49,483 bases of DNA from positions 1-49,483 of the forward strand of contig JAMPEW010000022.1 in assembly GCA_023664775.1 (NCBI GenBank), written 5' to 3'. Below the pieces are notes generated by a model, which ran no database searches, had not been told where the DNA came from, and saw nothing but the letters and a program-made list of their open reading frames with translations. A program made the position numbers and the translations under genes. Below are positions 1-49,483 of this stretch, in pieces. The DNA is from Clostridium sp. (GTDB taxonomy: Bacteria; Bacillota; Clostridia; Lachnospirales; Lachnospiraceae). The number at the start of each line of letters is the position of its first letter. The first letter of the stretch is position 1.

Positions 1-604
1 CTAATTTTTCAACCTCTGCCCCCGCAAGCAGTTCTTCCTCTGATGCGTCCTCGTCGAGCAATTCCATGTCAGTTTCATTATCTTTTGCCACTTCTTCCGT
101 TGCTTCCTCGTCAGACAGCACCATATCCTCGTCACGCTTTGGGGCAGATGCCTCGCCATCCTCAAGCTCTCCTGCTGTGTCCATGTCAGCGTCAAAATTC
201 ACATCACTCTTTTCATCAAATGCCTCGCCGTTCCCAAGCGCTCCTGCTGTGTCCGTATCTGCACCAGCTTCCGTCATACCGTCCTCGTTCTTCTGTCCAT
301 TTTTTTCATTACCCAAATCCTCAGTACTTGATTTTTCAGAGGAGCTACCATTGTCTAATACAGCAACAGCATTTGTTACTTCAGAATTTTCCACATCAAT
401 AACCATTTCCGTAGTTGTCACTTGTTCCAAAACAGCTACATCCGTATCTATTGCTCCCTCCGTCAATCCATCTTCCACATCATCATTTACCAACATATCA
501 TACTGTACGTTTTCATCACTTGCACTGCTTGATATATAGCTGGCTCCCACTGTTGCAGCTATCAATATGATACAAAGCATAAAACTAATTATTTTTCTTT
601 TCAT
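1..604 (-). CDS. Acidic exported protein, 3' part missing
   Basis: Reading from ATG at 604 toward the left edge gives 201 open codons and no stop, so the C-terminus lies outside the window. An AGGAGG site (614-619) sits 9 nt upstream of the start. The N-terminus has a short basic stretch (MKRKI) and a hydrophobic core (about residues 5-19), typical of a signal peptide or anchor. The rest is strikingly rich in Asp, Glu, Thr, Ser and Ala, with loosely repeated segments such as DTAGALGNGEAFDEK and DTAGELEDGEASAPK near residues 120-160. No domain is recognised; it may be an extracellular spacer or stalk region of a larger surface protein. It is transcribed from a good promoter overlapped by a palindrome and is divergent from an XRE regulator, which probably controls it. 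Confidence 0.75.
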   Translation of the reverse strand, partial: MKRKIISFMLCIILIAATVGASYISSSASDENVQYDMLVNDDVEDGLTEGAIDTDVAVLEQVTTTEMVIDVENSEVTNAVAVLDNGSSSEKSSTEDLGNEKNGQKNEDGMTEAGADTDTAGALGNGEAFDEKSDVNFDADMDTAGELEDGEASAPKRDEDMVLSDEEATEEVAKDNETDMELLDEDASEEELLAGAEVEKL

Positions 605-676
605 TACTCAAAACCTCCTAATAAAATGTATATGGCTTTCCTCATAAATTCCTCCATTATTCATTTTTATGGAAAA

Positions 677-705
677 AGTATAAAACATTTTGTTTTATAA
701 GTCAA
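677..705 (-). promoter_or_regulatory. Sigma-A-type promoter of the acidic exported protein gene
   Basis: On the minus strand TTGACT (700-705) and TATACT (677-682) are separated by exactly 17 bp and point at the gene starting at 604. The spacer is itself a palindrome (separate entry). Confidence 0.7.
679..699. promoter_or_regulatory. Operator-like palindrome O1
   Basis: Perfect inverted repeat TATAAAACA-TTT-TGTTTTATA lying between the -35 and -10 boxes of the leftward promoter. A repressor bound here would block it. The divergent XRE protein encoded at 755 is the obvious candidate; that link is inference. Confidence 0.6.
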
Positions 706-724
706 TATAACAAATTGTTTTACA
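704..724. promoter_or_regulatory. Operator-like palindrome O2
   Basis: Imperfect copy of O1: AATATAACA-AAT-TGTTTTACA, matching O1 at 7 of 9 and 8 of 9 arm positions. Its centre is 25 bp from that of O1 and close to the XRE gene, so it could serve autoregulation. Confidence 0.45.
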
Positions 725-754
725 TATACTCTTCTTAAAAAGGGGTATTGTCCA

Positions 755-982
755 ATGTATAACAGAATACGTGATTTAAGGGAAGATAATGATTTATTAC
801 AGGTAGATATAGCAGATTATTTGAAATGTTCGCAGGTTTGTTATTCTTATTATGAGATAGGAAAAAGAGACATTCCTACTGACGTATTAATAAGGTTAGC
901 CAATTACTATAATACGAGCGTGGATTATCTGCTTGGTCTTACAAGCATAAAAGAACCTTATCCACGCTCCCATAAGCATTAA
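755..982 (+). CDS. XRE-family transcriptional regulator (75 aa)
   Basis: A small DNA-binding protein made almost wholly of one Cro/CI-type helix-turn-helix domain (residues 2-62): the IRDLREDNDLLQVDIADYL start, the recognition helix region around SQVCYSYYEIGKR, and the closing VLIRLANYYNTSVDYLLGL are classic for the family. It has no extra sensor domain. An AAGGGG site lies about 12 nt before the ATG. It is divergent from the acidic exported protein gene, with two matching palindromes in the 150-bp gap, which suggests that it represses its neighbour and itself. It converges on the HD-domain gene, with a 22-bp gap. Confidence 0.9.
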   Translation: MYNRIRDLREDNDLLQVDIADYLKCSQVCYSYYEIGKRDIPTDVLIRLANYYNTSVDYLLGLTSIKEPYPRSHKH

Positions 983-1004
983 CATTACAAGTCATATTTT
1001 ACAA

Positions 1005-1457
1005 TTAATTCGAGGATGCCCGTTTTATTCCCATAAATTCCTTTATGGCGCAGTATTTATCTGCAAAGCACACCAAAACAGCCTCCTTCGATTTTGGCAG
1101 ATGCGTTATGTTGAGTGGCCACATATGGCTGTAAATAATGTTTTTCTCCATGGACGATAAGGAATACAATGACATTGCATTTTTAAGTGCAGTTTCCGCA
1201 TGCTTAAAGCCATGCCTGTAAGCACTTACCTCGCCGCTCTTTGTATCATATAGAAAATAATCATGCAGCATTGCACCTCTTGCCAGTGCCGCTTCATTTA
1301 TATTCAATCTCAGCTTCTTTGATATTTTGTAGCTTGTTATGGCAACATTTCTGCTGTGGTCAAACCTCGTTGTAACACGGTGCTGTTTAAAGCTTTTTAG
1401 TATGGATAAATTCTCATCATTTTGCAGTCCATCCAGCACATCATAAAATTTTTTCAC
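1005..1457 (-). CDS. HD-domain protein (probable phosphohydrolase)
   Basis: 150 residues forming a compact HD domain: His in FDHSRNVA (about residue 33), the HD pair in AMLHDYFL (about 65-66), a later His in GFKHAETA, and an Asp in CFADKYC (about 133) would supply the metal ligands. Similar short HD proteins in Clostridia are annotated as phosphohydrolases; the substrate is unknown. The start is a GTG (1455-1457) preceded by GAGGG. The gene stands alone, convergent with the XRE gene and divergent from the Mur ligase cassette. Confidence 0.8.
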   Translation of the reverse strand: MKKFYDVLDGLQNDENLSILKSFKQHRVTTRFDHSRNVAITSYKISKKLRLNINEAALARGAMLHDYFLYDTKSGEVSAYRHGFKHAETALKNAMSLYSLSSMEKNIIYSHMWPLNITHLPKSKEAVLVCFADKYCAIKEFMGIKRASSN

Positions 1458-1664
1458 CTTATGCCCTCACTCTCATAACCATTAAAAGATACAACTATTA
1501 TAACAGCAGCCTGTCCATTTTACCATAGGAAAAATTATTCATTTTTTGCAAAAAAACATTTTTTGGTTTTTGTGGATATACTTTATAATTATATGGATAA
1601 TTCTTACAATTTGTGGTAAAGTAATCTGTGGTTAATTTTTATTATTTTACAAGAGGACACATGA

Positions 1665-3026
1665 ATGAAAAAAACACTGCGTTTTAGATTTGCATTATTG
1701 ATAGGAAAAGCCGCATACAGAACGGGAAAGCTTCTTAAAATGAATGCCAGCCATTTTCCGGGAAGGCTTGCCATAAATTTGTGTCCTGATTTTTTGGGAA
1801 GAATAGACAAGCCGGAAAAAATTATATGTGTCACGGGAACAAACGGAAAAACGACTGCCTGCAACATGATATTGGACGTGCTTTCTGATTGCGGCTATGA
1901 TGTACTAAACAATAAGGCAGGCTCTAACCTGAATGCAGGCATTGCTACGTCGCTGCTGTCCCATGCAACCCTAGGAGGCAAGGTAAAACATAGGCTTGCC
2001 CTTTTTGAGGTGGACGAGCGCAGCTCCAAATTAATTTATCCGTTTATTCATCCTGACTATGCAGTATGCACAAATCTTTTTCGGGATTCCCTGCAGAGAA
2101 ATGCACATACGGAATATATATTTAATCTAATCTCAGACCACATTCCAAAGGACACGCACATGATTTTAAACGCTGATGATGCCATAAGCGCCAGGCTTGC
2201 CCCTGATAATGAAAGAACCTACTATTCTATCGCCCACATGGAAACCGACCATGATGGGGATATAAATATTATAAACGATGCAAGAATATGTCCAAAATGC
2301 TATCATCTGCTGAAATACAATTATATAAAATACCATCATATCGGAAATGCATACTGCCCTAACTGTGGCTTTACATCACCCGAAAGTGATTATGCCGCCC
2401 TGCCCGACTTTGATGCAGGGACCATTACCGTTAAGCACAGCGAGGTTGACGAAACATATCCACTTATTACGGACAGTATTTTTAACACATATAATCAGGT
2501 TACGGCAATTGCGCTTCTGCGGGAGCTTGGGCTTTCGCCTGCGGAGATTTCCTCCTCCTTTGCCAAGGTAAAGGTGCTTGAAACGAGATACTCAAGCAAA
2601 AAGGCAAAGAGTGTTGAGGTTATTACCCATCTTTCTAAGGGCTTTAACCCGATAGCCTGCTCATGTGTATTTGAATTTGTAAGCAGACAGCAGGGCGAAA
2701 AAGAGGTTATACTGATGCTGGGTGACATTTACGGTCACTCCCACTCTCCTGAAATTGTTACATGGATGTATGACGCTGATTTTGAATATCTCAATCAGCC
2801 TGACATAAACCACCTTATCGTATGCGGCGAACGGTGCGAGGATTATAAGCTGAGGCTTCTTCTTGCAGGTGTTTCTGAGGACAAAATAACATGCGTTCCC
2901 GATGAAACAAAGGCGCATGAATATTTGAGACTTGACAAAACCGAAAAAGTATTTATACTTCATCAAGTGTATGCAACTAATGCAGCAGCCGCTGCACAAA
3001 ATAAGATTATTGACAGACTTACGTGA
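1665..3026 (+). CDS. MurT-like Mur ligase family protein
   Basis: 453 residues with the MurT layout: Mur ligase central domain with P-loop GTNGKTTAC (about 58-66), a four-cysteine zinc ribbon (ICPKC ... YCPNCGF, about 209-234) inserted as in MurT, and the C-terminal DUF1727 region ending in the WMYDADFE motif. In Staphylococcus and Streptococcus, MurT with GatD amidates the D-glutamate of lipid II. This copy is divergent: the DRFGE stretch usual after the conserved NFFRDQ reads QRNAHTE, and the segment that normally gives the Asp completing the glutaminase triad (ADGRDTSW) reads GHSHSPEIVTW. The start follows AGAGGAC. The GatD-like gene begins 13 bp downstream. It is probably a paralog with another substrate, not necessarily the housekeeping MurT. 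Confidence 0.85.
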   Translation: MKKTLRFRFALLIGKAAYRTGKLLKMNASHFPGRLAINLCPDFLGRIDKPEKIICVTGTNGKTTACNMILDVLSDCGYDVLNNKAGSNLNAGIATSLLSHATLGGKVKHRLALFEVDERSSKLIYPFIHPDYAVCTNLFRDSLQRNAHTEYIFNLISDHIPKDTHMILNADDAISARLAPDNERTYYSIAHMETDHDGDINIINDARICPKCYHLLKYNYIKYHHIGNAYCPNCGFTSPESDYAALPDFDAGTITVKHSEVDETYPLITDSIFNTYNQVTAIALLRELGLSPAEISSSFAKVKVLETRYSSKKAKSVEVITHLSKGFNPIACSCVFEFVSRQQGEKEVILMLGDIYGHSHSPEIVTWMYDADFEYLNQPDINHLIVCGERCEDYKLRLLLAGVSEDKITCVPDETKAHEYLRLDKTEKVFILHQVYATNAAAAAQNKIIDRLT

Positions 3027-3039
3027 GGAGGCATAGGAT

Positions 3040-3756
3040 ATGGCGGAAAATATAATCATTGAAACACTTTATCCTGAATTTGCCAACTTATTCGGCGATT
3101 TGATGAATACGGGATATTTAAAAAAATGTATTCCTGACGGAACATTTATAGATACAAGCCTTTTTGATACGCCTGCATTTGTAAGTCAGGATGTGTCAAT
3201 GGTTTTCATGGGTGCCATGTCGGAAAAGCAGCAGGAGCTTGTCATCAATGCTCTCACACCCTACAAGGAGCGCATAACTGAGCTTATCGACAAGGGCTGT
3301 ATCTTTCTTATGGCGGGAAATGCCATGGAAATATTTGGTACTTATATTGAAAATGAGGATAAAAGCCGTATCGACTGCCTCGGCTTATTTAACACGTATG
3401 CCAAACGGTTTATGTTTAACAGGCACAATTCATATATATTAGGTGAATTTCAGGATATGCAGCTTTTAGGCTTCAAATCCCAATTCAGCCACTCCTACGG
3501 CGATAACTCTGACTGCTATTTTTATAAGGTGACGACAGGGTGCGGTATCAACCCTGACGTAAAGCTTGAGGGGCTTAGAAAAAACAACTTTTACGGAACG
3601 TACACCATCGGTCCGTTCCTTATATCAAACCCTCTGTTTGTAAAGTATCTTATGAAGCTTATGGGGATTGAAAATCCAAGGCTTGCATTTGAAGATACAA
3701 TTATGAGCGCCTATAACAGCAGGCTGAAACAATTTGAGACATTTAAACCACACTGA
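3040..3756 (+). CDS. GatD-like glutamine amidotransferase fold, catalytic residues lost
   Basis: 238 residues that align along their length with GatD, the glutaminase partner of MurT: VFMGAMSEKQQ matches the usual FIGGGSDREQ, GCIFLMAGNAMEIFG the nucleophile elbow, and GTYTIGPFLISNP the GTYLHGPILPKN segment. The nucleophile elbow normally reads LTICGGYQ; here Gly93 stands where Cys94 of S. aureus GatD is. The catalytic His (YLHGP) is replaced by Ile190 (YTIGP). The protein should therefore be unable to hydrolyse glutamine and may act as a structural or substrate-recruiting subunit. It starts 13 bp after the MurT-like gene with GGAGG upstream, so the two are surely cotranscribed. Confidence 0.8.
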   Translation: MAENIIIETLYPEFANLFGDLMNTGYLKKCIPDGTFIDTSLFDTPAFVSQDVSMVFMGAMSEKQQELVINALTPYKERITELIDKGCIFLMAGNAMEIFGTYIENEDKSRIDCLGLFNTYAKRFMFNRHNSYILGEFQDMQLLGFKSQFSHSYGDNSDCYFYKVTTGCGINPDVKLEGLRKNNFYGTYTIGPFLISNPLFVKYLMKLMGIENPRLAFEDTIMSAYNSRLKQFETFKPH

Positions 3757-3815
3757 GTAAAACGGACATACAACACATAGAAGAAATATAAATGTTAGGA
3801 AAAGAGGTAACAGCT

Positions 3816-5057
3816 ATGGAAATGAAAGAGGTTTTTGAAACATACGAATCCAATGTACGTTCATATTGCAGAAGCTTCCCTGAGGTATTTGCAAGGGCAA
3901 AGGGTTCCATTATCACTGACGTAAACGGAAAGGACTATATAGACTTTTTCTGTGGCGCAGGAGCCGTAAACTACGGTCACAACAACGATTACATCAAGGG
4001 CAAAATAATCGAATACCTTGAAAATGACGGTTTCCTTCATGCCCTTGACATGATGACGGACGCAAAGGCAGGCTTTATCGACACATTTCAAAATAAAGTG
4101 CTGAAGCCAAGAGGACTTGACTACAAAATTATGTTCCCTGCCCCTACAGGCACAAATGCCATAGAGGCAGCGCTTAAGCTTGCAAGAAAGGTTACAAAAC
4201 GCACAAATATATGGTGCCTCATGGGCTGCTTCCATGGTATGACACTCGGGGCGCTTTCACTGACTACCGACAGAACCGACAGACAAGGGGCAGGACTTCC
4301 CCTTACAAATGTCACGCATATTCCTGCGCCGTATATGTTTGAGGAATTAGATACGCTGAACTATATGGAAACACTTATGGAGGACGACCATTCAGGCGTT
4401 GACAAGCCTGCTGCATTTATAATTGAAACCGTACAGGCAGAAGGCGGTATATATGTTTTCAGCAATGAGTGGCTTCAGGGTGTCAGGGCATTTTGTGATA
4501 AATACGACATTCTTCTCATTATTGATGACATACAGGTTGGCTGTGCACGTACAGGCACATTCTTCTCCTTTGAAAGAGCCGGTATTCAGCCTGACATCCT
4601 TGTTATGTCAAAATCAATCGGCGGCTATGGGCTTCCGTTTGCCGTTACCCTCTTTAAGCCTGAGCTTGATATATGGCTTCCGGGCGAACACAATGGAACC
4701 TTCAGAGGAAACCAGCTTGCAATGGTTGCCGCAAAGGCAGGTCTTGAGTTTATGCTTGACAATAACATTGAAGCAGAGGCAAAGCGCAAGGAGAAGGTGA
4801 TACGTGATTTCCTTGAAAAAAATGTTGCCCGTGACGGTATTAAAATTCGCGGCATCGGTTGTATCTTTGGAATTGATGTGGGAACGGGCGAAAAGGCATC
4901 GGCAATCTCAAGGGCGTGCTTTGACAGAGGGCTTATCATTGAGCTTGCGGGCAGAGATAACAGCGTTGTTAAACCAATGCCTGCCCTTACCATACCTGAC
5001 GACACGCTTATGAAGGGACTTCAGATTATCAAAGAGGCTGTAGACGAGGTAATGTAA
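3816..5057 (+). CDS. Class III aminotransferase, EctB-like (diaminobutyrate--2-oxoglutarate transaminase type)
   Basis: PLP-dependent fold-type I enzyme. Long stretches match EctB-type L-2,4-diaminobutyrate transaminases: YIDFFCGAGAVNYGHNN, LKPRGLDYKIMF, PTGTNAIEAALKLARKV, LLIIDDIQVGCARTGTFFSF and PGEHNGTFRGNQLA. The PLP lysine is in MSKSIGGYGLP (Lys266 from this start). EctB converts aspartate semialdehyde plus glutamate to 2,4-diaminobutyrate; ectA and ectC, needed for ectoine, are absent here. An upstream in-frame ATG at 3792 has only a weak site, whereas ATG 3816 has AGAGGT at good distance, so I prefer 3816. It is third in the MurT-like/GatD-like cassette (59 bp gap), which suggests that its product feeds the ligase. 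Confidence 0.85.
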   Translation: MEMKEVFETYESNVRSYCRSFPEVFARAKGSIITDVNGKDYIDFFCGAGAVNYGHNNDYIKGKIIEYLENDGFLHALDMMTDAKAGFIDTFQNKVLKPRGLDYKIMFPAPTGTNAIEAALKLARKVTKRTNIWCLMGCFHGMTLGALSLTTDRTDRQGAGLPLTNVTHIPAPYMFEELDTLNYMETLMEDDHSGVDKPAAFIIETVQAEGGIYVFSNEWLQGVRAFCDKYDILLIIDDIQVGCARTGTFFSFERAGIQPDILVMSKSIGGYGLPFAVTLFKPELDIWLPGEHNGTFRGNQLAMVAAKAGLEFMLDNNIEAEAKRKEKVIRDFLEKNVARDGIKIRGIGCIFGIDVGTGEKASAISRACFDRGLIIELAGRDNSVVKPMPALTIPDDTLMKGLQIIKEAVDEVM

Positions 5058-5060
5058 CTT

Positions 5061-5144
5061 AGAGATGGGCAGTCCCTTGAACTCGTGCACAGTCATACCG
5101 CTTAGCTGCATGGCTGTGTACGATTCAGGGAATTGCCCATCTCT
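5061..5144. repeat. Long palindromic hairpin between convergent genes
   Basis: The arms AGAGATGGGCA...CACAGTCAT (from 5061) and ATGGCTGTG...TGCCCATCTCT (to 5144) pair over about 36 bp with few mismatches. There is no T-run on either side, so it is not a textbook terminator, although it sits exactly between two convergent genes and covers part of the stop codon of the S41 peptidase gene. Confidence 0.75.
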
Positions 5145-6801
5145 ACTGTCCCTCTATATACTCCCTCGCATATTCCATCAAATAATCCTCGCCAGCCTCG
5201 AACATGGAGGCAACTGCCTTCTCATCAAACGGCACTTTCACGTCTAATGGAATTGTTGCTTGCCTTGATGCATCTGTATCAATGTATATGGTGCCATCCT
5301 CCCTAAGCGTAGGCACCGATGAAAACTGCAAGGCTCCTTTTTCAAACGTCACGCCTTTTATCGCCTGCCCTGAGCAGTTTGAGGACGTAAAGCCCATAAT
5401 CGTCACATTATCATAAATGCTCATGATATCAGCAAAATGGTCGCCCGCACTTACTGTGCCTGCGCTTACCAAAATTACAATCTGTCCGTCGCCCCACACA
5501 CTTTCCCCTTCATATGCAATTTCATTTCCAGGAATATACCTTCCTGTCGCTTCATCATACTGATAACATTTTTCCTTCTCGTCCCACACGCTGTCATATG
5601 CATACTGGTGTTCTCCCTCCGGTGCAAGAAGCTCTGCAATGGCAAGAATAAAATTAGGGTCGCCGCCGCCATTGTTCCTCAAATCAATTATAATATTTTT
5701 TATGCCCTTTTCCTGAAGGGCAAGCATATTTTCCCTTACTTCTTCCTTCATAGCGCTGAAGTTTCCTGTCGTTGAGGAATTGGTATCATACATCATAAGC
5801 GTTAAACGCAGGATACAGGTATCATCACTAAGCTCATGCCATGTCACATTGTCGGCTTTTATTCCGTCTGCCAGTATACTCATTGTCCTTTCAAGCCTAT
5901 CAGCATATGCCCCAAGCTTTTCGGCACTCACGCTATGCTCTGTCCCATCCTCGCCTATAAACTTTATTGTAACACTATCACCGCCTGCTCCTGCGGCAAA
6001 AACAGCTCTATAGAAATCTTCGGTTTCCTTGACAGGATTGTATGGCATACCGTCATAATAACCGATTTCAACATCATTGATAACCGCCTCTACATTCCTG
6101 CCGTCCCACTCGGTTATAACCGTACCGTTTCTGATACCCGCATTGTAAATGTCACTGTCTTTTTCCACATTTACTGCAACTGTTTTTCCGTCAGAGCGTG
6201 TCATAAGAGAAAGTCCGTAATCATTTCCGTACATAATCTCGTGCGCCTTCTCTAAAACATCCCTATCATTCAGCGAATATGCCACATGTCCGTCATGGAA
6301 ATTACAGCAGAATTTTGTCCACAAAATATAATTCTCCACGGCATCATGCTTTTTTTCCACCTCCTTGAACTGTGGTTCATATTCCTCATAAAGCGCATCC
6401 CAATCAATGCCCTTGTGTTCTGCAAGACAATAATGCTCCTGCATTGCATCAAAGCCCTCCTTAAATTCCTGAAGGTAGTTTGGCGCTCTATATCCTTTAT
6501 ATAAATTACATACTAAAATGCTTGGGATAATGAGCAGCACCGCAATTGCAGACGCCAGCCTGCGCAGCTTAGCTTCTTCCCTTGAAAAACCAATCAAAAG
6601 AACAATGACTGCTATATAAACGCTTAACAGTGATATTTCCTCACCTGTAAATGCAATGAATGCCATACACACAATCAATGGAACAACATACAAAAGCTTC
6701 CATTTCGTACTTTTCACCTTATCCGCATAATCTGCAAGGAAGTAAAGCCCAATGGAAAAAGCAAGCTCTATCAATATCAAATACAAATCACTTTTTATCA
6801 T
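5143..6801 (-). CDS. Membrane-anchored S41 family peptidase
   Basis: 552 residues. The first about 100 contain three to four hydrophobic segments (about 5-24, 36-52, 57-71, 83-99), then an outward-facing part: the FHDGHVAY motif (168-175), a PDZ-like stretch (194-240), the DLRNNGGG motif (373-380) and the nucleophile region SAGTVSAGDHF with Ser451. The Lys of bacterial C-terminal processing peptidases is not seen (GFTSSNCSGQ), so it resembles the tricorn/IRBP-type branch. It is last in an operon behind two ABC permeases (11-bp gap), with TTAGGAGG before the ATG. It may process a peptide exported by that transporter; this is inference. Confidence 0.85.
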   Translation of the reverse strand: MIKSDLYLILIELAFSIGLYFLADYADKVKSTKWKLLYVVPLIVCMAFIAFTGEEISLLSVYIAVIVLLIGFSREEAKLRRLASAIAVLLIIPSILVCNLYKGYRAPNYLQEFKEGFDAMQEHYCLAEHKGIDWDALYEEYEPQFKEVEKKHDAVENYILWTKFCCNFHDGHVAYSLNDRDVLEKAHEIMYGNDYGLSLMTRSDGKTVAVNVEKDSDIYNAGIRNGTVITEWDGRNVEAVINDVEIGYYDGMPYNPVKETEDFYRAVFAAGAGGDSVTIKFIGEDGTEHSVSAEKLGAYADRLERTMSILADGIKADNVTWHELSDDTCILRLTLMMYDTNSSTTGNFSAMKEEVRENMLALQEKGIKNIIIDLRNNGGGDPNFILAIAELLAPEGEHQYAYDSVWDEKEKCYQYDEATGRYIPGNEIAYEGESVWGDGQIVILVSAGTVSAGDHFADIMSIYDNVTIMGFTSSNCSGQAIKGVTFEKGALQFSSVPTLREDGTIYIDTDASRQATIPLDVKVPFDEKAVASMFEAGEDYLMEYAREYIEGQ

Positions 6802-6812
6802 TTCATTACCTC

Positions 6813-7595
6813 CTAATTCATATCATCCTTCGCAAAAAATTGATATCCCAGCCATAAGAACAAGCTGCCAATCCCAATTGATGATACCACAACGGATGCA
6901 ATATCGCCAGCGGATAATGTGGCATCATAAATCATTATCATATCAGTCGTGTTGCCAAGGGAATATGTATACCACGATTCAAAGCTTCCAAGCTTATTAA
7001 AACAAGTCACTCCCAAAAAGACGGAGTCGCCATTTAGCATCCCTTCGGAAATAAGCTGTGCAAGCATAAATACCATATATCCCCCTGCCATTGTTATATA
7101 TGGATTTTTCACTACATAGGTCAGAAAAACAAATTCACATATCATCCGCATGACAACAAGCATGGCAAGTCCAAACCGACGCAGCACCTCGCCTACGGCA
7201 AGCTCCGTTCCCCAGCCATATCCCACACTTCCAAAAATGATAGGCAGGATAGCCAAAATCGCCGTACCGATTGTTCCTACAATAATACTGACAATGGCAC
7301 GTGCAAAATACACCTGCCTCCTTGTATGTCCCGACATAAGCTCATAGTTTGACGTCTTATCTATAAAGTCTCCGCCACAAACATAGCCTGTAAATACAAT
7401 GGCAAAGATAACGGCAGTAGAAAGCATATCTACACTCATGTCTGCAATGTATTTGCCGGCAGACATTTTATAATTCTCGTAATCAAGCTCACCAAAGTAC
7501 ATGATCAAATTCATAAATGCTATTGCGATAAAAATAAGAAAGCTAAACTTTGTTTTACGAATTTGATATAGCTGTGCCTTTATTATATGCTTCAA
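6813..7595 (-). CDS. ABC-2 type transporter permease
   Basis: 260 residues with six hydrophobic segments: near 18-36, 58-78, 100-125, 150-172, 175-198 and 232-252. The N-terminal KAQLYQIRKTKFSFL stretch is shared in style with the upstream permease (KAQNYQIKGDNLIIYG), and both carry a cytosolic motif of the type SGHTRRQVYFAR or SGHSRAQVFFGR, so the two are paralogous subunits, probably a heterodimer. The start is TTG 7595, 7 nt after GGGAGGG. It is encoded 13 bp behind the first permease. The substrate cannot be told; the family includes peptide antibiotic exporters and bacteriocin immunity pumps. Confidence 0.85.
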   Translation of the reverse strand: MKHIIKAQLYQIRKTKFSFLIFIAIAFMNLIMYFGELDYENYKMSAGKYIADMSVDMLSTAVIFAIVFTGYVCGGDFIDKTSNYELMSGHTRRQVYFARAIVSIIVGTIGTAILAILPIIFGSVGYGWGTELAVGEVLRRFGLAMLVVMRMICEFVFLTYVVKNPYITMAGGYMVFMLAQLISEGMLNGDSVFLGVTCFNKLGSFESWYTYSLGNTTDMIMIYDATLSAGDIASVVVSSIGIGSLFLWLGYQFFAKDDMN

Positions 7596-7608
7596 TTCAT
7601 TTCCCTCC

Positions 7609-8391
7609 CTACATATCCCTTTTCTTAAATATTCTATAGCTGATTAAAACATAGACTGCCCCGACAACAAGTGATACAATAACCGAGCCTTTAAGCAGTG
7701 ACGCATCTATTGCTCCATCATAGACGGTTACCATTTCATCGCCGATAAGCCTAGGGATTGAATTTGAAAATTCTGATAATGCCACAAGATTTGAAAATGC
7801 AGATATGGCATCAATATTAATATCCAATATTTCCTTAATAATCATAAGCGGTAAAAACGAAACCATTACCATCATATATCCAAGGACGATTCCTGCATTG
7901 CTGTTTTTTACCAATACTGTTATAAAAACAATCACACAAATCCACCTTATGTACGGACAAAGCATAACAGCAAATCTTATAACAAAATCACTCACATTTA
8001 AGCTGTAACCCCAACCATTTATTATTGTAAAGAAAATAAGAGGAATGACTGCCACAATCACTGTTGAAATAACTGTCCATGCAAATGCGACAAGCAGCCT
8101 TCCAAAAAACACCTGTGCCCTTGAATGTCCTGACAACATCTCATAATTAATTGTTTTGTCGTTCATGTCCCATCCGATTATTCTTGTGACAATAATAAGT
8201 GAAATAATCACAAAAACAAAAGGAAGCATCGAAAACATGCTTACTGCATACAGGCTGCCCGTCATATAATCAAGTCCCGCATCGTCAAAGAAAAGCCCGG
8301 CAACAGGAAGAAGCAGGGAAACAAGCAGTCCATATATGATAAGGTTATCTCCCTTAATTTGATAATTCTGTGCTTTCATTATGTTCCACAT
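7609..8391 (-). CDS. ABC-2 type transporter permease (first subunit)
   Basis: About 260 residues with six membrane segments and the shared MLSGHSRAQVFFGRLL loop. Possible starts are GTG 8400, ATG 8391 and ATG 8379. TAGGTGAG is well placed for ATG 8391, which I prefer. All of them overlap the 3' end of the ATPase gene by 26-47 bp, implying translational coupling. It forms the exporter with the second permease and the ATPase. Confidence 0.85.
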   Translation of the reverse strand: MWNIMKAQNYQIKGDNLIIYGLLVSLLLPVAGLFFDDAGLDYMTGSLYAVSMFSMLPFVFVIISLIIVTRIIGWDMNDKTINYEMLSGHSRAQVFFGRLLVAFAWTVISTVIVAVIPLIFFTIINGWGYSLNVSDFVIRFAVMLCPYIRWICVIVFITVLVKNSNAGIVLGYMMVMVSFLPLMIIKEILDINIDAISAFSNLVALSEFSNSIPRLIGDEMVTVYDGAIDASLLKGSVIVSLVVGAVYVLISYRIFKKRDM

Positions 8392-9304
8392 TCTGCTCAC
8401 CTACCATATCCATATAATATTTTTCCAAATTAGCTTCATTAACATTAAGGGTTATTGGAACAACGCCTCCCTCATATAGGGCTTTCGATACAGTTACAAG
8501 ATTATCCATCTGCTCATACAGACGTATGCTTCCGTCCTCCTCTATGTCATAATCTGACGCATTTAGTTTTTCCTGCAATATCACAATTGCCCGCTCATCA
8601 TTATCCGTGTGAATATGATAATATTCCTTGCAAAGCTTTTTCAGCTCGTCTGCGGAAACCGACTGAATCAGCTCGCCGTGATGAATAAAAATGTAATCTG
8701 TACAAAGAAGCGACAGCTCGCTTAAAATATGGGAGGAAATAACTATCGTTATATGCTCCTCCCGATTAAGCTTGAGGAGAAGCTCCCTGATTTCAACAAT
8801 TCCCTCAGGGTCAAGTCCGTTTATAGGCTCATCCATAACCATGATTTCAGGCTTTGAGAGAAGGGCTATGGCTATTCCAAGCCTCTGTCTCATTCCAAGG
8901 GAAAAGTTTTTAACGTGCTTTTTTCCTGTATTTTCAAGTCCTACGATTTTTAGAACCTCGTCTATTCTTTTTTTGTCAGGAATCCCCTTTTGTATTCTCT
9001 GCTTTTCAAGATTCTGCCTTGCCGTCATTTTCTCCTTTGCATAAGGAGTCTCAATCATAAAGCTCATGCGGCTTCTCGCCTTTGCAAGTCCATTTTCATC
9101 ACTGCTGCCAAAAATATTCATATCGCCCTCCGTAGGCAGAACAAGTCCTCCCAGCAGCTTCATGATTGTTGTCTTACCTGCGCCGTTTGGTCCAATCAGA
9201 CCACAAATCATCCCCTCCTTAATCTGAAAGGAAACGTCATTTACTACCGTCTGCTTCATGTATTGCTTTTTCAGTTTTTTTACTTCAATTAATGTGTCCG
9301 GCAT
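8354..9304 (-). CDS. ABC transporter ATP-binding protein
   Basis: 316 residues. Walker A GPNGAGKTT (about 38-46), a Q-loop region, signature FSLGMRQRLGIA (about 134-145), Walker B IMVMDEPINGLDP (about 156-168) and a switch His in VISSHILSE (about 190) are all intact. The C-terminal extension of about 90 residues is typical for ATPases of ABC-2 exporters such as bacitracin or lantibiotic resistance pumps. AAAGGAGG precedes the ATG. It is first in an operon with two permeases and the S41 peptidase. A promoter and a terminator lie upstream, giving a possible attenuator. Confidence 0.93.
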   Translation of the reverse strand: MPDTLIEVKKLKKQYMKQTVVNDVSFQIKEGMICGLIGPNGAGKTTIMKLLGGLVLPTEGDMNIFGSSDENGLAKARSRMSFMIETPYAKEKMTARQNLEKQRIQKGIPDKKRIDEVLKIVGLENTGKKHVKNFSLGMRQRLGIAIALLSKPEIMVMDEPINGLDPEGIVEIRELLLKLNREEHITIVISSHILSELSLLCTDYIFIHHGELIQSVSADELKKLCKEYYHIHTDNDERAIVILQEKLNASDYDIEEDGSIRLYEQMDNLVTVSKALYEGGVVPITLNVNEANLEKYYMDMVGEQNVEHNESTELSN

Positions 9305-9431
9305 TTTTATCCTCCTTTAAGGTATTTTTACCAGTTTTCTTTCATTCTGAATATATAATAAAAAAGAAATATAAAGAATTTCTTAAATAATTTATTTTTT
9401 TAGTGGTTTTCATGTCCAGCTTCTTTACACA

Positions 9432-9470
9432 CAAAAAAGAGCGCAAGATTTTTCATTTTTTATGCGCTCT
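9432..9470 (-). terminator. Intrinsic terminator or attenuator before the ABC operon
   Basis: Read on the minus strand, AGAGCGCA and TGCGCTCT form a perfect 8-bp stem (9438-9470) around a 17-nt loop, followed directly by six T. It lies 128 bp before the ATPase start and downstream of a promoter candidate, so it may attenuate the operon. Confidence 0.65.
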
Positions 9471-9491
9471 GATGCAATGCTGCTCATTTTG

Positions 9492-9520
9492 TTAATATGA
9501 TAAATAATTTTTCTCAACAA
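9492..9520 (-). promoter_or_regulatory. Promoter candidate of the ABC operon leader
   Basis: TTGTTG (9515-9520) and TATTAA (9492-9497) on the minus strand with a 17-bp spacer. A transcript from here would run into the hairpin at 9438-9470. Confidence 0.4.
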
Positions 9521-9536
9521 GTATAAATACGTTCTC

Positions 9537-9565
9537 TTGTTTGATACCTTATTTTGTCGTATAAT
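9537..9565 (+). promoter_or_regulatory. Promoter of the MazF-like gene
   Basis: TTGTTT (9537-9542), 17-bp spacer and a perfect TATAAT (9560-9565). The -10 box lies inside an in-frame upstream extension starting with TTG at 9554, which argues that translation starts later, at ATG 9602. Confidence 0.6.
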
Positions 9566-9601
9566 GGTAAAAATATTGATTTTGCAATTGGAGATAATAT
9601 T

Positions 9602-10192
9602 ATGAGAGAATTAAGTGATGAAAAAATTAAAAATCAATTAGATAAACTATATAAAAATCTTATTAAATTAAAACGACTTGACATTGAAAATAATTATTGT
9701 ACAAATTTGTTGTCTTGGTTTAATGAAGTTATATTAAAAAATATTGCAATCTTTAAAAGTAAAAAATCTGAAACAGAAATGGACCAAGAATTATTTAAAA
9801 AACCGAGACAAAATGTTTATTGGATAGATTTTGGAAGAAATATCGGAAGCGAATTTAGAGATTTACATTTTGCTGTTGTAATATATGAATCTAAATATAC
9901 TGCCTTGGTTGTTCCATTAACTTCTAAAAAGGAATATGACCCCCAATGGATAGAGGAGAACAAAAATACAATTGTAGACTTAGGTATTATTGATGGTTTC
10001 CCAGAAGAAAGCAAAGAATGTTATGCTTGTACTTTTATGATGCAATCTGTAAGCAAAAAAAGGTTATCTAAATATGGAAATCCAAAAAAAGGTTATTTTG
10101 ATATAAAACTTACAAATGAACAAATGAAGCGAATTTGTAATAATTTATCACAAATCGCATATAATAGCATTGAAAAAAGAAAACATGATTGA
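9602..10192 (+). CDS. PemK/MazF-family toxin-like protein with N-terminal extension
   Basis: 196 residues from ATG 9602, which has TTGGAG 9 nt upstream; a longer TTG-start reading at 9554 overlaps the promoter. Residues 1-68 are helical and charged. From QNVYWIDFGRNIGSEFRDLH onward it follows the MazF/PemK pattern (a strand, the GSE...R turn, then AVVIYES and ALVVPLTS), the fold of mRNA-cleaving toxins. The gene is far richer in A+T than its neighbours and uses many AAA, ATA and TTA codons, a sign of transfer. No antitoxin gene is adjacent. A clear terminator follows at 10314. Toxicity is not established. Confidence 0.75.
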   Translation: MRELSDEKIKNQLDKLYKNLIKLKRLDIENNYCTNLLSWFNEVILKNIAIFKSKKSETEMDQELFKKPRQNVYWIDFGRNIGSEFRDLHFAVVIYESKYTALVVPLTSKKEYDPQWIEENKNTIVDLGIIDGFPEESKECYACTFMMQSVSKKRLSKYGNPKKGYFDIKLTNEQMKRICNNLSQIAYNSIEKRKHD

Positions 10193-10313
10193 CACAAAGA
10201 ATAAATCGTGATAAAGTTAATTAGTCGAAAGACAGTGAATTGATATGTTGGGGTTAGGATTTACCCAATGCCGATTGGCGTAAGCCAGTGAATTATAAAA
10301 GAAATTTCTTTTT

Positions 10314-10343
10314 GAGCAGTTACCATTTGTAACTGCTCTTTTT
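10314..10343 (+). terminator. Intrinsic terminator after the MazF-like gene
   Basis: GAGCAGTTAC and GTAACTGCTC form a perfect 10-bp stem with a 5-nt loop, followed by TTTTT. It ends the plus-strand transcript. The 120 bp between the toxin stop and this hairpin hold no gene. Confidence 0.85.
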
Positions 10344-10465
10344 CTATGTAATTCACACTTTTATTATATAAAATCAAGCCATTACCGATGATTGCATCAG
10401 CTATGCCAATTGCAATTAAGGGTGTATCAAAACTAGCTGACGCAAAAAAGCTTCTACAGCAACAC

Positions 10466-12271
10466 CTACTCAAACAGCTTAATATACTCCACCAGCAAAT
10501 TACTGTACCTGCTTTCATAAATACACTTCCTTGCCAGCTCAATATCATCCGTAATAATGTTGTCCACATTAAGCTCTGCCATTTTCGTAATGCTTTCCTT
10601 TGTATTGACCGTCCACACATAAAGCTGCTTTCCCTCCCTGTGGACACTGGCAATAAGGCTCGGCGTGGCATTTGTAGCCTCAACGCTGAAATGGTCTGCC
10701 GCCTCAAGCTTATTTATATCCCCATAGGCAAGGCTCATAACATAAACGGTTGTGATTGTGCTGTCATATTCCTTAACATTTTCAAGCACCTCATAAACCT
10801 GTGACGTGATGACACAGTTTTCTTCAATGCCCGCAGCCTTCACCACGTCTACCACGCATTTTTCAAAATCAGTTTCATGCCCTGTGGGTTTAAGCTCTAT
10901 ATTAAGCTTTATGTCATTTTCCCTGGCAAACGCTACAACCTGTGAAAGGAGCGGTATTTTTTCTCCTGCAAACGTACTGTCAAAAAAGCTTCCTGCATCT
11001 AATTTCGATATTTCCTCATAGGTAAGCTCCCATGTATTTGCATCAATGCCTGTCGTCCTCTTAAAATTTGTATCATGCATAACTATAATCTGTCCATCCT
11101 TGCTTTGCTGCACATCAAGCTCTATCCAGTCGGCGCCCATCTCCCTTGCACCTTCAAATGCCGCCATCGTATTTTCAGGGTAAAATGCAGACGCACCCCT
11201 GTGTGCCGTAACCTCCATGGTACGCACATATTCAATATTGGGATTTAATTTCCCCGAGCATAAGAAAAAACCAAGCGTAAGTCCAAGGACAACAACAACG
11301 CAGCCGAAAATAACATTACAGCAGTGTATAAAACGCATACGTTTTTTGCTTACGTTATATTCAGGGGCAGCACTGTGAATCATGTATTCTCCTGCTGCCT
11401 CCTTATGCCGATAATACATGACGCTGATACAGCCATAGCTTACGGGTATGGAAAGTCCTGCAAAAATACCAAAGGAAAAAATAATTATCATCCAAATAAC
11501 AGTAGAACTAAACCATTTCAAAATAAAAGCACCTGAAAATATTTTGCCGACAAACGATGCAATTATGATTGAAATACAGACAAACAAAATATATGTAACA
11601 ACAAAAAAAAGCTGTGTGAGCAGCATAGACAAGAAATCCTTAACTCTTTTCTTTTTGATAAGCCAGCTGCTCTTTCTTCTTGCCTCCTTAAAGCTGCAGC
11701 CCTCAAGGGTAAAATAGTGGAACGCATACATCCAACGCATCATAAGAATTGTTATTACAAGCATTGCCAAAGCAAACAATGCTGACAACACCGCATTTTT
11801 TTCTATATGGTTCATAATAAACTCAGGGATTGATATGGTTGACAAAAGCCCCGATGCCATTCCGATATTTGCAAGCGGCATAAACAAAAGCACCACGATG
11901 ACAAGCATAAAGTTTTTCGGTTTCCATGCCCGAAATGCATTTTTTACGGAAAACTTTACAATCTGTTGAAGATGCACCTTATTTTCCTGTGCTGATTGGT
12001 CGAGGATAAATATAACTGCGCTTATATCAATCATTGCGCCTGCCGTTGCAATGACAAAAATAAGTAACAGTGCAAGAATCGTAAAGGGGTTCAGAAGAAA
12101 GCCGCCTAAATTCTCAAGCGTAAGGTAATAGTAGCCCCGCACCCGCATAATAAGGTCAAAAAGCCCCCATATAAGCGGCACGAAAATAACCGCAGAGGCA
12201 AGCTTATAAATAAGCTCAAAGCCTACAAGCGTTTTCCAGTTACAAGCGATTAATTTTCTAATTTCCTTCAT
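10466..12271 (-). CDS. Membrane glycerophosphodiester phosphodiesterase
   Basis: 601 residues. The N-terminal half (1-340) has about seven to eight membrane segments and corresponds to the GDPD-associated membrane domain. After it comes a GDPD TIM barrel (about 352-590) with the catalytic signatures TAHRGASAFYPENT, ELDVQQSKDG, MHD and LNIELKP. It should hydrolyse glycerophosphodiesters, such as deacylated lipids or teichoic acid glycerophosphate, at the outer face of the membrane. The smaller acidic protein gene lies 88 bp upstream on the same strand and may be cotranscribed. Length and architecture are usual for Firmicutes members of this type. Confidence 0.9.
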   Translation of the reverse strand: MKEIRKLIACNWKTLVGFELIYKLASAVIFVPLIWGLFDLIMRVRGYYYLTLENLGGFLLNPFTILALLLIFVIATAGAMIDISAVIFILDQSAQENKVHLQQIVKFSVKNAFRAWKPKNFMLVIVVLLFMPLANIGMASGLLSTISIPEFIMNHIEKNAVLSALFALAMLVITILMMRWMYAFHYFTLEGCSFKEARRKSSWLIKKKRVKDFLSMLLTQLFFVVTYILFVCISIIIASFVGKIFSGAFILKWFSSTVIWMIIIFSFGIFAGLSIPVSYGCISVMYYRHKEAAGEYMIHSAAPEYNVSKKRMRFIHCCNVIFGCVVVVLGLTLGFFLCSGKLNPNIEYVRTMEVTAHRGASAFYPENTMAAFEGAREMGADWIELDVQQSKDGQIIVMHDTNFKRTTGIDANTWELTYEEISKLDAGSFFDSTFAGEKIPLLSQVVAFARENDIKLNIELKPTGHETDFEKCVVDVVKAAGIEENCVITSQVYEVLENVKEYDSTITTVYVMSLAYGDINKLEAADHFSVEATNATPSLIASVHREGKQLYVWTVNTKESITKMAELNVDNIITDDIELARKCIYESRYSNLLVEYIKLFE

Positions 12272-12359
12272 ACCTCAATTCCCCATCTGAAAGTTTTTCT
12301 AATGTCTTGCTGCTTAACGGCAATATCAATATGACCTGAATAAAAAATCCAATATTGAT

Positions 12360-12719
12360 TTAAAAATCAACATCCTCGTTTACAATAACCGACTTTATCC
12401 CCGATACCTTATTAAGTGCTTTTAAAATACCCTTTATTGCAGTGTCCTCATTATCAGGGTCTGAGCCTCCCAAATCAAGATAAATATTTACCTTGTCATC
12501 TTCATTTGATACGTCAAAATATCCCAAGTCTTCTTCCTCATCAAACGAATTGAAAAAATCTGATACCGCCTTATCAACTTCTGCAAATTTTTCATCCGTA
12601 ACACCATCTGCAAAATAAACGCTGTAATTAAAGTTCTCACCATCTGCACCAGCCATATGCACCTCATAATAAAGCCCCAGCTTATCAAACCCCATTATAT
12701 CATCAAATTCGTATTCCAT
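12360..12719 (-). CDS. Small acidic hypothetical protein (119 aa)
   Basis: 119 residues, strongly acidic (many Asp and Glu), without signal peptide or membrane segment; the C-terminal third alternates beta- and helix-prone stretches (KVNIYLDLGG, AIKGILKALNKVSGIKSVIVNED), so it is probably a soluble alpha/beta protein. I do not recognise the family. AAGGAG stands 9 nt before the ATG. It is upstream of, and possibly cotranscribed with, the membrane GDPD gene. Confidence 0.65.
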   Translation of the reverse strand: MEYEFDDIMGFDKLGLYYEVHMAGADGENFNYSVYFADGVTDEKFAEVDKAVSDFFNSFDEEEDLGYFDVSNEDDKVNIYLDLGGSDPDNEDTAIKGILKALNKVSGIKSVIVNEDVDF

Positions 12720-12736
12720 ATTTAACTCCTTTCAAG

Positions 12737-12754
12737 TTGAACATCGCCGCATCC
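12737..12754. repeat. Shared 18-mer upstream of two genes, copy 1
   Basis: TTGAACATCGCCGCATCC occurs here and again at 23419-23436, in both cases on the minus strand about 18 bp before the start codon of the downstream gene. Here GCCGC at 12745 can also pair with GCGGC near 12773. Confidence 0.6.
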
Positions 12755-12792
12755 TAATTTTGCTTCGCAAAAGCGGCGACGCTACATGTAAT

Positions 12793-12953
12793 CTAAGATA
12801 ATATTAGGCAATTGCGAAACTCTGCTTTATAATAACGTAAGCTGGAGAAAATATACAAGTTCATAAGCAGGGCATACGCTGAGTTGAATTTGTATATTTT
12901 CGACAACGTATATTAATAAAATATTAGTTTCGCAATTACCTACTAAGATAATA
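12793..12953. mobile_element. MITE-like fold-back element with 11-bp direct repeats
   Basis: A 138-bp element (12805-12942) begins TAGGCAATTGCGAAACT and ends with the inverted copy AGTTTCGCAATTACCTA (16 of 17 matching). A second inner inverted pair, GAAAATATACAAGTTCA and TGAATTTGTATATTTTC, also matches 16 of 17, so almost the whole element folds back on itself. CTAAGATAATA flanks it directly on both sides (12793-12803 and 12943-12953), as expected of a target duplication. It encodes nothing and sits between two minus-strand genes. Confidence 0.75.
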
Positions 12954-13011
12954 AAAAGATACCTTTTGGAGCTTATTATACAACAAAGTATACTATAAAG
13001 CAATTAAAATA

Positions 13012-14295
13012 CTAAACGCTTCGCCTGACTGCCATTGAAATCATAAATGCCGCAAGCTCTGCCGCTGGAAATGCAAGCCATACCCCATATATGCCCATAG
13101 CCTTTGAGAGCACAACCGCAAAAAACACAATTGCAATAATTCCTCTCATCAATGAGATGACAAAACATTCCTTCGCCCTGCCTATCGCTCCAAAATATCC
13201 TGCTCTTACAATATTTGTGGCTGCAATTAAAAAACCAAGGCTGTAAAGTCTGAGTCCCGCCACTGCATAATCTGCCATTTGCACCGACCCTTCACTGTTA
13301 AATGCAGCTACAATACCATCTGCAAATATCCAACAGGCAAAAACAAGCAGGACAGAGATTATCATTCCGATCTGTAAGGAATGTCTGCAAATTCTTTTCT
13401 TTGCGTCCTCGTCACCTGCGCCGCCCGCCTCGCTTGCCATCGGCTGTAACCCTTGTGCAATACCATTAAAAACAGCGATACCGACAATTGAAATATTTGC
13501 CACAACGCCATATGCGGCAACGCCTGCATTTCCAGCAATTTTAAGCAATACGAAATTAAATGTAAGCGTTGTCACTCCGCCTGAAATCTCACCCACAAAG
13601 GCTGATATGCCAAGCTGACATGCCAAAATAAGCTTTTTGACTGAGGGTAATTTTCTTACAAGCTGTATTGTATTTTTCGCTGAGCAATAATGAAGCATAC
13701 ACACTGCCATGCTGACAATCGGAGAAATTCCTGTTGCAAGGGCAGCCCCCTGCATCCCCATATCCATCGGAAACATGAAAATATAATCAAAAATAATGTT
13801 AAATATACTGCTTGACAGCGTAGCCGCCATGGCAATATTGGGATTGTTGTCATTTCTCACAAAAGCCGTCATTGTATAATTCAGTATAAATGCAGGTGCA
13901 AACAAAAGCGCAATTCTCATATATGAAATGCCTGTTTTCAGTATCATGTCATCGGCACCCATAAGCCTTAGCACATTTCCCGGTGCAAATATGCCAATTA
14001 CCACAAAAAACAGGCTAAACAGCAATGCGCACATAAATGAATTAGAAAAATATGCATTACAGTCCTCTTTTCCGAGGGATTTATCAAGGCTGTATCTGGT
14101 GGCAGAGCCAATTCCAATCATAGAACCGATGGCATACATAATTGCATAGACGGGAAGCGCCATATTTAATGCGGTAATTCCGTCTGTTCCTGCTGCAACG
14201 GAAATAAAAAATGTGTCCGCCAATACATATAATGAAATGCCAAGCATTGCAAATACGCTTGGAAATATAAATTTCCTCAGCTTCTTTTCTATCAT
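13012..14295 (-). CDS. MATE family efflux transporter
   Basis: 427 residues with about twelve hydrophobic segments in two similar halves, and MATE hallmarks such as FIMPSVFAM-like opening, ADTFFISVAAGTDGITALNMALPVY and the second-half AAYGVVANISIVGIAVFNGIAQGLQPMASEAGGAG. It should export cationic drugs or metabolites using a Na+ or H+ gradient. It stands behind a leader of about 270 nt that has its own promoter, several hairpins and an intrinsic terminator, so expression is likely controlled by attenuation. It lacks nearby efflux partners. Confidence 0.92.
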   Translation of the reverse strand: MIEKKLRKFIFPSVFAMLGISLYVLADTFFISVAAGTDGITALNMALPVYAIMYAIGSMIGIGSATRYSLDKSLGKEDCNAYFSNSFMCALLFSLFFVVIGIFAPGNVLRLMGADDMILKTGISYMRIALLFAPAFILNYTMTAFVRNDNNPNIAMAATLSSSIFNIIFDYIFMFPMDMGMQGAALATGISPIVSMAVCMLHYCSAKNTIQLVRKLPSVKKLILACQLGISAFVGEISGGVTTLTFNFVLLKIAGNAGVAAYGVVANISIVGIAVFNGIAQGLQPMASEAGGAGDEDAKKRICRHSLQIGMIISVLLVFACWIFADGIVAAFNSEGSVQMADYAVAGLRLYSLGFLIAATNIVRAGYFGAIGRAKECFVISLMRGIIAIVFFAVVLSKAMGIYGVWLAFPAAELAAFMISMAVRRSV

Positions 14296-14404
14296 TTATC
14301 CAAAGTCCTTTCTGCAAAACATGCCTTCTGCCCCTTTATGCCGCAACCACCTTAATGGCATTTCAAACGAATCCCGACAGGCATACCACAGGACATACAT
14401 CATT

Positions 14405-14436
14405 CAAAAAACGCATTTTCCTATGAAAGAAAATGC
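14405..14436 (-). terminator. Intrinsic terminator in the MATE leader
   Basis: GCATTTTC and GAAAATGC pair (8 bp, 8-nt loop, 14413-14436), followed on the minus strand by GTTTTTTG. Its first 3 nt are shared with the right arm of the preceding long hairpin. It lies 110 bp before the MATE start. Confidence 0.75.
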
Positions 14437-14566
14437 ATCCGCATATACATCTTCTAAGACCTAACGATGTATAAACGAATGCATCTGCACTCACTACCCG
14501 GTGGCAGTTCATATAAAGCTGTTATTTACGTCCCTTTAACAGCAGTCTGCGTTCCTTTAAAACCTA
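14405..14566 (-). ncRNA. Structured leader of the MATE gene, class unknown
   Basis: RNA expected from about 14566 downward. Visible hairpins in order: a weak CAGT/ACTG stem; GCTGTTA/TAACAGC around a 12-nt loop; ACTGCC/GGGTAGT; a long stem 14434-14483 (TGCATTCGTTTATACATC with its imperfect complement); and the terminator. The purine motif AAAGGRACG occurs twice. This promoter-structure-terminator order is that of a riboswitch or attenuator. I could not assign it to a known class. Confidence 0.5.
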
Positions 14567-14572
14567 ACTGTA

Positions 14573-14601
14573 ATAGTAACACTGCATGAAGCTTTTATCA
14601 A
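14573..14601 (-). promoter_or_regulatory. Promoter of the MATE leader
   Basis: TTGATA (14596-14601) and TACTAT (14573-14578) on the minus strand, 17-bp spacer. The -35 box overlaps the end of the DUF2798 gene. Confidence 0.55.
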
Positions 14602-15293
14602 TTATTTTTTTCAATTTCTTCCGCTAAGAGCTTACGCTGTCTTCTTTCGTGAGCAAGCCCCTCCTGAATAAACTCCATCCGCTTAAATATGTCTGCAATA
14701 ACATCTGCTTCATCCTCTGCACGTTCCTCGTCACCCTTTGCCATTCTCGCCTTAATATCCTTGACAAATATGGTCTTAAATATGACACGTACCGCAGGCT
14801 GGATAAAAAAGAGCTGCGTAAAAAATGCAAACGGGAAATTGTAGCATACAAGCTTAAGCCATGTTGCAAGCAGGCTTATTATGGAAAATCCTGCATAGTA
14901 CGGATAATACAAAAATGCGGCAATAAGGCTCATTGCAGGGCACATAAGACCGACCGTAGCACATATGATTGCACTCTCAAAAATCATAGGGTGATTTTTT
15001 CTCGGGTCAAATATTCTTGAAGCAAGCCGAAAGGATAACGGGCTTCCCATGATTACCTCAAGTATGTAGGCAAGGCAGAATTCAGTTAAAATTACTGCCC
15101 AAATCGGAACGAAGCGTCCAACCATATAGACGCCGCCCTGACTGTTGATTGCCCTGATTACAGACGTTTCATTATTTACGGACATAAGCGTTGCCCCATT
15201 TACAACATAAAGGCTGTAAAACACATAGGCATGCACCGTAATCACAACTGTAATAAGTGCAAAAATCATTCTTTGAAATTGGTTTCTTGGCAT
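14598..15293 (-). CDS. DUF2798-type membrane protein
   Basis: 231 residues from ATG 15293, which follows GGAGAATATT; an upstream in-frame extension to 15377 runs through a terminator hairpin and is unlikely to be translated. About four to five membrane segments, the MPRNQFQRMIFALI start and the LMCPAMSLIAAFLYY segment match DUF2798 proteins of Lachnospiraceae, whose function is unknown. The C-terminal 60 residues are charged and helical (RAEDEADVIADIFKRMEF), probably a cytosolic coiled coil. No promoter fits between the hairpin and the start, so it must be reached by read-through. Confidence 0.75.
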   Translation of the reverse strand: MPRNQFQRMIFALITVVITVHAYVFYSLYVVNGATLMSVNNETSVIRAINSQGGVYMVGRFVPIWAVILTEFCLAYILEVIMGSPLSFRLASRIFDPRKNHPMIFESAIICATVGLMCPAMSLIAAFLYYPYYAGFSIISLLATWLKLVCYNFPFAFFTQLFFIQPAVRVIFKTIFVKDIKARMAKGDEERAEDEADVIADIFKRMEFIQEGLAHERRQRKLLAEEIEKNN

Positions 15294-15315
15294 AATATTC
15301 TCCTCTCTTTCCCAA

Positions 15316-15386
15316 CAAAAAACACACGCCACCCCAAGTAACCATGTACCGTAATCAGATTTACATGCCCTTGGCAAAACGTGTGT
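15316..15386 (-). terminator. Terminator hairpin immediately upstream of the DUF2798 gene
   Basis: Minus-strand ACACACG (15380-15386) pairs with CGTGTGT (15322-15328), with inner CCAAG/CTTGG and CATGTA/TACATG pairs, followed by six T. It ends the kinase transcript or attenuates the DUF2798 gene, whose ATG is only about 22 nt further on. Confidence 0.75.
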
Positions 15387-15441
15387 CGTTAGTTAAATTA
15401 TTTCATACCACAGGACATTTTATCATCTTGCCCTAAAAATT

Positions 15442-16371
15442 TCAAAGCAAAATTTTAAAAAGCATGTGTATGGTCAGCCTGTCCCCTGCTTCCTCGGCAT
15501 AAACTTCCGCTCCCTGCTTTTGGGCGAGAAGCTGCACAATATAAAGTCCAAGCCCTGCCCCCTGACCTGTCCTCGCCCTGTTTCCCCTATAGGTTCTGTC
15601 AAATAAATGCGTCACGTCAATACAGGCATCCTCCGAAAGCTTATTTGAAAATGATATGTCACAGAACGTCTTGTCATCCTTTTCCTTTAATTCCATTGCA
15701 ATCACAAACCTCTGCTCTGCATACTTTAAAACATTTCCAAGCAGGTTTCCAAGCATGCGGGTAAGCATTTGTTCATCTGCCAAAAGCATTACGCTTTTTT
15801 CAGGCAGCCTTATATCAGGCTCTAAATTGTGCGCACGGATGACGGCTTCATGGTCTGCTATAAATTGCATAATAATGTTTGTTCCATTTATCTCCTTCAT
15901 CTGCATGGCTTGACCGTCACTTTCCAAAAGGGACATTTCAAAAAAATCATCCACCATGCATTTGAGCATATCAGCCTTATCCATGCATGTATTAATATAA
16001 TTTCTGTCCTTTTCCGTAAGGGTTTCATTTTCCGAAAGGAGCTGCAAATTTCCCTTTATAACCGTAAGCGGCGTCCTAAGATCATGGGCGATATCCGATA
16101 CGGACTGCTTCAGTCTCGTCTCAGACTGTTCCGCCTCAAGCTTGAGCTTTTTCTGATAGTCAAGGTTATCGTTTATCTGTGAGGACAGCTCTGTCAAATC
16201 CCTGTCAAAAAGACTTACGGTAAGCTGCCTGTTATACGACATGGCTTTTGTCTCCCCAAGCTCTCTTTTTATATTTTTCATCTCACCCTTTAAATGAATC
16301 AGGTATATGACAAGCAAAACGCAAAGAAGGAACAGCAGTATGCACAAGAAAAACCAAAGCCTCACCATCAT
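15442..16371 (-). CDS. Sensor histidine kinase
   Basis: About 309 residues. One N-terminal membrane segment (about 5-25), a short linker and coiled coil, then the H-box SVSDIAHDLRTPLTVIKG (phospho-His near residue 96), N-box NLLGNVLKYA and G-box GQGAGLGLYIVQ. There is no large external sensor domain, so it probably senses in the membrane or through partners, as in VanS/BceS-like small kinases. ATG 16371 overlaps the TGA of the response regulator gene (ATGA type); the second ATG at 16368 is equally possible because GGAGG lies very close. It should phosphorylate the regulator encoded just upstream. Confidence 0.9.
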   Translation of the reverse strand: MMVRLWFFLCILLFLLCVLLVIYLIHLKGEMKNIKRELGETKAMSYNRQLTVSLFDRDLTELSSQINDNLDYQKKLKLEAEQSETRLKQSVSDIAHDLRTPLTVIKGNLQLLSENETLTEKDRNYINTCMDKADMLKCMVDDFFEMSLLESDGQAMQMKEINGTNIIMQFIADHEAVIRAHNLEPDIRLPEKSVMLLADEQMLTRMLGNLLGNVLKYAEQRFVIAMELKEKDDKTFCDISFSNKLSEDACIDVTHLFDRTYRGNRARTGQGAGLGLYIVQLLAQKQGAEVYAEEAGDRLTIHMLFKILL

Positions 16372-17069
16372 GCCTCCTTCATACGGTACCCGATGCCCCA
16401 TACCGTTTCAATATAATCATACCCTGTCGCCTTTTTAAGCTTGCCTCTTAAATTGCTCACATGGACATTGATTGTATTATCCTCATAATAATATACGTCA
16501 TTCCAAACCGACTCGTAAAGATTCGCCTTTGTAAATGTTTTCGTCGGCTGCTCCATAAGAAGCCTCAAAATATGAAGCTCCTTTGATGTAAGGCTTATGT
16601 TTTTACCCTGATATTCCACACGGTTTTCCTCAATAAAAAATATAAGCCTGCCTACGGAAACAGACCGTCCGCTGCCATTTTCACCGTTCTTGCCTTCCCT
16701 TGCGCCGCTTCTTCTCAGCACAACCTCTATACGCACAAGCACCTCATTTAAATCAAAGGGCTTGAGAATATAATCATCTGCACCCATTCTAAGCACCTCA
16801 AGCCTTGTGTCCATGCCCGACTTTGCTGAGAGACATATGACAGGCGTGTCCGCACGTTCCCTAAGCTCCTTGATAAGGCTGTCTCCGCTTTTATAGGGGA
16901 GCATCAAATCCATAAGAATAATGTCATATTCATTCTCCCTTATAAAGCAGGACGCCTGCCGTCCATCATATGCACACGCCACCTCATACGCATGCTCCGT
17001 AAGAAACTCAGCAAGCATCACGCTTATATCCCTGTTGTCCTCCACAATAAGCAGCTTCTTTTTATCCAT
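16368..17069 (-). CDS. OmpR-family response regulator
   Basis: 233 residues: receiver domain (1-120) with acidic pair near 10-11, phospho-accepting Asp54 (IILMDLMLP) and Lys in YILKPFD, then a winged-helix DNA-binding domain (about 135-230) with LTSKELHILRLLMEQP, VWNDVYYYEDNTINVHVSNLRGKL and the closing VWGIGYRM. It pairs with the overlapping kinase gene. It begins only 18 bp after the DUF4173 gene, so the pair may belong to the same transcript as DUF2975-XRE-DUF4173 and respond to that system. Confidence 0.93.
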   Translation of the reverse strand: MDKKKLLIVEDNRDISVMLAEFLTEHAYEVACAYDGRQASCFIRENEYDIILMDLMLPYKSGDSLIKELRERADTPVICLSAKSGMDTRLEVLRMGADDYILKPFDLNEVLVRIEVVLRRSGAREGKNGENGSGRSVSVGRLIFFIEENRVEYQGKNISLTSKELHILRLLMEQPTKTFTKANLYESVWNDVYYYEDNTINVHVSNLRGKLKKATGYDYIETVWGIGYRMKEA

Positions 17070-17087
17070 TGAAAATTAACCTTTCTG

Positions 17088-18650
17088 CTAATCAGTATAC
17101 CTTTCTGCATATAAATGTGCCCTGTATCTCGATAAGTTAAATGCCCTTACGCCGTCAAATATGCCATACTCATGAGAAACATCATGGAAATACGAATATA
17201 AATACCTATCATATTGTGTATGCTCTGAGGCTTCGCTTTCATATACCTCCTCCGCAAGGGCGTACATTGCAGGGGCAGCGTCACAGGACATATTATTTAC
17301 TAAATATTGTAAATCAAAATCATAGGACTGTACAGTATGAATATTGATTCTGGATATATTATATTTTGCAATCATATAATCCGGGTGCGCAAAGGATAAG
17401 GTTATATACAATACCGAAGTAACTGCGATAAAATATCTCATAAGCTTAAAATCAGGCTTATAAATGCTTACAATTACCCCTGTAAGCAAAGCAGCAATCA
17501 AAAGCAGCATAAAAAGCGCAAGCACACGAAGATATGTAAGTCTGTGGTATGCTATAATATACATAAAAAGCCTGCTTGCCGAGGAGGCAATCATAATATA
17601 AGTACAGCCGCACATGATTGTAAGAACAATTTTAAGTGCCTGATGCTTTGCAAATATGGTATTGCATACAAACACAATAAGAAGATTTAGGGCAGCAACA
17701 AAAAGAATCTGATTAAAGCCCTCCCTTGCATACGAGGAATAGGAATACCCTTCAGGCAGCATGCGCTCTCTCATAAAAAGACTTAAAATCTGAATACCGG
17801 AAAACAAAAGGTACACTGTGGTAAGTACGCCGCAAAAGGTAATTCCGATTACGGAATTGAGTTTTTTATCAGGCAGCTCATATTGTGCGACACGACGAAC
17901 AGACAGCCTGCCCATAAGCCCGTAAACAAGCAGCAGCACACAGAATATAAGGATAATACAACCGATAAAATCCCACGTTATGCTCGTATTATCAAAAACC
18001 TTGCCAAAAAAATTGAAAAAAGAATGGTCTATCACTTTGTCGAAAATCACATCTGCGTATGCTAAATTCAGCACTACAACGAGAAACACAGGAATTACAC
18101 ATATAATTCCAATGGCGACATACTTCACATTTTTGTTTATTTTTATCGTATGATTGCCAGCCTCCCTATATCTTTTCCTGTCATAGAAAAACATATGAAA
18201 CTGAACCAAAGGCACAAGCATAGCTTCAAGCATTGCCAATAAATATTTTACTACACTCCAGCCCGCCTCATCACAGAAAAATCTGATAAGCGCCGCCATT
18301 GTGAGCAGCATAATTCCACAATAGTTACAGACAATAAGAAATATATCCGATGTCATAAATACGGAAATTCCAAGTAAGATGATGCCTGCAAAATACGGTA
18401 TCAGCCTTTTCGTCTTTTCCTTTCCTAATGTCATATCCTCAGAAAGCCTTGGCAGAACAAACCACAGATATACAACCGTAGCAATTGTAAATACAGGCGT
18501 CATAATACCGGTCAGGTTTTTATAAAGACAGATACCATAAACAATGGCATATATAATTGTAGGCAACCCAAGCACATTAAATCTTAAAACAGATTTTTCA
18601 CTCTCTGTTTCATCATCCCTTATTTCGTAAAAAATTAAATTATCATCCAT
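17088..18650 (-). CDS. DUF4173/DUF4153-type membrane protein
   Basis: About 520 residues with roughly a dozen hydrophobic segments between residues 25 and 410, and a soluble C-terminal tail of about 100 residues (NISRINIHTVQSYDFDLQYLVNN ... LSRYRAHLYAERYTD in pieces), as in DUF4173 proteins. Function is unknown. I start it at ATG 18650, which overlaps the TGA of the XRE gene by 8 bp; an in-frame upstream reading to 18680 is less likely. DUF2975, a small XRE regulator and DUF4173 proteins are often found together in Firmicutes. Confidence 0.8.
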   Translation of the reverse strand: MDDNLIFYEIRDDETESEKSVLRFNVLGLPTIIYAIVYGICLYKNLTGIMTPVFTIATVVYLWFVLPRLSEDMTLGKEKTKRLIPYFAGIILLGISVFMTSDIFLIVCNYCGIMLLTMAALIRFFCDEAGWSVVKYLLAMLEAMLVPLVQFHMFFYDRKRYREAGNHTIKINKNVKYVAIGIICVIPVFLVVVLNLAYADVIFDKVIDHSFFNFFGKVFDNTSITWDFIGCIILIFCVLLLVYGLMGRLSVRRVAQYELPDKKLNSVIGITFCGVLTTVYLLFSGIQILSLFMRERMLPEGYSYSSYAREGFNQILFVAALNLLIVFVCNTIFAKHQALKIVLTIMCGCTYIMIASSASRLFMYIIAYHRLTYLRVLALFMLLLIAALLTGVIVSIYKPDFKLMRYFIAVTSVLYITLSFAHPDYMIAKYNISRINIHTVQSYDFDLQYLVNNMSCDAAPAMYALAEEVYESEASEHTQYDRYLYSYFHDVSHEYGIFDGVRAFNLSRYRAHLYAERYTD

Positions 18651-18873
18651 TTTCTTCGCCCTCCTCTTTGTCAGGTACATACGTTATAATATCGCCAGGC
18701 TGACAGTCCAGTGCCCTGCATATAGCCTCAAGGGTTGAAAATCTGACAGCCTTTGCCTTGTTATTTTTTAATATGGATAAATTGGCAAGCGTTATGTCAA
18801 CTTCTTTTGCAAGCTCAGACAAGCTTTTTTTCCTTTGTGCCATAACAACATCAAGATTAATTATTATCGCCAT
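18643..18873 (-). CDS. XRE-family regulator, YozG-like (76 aa)
   Basis: A single helix-turn-helix domain: MAQRKKSLSELAKEVDITLANLSILKNNKAKAVRF-type sequence (in residues 11-45), then STLEAICRALDCQPGDIITYV, characteristic of the small XRE proteins coupled to DUF2975 membrane proteins. GGGAGG precedes the ATG. The gene follows DUF2975 by 12 bp and overlaps the DUF4173 start, so the three are one transcription unit. A palindrome in the operon promoter (19393-19421) may be its operator. Confidence 0.9.
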   Translation of the reverse strand: MAIIINLDVVMAQRKKSLSELAKEVDITLANLSILKNNKAKAVRFSTLEAICRALDCQPGDIITYVPDKEEGEENG

Positions 18874-18885
18874 TTGTGCGCCTCC

Positions 18886-19335
18886 CTATATTGTAAAGTC
18901 GTTTTCCTGCTTATATTCCACAGCCCTTGCAAAGACAATGGCTAACACTTTGGAAAAAAGCCCTGCTACAAGAAATACAATCACGATAATAAATACGGCA
19001 GGCGTAAAGTAAAGGGGACATCTTAAAAGTGATACAAGCATAATAGCAAAGCTGTATAAGCCCATACGGTTCAGGCTTTTTACATTTTCCTCCACAAAGC
19101 AGTCATCCCTAAGCACAGTGGCAAAAATACATCTAAGCTCCCTTAAAATAAGCACTGCAAAAACCCCCGAGATAAAAAAGATAATGAGAAGCTGCGTATA
19201 ATACGTATCAAAAAATTCATTGTATTTTCCATAAAGCTTAAAGCTTAACGGAAGCGTCAGGGTAACAATGATGCCTCCAAAAAACATAATATCAAGCAAA
19301 AGCTTTGTTACCCTTGTAATTTTACTGTCCTTCAT
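18886..19335 (-). CDS. DUF2975 family membrane protein
   Basis: 149 residues with four hydrophobic segments (about 11-28, 45-66, 92-109, 113-136), the size and pattern of DUF2975. The family is usually encoded with a YozG-type XRE regulator, as here. GGGAGG stands before the ATG. It is the first gene of the probable operon DUF2975-XRE-DUF4173-response regulator-kinase and has a near-consensus promoter 58 bp upstream. Confidence 0.85.
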   Translation of the reverse strand: MKDSKITRVTKLLLDIMFFGGIIVTLTLPLSFKLYGKYNEFFDTYYTQLLIIFFISGVFAVLILRELRCIFATVLRDDCFVEENVKSLNRMGLYSFAIMLVSLLRCPLYFTPAVFIIVIVFLVAGLFSKVLAIVFARAVEYKQENDFTI

Positions 19336-19392
19336 AATATCCTCCCTTCAAATCCTGCATTTTAATTCAACCTTTTAGATATATCTGAAAGG

Positions 19393-19421
19393 ATAATACT
19401 ACCAATCACATTGAATGTCAA
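19393..19421 (-). promoter_or_regulatory. Promoter and possible operator of the DUF2975 operon
   Basis: TTGACA (19416-19421), 17-bp spacer and TATTAT (19393-19398) on the minus strand. The -35 end of the spacer holds the palindrome ACATTCAATGT, well placed for a repressor such as the XRE protein of the same operon. Confidence 0.7.
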
Positions 19422-19522
19422 TATGTTTTTATTGTTTTTCGATAAATTTTTATTGATAAAGATAAATTCAAGATGAATTACGACGCAAGATAGCCGATAG
19501 CTATACAAATACAAAAGAAAAG

Positions 19523-19578
19523 AGGGCTTGTCACAGCCAGGCAACTATGTGCCTTAAATCCTTACTGCGACAGACCCT
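19523..19578 (-). repeat. Dispersed hairpin repeat, copy 1 (acts as terminator)
   Basis: Minus-strand hairpin AGGGTCTGTCGCAG ... CTGTGACAAGCCCT followed by CTTTTCTTTT, 39 bp after the HD-GYP regulator gene. Its loop contains AAGGATTTAAGGCACATAG, the sequence shared with copies at 29888-29959 and 48592-48644. Confidence 0.65.
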
Positions 19579-19616
19579 TCTTTATTTGATAGGAAAATTA
19601 TTCATTTATGTATCTT

Positions 19617-20729
19617 CTACAACGGTGCTTCAGCGTTATTTTCCACTGTATAATCAGTATAATTAAATGCCTCCGATGACTCGAATAAAATATCTCTTGC
19701 CCTGTCAAAGCAATCCAATATCTTAGGCGAAAATACCCCACACTCACCGTCATGTATCATCCTTACAGCAACGTCAGCGGCATAAGGCGTCTTGTAAACT
19801 CTCTTGCTTACCAGTGCGTCATAAACATCTACGATTGACACAACCTGCGCCCATATAGGAATGTCCTCGCCTGCAAGTCCGTCAGGATAACCATTTCCAT
19901 CATATCTCTCATGGTGATACCTGCATATATCATAGCAATAATGGTAAAAGTCGCTGTCCTCCTGCCTGAATTTCTCAAGAATTTCACAGCCATAAACCGT
20001 ATGCTTTTTCATTTCTTCAAATTCTTCCTTTGTAAGCTTGCCCGGCTTAAGCAGTATGCTGTCAGGAATTGCAATCTTGCCTATATCATGCAGTGCAGAT
20101 GCATTTACCATAAGGTCAATCTGATCCTTTGTAAGCTCATATTCCGGATAGTATGCCTTAAGATAATTCAGGAATATACGCGTGAAGAATTTAACACGCT
20201 TAATATGCTCCCCTGATTCAAGGCTTCGAAACTCAACAACAGAGCTTAAAGCATTAACCAAAAATTCATTGCTTTTTTCCAGCTTCTCCCTGCTTGCAAT
20301 AAGCTGCTTCGTACGCTTCTCAAGCTTCTTCTCCATATGAATCCTGCTCTCAAAAAGCTCCAATATGTTCATGGCACGGCGTAAAATAACCTTCGCCGCA
20401 AAAGGCTTGTAAATGATGTCAGAAGCTCCGTATTCATACGCCTTCATATCCGTTTCATCTGTTGCTTCCCCGGTAATCATTATAACGGGAATGGTTTTCA
20501 TATACCCTTTATCATTCATATGCTTCATTACTTCAAGACCTGTTTTCTTGGGCATAATCAAATCAAGAAACAGCATTGAAATTTCGTCATGTTGCTCATC
20601 AAGAATTTTAATTGTCTGTTCTCCATCCTTGGCTTCAAGGACGTGAAACTGCTTATCGAAAATCTGCTTCAATAGCTCACGGTTAAGCTCTGCATCATCT
20701 GCTATAAGAATCGTTTTCTTCTCATCCAT
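19617..20729 (-). CDS. HD-GYP response regulator (cyclic di-GMP phosphodiesterase)
   Basis: 370 residues: receiver domain (1-122) with Asp56 in LFLDLIMP and Lys108 in YKPF, a coiled-coil linker (about 125-160), then an HD-GYP domain (165-345) with ALHDIGKIAIPD (HD at 214-215), the later His residues HH (272-273) and intact NGYPDG (GYP 280-282). The family hydrolyses cyclic di-GMP. The receiver makes its activity subject to phosphorylation, most simply by the hybrid kinase encoded 125 bp upstream on the same strand. The hairpin repeat at 19523 is its terminator. Confidence 0.92.
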   Translation of the reverse strand: MDEKKTILIADDAELNRELLKQIFDKQFHVLEAKDGEQTIKILDEQHDEISMLFLDLIMPKKTGLEVMKHMNDKGYMKTIPVIMITGEATDETDMKAYEYGASDIIYKPFAAKVILRRAMNILELFESRIHMEKKLEKRTKQLIASREKLEKSNEFLVNALSSVVEFRSLESGEHIKRVKFFTRIFLNYLKAYYPEYELTKDQIDLMVNASALHDIGKIAIPDSILLKPGKLTKEEFEEMKKHTVYGCEILEKFRQEDSDFYHYCYDICRYHHERYDGNGYPDGLAGEDIPIWAQVVSIVDVYDALVSKRVYKTPYAADVAVRMIHDGECGVFSPKILDCFDRARDILFESSEAFNYTDYTVENNAEAPL

Positions 20730-20854
20730 GTTACCCTGCTCCTTCTTTTTTTTAGATCTTAAAATATGTCCTTATTATAATGTCAACATATGACATTATT
20801 CAAGTATTTTTTGAAAAAATATGGCATAAAATAAAGAAAAAACGCTGACGGCAA

Positions 20855-23401
20855 TTACAGCCACTTGTTTAACGTATCCATAAGCTGCTGGAAATTTATC
20901 GGCTTGGAAATATGCTGGTTCATTCCCGCATTTTTTGCCGCCTGTATGTCCTCGTTAAAGGCATTTGCCGTCATGGCAACAATAGGCACCCGCATTGTAT
21001 ATTCCCTTGGCAGGGAGCGTATGGCTCTTGCGGCGTCATGTCCGTTCATAATAGGCATCTGTATGTCCATAAATATGATGTCATAGTAATCATCTTCAAT
21101 TGCAGTCATAACATCAAGGGCCTCTTTTCCATTTTTTGCATGGTCAACCTCAAGTCCTGCCATTTTAAATATCTCCATTGCTATCTCTGTATTTAATTCA
21201 TTGTCCTCAACAAGCAATGCCCTTTTTCCACTAAAGTCATTCCTTATAATGCTTTCAAGCGTCTTTTTATCTTCCTCCCGCATCTCACATTTCATAAGTG
21301 TTGAAAATACATACGCCATTCTTGATTTGAACAATGGCTTTGATATAAATGCGTTTGCGCCTGCCGCTCTTGCCTCAAGCTCAATATCCGACCAGTCATA
21401 TGTAGATATAATAATGATAGGAACATCCTTCCCCACACGCTTCCTAATCTGTCTTGTCGTTTCTATCCCGTCCATATCAGGCATTTTCCAATCTAAGATA
21501 ACGGCAAAATAATCATCATCATTTTCATGCCTGCGCACAACCTGTTCAACAGCCTCCTTGCCTGAAAGCACCCATTCACCCTTCATTCCAAGCTCGGAAA
21601 GCACCATGCATGCCATCTCACAGGCAATGTCATCATCATCTGCCACAAGGATAGGCAGGTCAATAAATTCCTTATATGTAACATTTTCGTTATCATCCTG
21701 AAGCTTGAGTATGACCGTAACGGTTATTCTCGTTCCCTCGTCAACCCTGCTTTCAAGCTTAATGCTTCCATTCATCATCTCAACAACATTTTTTGTAATT
21801 GCCATTCCAAGTCCCGTGCCCTGTATTTTATTGATACGTACGTCCTCAGCCCTTGTGAAAGGCTCAAAGAAATGCTTTTGAAATTCCTCATCCATTCCAA
21901 TTCCATTATCTGAAAAAACAAATTCATAGCATCCAAAATTTGTCTTATTAATCGGTTTTTCTGAAATGATAAGCTCTATTTTTCCACCATCAGGCGTATA
22001 CTTTACGGCATTGCTCATAAGATTTGTAAATACCTGCTCCAAACGCTGACTGTCGCCGATAACCCTTTCATGGGAAATTCCCTTTATCGTTACTTTAAGC
22101 TCATGCCCCTTTGCATCTATCTGTGGCTTCATCATTGTGAGCAGATTGTCAACAACATCCGGAATTGAAAATGCATCATCGTTTAAGCTAAGCTTGCCTG
22201 ACTCAATTTTGCTCATATCAAGCACCTCATTGATAAGTCCAAGCAGATGCTTGCTTGATACGGCAATTTTACCCAGACAGTCAGCAACCCGCTCCTTGTT
22301 ATCTATATTTGTGGCAGCGATTGCAGTCATTCCAATAATTGCATTCATCGGCGTTCTTATGTCATGGCTCATATTTGCAAGGAAATTTGATTTTGCCAAA
22401 TTGGCTTTTGTTGCCGACTCATAAGCCGCCTTAAGCGCCTCCTGCTGGACAAACTCACGCTGCTTTTGTTCATCAATATACTGTGCTGTAACAAGCGCCT
22501 GATACGTCCTGCCGTCATCATAACGTCTCACGGCAATAAAGCTTACTCTTACCCACCTTTTTCTTATGCTCATACAATCGAAATTGACAATGCGGTTATT
22601 CTGAAGCCTGCCACAAAGAGTGCTTATGTCCGTAAACTTCAATAGATCCTTACAAAATTCCGCCTCAATTTCATTTTCAGCCACCTCGGCAAATGCCTCC
22701 GTTATGTTTCTGCCCGAATAAAAATAATTGCCAAAATTACCTACATCAATTGTCTCGGCAATCATTCCTGTTTCCAAATCTATAAGAATATTGCAAAAAT
22801 ATATATTGCCGATTGCACTTATAATTGCAATTTTTTCCAATTCAGATTCGAGGGTTGCCTGAAGCTCCTCATTTAATGCAGTAAGCTCCTCTTTCGCCTG
22901 CAAAATCTCATTGACACGGCTTTCCTCACGCTTTTTATCCTCTGTAATATCCTCCGCTATGATGACTGCATAAATATGTCCTGTCAGCTCATCCTCCGAC
23001 AAAAGCGCCGAAACCCTGGAATATCTGTCCGTCACAGGGCTGTAATATTCCGTCACAACATTTGTCCTTCCCTGCTTATACTGCTCTTTAAGACCATCGC
23101 AGAAAAAAACAGCCGTATCTTCCCTGTTTAAGACTTTAATCTTATACTTTGAAATATAAATTTTATTCAGCACGTCAAAGCTGACCGGCAAATCAAGCTC
23201 TAAATCCGTTATAATATCAATGCCGTGTCCTGACCTGAACCTATCGTATATTATTCCTTCCGTCAAATCAAAGGAATAACAGTATTCACAATCGTTTGAA
23301 AGCGCCAAAATAATTTTCGAGGCATCAATTTCCTTATTCAGCACAGATAGTTTCTTTTCAGACACATCTGCCGAAATCCCATTATTGTCAACATGATTCA
23401 T
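20855..23401 (-). CDS. Hybrid sensor histidine kinase with two receiver domains
   Basis: 848 residues from ATG 23401, which has AGGGGGA upstream. No membrane segment, so it is cytosolic. Two PAS-like regions (about 20-150 and 190-305), separated by a short coiled coil, precede HisKA with NMSHDIRTPMNAIIG (phospho-His near 343), HATPase with NLMSNAVKY, DNGIGM and GTGLGM, then REC1 (Asp near 635, VILDWKMPD) and REC2 (Asp near 778, IFMDIQMP). No Hpt domain is present. It is likely the source of phosphate for the HD-GYP regulator encoded downstream, linking an internal signal to cyclic di-GMP breakdown. Confidence 0.92.
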   Translation of the reverse strand: MNHVDNNGISADVSEKKLSVLNKEIDASKIILALSNDCEYCYSFDLTEGIIYDRFRSGHGIDIITDLELDLPVSFDVLNKIYISKYKIKVLNREDTAVFFCDGLKEQYKQGRTNVVTEYYSPVTDRYSRVSALLSEDELTGHIYAVIIAEDITEDKKREESRVNEILQAKEELTALNEELQATLESELEKIAIISAIGNIYFCNILIDLETGMIAETIDVGNFGNYFYSGRNITEAFAEVAENEIEAEFCKDLLKFTDISTLCGRLQNNRIVNFDCMSIRKRWVRVSFIAVRRYDDGRTYQALVTAQYIDEQKQREFVQQEALKAAYESATKANLAKSNFLANMSHDIRTPMNAIIGMTAIAATNIDNKERVADCLGKIAVSSKHLLGLINEVLDMSKIESGKLSLNDDAFSIPDVVDNLLTMMKPQIDAKGHELKVTIKGISHERVIGDSQRLEQVFTNLMSNAVKYTPDGGKIELIISEKPINKTNFGCYEFVFSDNGIGMDEEFQKHFFEPFTRAEDVRINKIQGTGLGMAITKNVVEMMNGSIKLESRVDEGTRITVTVILKLQDDNENVTYKEFIDLPILVADDDDIACEMACMVLSELGMKGEWVLSGKEAVEQVVRRHENDDDYFAVILDWKMPDMDGIETTRQIRKRVGKDVPIIIISTYDWSDIELEARAAGANAFISKPLFKSRMAYVFSTLMKCEMREEDKKTLESIIRNDFSGKRALLVEDNELNTEIAMEIFKMAGLEVDHAKNGKEALDVMTAIEDDYYDIIFMDIQMPIMNGHDAARAIRSLPREYTMRVPIVAMTANAFNEDIQAAKNAGMNQHISKPINFQQLMDTLNKWL

Positions 23402-23418
23402 AACATATCCCCCTAACC

Positions 23419-23436
23419 TTGAACATCGCCGCATCC
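23419..23436. repeat. Shared 18-mer upstream of two genes, copy 2
   Basis: Exact second copy of TTGAACATCGCCGCATCC (first at 12737), again just upstream of a minus-strand start codon (23401). Confidence 0.6.
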
Positions 23437-23479
23437 GAAAGAAGCTATTTTTCTCATTGAAAAGCCTCTCACCTGAAAA

Positions 23480-24559
23480 TCAGCCCTGCTCCTGCATCTT
23501 ACTCAGCTTTGCTGCCTGGTCTGCTGCGATGCAGGCATCTATAATTTCCTGTATCTCGCCATTCATAATCTTATCAAGCTTATACAATGTAAGTCCGATT
23601 CTATGGTCGGTAACACGTCCCTGCGGAAAATTGTAGGTACGGATTTTTTCCGAACGGTCGCCTGTTCCAACCTGGCTTTTTCTAAGGTCTGCCTCCTCGT
23701 CATGACGCTTCTGCATCTCAAGATCCAAAAGCTTCGCACGAAGAAGTGCAAATGCCTTCGCCTTGTTTTGAAGCTGTGACTTTTCCGTCTGACTATACAC
23801 GACAATGCCTGTAGGATAATGGGTAAGCCTTACGGCAGAATCCGTTGTATTGACGCACTGCCCTCCATTTCCTGATGCCCTCATAACATCTATTCTATAA
23901 TCCTTTTCCGGTATATCTATCTCGTCAATTTCCTCCGCCTCAGGAAGAACAGCAACACTTGCAGTTGATGTATGGATACGTCCACCCGATTCCGTATCAG
24001 GCACACGCTGTACACGGTGTACGCCGCTTTCATATTTGAGCACGGAATATGCACCTTGTCCCGTTACCATAAATGTCACCGACTTCATGCCGCCAATTCC
24101 AATTTCCTCAACGCTTGCAAGCTCGCATTTCCATCGTCTGCCCTCGGCATAATGGACATACATACGGTAAAGCTCCGCTGCAAAAAGCGCCGCCTCATCT
24201 CCTCCTGCTCCTGCACGTATCTCCACAATGACATTCTTATCGTCATTCGGATCCTTAGGAAGAAGCAGTATCTTTAAGGCATTTTCACATGCCTCAAGCT
24301 CCTCCTTGGCAGCGTTAAGCTCCTCCTTCGCAAGCTCACGAAGCTCCTCATCGCTTTCCTCGTCAAGCATTGTAAGGCTGTCCTCTATCGTCTGCTTTGC
24401 AGCCTTATACTCGTTATACTTATCCACAATCGGCGCAAGCTCACTTTGCTCCTTCATCAGTCTTCTGAATTTATCCTGGTCGCTTACAACAGCAGGGTCG
24501 CTTAACAAATTCTGAAGCTCCTCAAGTCTTGCAACCAAATCCTCCAATTTATCAAACAT
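23480..24559 (-). CDS. prfA: Peptide chain release factor 1
   Basis: 359 residues, the normal length for RF1, from ATG 24559 preceded by GGAGG; a longer reading to 24586 lacks a site. Domain order: helical N-terminal domain with coiled coil (1-110), the codon recognition region, and the catalytic loop [17 protein letters not shown] with the GGQ motif near residue 230, where PrmC methylates the Gln. It ends translation at UAA and UAG. It lies 67 bp behind prmC, the gene for its methyltransferase, as in most Firmicutes. Confidence 0.97.
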
Positions 24560-24626
24560 TAAATCATCCTCCAAATTTATAATCAACTAAAACAAAGCTT
24601 CCTATCAAATATACTCTGCCCCTAAA

Positions 24627-25523
24627 CTACACGTCCCTCATATATGCCAAAACAACTCTGTCAAGTCCCGCATAATCCCGGGTAAGCTCTATATCACTAT
24701 ATCCGTTATCTACAAGGAGACTGTAAACTGCATCGTACTGATTATAACCGATTTCACATATAAAACATCCGTTTTCACTTAAATAATTCCTCGCTTCTTT
24801 TATTATTCTTCTGTAGAAATAAAGTCCGTCCTCCATGCCGTCAAGCGCAAGCCTCGGCTCAAAGCGGCTTACCTCCTCCATAAGCGCATCTATGTCGCTG
24901 CTTTTTATGTATGGTGGATTTGTCATAATAATATCATATAAATCCCCGCTGTTTTTTACCTTCATGGCATCAAGTACGTCAGGACCTTTATATTCAAACA
25001 TATCACTTTTTATTATATCACAGCTTATGTCATGTAAAAAGCTATTATTCTCAGATAGACGGACAGCATAAGGAGATATGTCAACAAGCGTCAGCCTGTC
25101 ATCAGTATTTCCCCTTTTCCTTCTTTCCAAAATATAGCTTATTCCGATACAACCCGTACCGCAGCACATATCAAGCACATTACATGTACCCTTATCCCCG
25201 GCAGCCCTTAACGCCTGCTCAACTAAAAGCTCTGTTTCAGGGCGGGGTATCAGCACATGCTCAGAAACAGCAAACGTATAACCCATAAAATCCTGCGTTC
25301 CTATCATATACTGACAGGGATAATGCGTCCCCCTTTTTTCAATCAGCCCGTTATAGGCACTGACTGCCTCATCCTCCAAATTTTTATCAAGCTCCATAAA
25401 GAGCCTGGTGTAATCCATGCCAAGAACATGCATTGCAAGAAGCCTTGCATCCCCCTCTGCATTTTCTATACCACAGGCTTTCAGCCTGTCTGTTCCGTTT
25501 TTCAGCATATCTCTTAGAAGCAT
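24627..25523 (-). CDS. prmC: Release factor glutamine methyltransferase
   Basis: 298 residues. N-terminal helical domain (1-85) that recognises the release factor, then a Rossmann methyltransferase with SAM motif VLDMCCGTGCIGIS (about 119-132) and the catalytic NPPY (IIMTNPPYIKSSD, near 203). It methylates the Gln of the GGQ motif in RF1 and RF2. AGGAGA precedes the ATG. Neighbour of prfA and downstream of the DUF1385 gene, in the usual order. Confidence 0.96.
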   Translation of the reverse strand: MLLRDMLKNGTDRLKACGIENAEGDARLLAMHVLGMDYTRLFMELDKNLEDEAVSAYNGLIEKRGTHYPCQYMIGTQDFMGYTFAVSEHVLIPRPETELLVEQALRAAGDKGTCNVLDMCCGTGCIGISYILERRKRGNTDDRLTLVDISPYAVRLSENNSFLHDISCDIIKSDMFEYKGPDVLDAMKVKNSGDLYDIIMTNPPYIKSSDIDALMEEVSRFEPRLALDGMEDGLYFYRRIIKEARNYLSENGCFICEIGYNQYDAVYSLLVDNGYSDIELTRDYAGLDRVVLAYMRDV

Positions 25524-25566
25524 CTATACAATCTCCTGACTATTTGTAGGCTTGCGGCTGTCAATC

Positions 25567-26535
25567 TTATGAATTTAATTCCTCAAGATATTTTCTCCAG
25601 TCAAGCACGCCCTCCACAGATTTTATCGCCACCTCAACCATATCTGCCTCAGGCTCCTTTGTGGTAAGCCTCTGCACCCACAGCCCCGGCTTACTAAGAA
25701 GGTTTGCAGCAAGCGACTCGCTTCTGCCTGCAAACCGTATGAACTCATACGATATTCCTGCAATTAACGGAACGAGCAGCACCCTGTAAAGCAGCCTTAA
25801 AACCAAAGTATCTGTATCGATACACATAAATACAAGTATGCTTACAATCATAACAATAAACAGAAAGCTTGTACCGCATCTCTTGTGGAATCGTGTATGC
25901 TTCATAACATTTTCCACGGTTAAAGCATCTCCATGCTCAAGACAGTTTATACACTTATGCTCCGCTCCATGATACATATATGTCCTTTTTATTTCCTTCA
26001 TACGGGAAATCAGCACAACGTATATCATAAAAATGATAAGCCTGATGACGCCTTCAATCAGCCCAAGAACAAAATGATTTTTTATGAATTTATCAAGCAG
26101 TGATGCCAAAAAAGCAGGAAAAAGCATAAAAAGCCCCACAGCTAAAACAATGGAAACGGCCACCGTGCCGAACATCCACAAATTATCCGAGCTATCCTTG
26201 TCAGCGTTCTCTTTCTCTGCTTTTTTCTTACCAGCCTTTTCTTCATCTGTACCTTTCTTTTTTTTCTTTTCGGTTTCCGGTTCTTCATCCTCCTCAAGAA
26301 ACTCTGCTGAGTAGGTAAGTGTTTTCACGCCAATCACAAGGGATTCTATAAAATTTACCACGCCACGTATTATGGGCACCTTAAAAAGAGCGAATCTGCT
26401 TCCTGCCGGCTTAAATTCGCTTATCTTAACCTCTATCTCATTATCAGGCTTTCTTACAGCGATTGCGTATTTGTCATCATTTTTCATCATGACGCCCTCA
26501 AGAACCGCCTGTCCTCCTATGCTTACCTGCTTCAT
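25567..26535 (-). CDS. DUF1385 membrane protein
   Basis: 322 residues from ATG 26535; an upstream in-frame TTG at 26553 is possible but less likely. It begins SIGGQAVLEGVMMK and has PIIRGVVNFIESLVIGVKTL, HGAEHKCINCLEHG and HTRFHKRCGTSFLFIVM, all hallmarks of DUF1385. Four to five membrane segments; residues about 85-125 form a Lys/Glu-rich insert. The conserved His and Cys residues hint at metal binding. Function is unknown, but in Clostridia it is almost always between rpmE and prmC. Confidence 0.9.
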   Translation of the reverse strand: MKQVSIGGQAVLEGVMMKNDDKYAIAVRKPDNEIEVKISEFKPAGSRFALFKVPIIRGVVNFIESLVIGVKTLTYSAEFLEEDEEPETEKKKKKGTDEEKAGKKKAEKENADKDSSDNLWMFGTVAVSIVLAVGLFMLFPAFLASLLDKFIKNHFVLGLIEGVIRLIIFMIYVVLISRMKEIKRTYMYHGAEHKCINCLEHGDALTVENVMKHTRFHKRCGTSFLFIVMIVSILVFMCIDTDTLVLRLLYRVLLVPLIAGISYEFIRFAGRSESLAANLLSKPGLWVQRLTTKEPEADMVEVAIKSVEGVLDWRKYLEELNS

Positions 26536-26564
26536 GTTTCCACATCCCTGCAATTTTTATAAAG

Positions 26565-26626
26565 TAAAAAATATGGCTGTCACATTAAAACGTATCTACA
26601 AAAACGCTTTAACACAACAGCCGTAT
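26565..26626 (-). terminator. Intrinsic terminator after rpmE
   Basis: Minus-strand ATACGGCTGT...TTAAAGCGT pairs with ACGTTTTAA...ACAGCCATAT (about 20 bp including several G-T pairs), followed by TTTTTTAC. It begins 18 bp after the rpmE stop. Confidence 0.8.
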
Positions 26627-26643
26627 CATATATCCGTCAAAAT

Positions 26644-26850
26644 CTAAGCATTTGCAACGCCGTACTTACGGTTGAACTTATCAATTCTTCCACGAGCCTG
26701 TGCAGTCTTCTGCTGACCTGTGTAAAATGAATGGCACTTTGAACAAATCTCAACGTGAATATCGCTCTTTGTAGAGCCTGTCACAAATTCATTACCGCAG
26801 TTGCATACAACCTTTGCCTGAAAATACTCAGGATGTATTCCTTCTCTCAT
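26644..26850 (-). CDS. rpmE: 50S ribosomal protein L31
   Basis: 68 residues from ATG 26850 with AGAGAGGTG upstream. [20 protein letters not shown] opens the protein; the CNC and [10 protein letters not shown] cysteines make this the zinc-binding (C+) form. The C-terminal [10 protein letters not shown] is typical. It binds at the inter-subunit bridge of the large ribosomal subunit. It stands between rho and DUF1385 and has its own terminator. Confidence 0.97.
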
Positions 26851-26978
26851 GTTTTTCACCTCTCTATATACAATAATTCATGATTTACCTAAGTTATCAC
26901 GTCCGCAACGATAAACATTCTACCATAGGACACATGTAAATTCAAGTATTTTTATAAAAAGTTGATAAAATATTTTAC

Positions 26979-28511
26979 TTAATGTCTGAGGAGTGATTTT
27001 TTAACATAATCTACAAACTCAGTATTATTTTTCGTTCTCACAAACAGCTTGAGCACCTCCTCGGTTGTCTCATCAGCCTTAGCACCCGACAAAGCCTTAT
27101 GTATGCCGTTTACAGCCTCCTGTTCCTCCCTTGTGAGAAGCAGATCATCACGTCTTGTTCCTGATTTTGATATATCGATTGCAGGGAAAATACGCTTTTC
27201 TGAAAGCTTCCTGTCAAGCACAACCTCCATATTGCCGGTTCCCTTAAATTCCTCAAATACAACGTCATCCATTCGGCTTCCCGTCTCCACAAGCGCAGTT
27301 GCAAGTATTGTAAGGCTTCCGCCCTCCCTCATATTTCTTGCGGCACCAAAGAAACGCTTAGGCATATGAAGTGCGGCAGGATCAAGACCACCCGAAAGCG
27401 TCCTTCCACTTGGTGGAACCGTAAGGTTATATGCCCTTGCCAGTCTCGTAATACTGTCAAGCAGGATAACAACATCCTTTTTATGCTCAACAAGCCTTTT
27501 TGCCCTCTCAATTACCATCTCCGAAACTCTCTTGTGATGCTCCGGAAGCTCGTCAAAGGTAGAATAAATAACCTCAACATTCGGACCCTCAATAGACTCT
27601 CTTATATCCGTTACCTCCTCAGGACGCTCATCTATCAAAAGAACAATCATATGCATATTTCTGTTATTCAAGCTTATACTCTTGGCGATAGCTTTCAGAA
27701 GTGTTGTTTTTCCTGCCTTTGGAGGGGAAACAATCATACCTCTCTGCCCCTTGCCAATCGGACTTAACAAATCAACAATTCGGATTGCAACAGGCGCTCC
27801 TGCCGTATCAAGGCTTATCCTTTCATTTGGGAAAATAGGCGTAAGCTCCTCAAAGGAAACCCTCTTTGCCGCCTCCGACGGCTTAAATCCATTTACATGC
27901 TTAATGTAAAGCAATGCACTGAATTTCTCGCCCTGGGTTTTCATTCTGATTGGACCGCCTATGATATCACCCTTTTTCAGACCAAATCTTCTTATCTGTA
28001 CAGGTGAAACATATATGTCCTTGTCTCCCGGAAGATAATTTGCGCTTCGGATAAATCCATATCCGTCCGACATAACCTCAAGTATTCCGTTTGCCTGCTC
28101 GCCGCTATCCAATTCTGCATTGTATTCCTGTCCATCATAGGTCATGATTTTTTCAGAGCGTGAAGCCTCAGCAGATGCTTCTGTTTTTGCCGTATCTGCC
28201 ATTCTGGATTCCGTTTTCCTTGCGTCCGGCTTTCGTTCCATAGGCTTTCGTTCTGCAGGTCTTCTTTCTTCCGTTTTTCTTTCCTCAAATTTTCTTTCCT
28301 CAGGCTTTCTTTCCTCGGTTTTTCTTTCCTCAGGCTTTTTTTCCTCCGCTGCCGTCTCAGGCTTTTTAACCTCAACCCGCTTGGAGGTCATCTTTTCAAC
28401 ATTTTCCAAAAGCTGCACCAGCTCAATCTTTTTCAGTGTTGAAATGTTGCGTATTCCCATTTCCTTGGCATAATTTCTAAGCTCCGCCAAAGACATCTTT
28501 TTAAAATCCAT
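26979..28511 (-). CDS. rho: Transcription termination factor Rho
   Basis: 510 residues, longer than the 420 of E. coli Rho because of an inserted stretch (about 48-125) of imperfect [11 protein letters not shown]-type repeats, highly charged and probably disordered. An N-terminal helical Rho domain precedes it ([15 protein letters not shown]), then the RNA-binding cold-shock-like domain ([21 protein letters not shown]), Walker [10 protein letters not shown], Walker [16 protein letters not shown], and Q/R-loop sequences [24 protein letters not shown]-dependent hexameric helicase. First gene of the rho-rpmE-DUF1385-prmC-prfA block. Confidence 0.97.
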
Positions 28512-28774
28512 ACATTATTCCTTTCATTTATCTATATTTATTTTCTCAAAAAGCTTTGTCTGGGTAAATAAAATAATTGTCGAAACTTTGACTAACAATT
28601 TGCTCATAGACATATGTATTTTAACACAAGAAATGAAAAACGTAAACAAAAAAAATAAATTTATTGATTTTTTTTGTCTCATATCGTATATTTTTATAAC
28701 AGAGTTATAATTTCGGCTTTGATTCTAACATTAAATTTACATGAAACGAAACGGATTACGGAGGAACTATACTG

Positions 28775-29296
28775 ATGACAGACGGCTTACTGCTCTATAA
28801 GCTCATTATATTATTTATGCTTGACCGAACTGACTATACAATGACAAACACCCTGATTTCCAATTTCATAATAGAAAAAAATTACACGACAATGTTTAAT
28901 TTACACGAAGCGCTTTCCGAGCTGATTGATAACGCATTTATTTCAACCGATACCATACGGGACACCATACACTACAAAATAACCAACTCAGGCGAGGAAG
29001 CCCTCTCTCTGTTTGAAAACCGCCTTCCATATGCCATAAAGCAGGACGTGCTTGAATATTTGGAAAACGAAAAAATAAACGTGAAAAACGAATCTGAAAT
29101 ATATGCTGATTATTTTTATAATGATGAAAACTGGTATACCGTAAGCTGCATCATAAAGGACCGAAAGGAAACGCTCGTAGATATAAAATTTGACGTTCCC
29201 ACTAAGTCACAGGCTGAAACCATATGCAACAACTGGCGTTCTAAAAGCTCGTCCATATACGAATACCTGATTAATCAGCTATGGCTTCCTGAATAA
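28775..29296 (+). CDS. DUF4364 family protein
   Basis: 173 residues, soluble. The opening half (LLYKLIILFMLDRTDYTMTN ... NFIIEKNYTTMF) looks like a winged-helix domain and the remainder like a small alpha/beta domain, as in DUF4364, a family common in Lachnospiraceae and thought to be a transcriptional regulator. ATG follows CGGAGG. It is divergent from rho (263-bp gap, rich in A+T, no gene seen) and its last 26 bp overlap the 3' end of the convergent engB gene. Confidence 0.85.
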   Translation: MTDGLLLYKLIILFMLDRTDYTMTNTLISNFIIEKNYTTMFNLHEALSELIDNAFISTDTIRDTIHYKITNSGEEALSLFENRLPYAIKQDVLEYLENEKINVKNESEIYADYFYNDENWYTVSCIIKDRKETLVDIKFDVPTKSQAETICNNWRSKSSSIYEYLINQLWLPE

Positions 29297-29858
29297 AGCC
29301 CCATATATCCTCTTTTCCCTGTTTTGACACTGCGGAAAAGGGGATTATTTTTGTTCCACTTACCACTTGAAGCGTGTCCTTTATAAGCTTTACATTCTTT
29401 GCCTGCTGGCTTCTCTTTATCTTATCAAGCTTTGTACATATAATAATCGGCTTATAGCCGCTTGCGATAATCCAATCATACATTGTCTTATCGTTTTCTC
29501 CCGGTGCATGCCTTATATCCACAAGAAGAAATACCGCTCTAAGCTGCTTTGAGGAATGTAGGTATCTGTCAATCATCTTTCCCCATTTATCCCTGAGCTC
29601 CTTTGAAACCTTCGCATAACCATATCCCGGTAAATCAACGAAATATAATTCCTTATTGATATTATAGAAGTTAATCGTCTGCGTTTTTCCCGGTGAGGAG
29701 GAGGTTCTTGCTAAAGCCTTTCTATTTAAAAGCCCGTTTATTAGTGAGGACTTTCCCACATTAGATTTTCCTGCAAAGGCTATCTCAGGCAAACTGTTAT
29801 CGGGAAGCTTACTTGTAATTCCGCATAGAGTTTCAAGCTCTGCGCTTTTTATAATCAT
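29271..29858 (-). CDS. engB: Ribosome biogenesis GTP-binding protein EngB/YsxC
   Basis: 195 residues, the usual size. G1 FAGKSNVGKSSLINGL (about 29-44), G3 DLPGYGYAKV, G4 CTKLDKI and G5 FSAVSKQG are intact, with the family-specific ARTSSSPGKTQTINFY between G1 and G3. This essential GTPase helps to mature the large ribosomal subunit. It lies downstream of clpX, 113 bp away, with a hairpin repeat in the gap. Its 3' end overlaps the opposing DUF4364 gene by 26 bp. Confidence 0.96.
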   Translation of the reverse strand: MIIKSAELETLCGITSKLPDNSLPEIAFAGKSNVGKSSLINGLLNRKALARTSSSPGKTQTINFYNINKELYFVDLPGYGYAKVSKELRDKWGKMIDRYLHSSKQLRAVFLLVDIRHAPGENDKTMYDWIIASGYKPIIICTKLDKIKRSQQAKNVKLIKDTLQVVSGTKIIPFSAVSKQGKEDIWGFIQEAIAD

Positions 29859-29887
29859 AACTGTACTCCTATCTTCTAATCAAAATG

Positions 29888-29959
29888 GGCTGCCGCAATA
29901 AGATTTAAGGCACATAGTTGTTTACCCATGACAAACCTTAAAACCTTATTGCAACAGCC
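29888..29959. repeat. Dispersed hairpin repeat, copy 2
   Basis: Arms GGCTGCCGCAATAAG...TTTAAGG (29888-) and CCTTAAAACCTTATTGCAAC (ending in AGCC at 29959) pair over about 24 bp, with conserved loop CACATAGTTGTTTACCCATG. It fills the gap between clpX and engB; its conserved strand is the plus strand, opposite to both genes. Confidence 0.7.
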
Positions 29960-29971
29960 ACACTCATTCTT

Positions 29972-31264
29972 TTATGCGATACTGTCCTCGCTTCTCATAA
30001 TGTGCTTTCTGAGTGTTGTCTTTACCGTACGCGGCTCCTCCTGATATGTTACAATTGGGTCTGCCCCCTCCGTAACAACAGCCTCTGTAACGACACACTT
30101 ACTTACATATTCATCGGAAGGAATTTCGTACATCAAATCCATTACAACCTTCTCAATAATTGCTCGTAAGCCTCTAGCACCTGTCTTACGGGCATTTGCT
30201 TCCTTGGCAATTGCACGAAGCGCCGCCTCCTCAAACTCAAGCTCAACTCCGTCAATCTCAAAAAGCTTTTTATACTGCTTACAGATTGCACTCTTAGGCT
30301 CTGATAAAATTCGGATAAGCGCATCCTCATCCAAAAGGTCGAGCGTTACGGTAACAGGTACCCTTCCAACAAACTCAGGTATCAGTCCATATTTTATGAA
30401 ATCCTGTGGGAGGACCTTCTGTAAAAGCTCGCCGATATTTTTCTCCCTGTCAGATATTACGTCTGCATTAAAGCCGATGGACTTTTTACCTATTCTGTTT
30501 TCAATTATTTTGTCCATTCCCTCAAAGGCACCGCCACAGATAAATAATATATTTGTCGTATCTATCTGTATAAACTCCTGCTGTGGATGCTTACGTCCAC
30601 CCTGCGGTGGAACAGAGGCAACGGTACCCTCAATTATCTTTAAGAGCGCCTGCTGTACACCCTCTCCCGAAACATCTCTTGTGATAGAAACATTTTCTGA
30701 CTTCTTTGTAATCTTATCAATCTCATCAATGTAAACGATTCCGCACTGTGCCCTGTCAATATCATAGTCTGCCGCCTGAATAAGCTTCAGTAAAATATTT
30801 TCAACATCCTCTCCTACATATCCTGCCTCCGTAAGCGTAGTTGCATCTGCAATTGCAAACGGAACATTTAAAAGCTTAGCAAGTGTCTGTGCAAGATATG
30901 TCTTTCCTGAACCTGTAGGTCCAATCATGATGATGTTGCTTTTCTGTAATTCTACGTCAAAATCCTTTTCTGCAAGTATTCTCTTGTAGTGATTATACAC
31001 TGCAACAGACAAAACCTTTTTTGCACTTTCCTGACCTACAACATAGTCGTCAAGAAATTCTTTAATCTCCTTAGGCTTAAGAAGATTAATATCTGTATCA
31101 ATCACATCGCTGTCAAGCTCATCCTGTACAATTTCAGAGCATATGTCTATACACTCATCACATATATATACATTTGGACCTGCAATAAGCTTTCTTACCT
31201 GCTCCTGACTTTTATTACAAAATGAACATCTTAGTTTTTTCCTATCGTCAGTACGATTAGCCAT
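29972..31264 (-). CDS. clpX: ATP-dependent Clp protease ATP-binding subunit ClpX
   Basis: 430 residues. N-terminal four-Cys zinc finger ([10 protein letters not shown] ... [12 protein letters not shown]), Walker [16 protein letters not shown] (about 113-127), pore loop GYVGEDVE, Walker [16 protein letters not shown]-region [10 protein letters not shown] and the sensor-2 part [11 protein letters not shown]. It unfolds substrates and feeds them to ClpP through the IGF-type loop (KKSIGFN). Located 17 bp after clpP, within tig-clpP-clpX. Confidence 0.97.
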
Positions 31265-31281
31265 TTAGCTACACCTCTTAC

Positions 31282-31866
31282 TTATTCTCTATTTGTCATA
31301 ACACGGTCAATCAGACCATACTCCAACGCTTCCTCTGCACTGAGGAAATTATCTCTCTCTGTATCACGCTCAATCACATCAAGCGGCTTTCCTGTTGCCT
31401 CGCTTAATATAGTATTGAGCTTAGTTCTTGTCCTTATAATGTGATCCGCATGAATCTTAATATCCGTTGCCTGACCCTTTGTTCCGCCTAAAGGCTGGTG
31501 AATCATAATCTCGGAATTAGGAAGCGCCAGTCGTTTTCCCTTTGCGCCTCCGGCAAGAAGAAACGCGCCCATGCTGGCTGCCATTCCCACACATATTGTA
31601 GAAACATCACACTTAATATAATTCATTGTGTCATAAATGCCCATGCCTGCACTTACAGAGCCGCCCGGACTATTTATGTAAAGGCTTATATCCTTTGTTG
31701 TGTCCTCAGCCTCAAGAAATAAAAGCTGTGCGATAACGAGGCTTGCCGTTGTATCGTTTACCTCATCACCTAAAAATATGATACGCTCCTTGAGCAGCCT
31801 TGAGTAAATGTCGTAGGAACGCTCACCCTTGCTTGTCTGCTCAACGACCATAGGTACTAATGCCAT
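31282..31866 (-). CDS. clpP: ATP-dependent Clp protease proteolytic subunit
   Basis: 194 residues from ATG 31866, which is preceded by AAGGAGG; an in-frame reading to 31884 is too long. Catalytic triad Ser98 ([10 protein letters not shown]), His123 (MIHQPLGG) and Asp172 (DTERDNFLS). Fourteen subunits form the barrel that degrades proteins unfolded by ClpX or ClpC. It starts 2 bp after the trigger factor stop, so translation is coupled. Confidence 0.98.
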
Positions 31867-31868
31867 AT

Positions 31869-33155
31869 CTATACCTCCTTGCAATTATCTGATAAAAGCG
31901 CAAGCGCTTTTTTTACAGCAATATCCTTTTTGATTGACTCCTTTTCATTATCACCAACGATCTCCTTCAGCTTATCAATTTCCATCTGATAAGCCTCAGC
32001 CATAGTTTTTAATTCCTCCTCATACTCCTCATCCGTTGCAGTAATATTTTCAGCATCAACCACTGCCTCCAGTATGAGTCCGTTCTTTATCCTCTTAATG
32101 GCGTCAGGCTTAATCTGCTCAAGCATCTGCTCCTTCGTTGTACCCATAAGAGCAAGGTACTGATCCATGTTAATGCCCTGATACATAAGATTCTGTCCAA
32201 ATTCCTCAAACATCTGCTCCTGATTGTACTGAGTCATAGGCTCAGGAATTTCCATCTCGGTAGCCTCGGCAATCTTTGCAAGCACTGCCTCCTGCTTCTT
32301 GTTTTTAACCTCTCTCTCCTTCTTAACCTCAAGGATTTTTCTAACGTCAGTCTTATACTCCTCAAATGTATCAAAGGAAGAAACCTCCTCGGCAAACTCA
32401 TCATCAAGCTCAGGCAGCTCAATGGCATTGATGCCAAGAAGCTCAACCTTAAATACGGCAGGCTTTCCTGCAAGCTCAGGTGCATGATATTCCTCCGGAA
32501 ATGTTACATTTACATCGAATTTATCTCCGATATTTTTTCCGACAATCTGATCCTCAAATGTATCAATAAATGAATGTGAGCCAAGTGTCAGCTTATGGTT
32601 TTCACCCTTTCCACCCTCAAAGGCAACGTCATCCATAAATCCTTCATAATTGATGGTAACCTCATCGTCCATTGCGGCAGGTCTGTCCTCAATCGGAATG
32701 GATCTTGAATTTTCCTTCTGTGTCTTTAAGATTTCAGCCATAACCTCATCATCTGTAACTTCACTGTCTATCTTTTCAATTTCAATTCCCTTATATTCGC
32801 CAATCTTTATCTCAGGCTTTGTAGCAACCATAGCCGTAAAAATAAAATCCTTGCCCTTCTCAATCTGCTCCACGTCAATTTCAGGTCTTGATACAATCTC
32901 CTCCTCACAGTCAGCAACCTCTTTTGGATAATACTCGTTAATAAGCTTGTTTGCCGCATCCTCATAAAAAATGGATGGTCCGTACATTTTTTCTATATAT
33001 GCCTGTGGAACCTTTCCTTTTCTAAATCCAGGAACCGAGAACTTATTTTTATTTTTGTTATATGCCTCAGTAATTGCCTTTGTAAACTCGGAAGCAGGCA
33101 CTGTTATCGTAAGCTTTGCCATGCTGCCTTCTAACTTTTCAACTGATAGACTCAT
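31869..33155 (-). CDS. tig: Trigger factor
   Basis: 428 residues. N-terminal ribosome-binding domain with the signature [11 protein letters not shown] (about 42-52), a peptidyl-prolyl isomerase domain ([13 protein letters not shown], about 164 on) and a helical C-terminal chaperone region. It meets nascent chains at the ribosome exit. GGAGG stands before the ATG. It is first in the tig-clpP-clpX group, and a promoter is visible at 33213-33241. Confidence 0.97.
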
Positions 33156-33212
33156 TTTTTGTTTTTTCCTCCTTGTAACTTACTCACATATATTATGAGC
33201 ACTATTCGTTTG

Positions 33213-33241
33213 ATTATATCATAAACATCTTTTTTCGTCTA
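33213..33241 (-). promoter_or_regulatory. Promoter of the tig-clpP-clpX operon
   Basis: TAGACG (33236-33241), 17-bp spacer and perfect TATAAT (33213-33218) on the minus strand, 58 bp before the tig start. Confidence 0.6.
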
Positions 33242-33250
33242 GCTTAATTT

Positions 33251-33318
33251 CAATAAAACAGGCTTGTTTATATATATGTGATTTTCACGTGGAATATCAC
33301 TGAAAATATAAACAAGCC
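33251..33318 (-). terminator. Intrinsic terminator after the spore protein gene
   Basis: Minus-strand GGCTTGTTTATAT and ATATAAACAAGCC form a perfect 13-bp stem (33261-33318) with a long loop, followed by TGTTTTATTG. Confidence 0.8.
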
Positions 33319-33367
33319 CTTTCCTATTTTTAAATATGCAAGATTATAAAATAATTCTTACTTAGAA

Positions 33368-33568
33368 TTACTTACCAGACATCTGCTCTTCCTGTCTCTT
33401 GATCATCTGTCTAACCATCTCGCCGCCGATTGAACCTGACTCACGTGAAGTTAAGTCTCCGTTGTAACCCTGCTTAAGATTAACACCAAGCTCGTTAGCA
33501 ACCTCCATCTTAAATCTGTTCATAGCATCCTTAGCTTCTGGTACGCTAGTTTTGTTTGAATTACTCAT
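33368..33568 (-). CDS. Alpha/beta-type small acid-soluble spore protein
   Basis: 66 residues with both family signatures: AMNRFKMEVANELGVNL, containing the GPR protease cleavage region, and YNGDLTSRESGSIGGEMVRQMI. These proteins coat spore DNA and protect it in the dormant spore. A good AGGAGG site precedes the ATG. It is a single gene with its own terminator. Its presence is the main sign that the organism makes spores, or did until recently. Confidence 0.95.
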   Translation of the reverse strand: MSNSNKTSVPEAKDAMNRFKMEVANELGVNLKQGYNGDLTSRESGSIGGEMVRQMIKRQEEQMSGK

Positions 33569-33650
33569 AATATTTTACCTCCTCTACTATTATAAGACAT
33601 TTCTGTCTTAAGCATATTATCTGAAGAATTTAAAATATTATGAATGGTAA

Positions 33651-36600
33651 TTAATGCTTCTTTTGTTTTTTAATAACAACAACCATACCTGAAACGGAAA
33701 GCAGCATTACAAATGCCAAAACTGCAATCGGAGCCTCATCGCCTGTATTCGGTGACTGTGCAGAGCCAAGGTATGAATACTGCGGCTTAGAATTATTGTT
33801 TGTAATAAGCGGCGGTGTAGGTTCAGGATTATTCGGATTATCTCCGCCTCCAGGATTGTCACCAGGATTATCAGGGTCAGGATTACTTCCGCCACCTACA
33901 CTATTTGCAGTAAACCATGCTGAGATGATTGTATCCTTTGTAATCTTAGAATAATCCGTATCCCAGCCTGAGAAGGTATATGTATACTTATCTGTTGCCG
34001 TCTTTCTCGGTGTCGTAACAGGCGGCGTTGCGCTGTTGCCGTCCGTAACAGTTTCAACCTTCATTGTATTGCCATCTCCATCCTTCCATGTAACTGTATA
34101 GGATCTTGGTGCTGCGTCTACCATGTAAAGCGCATAGATGGAGAACCTGCTTGTTGTTATCGCTATATAATCCTCCGCAAGGACAGCATCATCATCTGAC
34201 CAGTTAATAAACTGGGCATTATTTCCTGTTCCATGCATGGAAGCAACTCCAATCTTCTGATTGGAAAGTTCGCCTAACGGAAATGCAACTGTAATCGGCT
34301 TTACAAGTCTTGTAACATCTTGTGTATACATAACCCGACCATCAGCATCCTTTACCGTCTTAACAACATTAAGCTCTATATATCTGACAATCACATTATT
34401 CTTTCCTATGTTATTTGCAAATACGCCCTGTGTTGTATCACTTACACTTGCTACGTCAAGGTAACCTGCATACAAGGTTACGTCAATGGAAGCACCATTC
34501 TCATCATATTCCTTCCAGTCCTCCTCGGTAATAACCGCCGTGTAATTTCTGTCAAAAACCTGGTCAAGCCCATCTGCCGCAACCCTTACAGCACCGTCCC
34601 GCAGTACCATATGGGTGGAAAGATTGCTTAAAATAAAGTTTACGCCATTATTTGTAATATAGTCAGTCGGATATACAACGGCGCCATCTTCCACAATAAC
34701 AGCCTTCGTCTGTGTATGCGTTCCGTCTGTTGCGGCAATTCTGTATGTTCCATCTGAAATGTTTGTGAAATTATAGTCGCCACCGCCAACATCCAATTTC
34801 TTGCCTGCTATATAAGTATTGCCATCAAACAGTGATACATATATCGGTTCATCAGCAGAAATTCCATATGCATATTTTACGTTTCCGTAAACAGCAGTTG
34901 TCGACTTGCCGTCCCCTGTCCGAAAGCTTCCCTCTACAGTTTTTGTTTCCTTTGAGGTCTTCGTAACGGCATAAACCCTGTACTCATAAACCGTATCAGG
35001 TAGAAGGTCCGTAAACTCATAATCAAGGCTTGCACCGTAGCTTTGTGTACGCTTATTTGCAGGAGCAGTTTCATAATTCGTCGTTCCTGCCTTTCTATAT
35101 GCAATATAGTAATTGGAAAGACCATACGTGCCCATATAAATTTTTGCGTCTATTTTTGCGCCTGTGGACGTAATATCCGTAATCGGGCTTACGCTCATTG
35201 CAAGAGGCACAAATTCAAGCGTAGCAACATTTCCTGCCATGTCCTCAACAGTAAGCTCATAGGAGTCTGCGTCTGCTGCAAGAAAGCTTCCCATAATTGT
35301 ACCCTCATTCTCACTTACAATTAAGGTATTGCCGTTCAGCTTCACAGAATTAATATTAATTCCACTTACCCTATCATATGCCTCAAAGTTTATTGTCACT
35401 CTGCCCTCAGCGTCAACCAATGACTCCTTCATTTCTATCACAGGCTTGCTTAAGTCTACCTTTATATTTGCTGTTGCATGGCTGCTCGGTTTACTGGTAT
35501 CGCTTACAGCCCATGCATCAATTGTAATATTACCCTCGTCAGCTAAATTGAAATCCTTTTGTGCCTGAGAAAATACATCTGTATCTTTCTTTTCGCCGTT
35601 TACGATTGCATAGTGTGTTCTTACAGGTATCTTATCCTGCTCCGTAATTGTTGTTGACCTGATTGTAATTGCAGGCGCCGTCTCAACATACCAGCCATTT
35701 TTACCCTCAGTTCCGTTTACCTCAATTGTAGGCGCAATCGGCGCTTCATCAGAAATTCCACTGAAGCTGATCGTCTTTTCAGCACTATTTCCCGCCTTAT
35801 CATATGCAACAATCTTGTAGTTACCATTGTCTAAAATCTGATAGTTGCGGTACATGAAATATCCTTCATCTTCCTTTGGTAAGAGCGTCTGGGTCAGCTT
35901 TTCATAAGTTCCGCCAACCTCCTTAAAGAGCTCAACCCTTGAAATCTGACTTTCACCCTCGCCCTCAGTTACGTTAAACTCTAAAAGCTTACCTACCTTC
36001 AGGCTGTTAGGATCGTCCTTTGTTATATTCTCAATAACAGGCGGCTTACAGTCAAGCTTAAAAGGTCCTGCCGTATTTAACTCTGCCACATTTCCTGCAT
36101 TATCATACAGAAGTCCCGTCGCAGAATATGTGCCGATCGGAAGCTCAGGATCCTGATATGTAAGCTTAAAATCCTTTGAAATTACCTTGCCATATGCAGT
36201 AGCATATTTAAAGTCATTCGGACTATCATCCACTATGGTTTTTGTTGTACCGTCAGGCAGTGTAACGGTCCATTCTATTTTATTCAGTCCACTGTCATTG
36301 CCAGTCAGACTTTCGTCGGTTGCACTTGCAACGAAGGTTACTCCATTGTACCAGATATCCTGATCCACAATGGCATAGCCGTCTACAGTTGTAGCCGTAA
36401 TTGTTGCCTTTGGCGGTATATTTTCAACCATCCATTCATAATAATTTTGCGGTGTATTTTTACCGTCATAGTCTTCCGTTGTGGCAGTTACGACTTTTTT
36501 ACCATCCACCTCCGTTGTTTCAATCTTAAGCTTAATCGGATCAGAATCATTGCCCGTAGTGTCCGTCGCATATACAATAAGCTGTCCACCATCGCTTGTT

Positions 36601-39600
36601 CCAATCGAAATTGTTGCGTCTGCATACCATACATTATTATATGTATCATGAATAGGATTTACAAAATCAGTAATTCTATCCTTATCAATCTCATAAAATC
36701 CATTTTCGTCAACATAGCGGTAATGAAGCTCCGCAGGAGCACTGCCTTCTGACGAATACTTAATGGTAATCGTCATATTTGGAACCTCAGCACCGTCAAT
36801 TTGCTGCGAATGGTAATAGGAACCAAAATTAAACGCATTAAAATACGGAAGATCAGGCGACACAGTATGCGTCACATACTCTGGTCCTGTGGTGTCAATG
36901 CTAAGCTTAACATTTTCTATCGTTGTCACGGCTCCTGACTTCGAATTAAGCATCTGGAAACGGAATGTCTTATCTATGTAATTAATATCCTTTCCCGTAA
37001 AATCAATGGTAGGCTTAAATAAACCACTGTTCACCACTTTGTTCTCATCAAAGTCAAACACATCATCTTCATCGTCCTCCAAAAGCCTTATCAGGTCATA
37101 CCCACCACTTGCAGTTATAATAAGTCCCGGATAAACACCATTTGGAGCAGGCTCCCTGTCAAATTTATAGTTTACGTCCTTTTGGGCTACATCTCTAGTA
37201 ACCGTAAAGCTGCTTTCTACGCCTTTGCTGTCAACTGCATAATTAGATGGATTGGAAAAATCTGCTTTTATCGTATACACCTGCGGCATGGACAAATATC
37301 CCTTGTATTTTTCCCAACTGGTTACCCAATCCGTAAATCCAAGGTACTCTCTTGCAAACGCCTCATCACTTACACGATTATTATAAGCGGTCTTATCAGC
37401 TTCTATGAGGGTTGAAGTATCAATATTTAATTTGAATTTTGGTCTATCCTCACCAAATAAAATCGGATCTTTGCCATTCGTTTCCTTCTCCACTGTCACC
37501 GTAATCGCTCTTGGCGTAATCTTACCTATATTCAGCGTACAGCTTCCTCCAGGTTCAATTTCTGCCCCTGTTGCTTTATCACGAAGAACATAATAATCAA
37601 GCAGGTCAGAGTTTTTCGGTTCAAGATTAATATTGCTTATTGTAAGTGGTTTCTTCTCTCCTGCATTCGCATTATCAAAATACGCTTCTTCGTTAAATGT
37701 AATATAAAGAACCTCGCCATCATGATCAATTGCTTCCAGCACCTTGCCTTCAGGCCTAAGCTTAATCGTATTTATGCCATTATACTGCTTTGTAGGTGGT
37801 TTTTCGCCCTCAGCATCAAATATGGAGTCTTCATCTATAAATATTTCCTTTTTTTCAAACTTAAATATAACTGTACAGTATGTTACCTCAGCAGCACCAT
37901 GTTCATTTATGGAATTGTTATCTGTTATTTTAAGCTCTATCTTCGGTTCGCCGGTTGCCGTAACCTTGTGTGGCAATGTTAATGGATACCCTATCATAAA
38001 GCCATAAATTTTAGTTTCATCCCCACTAACTATATAGTTACGTATCTCTATACCATATGGTTGTATATTTCCCGATAAAACTTCGCAGGTAAAGTTAGCG
38101 CTTAGACCCGGCTTGTTATCAGTCGCATATGCAGGATAAAAGTCACCTATGATTTCCTGTCCATACTGCGCTGTTATGACTAAATTACCAGCTTCGTCAT
38201 ATGATACAGCACTACCTCCTCCTGCAACTTTAATATTAGATACAAGCTTGACTTTTTTATACGTCCATATTGCTTCAAGGCTATTGCCCGTAACATTTAT
38301 TTCATCCGTAACATTAGCTGAACGTGTACAAAGCAAGCTTACAGATACCGTTTCACCAGGATCATATATCTCCTTAGTGACAGTATCTCTCCAACCTGTA
38401 AGCTCATATCCGTCATTTTTTACCCATGCTTTCATTTCTTCCTGAGAAGGAAGTGTAATTGTATCGGTATATTTAAGATTTTCCCTTTTTTCTACCTTTT
38501 CTTTTCCATCTAAAAGCTCCATAAAGCTAAATCCATCAGGCTGTGCGTCAAGCGCAATCGTTATATTATCAACAGGTTCAAATGCAGCACTAACATACAC
38601 AGCGTTACTGCTGCCATCAGGATTTATCTGATTGGCTCCGGTACCTTTTGTAATTGTATAGGCGCCGTCTGCAACCGGAGTCGTCCCACTGAGCAGTCCC
38701 ACATATTTATATCCCCATTTTCCAATTTTACCTGCCGCCCAATCCTTGTTTGGAACAATAAATTGGATTTTATCATCTATGACATCTAATGAATTATATG
38801 TTACGTGATTTTCTTCTTCACCACTTAAGCCATTCGTTATAATAACATCATATTTGGTTCTTTTTGCTTTAACGTAAAGCGACAGTCCTCCCTGTCGTAA
38901 ATGACTGTCAGTAGTCAGAATTTTGTCCTCTGTTACCGGCTCAGTAAATTTTGTATCAAAATATAAATCTGAAATTTCCAACCCATCTATACTATCTATG
39001 TCATATATTTGCTTGGCAATATATCCCTTCGTAACTGTTGCTCTAACGGCAGCAATATCATAGTAGTTTCCATCAGCAGATTCTGTAAGCGGTATGCCAC
39101 TCTCATAAGGAATTGAATACACAAGACTATTACCATCCGTTGTGCCATTTGAGTACACTCTGAATACCGCAAGGGACATTTTAGGAAATTCATATGTATC
39201 ATTTGCACTATACAAATCATATTCCTGACTTATAATCTCACCGTTTTCACCATACTGACTGTCAATGAGGTTTGTGTTTATGCTATCGTCTTTTTCTTCA
39301 TATATATCAAGATTTTCAAAGTCTCCCTCGCCTGTCTGCAGGTCATCGGAGCCAAAATTATTGTTATCTCCACTACCATTTGCATTATCCACATTCACGG
39401 TGTCCGTGCCTGATGCAGTATTAGACGCACCCGCAGAAGATGATGTATCTGCAGACGAGGTCAGAAAAAGCGATTGCGTTATAAGCATAACCATAACCAT
39501 GGCTGACGCAACAAGCTTCTTTCCATTGCCCTTTCCCCAATATACTGCATGAGAAATAGCGCTGATAACCGCAACCAGCGCAAGTGTAGGATACACAAGT

Positions 39601-39662
39601 ATTCTATGTTTCTTGCCGACCTCCAATAATTTTCTTATAAGTTTGTCTTTCAGATTCATCAT
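33651..39662 (-). CDS. Giant sortase-anchored surface protein (2003 aa)
   Basis: The N-terminus has a basic stretch and two hydrophobic segments (about 20-41 and 46-66), the second followed by an export-like boundary, then a Ser/Asn/Asp-rich stretch. The long middle (about 130-1480) looks like beta-sandwich repeats of bacterial Ig type, many ending in forms such as YKIVAYDKAGNSAE or YSATGLLYDNAGN. A fibronectin type III domain lies at about 1490-1582, a carboxypeptidase-regulatory-like segment at 1590-1655, and an InlB-type repeat (YTFSGWDTDYSKITKDT) at 1850-1919. A Pro/Gly/Asn linker leads to the sorting signal SPNTGDE (about 1969), a membrane segment and KKQKKH. ATG 39662 and ATG 39659 are both near GAGGTGG. 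Adhesion or matrix binding is likely; the ligand is unknown. Confidence 0.9.
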   Translation of the reverse strand: MMNLKDKLIRKLLEVGKKHRILVYPTLALVAVISAISHAVYWGKGNGKKLVASAMVMVMLITQSLFLTSSADTSSSAGASNTASGTDTVNVDNANGSGDNNNFGSDDLQTGEGDFENLDIYEEKDDSINTNLIDSQYGENGEIISQEYDLYSANDTYEFPKMSLAVFRVYSNGTTDGNSLVYSIPYESGIPLTESADGNYYDIAAVRATVTKGYIAKQIYDIDSIDGLEISDLYFDTKFTEPVTEDKILTTDSHLRQGGLSLYVKAKRTKYDVIITNGLSGEEENHVTYNSLDVIDDKIQFIVPNKDWAAGKIGKWGYKYVGLLSGTTPVADGAYTITKGTGANQINPDGSSNAVYVSAAFEPVDNITIALDAQPDGFSFMELLDGKEKVEKRENLKYTDTITLPSQEEMKAWVKNDGYELTGWRDTVTKEIYDPGETVSVSLLCTRSANVTDEINVTGNSLEAIWTYKKVKLVSNIKVAGGGSAVSYDEAGNLVITAQYGQEIIGDFYPAYATDNKPGLSANFTCEVLSGNIQPYGIEIRNYIVSGDETKIYGFMIGYPLTLPHKVTATGEPKIELKITDNNSINEHGAAEVTYCTVIFKFEKKEIFIDEDSIFDAEGEKPPTKQYNGINTIKLRPEGKVLEAIDHDGEVLYITFNEEAYFDNANAGEKKPLTISNINLEPKNSDLLDYYVLRDKATGAEIEPGGSCTLNIGKITPRAITVTVEKETNGKDPILFGEDRPKFKLNIDTSTLIEADKTAYNNRVSDEAFAREYLGFTDWVTSWEKYKGYLSMPQVYTIKADFSNPSNYAVDSKGVESSFTVTRDVAQKDVNYKFDREPAPNGVYPGLIITASGGYDLIRLLEDDEDDVFDFDENKVVNSGLFKPTIDFTGKDINYIDKTFRFQMLNSKSGAVTTIENVKLSIDTTGPEYVTHTVSPDLPYFNAFNFGSYYHSQQIDGAEVPNMTITIKYSSEGSAPAELHYRYVDENGFYEIDKDRITDFVNPIHDTYNNVWYADATISIGTSDGGQLIVYATDTTGNDSDPIKLKIETTEVDGKKVVTATTEDYDGKNTPQNYYEWMVENIPPKATITATTVDGYAIVDQDIWYNGVTFVASATDESLTGNDSGLNKIEWTVTLPDGTTKTIVDDSPNDFKYATAYGKVISKDFKLTYQDPELPIGTYSATGLLYDNAGNVAELNTAGPFKLDCKPPVIENITKDDPNSLKVGKLLEFNVTEGEGESQISRVELFKEVGGTYEKLTQTLLPKEDEGYFMYRNYQILDNGNYKIVAYDKAGNSAEKTISFSGISDEAPIAPTIEVNGTEGKNGWYVETAPAITIRSTTITEQDKIPVRTHYAIVNGEKKDTDVFSQAQKDFNLADEGNITIDAWAVSDTSKPSSHATANIKVDLSKPVIEMKESLVDAEGRVTINFEAYDRVSGININSVKLNGNTLIVSENEGTIMGSFLAADADSYELTVEDMAGNVATLEFVPLAMSVSPITDITSTGAKIDAKIYMGTYGLSNYYIAYRKAGTTNYETAPANKRTQSYGASLDYEFTDLLPDTVYEYRVYAVTKTSKETKTVEGSFRTGDGKSTTAVYGNVKYAYGISADEPIYVSLFDGNTYIAGKKLDVGGGDYNFTNISDGTYRIAATDGTHTQTKAVIVEDGAVVYPTDYITNNGVNFILSNLSTHMVLRDGAVRVAADGLDQVFDRNYTAVITEEDWKEYDENGASIDVTLYAGYLDVASVSDTTQGVFANNIGKNNVIVRYIELNVVKTVKDADGRVMYTQDVTRLVKPITVAFPLGELSNQKIGVASMHGTGNNAQFINWSDDDAVLAEDYIAITTSRFSIYALYMVDAAPRSYTVTWKDGDGNTMKVETVTDGNSATPPVTTPRKTATDKYTYTFSGWDTDYSKITKDTIISAWFTANSVGGGSNPDPDNPGDNPGGGDNPNNPEPTPPLITNNNSKPQYSYLGSAQSPNTGDEAPIAVLAFVMLLSVSGMVVVIKKQKKH

Positions 39663-39989
39663 TCCACCTCATTAATCACGTCCCAGCCAGTGGGTTATTT
39701 TTATAAAAATCAACCTGTTTAATACGTAAAATGTAAAGGTACAAATAATCATAAAAACCCATAATCATTCATACCATTCATTATTCTATCACATATCATT
39801 AAAAAGTGAAAGACTTTTTATACCAAATATGGATTTTTTTATCGGATAAAAGCAACATGTTGTGTTTCGCACCACTATATAACAAGATATGCCGCTTTAC
39901 ATCCCAACAAAAGCATAAAATAGCCTGTATATTATATCGTACGTTATATCCAACGGCTTTATCCCTTAATTGCTGGAAAATTAATGAAA
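39663..39989. other. 327-bp gene-free stretch
   Basis: A+T-rich DNA between the small LuxS-operon gene and the giant surface protein gene. It holds the hairpin at 39801-39819 and presumably the surface protein promoter, but no convincing -35/-10 pair was picked out. Short readings on both strands are not gene-like. Confidence 0.5.
39801..39819 (-). terminator. Probable terminator of the MTAN-LuxS operon
   Basis: AAAAAGT and ACTTTTT form a perfect 7-bp, A+T-rich stem with a 5-nt loop, 171 bp after the last gene of the operon; T-rich on both strands. A weak stem, so only moderate support. Confidence 0.4.
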
Positions 39990-40247
39990 TTATTTGAACC
40001 ACATATCATAAACCGACTGTTTCCAAAGAGGCACATAGCTTCCTGCATAAAAAGAATCCAAATGATTATTTAGATAGTTTATTTCTTCCTCAATCTGCTG
40101 TTTGCTCATGCCAGCCTTGTAAAAGGGCTGTTCCTTTACCCATACGCTGTCGTAATATCTTTCATACCTTATTTCTGAATATTTTGATACAGTCCTGTTT
40201 TCTCCCGATTGCCTGCCGTGTCCGTCACCATACATGTTATTTTCCAA
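39990..40247 (-). CDS. Small hypothetical protein in the LuxS operon
   Basis: 85 residues from TTG 40247, which lies 6 nt after AAGGAGGAGGGG; the first in-frame ATG (40235) is too far from that site. It is soluble, rich in Tyr, Glu and Ser, with SKYSEIRYERYYDSVWVKEQ and a helical SKQQIEEEINYLNNHLDSFY. No family is recognised. It follows luxS by 38 bp on the same strand, so it is probably cotranscribed with MTAN and LuxS and may share their regulation. Confidence 0.65.
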   Translation of the reverse strand: MENNMYGDGHGRQSGENRTVSKYSEIRYERYYDSVWVKEQPFYKAGMSKQQIEEEINYLNNHLDSFYAGSYVPLWKQSVYDMWFK

Positions 40248-40285
40248 TATAAACCCCTCCTCCTTGAACACAGGATATACCCCTC

Positions 40286-40765
40286 TTACGAAGGGTATAT
40301 CAGTCTTGTGTCATCTATGTTATTTAACACCTGTTCCAAAAATCTTTTGCTTATATATCTTGCCATAGGAAGATTCATGTCAAGGTAATTGCCACAGTCT
40401 CTTGCAGACGCACCGGGAACCGCATCATCAAAGGTGCTCGTAAACTCATACAGCTCTTTCATAAGCGGAATAATATCCTTTGACTCATAATCCCCTGCGA
40501 GTATAAGATAAAAGCCGGTTCTGCACCCCATAGGTCCAAAATATATCGTTTTTTCCCCATAGTCCTTGTGATTTCTTAAAAATGTTGCGGCAAGATGCTC
40601 AATTGTATGTACCTCGGCAGTATTCATCACCGGTTCAAAATTTGGTCTTGTCATTCTGATGTCAAAGGTTGTTATAACATTTTCAGCCACCTTATCTTTT
40701 CTCGAAACATACACCCCCGGCAGCAGCCTGGTGTGATCGATTAAAAAGCTCGCTATTTTTTCCAT
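40286..40765 (-). CDS. luxS: S-ribosylhomocysteine lyase
   Basis: 159 residues. Zinc ligands His53 and His57 (HTIEH) and Cys124 (ARDCGNY), the catalytic Cys81 in GPMGCRTGFY, and the N-terminal SFLIDHTRLLPGVYVSRKD are all present. The enzyme cleaves S-ribosylhomocysteine to homocysteine and DPD, the precursor of autoinducer 2. It is encoded 23 bp after MTAN, which supplies its substrate, so the two complete the activated methyl cycle and make AI-2. Confidence 0.98.
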   Translation of the reverse strand: MEKIASFLIDHTRLLPGVYVSRKDKVAENVITTFDIRMTRPNFEPVMNTAEVHTIEHLAATFLRNHKDYGEKTIYFGPMGCRTGFYLILAGDYESKDIIPLMKELYEFTSTFDDAVPGASARDCGNYLDMNLPMARYISKRFLEQVLNNIDDTRLIYPS

Positions 40766-40788
40766 TACATCATCTCCTCTCTAAAACA

Positions 40789-41481
40789 TCAATATTTATC
40801 AACAAGCTCTGTCATAAGCTTTACACTATGCTCGATTGCCTTTGCCTCAAAGGTCGGATAATCCTCCGTAGCACTGTCGTCCGCCTTATCCGATATCGCC
40901 CTTATAATAAGAAACGGAATATTGTTCAAATATGCCGCCTGTGCTATGGCAGCTCCCTCCATCTCCGTACAACAGCCTGCAAAGTTTTCCAATATGTACT
41001 GCTTCTTGGCCTTATCTGACACAAACTGGTCGCCACTCACAACCCTGCCGCAAAATACCTTAATGTCAGGATTTACCCGCTCACAACATTCCTTTGCCAA
41101 CGATCTAAGCTTCTCGTCTGCAATAAATGTTGAGGTTTCCATCCGCGGAATAACCCCAAGCTCATAGCCAAAGCCTGTAGCGTCAACATCGTGCTGCATC
41201 GTGTCTGTGGCTAAAACGATGTCCCCTATATCTATATCAGCGTTAAGGCTTCCTGCAATTCCCGTATTTATCACGCCTTCAACAAGGTATTCATCAACAA
41301 GAATCTGTGTACAGATACCTGCATTTACCTTGCCGATGCCTGAGCGCACAACCACAACATCCTTTCCCATCAGCTTTCCCTTGTAAAAGTCCATTGACGC
41401 CTTTGTCTTAATCTCAACGTCCGTCATCTTTTCCTTCAGCTTACTTACTTCCTCGTCCATTGCTCCAATTATTCCAAGCAT
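40789..41481 (-). CDS. mtnN: 5'-methylthioadenosine/S-adenosylhomocysteine nucleosidase (MTAN)
   Basis: 230 residues, usual length. Nucleosidase signatures: IIGAMDEEV with Glu near 11-12, NTGIAGSL, EMEGAA (Glu near 173-175 contacts the ribose) and AISDKAD (catalytic Asp near 198). It removes adenine from S-adenosylhomocysteine and methylthioadenosine. AAGGAGG stands before the ATG. It is the first gene of the MTAN-LuxS operon, preceded by an 89-nt foldable element within a leader of about 134 nt. Confidence 0.97.
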   Translation of the reverse strand: MLGIIGAMDEEVSKLKEKMTDVEIKTKASMDFYKGKLMGKDVVVVRSGIGKVNAGICTQILVDEYLVEGVINTGIAGSLNADIDIGDIVLATDTMQHDVDATGFGYELGVIPRMETSTFIADEKLRSLAKECCERVNPDIKVFCGRVVSGDQFVSDKAKKQYILENFAGCCTEMEGAAIAQAAYLNNIPFLIIRAISDKADDSATEDYPTFEAKAIEHSVKLMTELVDKY

Positions 41482-41509
41482 TTTTCATCCTCCTTAAAAT
41501 ATAAAATAT

Positions 41510-41598
41510 GTTCTATAAATGCGAACGGTCCATATACATAAATACTAGCTGGAAAACGGTTCGGATATAGAACCTAAATTTTACTGAATTTATAGAAC
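41510..41598 (-). ncRNA. Structured leader element of the MTAN-LuxS operon, class unknown
   Basis: On the minus strand GTTCTATAAAT (41588-41598) and ATTTATAGAAC (41510-41520) form a perfect 11-bp closing stem. Inside, GGTTC (41570-41574) pairs with GAACC (41558-41562), or instead GGTTCTATAT (41565-41574) with ATATGGACC (41527-41535), apart from one bulge. The two pairings exclude each other. The element ends 15 nt before the ribosome binding site. No known riboswitch class was recognised. Confidence 0.55.
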
Positions 41599-41621
41599 GA
41601 AACAGAACTAATCTGACATTT

Positions 41622-41650
41622 ACAATATCATATTTCATTTTTAAATGCAA
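41622..41650 (-). promoter_or_regulatory. Promoter of the MTAN-LuxS operon
   Basis: TTGCAT (41645-41650), 17-bp spacer and TATTGT (41622-41627) on the minus strand; the transcript would begin near 41615 and include the whole structured leader. Confidence 0.5.
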
Positions 41651-41668
41651 TACAAAAAATAAAATACT

Positions 41669-41697
41669 TTGACTATCAGAGTATATTTTTATATAAT
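41669..41697 (+). promoter_or_regulatory. Promoter of the LacI-GGDEF gene
   Basis: TTGACT (41669-41674), 17-bp spacer and perfect TATAAT (41692-41697), 34 bp before the ATG. Confidence 0.75.
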
Positions 41698-41730
41698 ATA
41701 TCATATCCCTAATAAAAGAGGTGAACACAA

Positions 41731-44034
41731 ATGAGGCAGCGTTTAAATATTGGACTGCTTATAGACGATATCGATGCCGTTTTTACAAACGAAGCCTGCA
41801 AGGGTGCAGTTTTGGCAGCCAAGGCAATCGATGCAAACATGTTTATATTTCCGGGTGGTTATTTGGATCATGAGGATATTTCAGATGAACACCTGAAATA
41901 CGAATACCAATACAACACCTTATTTGAGTTCGCCTGCAATAAGCATTTAGATGTTCTATATATTATGATGGGCATGATTGCAGGACGTGTTCCCGACAAT
42001 GACAAGATTGCCTTTCTTGAGAAGTTCATCGGCATTCCTGTTGTTGCACTTTACACGAAAATGGACGGCTACACCTCTGCCACCTTCGATAACCGCATTG
42101 GGTTTTCAAAGGCAATCCGGCACTTAATCACAGAACATAACGCCAAAAAAATAGGATATGTCAGTGGTCCAAAAACCAATGTTGACGCCATGCAGCGAAT
42201 GGACACCTTCAAGCGCGTGCTTACTGAGGAAAACATACCGATTGTTGACGATTATATCATATACGGCAACTTTGAAGAAAGCAGCGAGGGAATCATACGT
42301 GAGCTTGTAGAACAGCATCCTGAGATTGAAGCCCTTGTATTTGCAAACGATAGAATGGCATTAGGCGGCTACCGTGCATTTCAGAAAATGGGCATTCATG
42401 TCGGCGAGGACATACTCGTTGTCGGCTTTGATAATTCCGTTTTTGCCCCTACCCTAAACCCGCCGCTTTCCACAGTGGAGGCAAATGCTTCCGAGCTTTC
42501 CTATCAGGCAGTATACAATGCACATCATTTTCTGAAAACACAGGAAATGGAAAATATGGAGGTAAAAACCCATTTTATAAAAAGAGCCTCCTGCGGCTGC
42601 AATAAATTTGATACCGAAGGAATATCCGGTATGCTTGAATTTGACCATACGACAGCCAAGGAAGATATAAATTTGAATGCCATACACAGATTTCTTTTTG
42701 GAAATTATTTAAAGGGCGGCGCCATTCAGCGTATTAAGGATGACATATCCGTCTTTATAAAAATGCTTTTTGATTTAGCAGATGAGCAGAATGTTGAAAA
42801 AAATGAAAAGGATCTTGAGGTTCTTTTCATGCAGCTTATAAACAATTCCCTGCTTCAGTACACTACCGTAGAGTTGTTTTTTAACCTTCTCATATACATG
42901 CAGCAGACGCTCACCAACAGAATTGACAATGATGAGGATAGGCTCCGAATGGTAAATACATTTTCTAAAATGTACCGTGACCTTGCTATGTCAAATTGTC
43001 AGATTGTCCAGGAACGCGAGCAGGGCTTAGACCGTATTTCGCACCTCATAAATAACATGACTGCAAATATGTTTCTTATGGAAAACAACATTGAGGTTCC
43101 ATATGACATTGCACTTGACAATTTAAGCAGTGTAGGAATCCAAAGTGCATATTTGTATACCTACCAAAATACAATACACCATGCCAGAGGTACCGCATGG
43201 ACAAAACCAAATAAAATTCTTTTCAAGGCATATTATGACGGCGATAAGTCTTACCCTGTTCCTGAGGAACAACAGCTACTTACAACAAGCAAGCTTTTTA
43301 ATAACCCTTTTATTATTTCGGACCATGCAAGAATCATGGTGCTTTCTCCACTTTTTTCAGGCGATGAATTATTCGGCGTGCTTTTTTCCGAGGTAGATTA
43401 CAAGGATTTTGGCAATATTGCCTCCATAAGCTTTCAGATTTCTGCCGCATTAAAATCTTTCCTGTTACTTGAGCAGCAGCAGGAAATTCAGGCAAGAATG
43501 TCTTTAAATCTCAATCAGATAAAGGAAAGCAACCAGCGTCTCAGCGTTATATCACAGTCGGATGAGCTTACAGGTCTGTATAACCGCAGAGGCTTCCTTG
43601 AGCATGCACAAAGCATCATACGCAACAAGAAAAACAAAGGGAAACATGGACTTATCGTATATGCTGATATGGATAATCTTAAAATGATAAACGACAAATA
43701 TGGTCATGACGAGGGCGATTTTGCACTGAAGGAAATCGCATCAATTCTCACGGATGTTTTCAGACGCTCAGATATTGTGGGACGGCTTGGCGGTGACGAA
43801 TTTACTGCGCTTGCCCTTGTAAATATAGAAAACTATGAAAATATTATGCGGCGGCGCATAAATGAAGTGACGCTCAGACACAATAAGGCGGCCGGCAAGC
43901 CATACCCAATTGAGATGAGCGCCGGTATTTACGAATTTGAATGTAACGCTGATATAAATATATACGATTTACTTGCTGCATCAGACGACCTCCTTTATGA
44001 GGACAAAAAACGCAGAAAAACAATGCGCAGCTAA
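41731..44034 (+). CDS. Diguanylate cyclase with LacI-type ligand-binding sensor
   Basis: 767 residues, no membrane segment. Residues 1-285 are a periplasmic-binding-protein-like domain of the LacI/GalR regulator type (GLLIDDIDAVFTNEACKGA, KIGYVSGPKTN, ALVFANDRMALGGYRAFQ, DILVVGFDNS) but with no helix-turn-helix in front. A helical and GAF-like middle (about 320-565) leads to a GGDEF domain (about 600-765) with intact GGDEF (687-691) and an RRSD inhibitory I-site five residues before it. It should make cyclic di-GMP in response to a cytosolic small molecule, perhaps a sugar. AGAGGTG precedes the ATG. It ends 2 bp from the convergent HD-GYP gene. Confidence 0.92.
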   Translation: MRQRLNIGLLIDDIDAVFTNEACKGAVLAAKAIDANMFIFPGGYLDHEDISDEHLKYEYQYNTLFEFACNKHLDVLYIMMGMIAGRVPDNDKIAFLEKFIGIPVVALYTKMDGYTSATFDNRIGFSKAIRHLITEHNAKKIGYVSGPKTNVDAMQRMDTFKRVLTEENIPIVDDYIIYGNFEESSEGIIRELVEQHPEIEALVFANDRMALGGYRAFQKMGIHVGEDILVVGFDNSVFAPTLNPPLSTVEANASELSYQAVYNAHHFLKTQEMENMEVKTHFIKRASCGCNKFDTEGISGMLEFDHTTAKEDINLNAIHRFLFGNYLKGGAIQRIKDDISVFIKMLFDLADEQNVEKNEKDLEVLFMQLINNSLLQYTTVELFFNLLIYMQQTLTNRIDNDEDRLRMVNTFSKMYRDLAMSNCQIVQEREQGLDRISHLINNMTANMFLMENNIEVPYDIALDNLSSVGIQSAYLYTYQNTIHHARGTAWTKPNKILFKAYYDGDKSYPVPEEQQLLTTSKLFNNPFIISDHARIMVLSPLFSGDELFGVLFSEVDYKDFGNIASISFQISAALKSFLLLEQQQEIQARMSLNLNQIKESNQRLSVISQSDELTGLYNRRGFLEHAQSIIRNKKNKGKHGLIVYADMDNLKMINDKYGHDEGDFALKEIASILTDVFRRSDIVGRLGGDEFTALALVNIENYENIMRRRINEVTLRHNKAAGKPYPIEMSAGIYEFECNADINIYDLLAASDDLLYEDKKRRKTMRS

Positions 44035-44036
44035 TA

Positions 44037-45956
44037 TTATGGTGCCTCGATATTTTGTACAACACTGTGGAGTATTTCAACAAGCACCTTTGGCAAAAAC
44101 GGCTTTACAATATAATCATCACAGCCAAGGTCAGTTGCCTTTTTGATAGACGCAAAATCTTTATACACTGACATAAATACAATCGGTGCGTCCGTTTTTT
44201 CACGAAGCCGTTTGTATACCTCAAAGCCGTCCATATCAGGCATCTGTATATCAAGCACAATGATATCTATAGATACCTTTGAGATTATTTCCAATGCATC
44301 ATGCCCGCTTTTCACAGAATAAATATCATACTGCGGCTCATCCTCCAATGCAAACTTGATAAATTCAACATTCATCTCCTCGTCATCAACAATCAGTACA
44401 TTCTTCTTAAATTCGATTTTTTGGCACAGGCTGTAATTTACATCTTCATCTATCATCTGAAGCATGATTTTGGCAATTTCAGGGTCAAACTGTGTTCCCA
44501 TTCCCTTTTCAATTTCTTTTTTTACCGTCTCCTGTGGAAGCACGTCTCTGTAGCTTCTGTATGACGTCATTGCATCATATGCATCAGCAACACCGATTAT
44601 CCTTGCTATTTCAGGTATGTTTTCCCCCTCAAGTCCATTTGGGTAGCCTTTTCCATCGTATCTTTCATGGTGCCACTTTGCCCCCTGCGCAATACTCGGA
44701 TTTTCCGTCATCGTCTTTAAAATATGATGCCCCGCAATCGGATGTAATTTAATGTAACCAAATTCTTCATCCGTAAGCTTTGATGGTTTATTTATAATGC
44801 TGTCAGGCACATGTATCTTTCCCACATCATGAAGCAGTCCTGCATAATACGTTTCCTTTATCTCACTTTCGGATTTTCCCATGTATTTTGCAATTTCCCT
44901 AGCATACTTCGCAACACGCTGGGAATGACCGTTTGTATATTTATCCTTCGCATCTATCGTTCTTGCAAGCGTTTGAATGATTACGTCATTTAATCTCTCC
45001 TTTTCAGCTCTGCTCTCCTCCAGCATTTCCATATGCCACTTTAACCTGCGGAACAGCATCGCACATAATAACACGATTATAATAAATACAACAAGACATA
45101 CGATTATGTTTCTTACAATCAAAAACCATGTATCATGGAAAAGCTTTGTATTGCTCACGACCATGACAACATACCAGTCATCCATTATGACCTCCGTAAA
45201 TACAGTGCATTTCTCACCGTCAATCGTAACGTCAAATGTATCCTTTCCGTCATCGTATATTCTAGTCATAAGGTCCTGCATTTCAGGCATATCATTATAA
45301 TTTTTTCCTTTTTCCATTTCTTCGGAATGTGCCACAACCAAACCGCTTTTATCAACGATAAAACCGTAACCCATGTCCCCCATGTTTACGTCCATCATCA
45401 TAACCTGCACTTCATTCAAGTAAATATCCAAAGAAATTACACTTTCACCATCATATAACAGCTTGCAAACCGAAATAATAATTGTATTTGTCTGTGCATC
45501 AAGATAAGGCGGCACTACCGCAGGCTCACCGTCTGCCTCCTTTGCTACAATATACCATTCTCTTTCCTGTGGCACATAGTCATCGTCCGGAACCCACTGA
45601 ATACCGTCAATATATTCGTCCATAAAAAGACCGTAAATGCCTGTAAAGTTTTCATCTACATCCACAAGATAACGCTCAGACTGGTCTATTAGGAAATCGC
45701 TGATTTCTTCCTTTGTTGCTCCAGCCTTCATCATATATTCCACCGATATTGACGTGACCTCCAAAACATTCATGCCCTTTAAAAGATAGTATTTTAACTG
45801 CTCCGTTTCCTGTTTCAGGTTACTGCGTCCAAGTGCAAGAAGCTCATCCTTTGACTGATTGTAAAAGGTCGCAAAATTAATCGTAACCATCGACGCGAGT
45901 GCAATCAGAATGATTATGATTGTGAAAATATACTGTTTTGCATCCTTATTTTTCAT
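44037..45956 (-). CDS. Membrane HD-GYP phosphodiesterase with external sensor and C-terminal receiver
   Basis: 639 residues. Membrane segment at about 9-28, an extracellular Cache-like sensor (about 35-275, with ERYLVDVDENFTGIYGLFMD and DDWYVVMVVSNTKLFHDTW), a second membrane segment (about 283-303), a coiled coil, an HD-GYP domain (about 335-505) with LLHDVGKIHVPD, WHHERYDGKGYPNG intact, and a receiver at the end (about 515-635) with LDIQMPDMDG and IVKPF. The HD-GYP-then-receiver order is reversed relative to the common form. It should hydrolyse cyclic di-GMP, opposing the neighbouring cyclase. AGGAAG lies before the ATG. The best promoter lies 640 bp upstream, beyond a repeat array. Confidence 0.92.
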   Translation of the reverse strand: MKNKDAKQYIFTIIIILIALASMVTINFATFYNQSKDELLALGRSNLKQETEQLKYYLLKGMNVLEVTSISVEYMMKAGATKEEISDFLIDQSERYLVDVDENFTGIYGLFMDEYIDGIQWVPDDDYVPQEREWYIVAKEADGEPAVVPPYLDAQTNTIIISVCKLLYDGESVISLDIYLNEVQVMMMDVNMGDMGYGFIVDKSGLVVAHSEEMEKGKNYNDMPEMQDLMTRIYDDGKDTFDVTIDGEKCTVFTEVIMDDWYVVMVVSNTKLFHDTWFLIVRNIIVCLVVFIIIVLLCAMLFRRLKWHMEMLEESRAEKERLNDVIIQTLARTIDAKDKYTNGHSQRVAKYAREIAKYMGKSESEIKETYYAGLLHDVGKIHVPDSIINKPSKLTDEEFGYIKLHPIAGHHILKTMTENPSIAQGAKWHHERYDGKGYPNGLEGENIPEIARIIGVADAYDAMTSYRSYRDVLPQETVKKEIEKGMGTQFDPEIAKIMLQMIDEDVNYSLCQKIEFKKNVLIVDDEEMNVEFIKFALEDEPQYDIYSVKSGHDALEIISKVSIDIIVLDIQMPDMDGFEVYKRLREKTDAPIVFMSVYKDFASIKKATDLGCDDYIVKPFLPKVLVEILHSVVQNIEAP

Positions 45957-45983
45957 TTTATGTATCTTCCTATTCTAAATTAT

Positions 45984-46616
45984 TTATGGTGCCACTTCTG
46001 ACAGTGGACTAAGGCGTGTTGTCTGCCACAATTTCCACATAATTATCTTAATCCGCGGTGCCGCTTCTGACAGTGGACTAAGACGTGTTGTCTTCCGTCT
46101 GCTGCGATATATTTATGGTATTGTTTCTAACAGTCGGCTGGCAAGCTTTCCATCTGCCATCTTACCCATGTGTTGCACTAATTTATGTTACATGCAACGG
46201 CAACCATTTTTAAATGGATTTCTTCATACATACTGATACATTGATAAACAATCTATTATGGATAATCGCAAAATGTTTCTTTACACATTGGTGCTTACAT
46301 AGCATTTATGGTTTATGATTATAGCATTCCCATTCACGTTAAAATACCTATGTTGGCAGTATGTTGTTGATATTTATGGTTTATACTTTCTGTGCACGGC
46401 GAAAACATTTGTGCTGATGGTATGACTGCATGATGTTTATGATTTATAGCTTTATGTTTATTTTTATACAACATCTTTCGTTTATTTTTTATTGTATGGC
46501 GCTTAACAGTTTTTGTTATATTGCTTTTTTCGTTTACCCTTTTTTACATGGTGCTTAACAGTTTTTGTTATATTGCTTTTTCATTTACCTTTTCATTATA
46601 TAGTATTTAACAGTTT
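45984..46616. repeat. Degenerate tandem array, about 50-70 bp period
   Basis: The 715-bp gene-free interval 45957-46671 is built of decaying units marked by TTTATGGT-like anchors at about 45984, 46053, 46113, 46182, 46253, 46304, 46373, 46436, 46493, 46545 and 46600. Left-end units share CTTCTGACAGTGGACTAAG (45995 and 46064); right-end units share GCTTAACAGTTTTTGTTATA (46500 and 46552). Units differ too much, and have no constant repeat with unique spacers, for a CRISPR array. On the minus strand it forms the 5' leader of the HD-GYP gene. Confidence 0.65.
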
Positions 46617-46623
46617 ATATCAA
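46595..46623 (-). promoter_or_regulatory. Strong promoter reading into the repeat array and HD-GYP gene
   Basis: TTGATA (46618-46623), 17-bp spacer and perfect TATAAT (46595-46600) on the minus strand. It lies in the last unit of the array, giving a leader of about 630 nt if it serves the gene starting at 45956. Confidence 0.65.
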
Positions 46624-46671
46624 CAAAAGTTTATCTGTGTCAATTAAACGATGCAGCTAATATCAATCATT

Positions 46672-47169
46672 TCATCCATTTTGTACCCGATTCATGTATC
46701 TATCCCATTCAAATACAGCCTTTTCAAACAATATATTCAGACAATAAGAATCTGACACGGTTCCCTCGCTTTCATCTTCAAATTCAATTCCCAAGGAATA
46801 ACTCCTCATGTCGCCTTTATTATCATCGTTCTTATTTAGAAAATATAAATAGGCACCTTCACACTGTTTAAGCAGTTTTCCAAGCTCCTCCTCAGTAAGC
46901 CTACGGTCTGGAACCTCATTTATAAGTACGTCATTTGCATCATAATATTTATATCCATCCTTAACGCCGTCCGTGATTTTCCCTTTTATGAACCTGACAG
47001 TTGTAGTCCCTGCATAGCTGTCCGTGTAGTTTGTATTTTGAGAATTGTCCTTTTTAACAATAAGTGCTTCCAGCACCAGCGTGATACAATCCTTTTCTGC
47101 TTTAAATTCAACTATCCTACAATCCTTATATGAAAAACTTTCTATTTCATTTATGCTTTTATAATTCAT
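46672..47169 (-). CDS. Hypothetical protein (165 aa)
   Basis: 165 residues from ATG 47169 (GGGAGATTG upstream). Soluble, acidic, mixed alpha/beta, with a beta-rich first half (DCRIVEFKAEKDCITLVLEALIV as successive strands) and a C-terminal ILFEKAVFEWDRYMNR helix. No family recognised, no signal peptide. It lies alone between two repeat tracts: the degenerate array begins just beyond its 3' end and an 18-bp minisatellite lies in its upstream region. Confidence 0.7.
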   Translation of the reverse strand: MNYKSINEIESFSYKDCRIVEFKAEKDCITLVLEALIVKKDNSQNTNYTDSYAGTTTVRFIKGKITDGVKDGYKYYDANDVLINEVPDRRLTEEELGKLLKQCEGAYLYFLNKNDDNKGDMRSYSLGIEFEDESEGTVSDSYCLNILFEKAVFEWDRYMNRVQNG

Positions 47170-47227
47170 TTTCAATCTCCCTTATATTGTTATCCTGACG
47201 CTTTAAATTACATGTAGGCTTGTAATT

Positions 47228-47403
47228 TTACATGGTTTTTTGGTTTCACATAGTTTTTTGCTTCATATGATTTTTATAACTTCATGCAACTTTATAGTTT
47301 CACTTGATTTTATGGTTTCATGTGGTTTTATGCTTTCATGTGGTTTTATAACTTCACACGGCATTTCAGCTCCACATGGTCTTACAACTCCACATGGTTT
47401 TAA
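47228..47403. repeat. 18-bp minisatellite
   Basis: About ten degenerate copies of an 18-bp unit close to TTTTATGGTTTCATGTGG, in register at least from 47302 to 47400. The plus strand is open across it and would give hexapeptide repeats (FMVSCG, FMLSCG, FITSHG), but without ribosome binding site or homology, so I treat it as non-coding. It lies in the leader of the 165-residue protein gene. Confidence 0.7.
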
Positions 47404-47440
47404 CATTACGGAGACTTATAAAAGTATAAGCTCCGTAATG
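47404..47440. repeat. Perfect hairpin beside the minisatellite
   Basis: CATTACGGAG-a-CTTATA, loop AAAG, TATAAG-CTCCGTAATG: a 16-bp stem with one bulge. No T-run follows on either strand, so it is more likely an RNA stability or regulatory element in the leader of the minus-strand gene than a terminator. Confidence 0.6.
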
Positions 47441-47702
47441 CATATTATATCATTTTTAATTAAATTATAACATACTGTGAAATAGTAAAAAATAATAAAT
47501 AACATGAAACGCTAAGTAATTTAATACCATGTAACATGAATGATAAATAATAAGTAACATAAATGGTAATTAACAACATAAGTAACAATACACAACTAAC
47601 AAAAACAATAACAGAATTGAAGAATAAAAAGAATTTGAAAAGAAAATATTATTTCGTATAAATAAATTATACAAATGTGTTTTTCTTTAAAGCCTACGCT
47701 TA
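47441..47702. other. A+T-rich gene-free stretch
   Basis: Low-complexity DNA with loosely repeated ATAAATAATAAGTAACAT-like words (47490-47600). No gene, terminator with clear stem or confident promoter seen. Confidence 0.5.
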
Positions 47703-48440
47703 TTAGGCAAACTTTTGAATTTTAGCACTATGGTCAGCCACAACCTTTTTAATAATGCTTATATCTTCCTGCATTACATCAAACTGCATAACGCCTGTCT
47801 GGTATCTTTCATATGTAGATATATAACAGGATTCAATGTTTCCAATACGAGGAACGACATCATTCTCAATTGTAAGCTCAATATTTGTCACACGCGGTTT
47901 AACATCCTCATCAACTATTGCCTCGATGTTTGCTAATCGCGGCTTAATGTCCTTATCAATTGTTGCCTCGATATTTGCTAGTCGCGGCTTAATGTCCTTA
48001 TCAATTGTTGCCTCGATGTTTGCTAATCGTGGCTTAATGTCCTTATCAATTGTTGCTTCAATGTTTGCTAATCGTGGCAATACATCGTTTTCTAATGTAA
48101 ATTCAACCTTATCAAGCCTGTATTCAACCTTGTCAAGTCTCTGCTCCACCTTATCAAGCCTCTGCTCCACTCTGTCAAGCCTCTGCTCAACCTTGTCAAG
48201 CCTCTGCTCTACCTTGTCAAGTCTCTGCTCTACCTTGTCAAGCCTCTGCTCCACCTTATCAAGCCTCTGCTCCACTCTGTCAAGCCTCTGCTCAACCTTG
48301 TCAAGCCTCTGCTCGACTTTGTCAAGTCTCTGCTCAACTTTGTCAAGCCTCGCATCTATCCTGTCCAATCGTTCATACACAGGCTCTAACTTTATATCCA
48401 TTAAATTGGATATTGCAAATAACAATTCGTTGTCTGACAT
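47703..48440 (-). CDS. Heptad-repeat coiled-coil protein
   Basis: 245 residues. After a short head (MSDNELLFAISNLMDIKLEP) come thirteen consecutive heptads of RLDKVEQ type (about 23-115), with Leu and Val at the core positions, then four to five 15-residue repeats of LANIEATIDKDIKPR type (about 122-195) and a capping region. The DNA repeats with 21-bp and 45-bp periods. It should form a long parallel coiled coil; role unknown, perhaps scaffold or phage-tail-fibre-like. AAGGAGG stands before the ATG. The opposite strand is open too, but that reading (repeated SLCSTLS) is an artefact of the repeats. Confidence 0.85.
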   Translation of the reverse strand: MSDNELLFAISNLMDIKLEPVYERLDRIDARLDKVEQRLDKVEQRLDKVEQRLDRVEQRLDKVEQRLDKVEQRLDKVEQRLDKVEQRLDRVEQRLDKVEQRLDKVEYRLDKVEFTLENDVLPRLANIEATIDKDIKPRLANIEATIDKDIKPRLANIEATIDKDIKPRLANIEAIVDEDVKPRVTNIELTIENDVVPRIGNIESCYISTYERYQTGVMQFDVMQEDISIIKKVVADHSAKIQKFA

Positions 48441-48591
48441 ATGTTTTACCTCCTTTCCCCTATACTAAAGCCAGCTGCGTCGCTTCACAGCTTCACCACA
48501 AGGATAACTCATGGCTAAAATCCTTCGTAAAACATATACTACCATATCAGCCGCAAAATGTATATAGTGAATTTAATTTTTTTACACGGTC

Positions 48592-48644
48592 GGCGCTGTC
48601 GCACCAAGGATTCAAGACACATAGTTGTTTACCCATGACAAGCC
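48592..48644. repeat. Dispersed hairpin repeat, copy 3
   Basis: GGCGCTGTCGCACCAAGG...CACATAGTTGTTTACCCATG...GACAAGCC, matching copies at 29888 and (inverted) 19523. GGCGCTGTC can pair with GACAAGCC; the long second arm of copy 2 is missing. It lies in the 306-bp gap 48441-48746, which holds no gene. Confidence 0.6.
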
Positions 48645-48671
48645 TCATTTTCTTTAAACGGAGAAAATAAA

Positions 48672-48720
48672 AGAAGCTGTATACTAAGAAAAAATTTATA
48701 TTCTTGATGTAGCAGCCTCT
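48672..48720 (-). terminator. Intrinsic terminator after the 139-residue protein gene
   Basis: Minus-strand AGAGGCTG and CAGCTTCT pair (one G-T) around an A+T-rich loop, followed by TTTATTTTC; 27 bp after the stop codon at 48747. Confidence 0.65.
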
Positions 48721-48746
48721 TTTATTTTTCGTTTATAGAAACTTAT

Positions 48747-49166
48747 TTACTTAAAACAGTCTTCAAAGGATTCATCAAGCAGCAGCGTGCCCTGTGCTTT
48801 TTTATGTAAGTCGCGGAGCTTAACTAAATCAATCTCCAACGGGTTCTTTTTAATGCGCCAGCCATTCTCCAAATCATTATCCATCAAATATTGAACTGTA
48901 ACTATAGTGCCATCCTCATAGTACAAGGATGCATCATAATAATGCATACTCTCTTTTCTGCTAAAATCAATATGCTGAACAAAATAACCTGCTTTACATA
49001 ATGCTATGGCCGTCGTAAGGTCAAACACTTCACCAAGTAAACGTTGCAGCTTGTCAACATGCGCAAGACTTACCTGAATTGTATCCTCAAGCTTTTGCTG
49101 ATCATTTTGGATATCAATACGTATTTCCTGTAATTTTTTTACTAAATCAATAACTTCTGTATCCAT
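48747..49166 (-). CDS. Hypothetical protein (139 aa)
   Basis: 139 residues, soluble. Residues 1-45 are a predicted coiled coil (VIDLVKKLQEIRIDIQNDQQ and on), followed by a small mixed domain (ALCKAGYFVQHIDFSRKES, DGTIVTVQYLMDNDLENGWR). Family not recognised. AAGGAG stands before the ATG. It lies between the GGGtGRT-family gene and the coiled-coil protein gene with terminators on both sides, so it is probably a single-gene transcript. Confidence 0.75.
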   Translation of the reverse strand: MDTEVIDLVKKLQEIRIDIQNDQQKLEDTIQVSLAHVDKLQRLLGEVFDLTTAIALCKAGYFVQHIDFSRKESMHYYDASLYYEDGTIVTVQYLMDNDLENGWRIKKNPLEIDLVKLRDLHKKAQGTLLLDESFEDCFK

Positions 49167-49210
49167 ATTCTACAATCTCCTTTACTTTAAATTAATAATT
49201 CACAAAAAGC

Positions 49211-49247
49211 AAGGCCTCTCAAGCTGAAATACAGCTTGAGAAACCTT
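49211..49247. terminator. Bidirectional intrinsic terminator
   Basis: CTCAAGCTG and CAGCTTGAG pair perfectly, extended by AAGG/CCTT; T-rich tracts follow on both strands (ATTTTTATT on plus, GCTTTTTG on minus). It ends the minus-strand gene stopping at 49311. Confidence 0.85.
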
Positions 49248-49310
49248 ATTTTTATTATATTATCCATTCGTAGTGAAAATTTCCTCTACGCATCAAACTA
49301 GTACCACTTA

Positions 49311-49483
49311 TTAGAACTTGCCATCCTTAGCTGCTTCCTCGATAGAAACTGCAACTGCAACAGTCATACCAACCATAGGGTTATTACCTGCACCGATAAG
49401 ACCCATCATTTCTACGTGTGCAGGAACAGATGAAGAACCTGCGAACTGTGCATCGGAATGCATACGTCCAAGGGTATCTGTCA
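49311..49483 (-). CDS. GGGtGRT-family protein, C-terminal fragment
   Basis: Only the last 56 codons are in the window, ending with TAA at 49311-49313. DTLGRMHSDAQFAGSSSVPA followed by HVEMMGLIGAGNNPMVGMTV matches, from memory, the C-terminus of the GGGtGRT protein, an abundant cytosolic protein of Lachnospiraceae and other anaerobes with no established function. The start is beyond the right edge. It is followed by a bidirectional terminator. Confidence 0.7.
   Translation of the reverse strand, partial: TDTLGRMHSDAQFAGSSSVPAHVEMMGLIGAGNNPMVGMTVAVAVSIEEAAKDGKF

Follow-up and report, generated by a model that had tools for sequence, protein, structure and literature searches.

A MurT/GatD-like pair with a lost glutaminase and a neighbouring EctB-type transaminase in Clostridium: a candidate diamino-acid ligase of the cell wall

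In the window, by which we mean the whole stretch of 49,483 nucleotides analysed here, a MurT-like ligase and a GatD-like protein devoid of glutaminase residues are followed by a diaminobutyrate-type transaminase. Because the ammonia-releasing half of the pair is dead and a gene for diamino-acid synthesis lies next to it, this cassette probably attaches a diamino acid to the cell wall. From the sequence patterns, we lean towards a reading in which MurT would activate a carboxylate of a peptidoglycan precursor and join to it a diamino acid held by the GatD pocket, D-2,4-diaminobutyrate (D-DAB) here and D-ornithine in the related branch B, giving a product similar to that of type B peptidoglycan, for whose cross-bridges it would be a candidate enzyme. 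The initial annotation had proposed the coupling of DAB or another amine. The patterns described below support this proposal, with DAB as one of at least two implied substrates, the other being D-ornithine, and with a chemistry that we infer.

The three plus-strand genes of that annotation were recovered as open reading frames, with gaps of 13 bp between MurT and GatD and of 59 bp between GatD and EctB. The second gap would be 35 bp with the start at 3792 given by the ORF finder, and start 3816 is preceded by what appears by eye to be a good ribosome-binding site. The features are the following:

1665..3026, plus strand: MurT-like ligase of 453 aa, with Mur ligase middle domain, Cys4 zinc ribbon and MurT C-terminal domain
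2019..2021, plus strand: codon of MurT Arg119, marker of the dead-GatD clade (canonical MurT mostly Ala; position from the ORF)
2754..2756, plus strand: codon of MurT Ile364, replacing S. aureus Asp349, the third triad residue
3040..3756, plus strand: GatD-like protein of 238 aa, glutaminase fold with catalytic Cys and His absent
3316..3318, plus strand: codon of GatD Gly93, replacing S. aureus Cys94 (position computed from the ORF)
3421..3423, plus strand: codon of GatD Arg128, aligned with the glutamine-binding Arg128 of S. aureus
3607..3609, plus strand: codon of GatD Ile190, replacing S. aureus His189 (position computed from the ORF)
3797..3807, plus strand: purine-rich ribosome-binding site of the EctB start at 3816, read by eye
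3816..5057, plus strand: EctB-type diaminobutyrate--2-oxoglutarate transaminase of 413 aa (421 aa from the alternative start at 3792)

Scans of positions 1400-5200 returned 15 promoter sites, compared with 9.4 ± 3.1 in shuffles, and four terminators, compared with 3.8.

The first protein matches MurT_C at 85.6 bits (cut-off 25) and Mur_ligase_M at 42.8 bits (cut-off 24), its top solved relatives are the S. aureus MurT chains (E 1.8e-53), and it retains both the P-loop GTNGKTT and the zinc-ribbon cysteines C209, C212, C231 and C234, all of which bears out its annotation as a MurT-like ligase. The GatD-like protein is more distant, with a GATase_3 score of 24.4 bits that lies below the cut-off of 27 and a match of S. 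aureus GatD at E 2e-10. Its AlphaFold model (pLDDT 88.6; TM 0.85 to S. aureus GatD, 5n9m and 6gs2) indicates that the class I glutaminase fold is kept.

The inter-subunit glutaminase triad is replaced at all three residues, C94 to Gly and H189 to Ile in GatD and D349 to Ile in MurT (S. aureus numbering). The loss of the two GatD residues, claimed in the initial annotation, holds, with Gly93 and Ile190 in their places; the change of MurT Asp349 to Ile364 was absent from it. In S. aureus MurT/GatD, mutation of catalytic residues kills the enzyme. Asp349 of MurT is described as the third residue of the triad (PMC6113224). Arg128, to which a glutamine-binding role is assigned (PMC5871853), is retained in the window GatD according to the alignment, and the oxyanion glycines are absent; branch B GatDs keep one of these glycines and miss Arg128. 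The window pair thus resembles the lipid II isoglutaminyl synthase MurT/GatD of S. aureus and S. pneumoniae in gene order, both folds, P-loop, zinc ribbon, MurT C-terminal domain and Arg128, but differs from it by the lack of GatD Cys and His, MurT Asp349 and oxyanion glycines, by a remodelled MurT loop, and by scores that do not reach, and lie far below, the NCBIfam equivalog cut-offs for the two families (201.8 and 180.3 compared with 800; 55.1 compared with 400 and 45.3 compared with 450).

Among the 128 MurT proteins of a tree built with FastTree only, which omits three of 131 rows (L060, L089 and L113), the 84 partners of dead GatDs form a single clade with a support of 100. Cys and His are both absent in 83 of these 84 rows, L110 being unreadable at His. 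MurT R119 is present in 71 of the 84 and in none of the 35 canonical rows, and Asp at MurT 349 is retained in 13. The old GatD pocket is strongly conserved in the 41 branch A rows (N94 98%, E97 88%, E62 and F47 100%). A shared clade and newly conserved residues show that the dead state is no isolated decay, and plain decay of a canonical pair was rejected, the replaced positions being conserved anew across a deep clade. Dead-GatD rows outside the clade are L124, L125 and L113, the last not in the tree. The dead state defines a large clade and is not special to the cassette. A second, canonical murT-gatD, whose presence the initial annotation had suggested checking, was not found in the window genome (95.9% complete), and the second MurT/GatD pair that this genome does carry (G000:C49) is dead too. 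At class level, loci were taken from 47 of 48 low-scoring genomes (G168 excepted) and nine others among 212 Clostridia genomes with MurT_C, and the share of dead pairs in Clostridia is a biased estimate because low-scoring genomes were chosen. The script found no GatD for nine rows, among them L139, which does have an annotated GatD.

The transaminase scores 573.5 bits with TIGR02407, above the cut-off of 552.2, and its annotation as a diaminobutyrate-type enzyme is thereby upheld. Enzymes of the EctB family produce L-2,4-diaminobutyrate from aspartate semialdehyde. In the genus of the window (37 genomes), EctB is present in 16 of the 18 genomes that carry a branch A or C pair and in 0 of the 19 others; in the wider set of relatives, read with the exception of G049, the counts are 18 of 21 with a branch A or C dead-GatD MurT and 1 of 78 others. 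Because the genomes are related, Fisher values for these and the racemase counts below overstate the evidence. Relatives with a branch A or C pair and no EctB are G004 and G029, both incomplete, and G038, while G052 has EctB and no MurT/GatD match. A contig scan with a generic P-loop pattern added, among the matches listed, a few useful named relatives (L170, L171, L172, L174 and L189). EctB lies directly 3' of the dead-GatD pair in 12 of the 17 branch A genomes of the relatives set, including that of the window, and in a thirteenth (L048) it is one gene away on the opposite strand. All 14 EctB-linked cassettes read (the window, L036-L042, L045, L048-L051 and L171) have a GatD without Cys and His; L045 is a natural fusion. 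Two outcomes that the initial annotation held to speak against its proposal, restored GatD residues and an EctB gene not co-conserved with the pair, were thus not seen. The co-conservation applies to relatives; most branch A loci outside the family of the window have no adjacent EctB, which was found at two of 21 (L042 and L171).

The other branches and the racemases suggest which amino acid would be used. Strong matches to ornithine racemase (Orr) occur in all eight branch B genomes of the genus and in none of the 29 others; at class level, such strong matches are found in 13 of 14 branch B genomes and in 6 of 43 others. Orr occurs without branch B in five of 91 relatives. Five class-level branch A genomes (f26) carry strong Orr, so that DAB cannot be the exclusive partner of branch A. 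Ahead of the same genes in a shared 3' flank, the cassette is swapped between MurT-GatD-EctB, with or without an alanine-racemase-type gene (Alr), and MurT-GatD-Orr. Mapping EctB onto the gene tree requires five changes, of which well-supported branches force at least four. A second Alr-type gene is present in 12 of 13 EctB/branch A genomes of the genus and in 0 of 24 others, a pattern that favours the D over the L form of DAB in branch A. This search was run to test the D-DAB idea, weak extra racemase hits having shown earlier; the second gene of the window genome (L285:4251-5438; 154.5 bits) is under the family cut-off of 168, as are those of G009, G014, G034 and G036, and two hits in G011 were tallied as one gene split between contigs.

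In the proposed mechanism, EctB would convert aspartate semialdehyde to L-DAB, which an Alr-type enzyme encoded elsewhere in the genome would turn into D-DAB. With ATP, MurT would phosphorylate a carboxylate; by analogy with canonical MurT, the alpha-carboxyl of D-Glu2 in lipid I or II is the most likely one. An amino group of the diamino acid, instead of ammonia, would then attack it. The GatD-like subunit, with fold and Arg128 retained, would hydrolyse no glutamine; its former glutamine pocket is the probable binding site from which the amino acid is handed to MurT. The equivalent machine of branch B would take D-ornithine. A carboxylate activated with ATP and then attacked by an amino acid would liken the window ligase to MurC-MurF and the pseudomurein ligases, but its MurT C-terminal domain and GatD partner set it apart, and its matches to the pMurC, MurF and MurC families are weak, all below their cut-offs.

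The expected product would carry a diamino acid on D-Glu, either as a substituent or as a cross-bridge, as in type B peptidoglycan. The gene neighbourhoods suit the cell wall: with gene names given by reading, a GlmM-like gene lies at most two genes after the pair in all six f77 loci, followed by a GlmS-like gene in three, and the EctB gene of G033 sits between GlmS-like and MetG/MurA-like genes. Two branch B genomes (G186 and G478), probably Acetobacterium woodii and Eubacterium limosum, have a MurE motif DNPA instead of DNPR. The peptidoglycan of E. limosum is described as containing Ala, Glu, Lys, Orn and Ser (PMC4791908). The MurE motif of the window genome is DNPR. Such a motif goes with meso-DAP at position 3, which points to this residue in the window genome. 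Type B walls described so far have a non-DAP residue at position 3; the DNPR-type MurE of the window departs from this, and we know of no type B wall with meso-DAP, nor of an enzyme initiating type B cross-bridges. DAB and ornithine both occur in type B walls (PMC4156110, PMC11382707). The predicted product of the window, a diamino acid on the D-Glu alpha-carboxyl, would resemble type B peptidoglycan; it differs by the DNPR-type MurE of its genome. Among the matches listed in open-licence PubMed Central, judged by title or start of abstract, no paper connects either protein of the MurT/GatD pair with DAB or ornithine, or with loss of glutaminase function.

Other explanations have to be weighed against this diamino-acid ligase. 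The most credible of them, though unlikely, is that the ligase attaches something other than D-DAB to D-Glu, such as L-DAB or another amino acid, or serves another acceptor, for instance a wall polymer, together with an ATP-grasp ligase of PF14397. In three branch C genomes, which have a single alanine racemase, EctB is immediately followed by an ATP-grasp gene (PF14397 by Pfam in L250, and by similar starts in L251 and L252), the second MurT/GatD pair of the window genome adjoins a PF14397 gene, and other branch C pairs stand beside DAP dehydrogenase or AsnB; however, the second racemase of branch A suits a D-amino acid, and the GlmS-, GlmM- and MurA-like neighbours suit peptidoglycan. We consider it distinctly unlikely that the complex still amidates D-Glu from free ammonia, with GatD as a structural subunit and EctB as a metabolic hitch-hiker. 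The gut is rich in ammonia. The S. aureus enzyme is described as using free ammonia at pH 8.5, GatD being still required (PMC6085368). Against this, the MurT active-site loop and GatD pocket show new conserved residues instead of drift, and the EctB, Orr and second Alr genes follow the branches tightly.

These same three genes would be left unexplained if GatD were a regulatory pseudo-enzyme and the ammonia for amidation came from another cellular glutaminase, the least probable explanation in our eyes. In its favour, the glutamine-hydrolysing AsnB comes after the pair in L061 and L063, but these are only two of 84 clade rows and nearly identical to each other. It is very improbable, too, that EctB serves a separate product, be it ectoine or an NRPS or lanthipeptide compound, its operon position being accidental. 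Ectoine synthesis is the best-known role of EctB, and TIGR02407, whose cut-off the window protein exceeds, is named for it, but here the gene is linked to MurT/GatD and its adjacency recurs on either side of the pair, in different families. Ectoine synthesis as the role of the cassette was rejected, all 37 genomes of the genus, including that of the window, being without a match to ectoine synthase (PF06339, EctC).

More tentatively, the diamino-acid ligase reading may be extended to the clade as a whole. The Clostridia MurT/GatD clade could have lost its glutaminase once and become amino-acid ligases, with the glutamine pocket converted to bind an amino acid, placing D-DAB in branch A (the window) and D-ornithine in branch B (Eubacterium and Acetobacterium) on the D-Glu alpha-carboxyl, and these could be the missing ligases of type B cross-bridges in Clostridia. 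The wall of the genus would then be of a new type, combining meso-DAP at position 3 with a diamino acid on D-Glu and switched between DAB and ornithine by cassette exchange. With a defined gene pair, a substrate predicted for each branch and cultivable species, the question is directly testable; if true, a glutaminase that once supplied ammonia would have become a subunit that probably binds the substrate. Host NOD2 senses a part of muramyl dipeptide that is altered when D-Glu is substituted, so that the structures shown to it may vary among gut species. Against the ligase reading stands the sole Microbacteriaceae pair read, carried on a Leifsonia plasmid, which is canonical.

The three genes that the initial annotation had read as a plus-strand cassette were all found and lie compactly together, and the observation as a whole holds, on firmer ground than at first. 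GatD proteins without glutaminase residues are called dead GatDs below.

1665-3026, plus strand: ORF of a MurT-like ligase
3040-3756, plus strand: ORF of a GatD-like protein
3816-5057, plus strand: ORF of an EctB-type (diaminobutyrate, DAB) transaminase, counted from the start that the stronger ribosome-binding site precedes

The gaps are 13 bp between MurT and GatD and, with EctB starting at 3816, 59 bp between GatD and EctB. Both flanking genes lie on the opposite strand; the upstream one encodes an HD-domain protein and the downstream one an S41 peptidase. Elsewhere in the window, the minus strand holds a 2003-aa ORF (33651-39662) with no Pfam match at E 1e-5.

In two Staphylococcus aureus studies (PMC6113224, PMC5871853), the glutaminase triad consists of GatD C94 and H189 with MurT D349; lipid II amidation is abolished by C94S, C94G and D349N, and glutaminase activity by C94A, H189A and R128A. 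Alignment to S. aureus places GatD Gly93, GatD Ile190 and MurT Ile364 at the triad positions of the window, so that the claimed loss of Cys and His extends to the MurT aspartate, and the Cys-to-Gly exchange is itself one of the changes inactivating the S. aureus enzyme. Arg128 is still present, and the oxyanion glycines G60 and G95 (roles from PMC5871853) are replaced by Met60 and Asn94. The glutaminase fold of GatD is retained in the predicted structure (pLDDT 88.6, TM 0.85 against S. aureus GatD), and the best structural matches of the MurT model (pLDDT 82.9) are MurT chains. Because the defining catalytic residues are absent, the window cassette should not be classed as a lipid II isoglutaminyl synthase.

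The window locus is not an isolated case of a dead GatD. Where a second, canonical murT-gatD had been considered for the same genome, the sole further pair, on another contig (G000:C49), is dead as well, and no third MurT match was found there. Among 99 relatives, 38 of the 41 GatDs read are dead and 3 canonical, and every pair read in the genus of the window is dead. Together with named loci and 60 stretches taken from a class survey, mostly for their low scores, the MurTs number 131, of which 87 have a GatD without Cys and/or His, 35 are canonical and 9 had no GatD found by script. A FastTree built from 128 of these MurTs groups 84 dead-GatD rows into a single clade (support 100), and the dead or canonical state needs only 3 changes. 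Both Cys and His are absent from 83 of the 84 clade GatDs, the last being unreadable at His; MurT Asp349 is absent from 71 rows and retained in 13, nine of them in branch C. The clade comprises branches A (44 rows, including the window), B (22) and C (18).

Other arrangements were also encountered. A pair outside the main clade (L125:3401-6526), its GatD without Cys and His, adjoins a FemAB-type gene. The script found no GatD-like neighbour for the MurT homologues L089, L106, L177, L179, L186, L188 and L190; Gastranaerophilales and Coriobacteriaceae MAGs are among these. MurT and dead GatD are naturally fused in one chain at L043:6716-8869 (717 aa) and L045:3611-5794 (727 aa), the latter followed by EctB. 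A Leifsonia plasmid (L136:8001-10950) carries the sole Microbacteriaceae pair that was read; this pair is canonical, which does not fit the wall reading proposed below, and adjoins an M15 peptidase, predicted VanY-like.

The old GatD active site is not drifting. Across 41 branch A GatD rows, G93, N94, E97, E62, F47, P45 and L114 are conserved at 88-100% and R128 at 95%, while the 22 branch B rows have another fixed set (E123, D132, Q146, I147 and Y166, all at 100%), retain G60 and mostly carry Val at position 128. The MurT active-site loop of the clade lacks the canonical D144 and Y146, and in each branch 72-100% of the rows carry N146. At position 148, where every canonical row has Glu, most A rows and all C rows have His, and B remains acidic. 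R119 is shared by 71 of the 84 clade rows and by none of the 35 canonical ones. These newly conserved residues in the GatD pocket and in MurT suggest a new ligand, beyond mere loss of the ammonia source, and weaken a reading based on free ammonia.

Gene partners follow the MurT/GatD branches. Co-conservation of the aminotransferase, proposed at the outset, holds: EctB (at least 53% identity) occurs in 19 of the 99 relatives, namely 15 of 17 with branch A, 3 of 4 with branch C and one other (G052); it is found in none of the 8 with branch B and in none of the 3 whose pairs were read as canonical. Of the 17 branch A genomes, 12 have it immediately 3' of the pair, and in a 13th it is one gene away. 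Outside the family of the window, EctB adjoins the pair at just 2 of 21 branch A loci, which does not fit the scheme proposed below; these are L042 and L171, the latter an uncultured Oscillospiraceae MAG with EctB immediately upstream of the pair. Ectoine synthase had no match in any of the 37 genus genomes. Were D-DAB the ligand, EctB genomes would be expected to need a further racemase; a second alanine racemase (Alr)-type gene is present in 12 of 13 EctB/branch A genomes against 0 of 24 other genus genomes, five matches being under the family cut-off. This gene adjoins EctB in L050 and L051, sits between GatD and EctB in L048, and stands alone on another contig in the genome of the window. 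At L060:4432-5415 (G088), a degenerate MurT-like protein without P-loop is encoded immediately upstream of EctB.

Within the genus, ornithine racemase (Orr) is strongly matched in all 8 branch B genomes and in no others, adjoining the pair each time; outside it, 5 more relatives without branch B have a strong match. At class level, all branch B genomes but G425 have Orr (13 of 14), against 6 of 43 others, and five of these six belong to a single family (f26) that has branch A pairs. MurT-GatD-EctB(-Alr) (L049, L051) and MurT-GatD-Orr (L068-L071, L073) have the same four gene families downstream, as if one cassette had replaced the other at a single site.

Canonical MurT acts on peptidoglycan, which is one reason to take peptidoglycan as the probable target here. 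MurT would phosphorylate a carboxylate, probably the alpha carboxylate of D-Glu, which would be attacked by a diamino acid; GatD, once the glutaminase, would be the subunit that binds this amino acid. The lost triad residues, the predicted retention of the fold, the new clade-wide conservation and the pattern of partner genes are shown, whereas the reaction, its acceptor, the chirality and the binding role of GatD are inferred. The complex probably acts on a wall precursor in the manner of a Mur ligase. With gene names assigned by our own reading, a GlmM-like gene lies within two genes after the pair in all six f77 branch B loci, followed directly by a GlmS-like gene in three, and the EctB of G033 is flanked by a GlmS-like gene and by MetG- and MurA-like genes. 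Two branch B genomes with Orr, probably Acetobacterium woodii (G186) and Eubacterium limosum (G478), have MurE with DNPA, not DNPR. The E. limosum wall contains Ala, Glu, Lys, Orn and Ser (PMC4791908), and DAB and Orn are found in type B walls, one of which has D-Ala-D-Dab and Gly-D-Glu peptides (PMC4156110, PMC11382707). MurE carries DNPR in the genome of the window and in branch B members of its genus. With this motif, meso-DAP would occupy position 3 of a wall whose D-Glu would also bear a diamino acid, and we know of no literature precedent for the two together; the predicted specificity of this MurE does not fit the proposed wall reading.

Two further observations, on branch C and on the second pair of the window's genome, do not fit the main scheme, and other substrates may be used in these cases. 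Where branch C genomes carry EctB, each has a single alanine racemase, and an ATP-grasp gene follows EctB, so that L-DAB or a two-step addition may apply there.

L250:6807-9089: EctB then ATP-grasp gene, branch C (PF14397 by Pfam)
L251:7961-10322 and L252:3357-5972: EctB then ATP-grasp gene, branch C (PF14397 by likeness of gene starts)

The second pair of the window's genome (L059:141-3283, G000:C49) lacks R119. A PF14397 ATP-grasp gene comes after it, and this trio recurs in L053-L058. Branch C pairs also lie beside asparagine synthetase (L061, L063) or diaminopimelate dehydrogenase (L062, L064).
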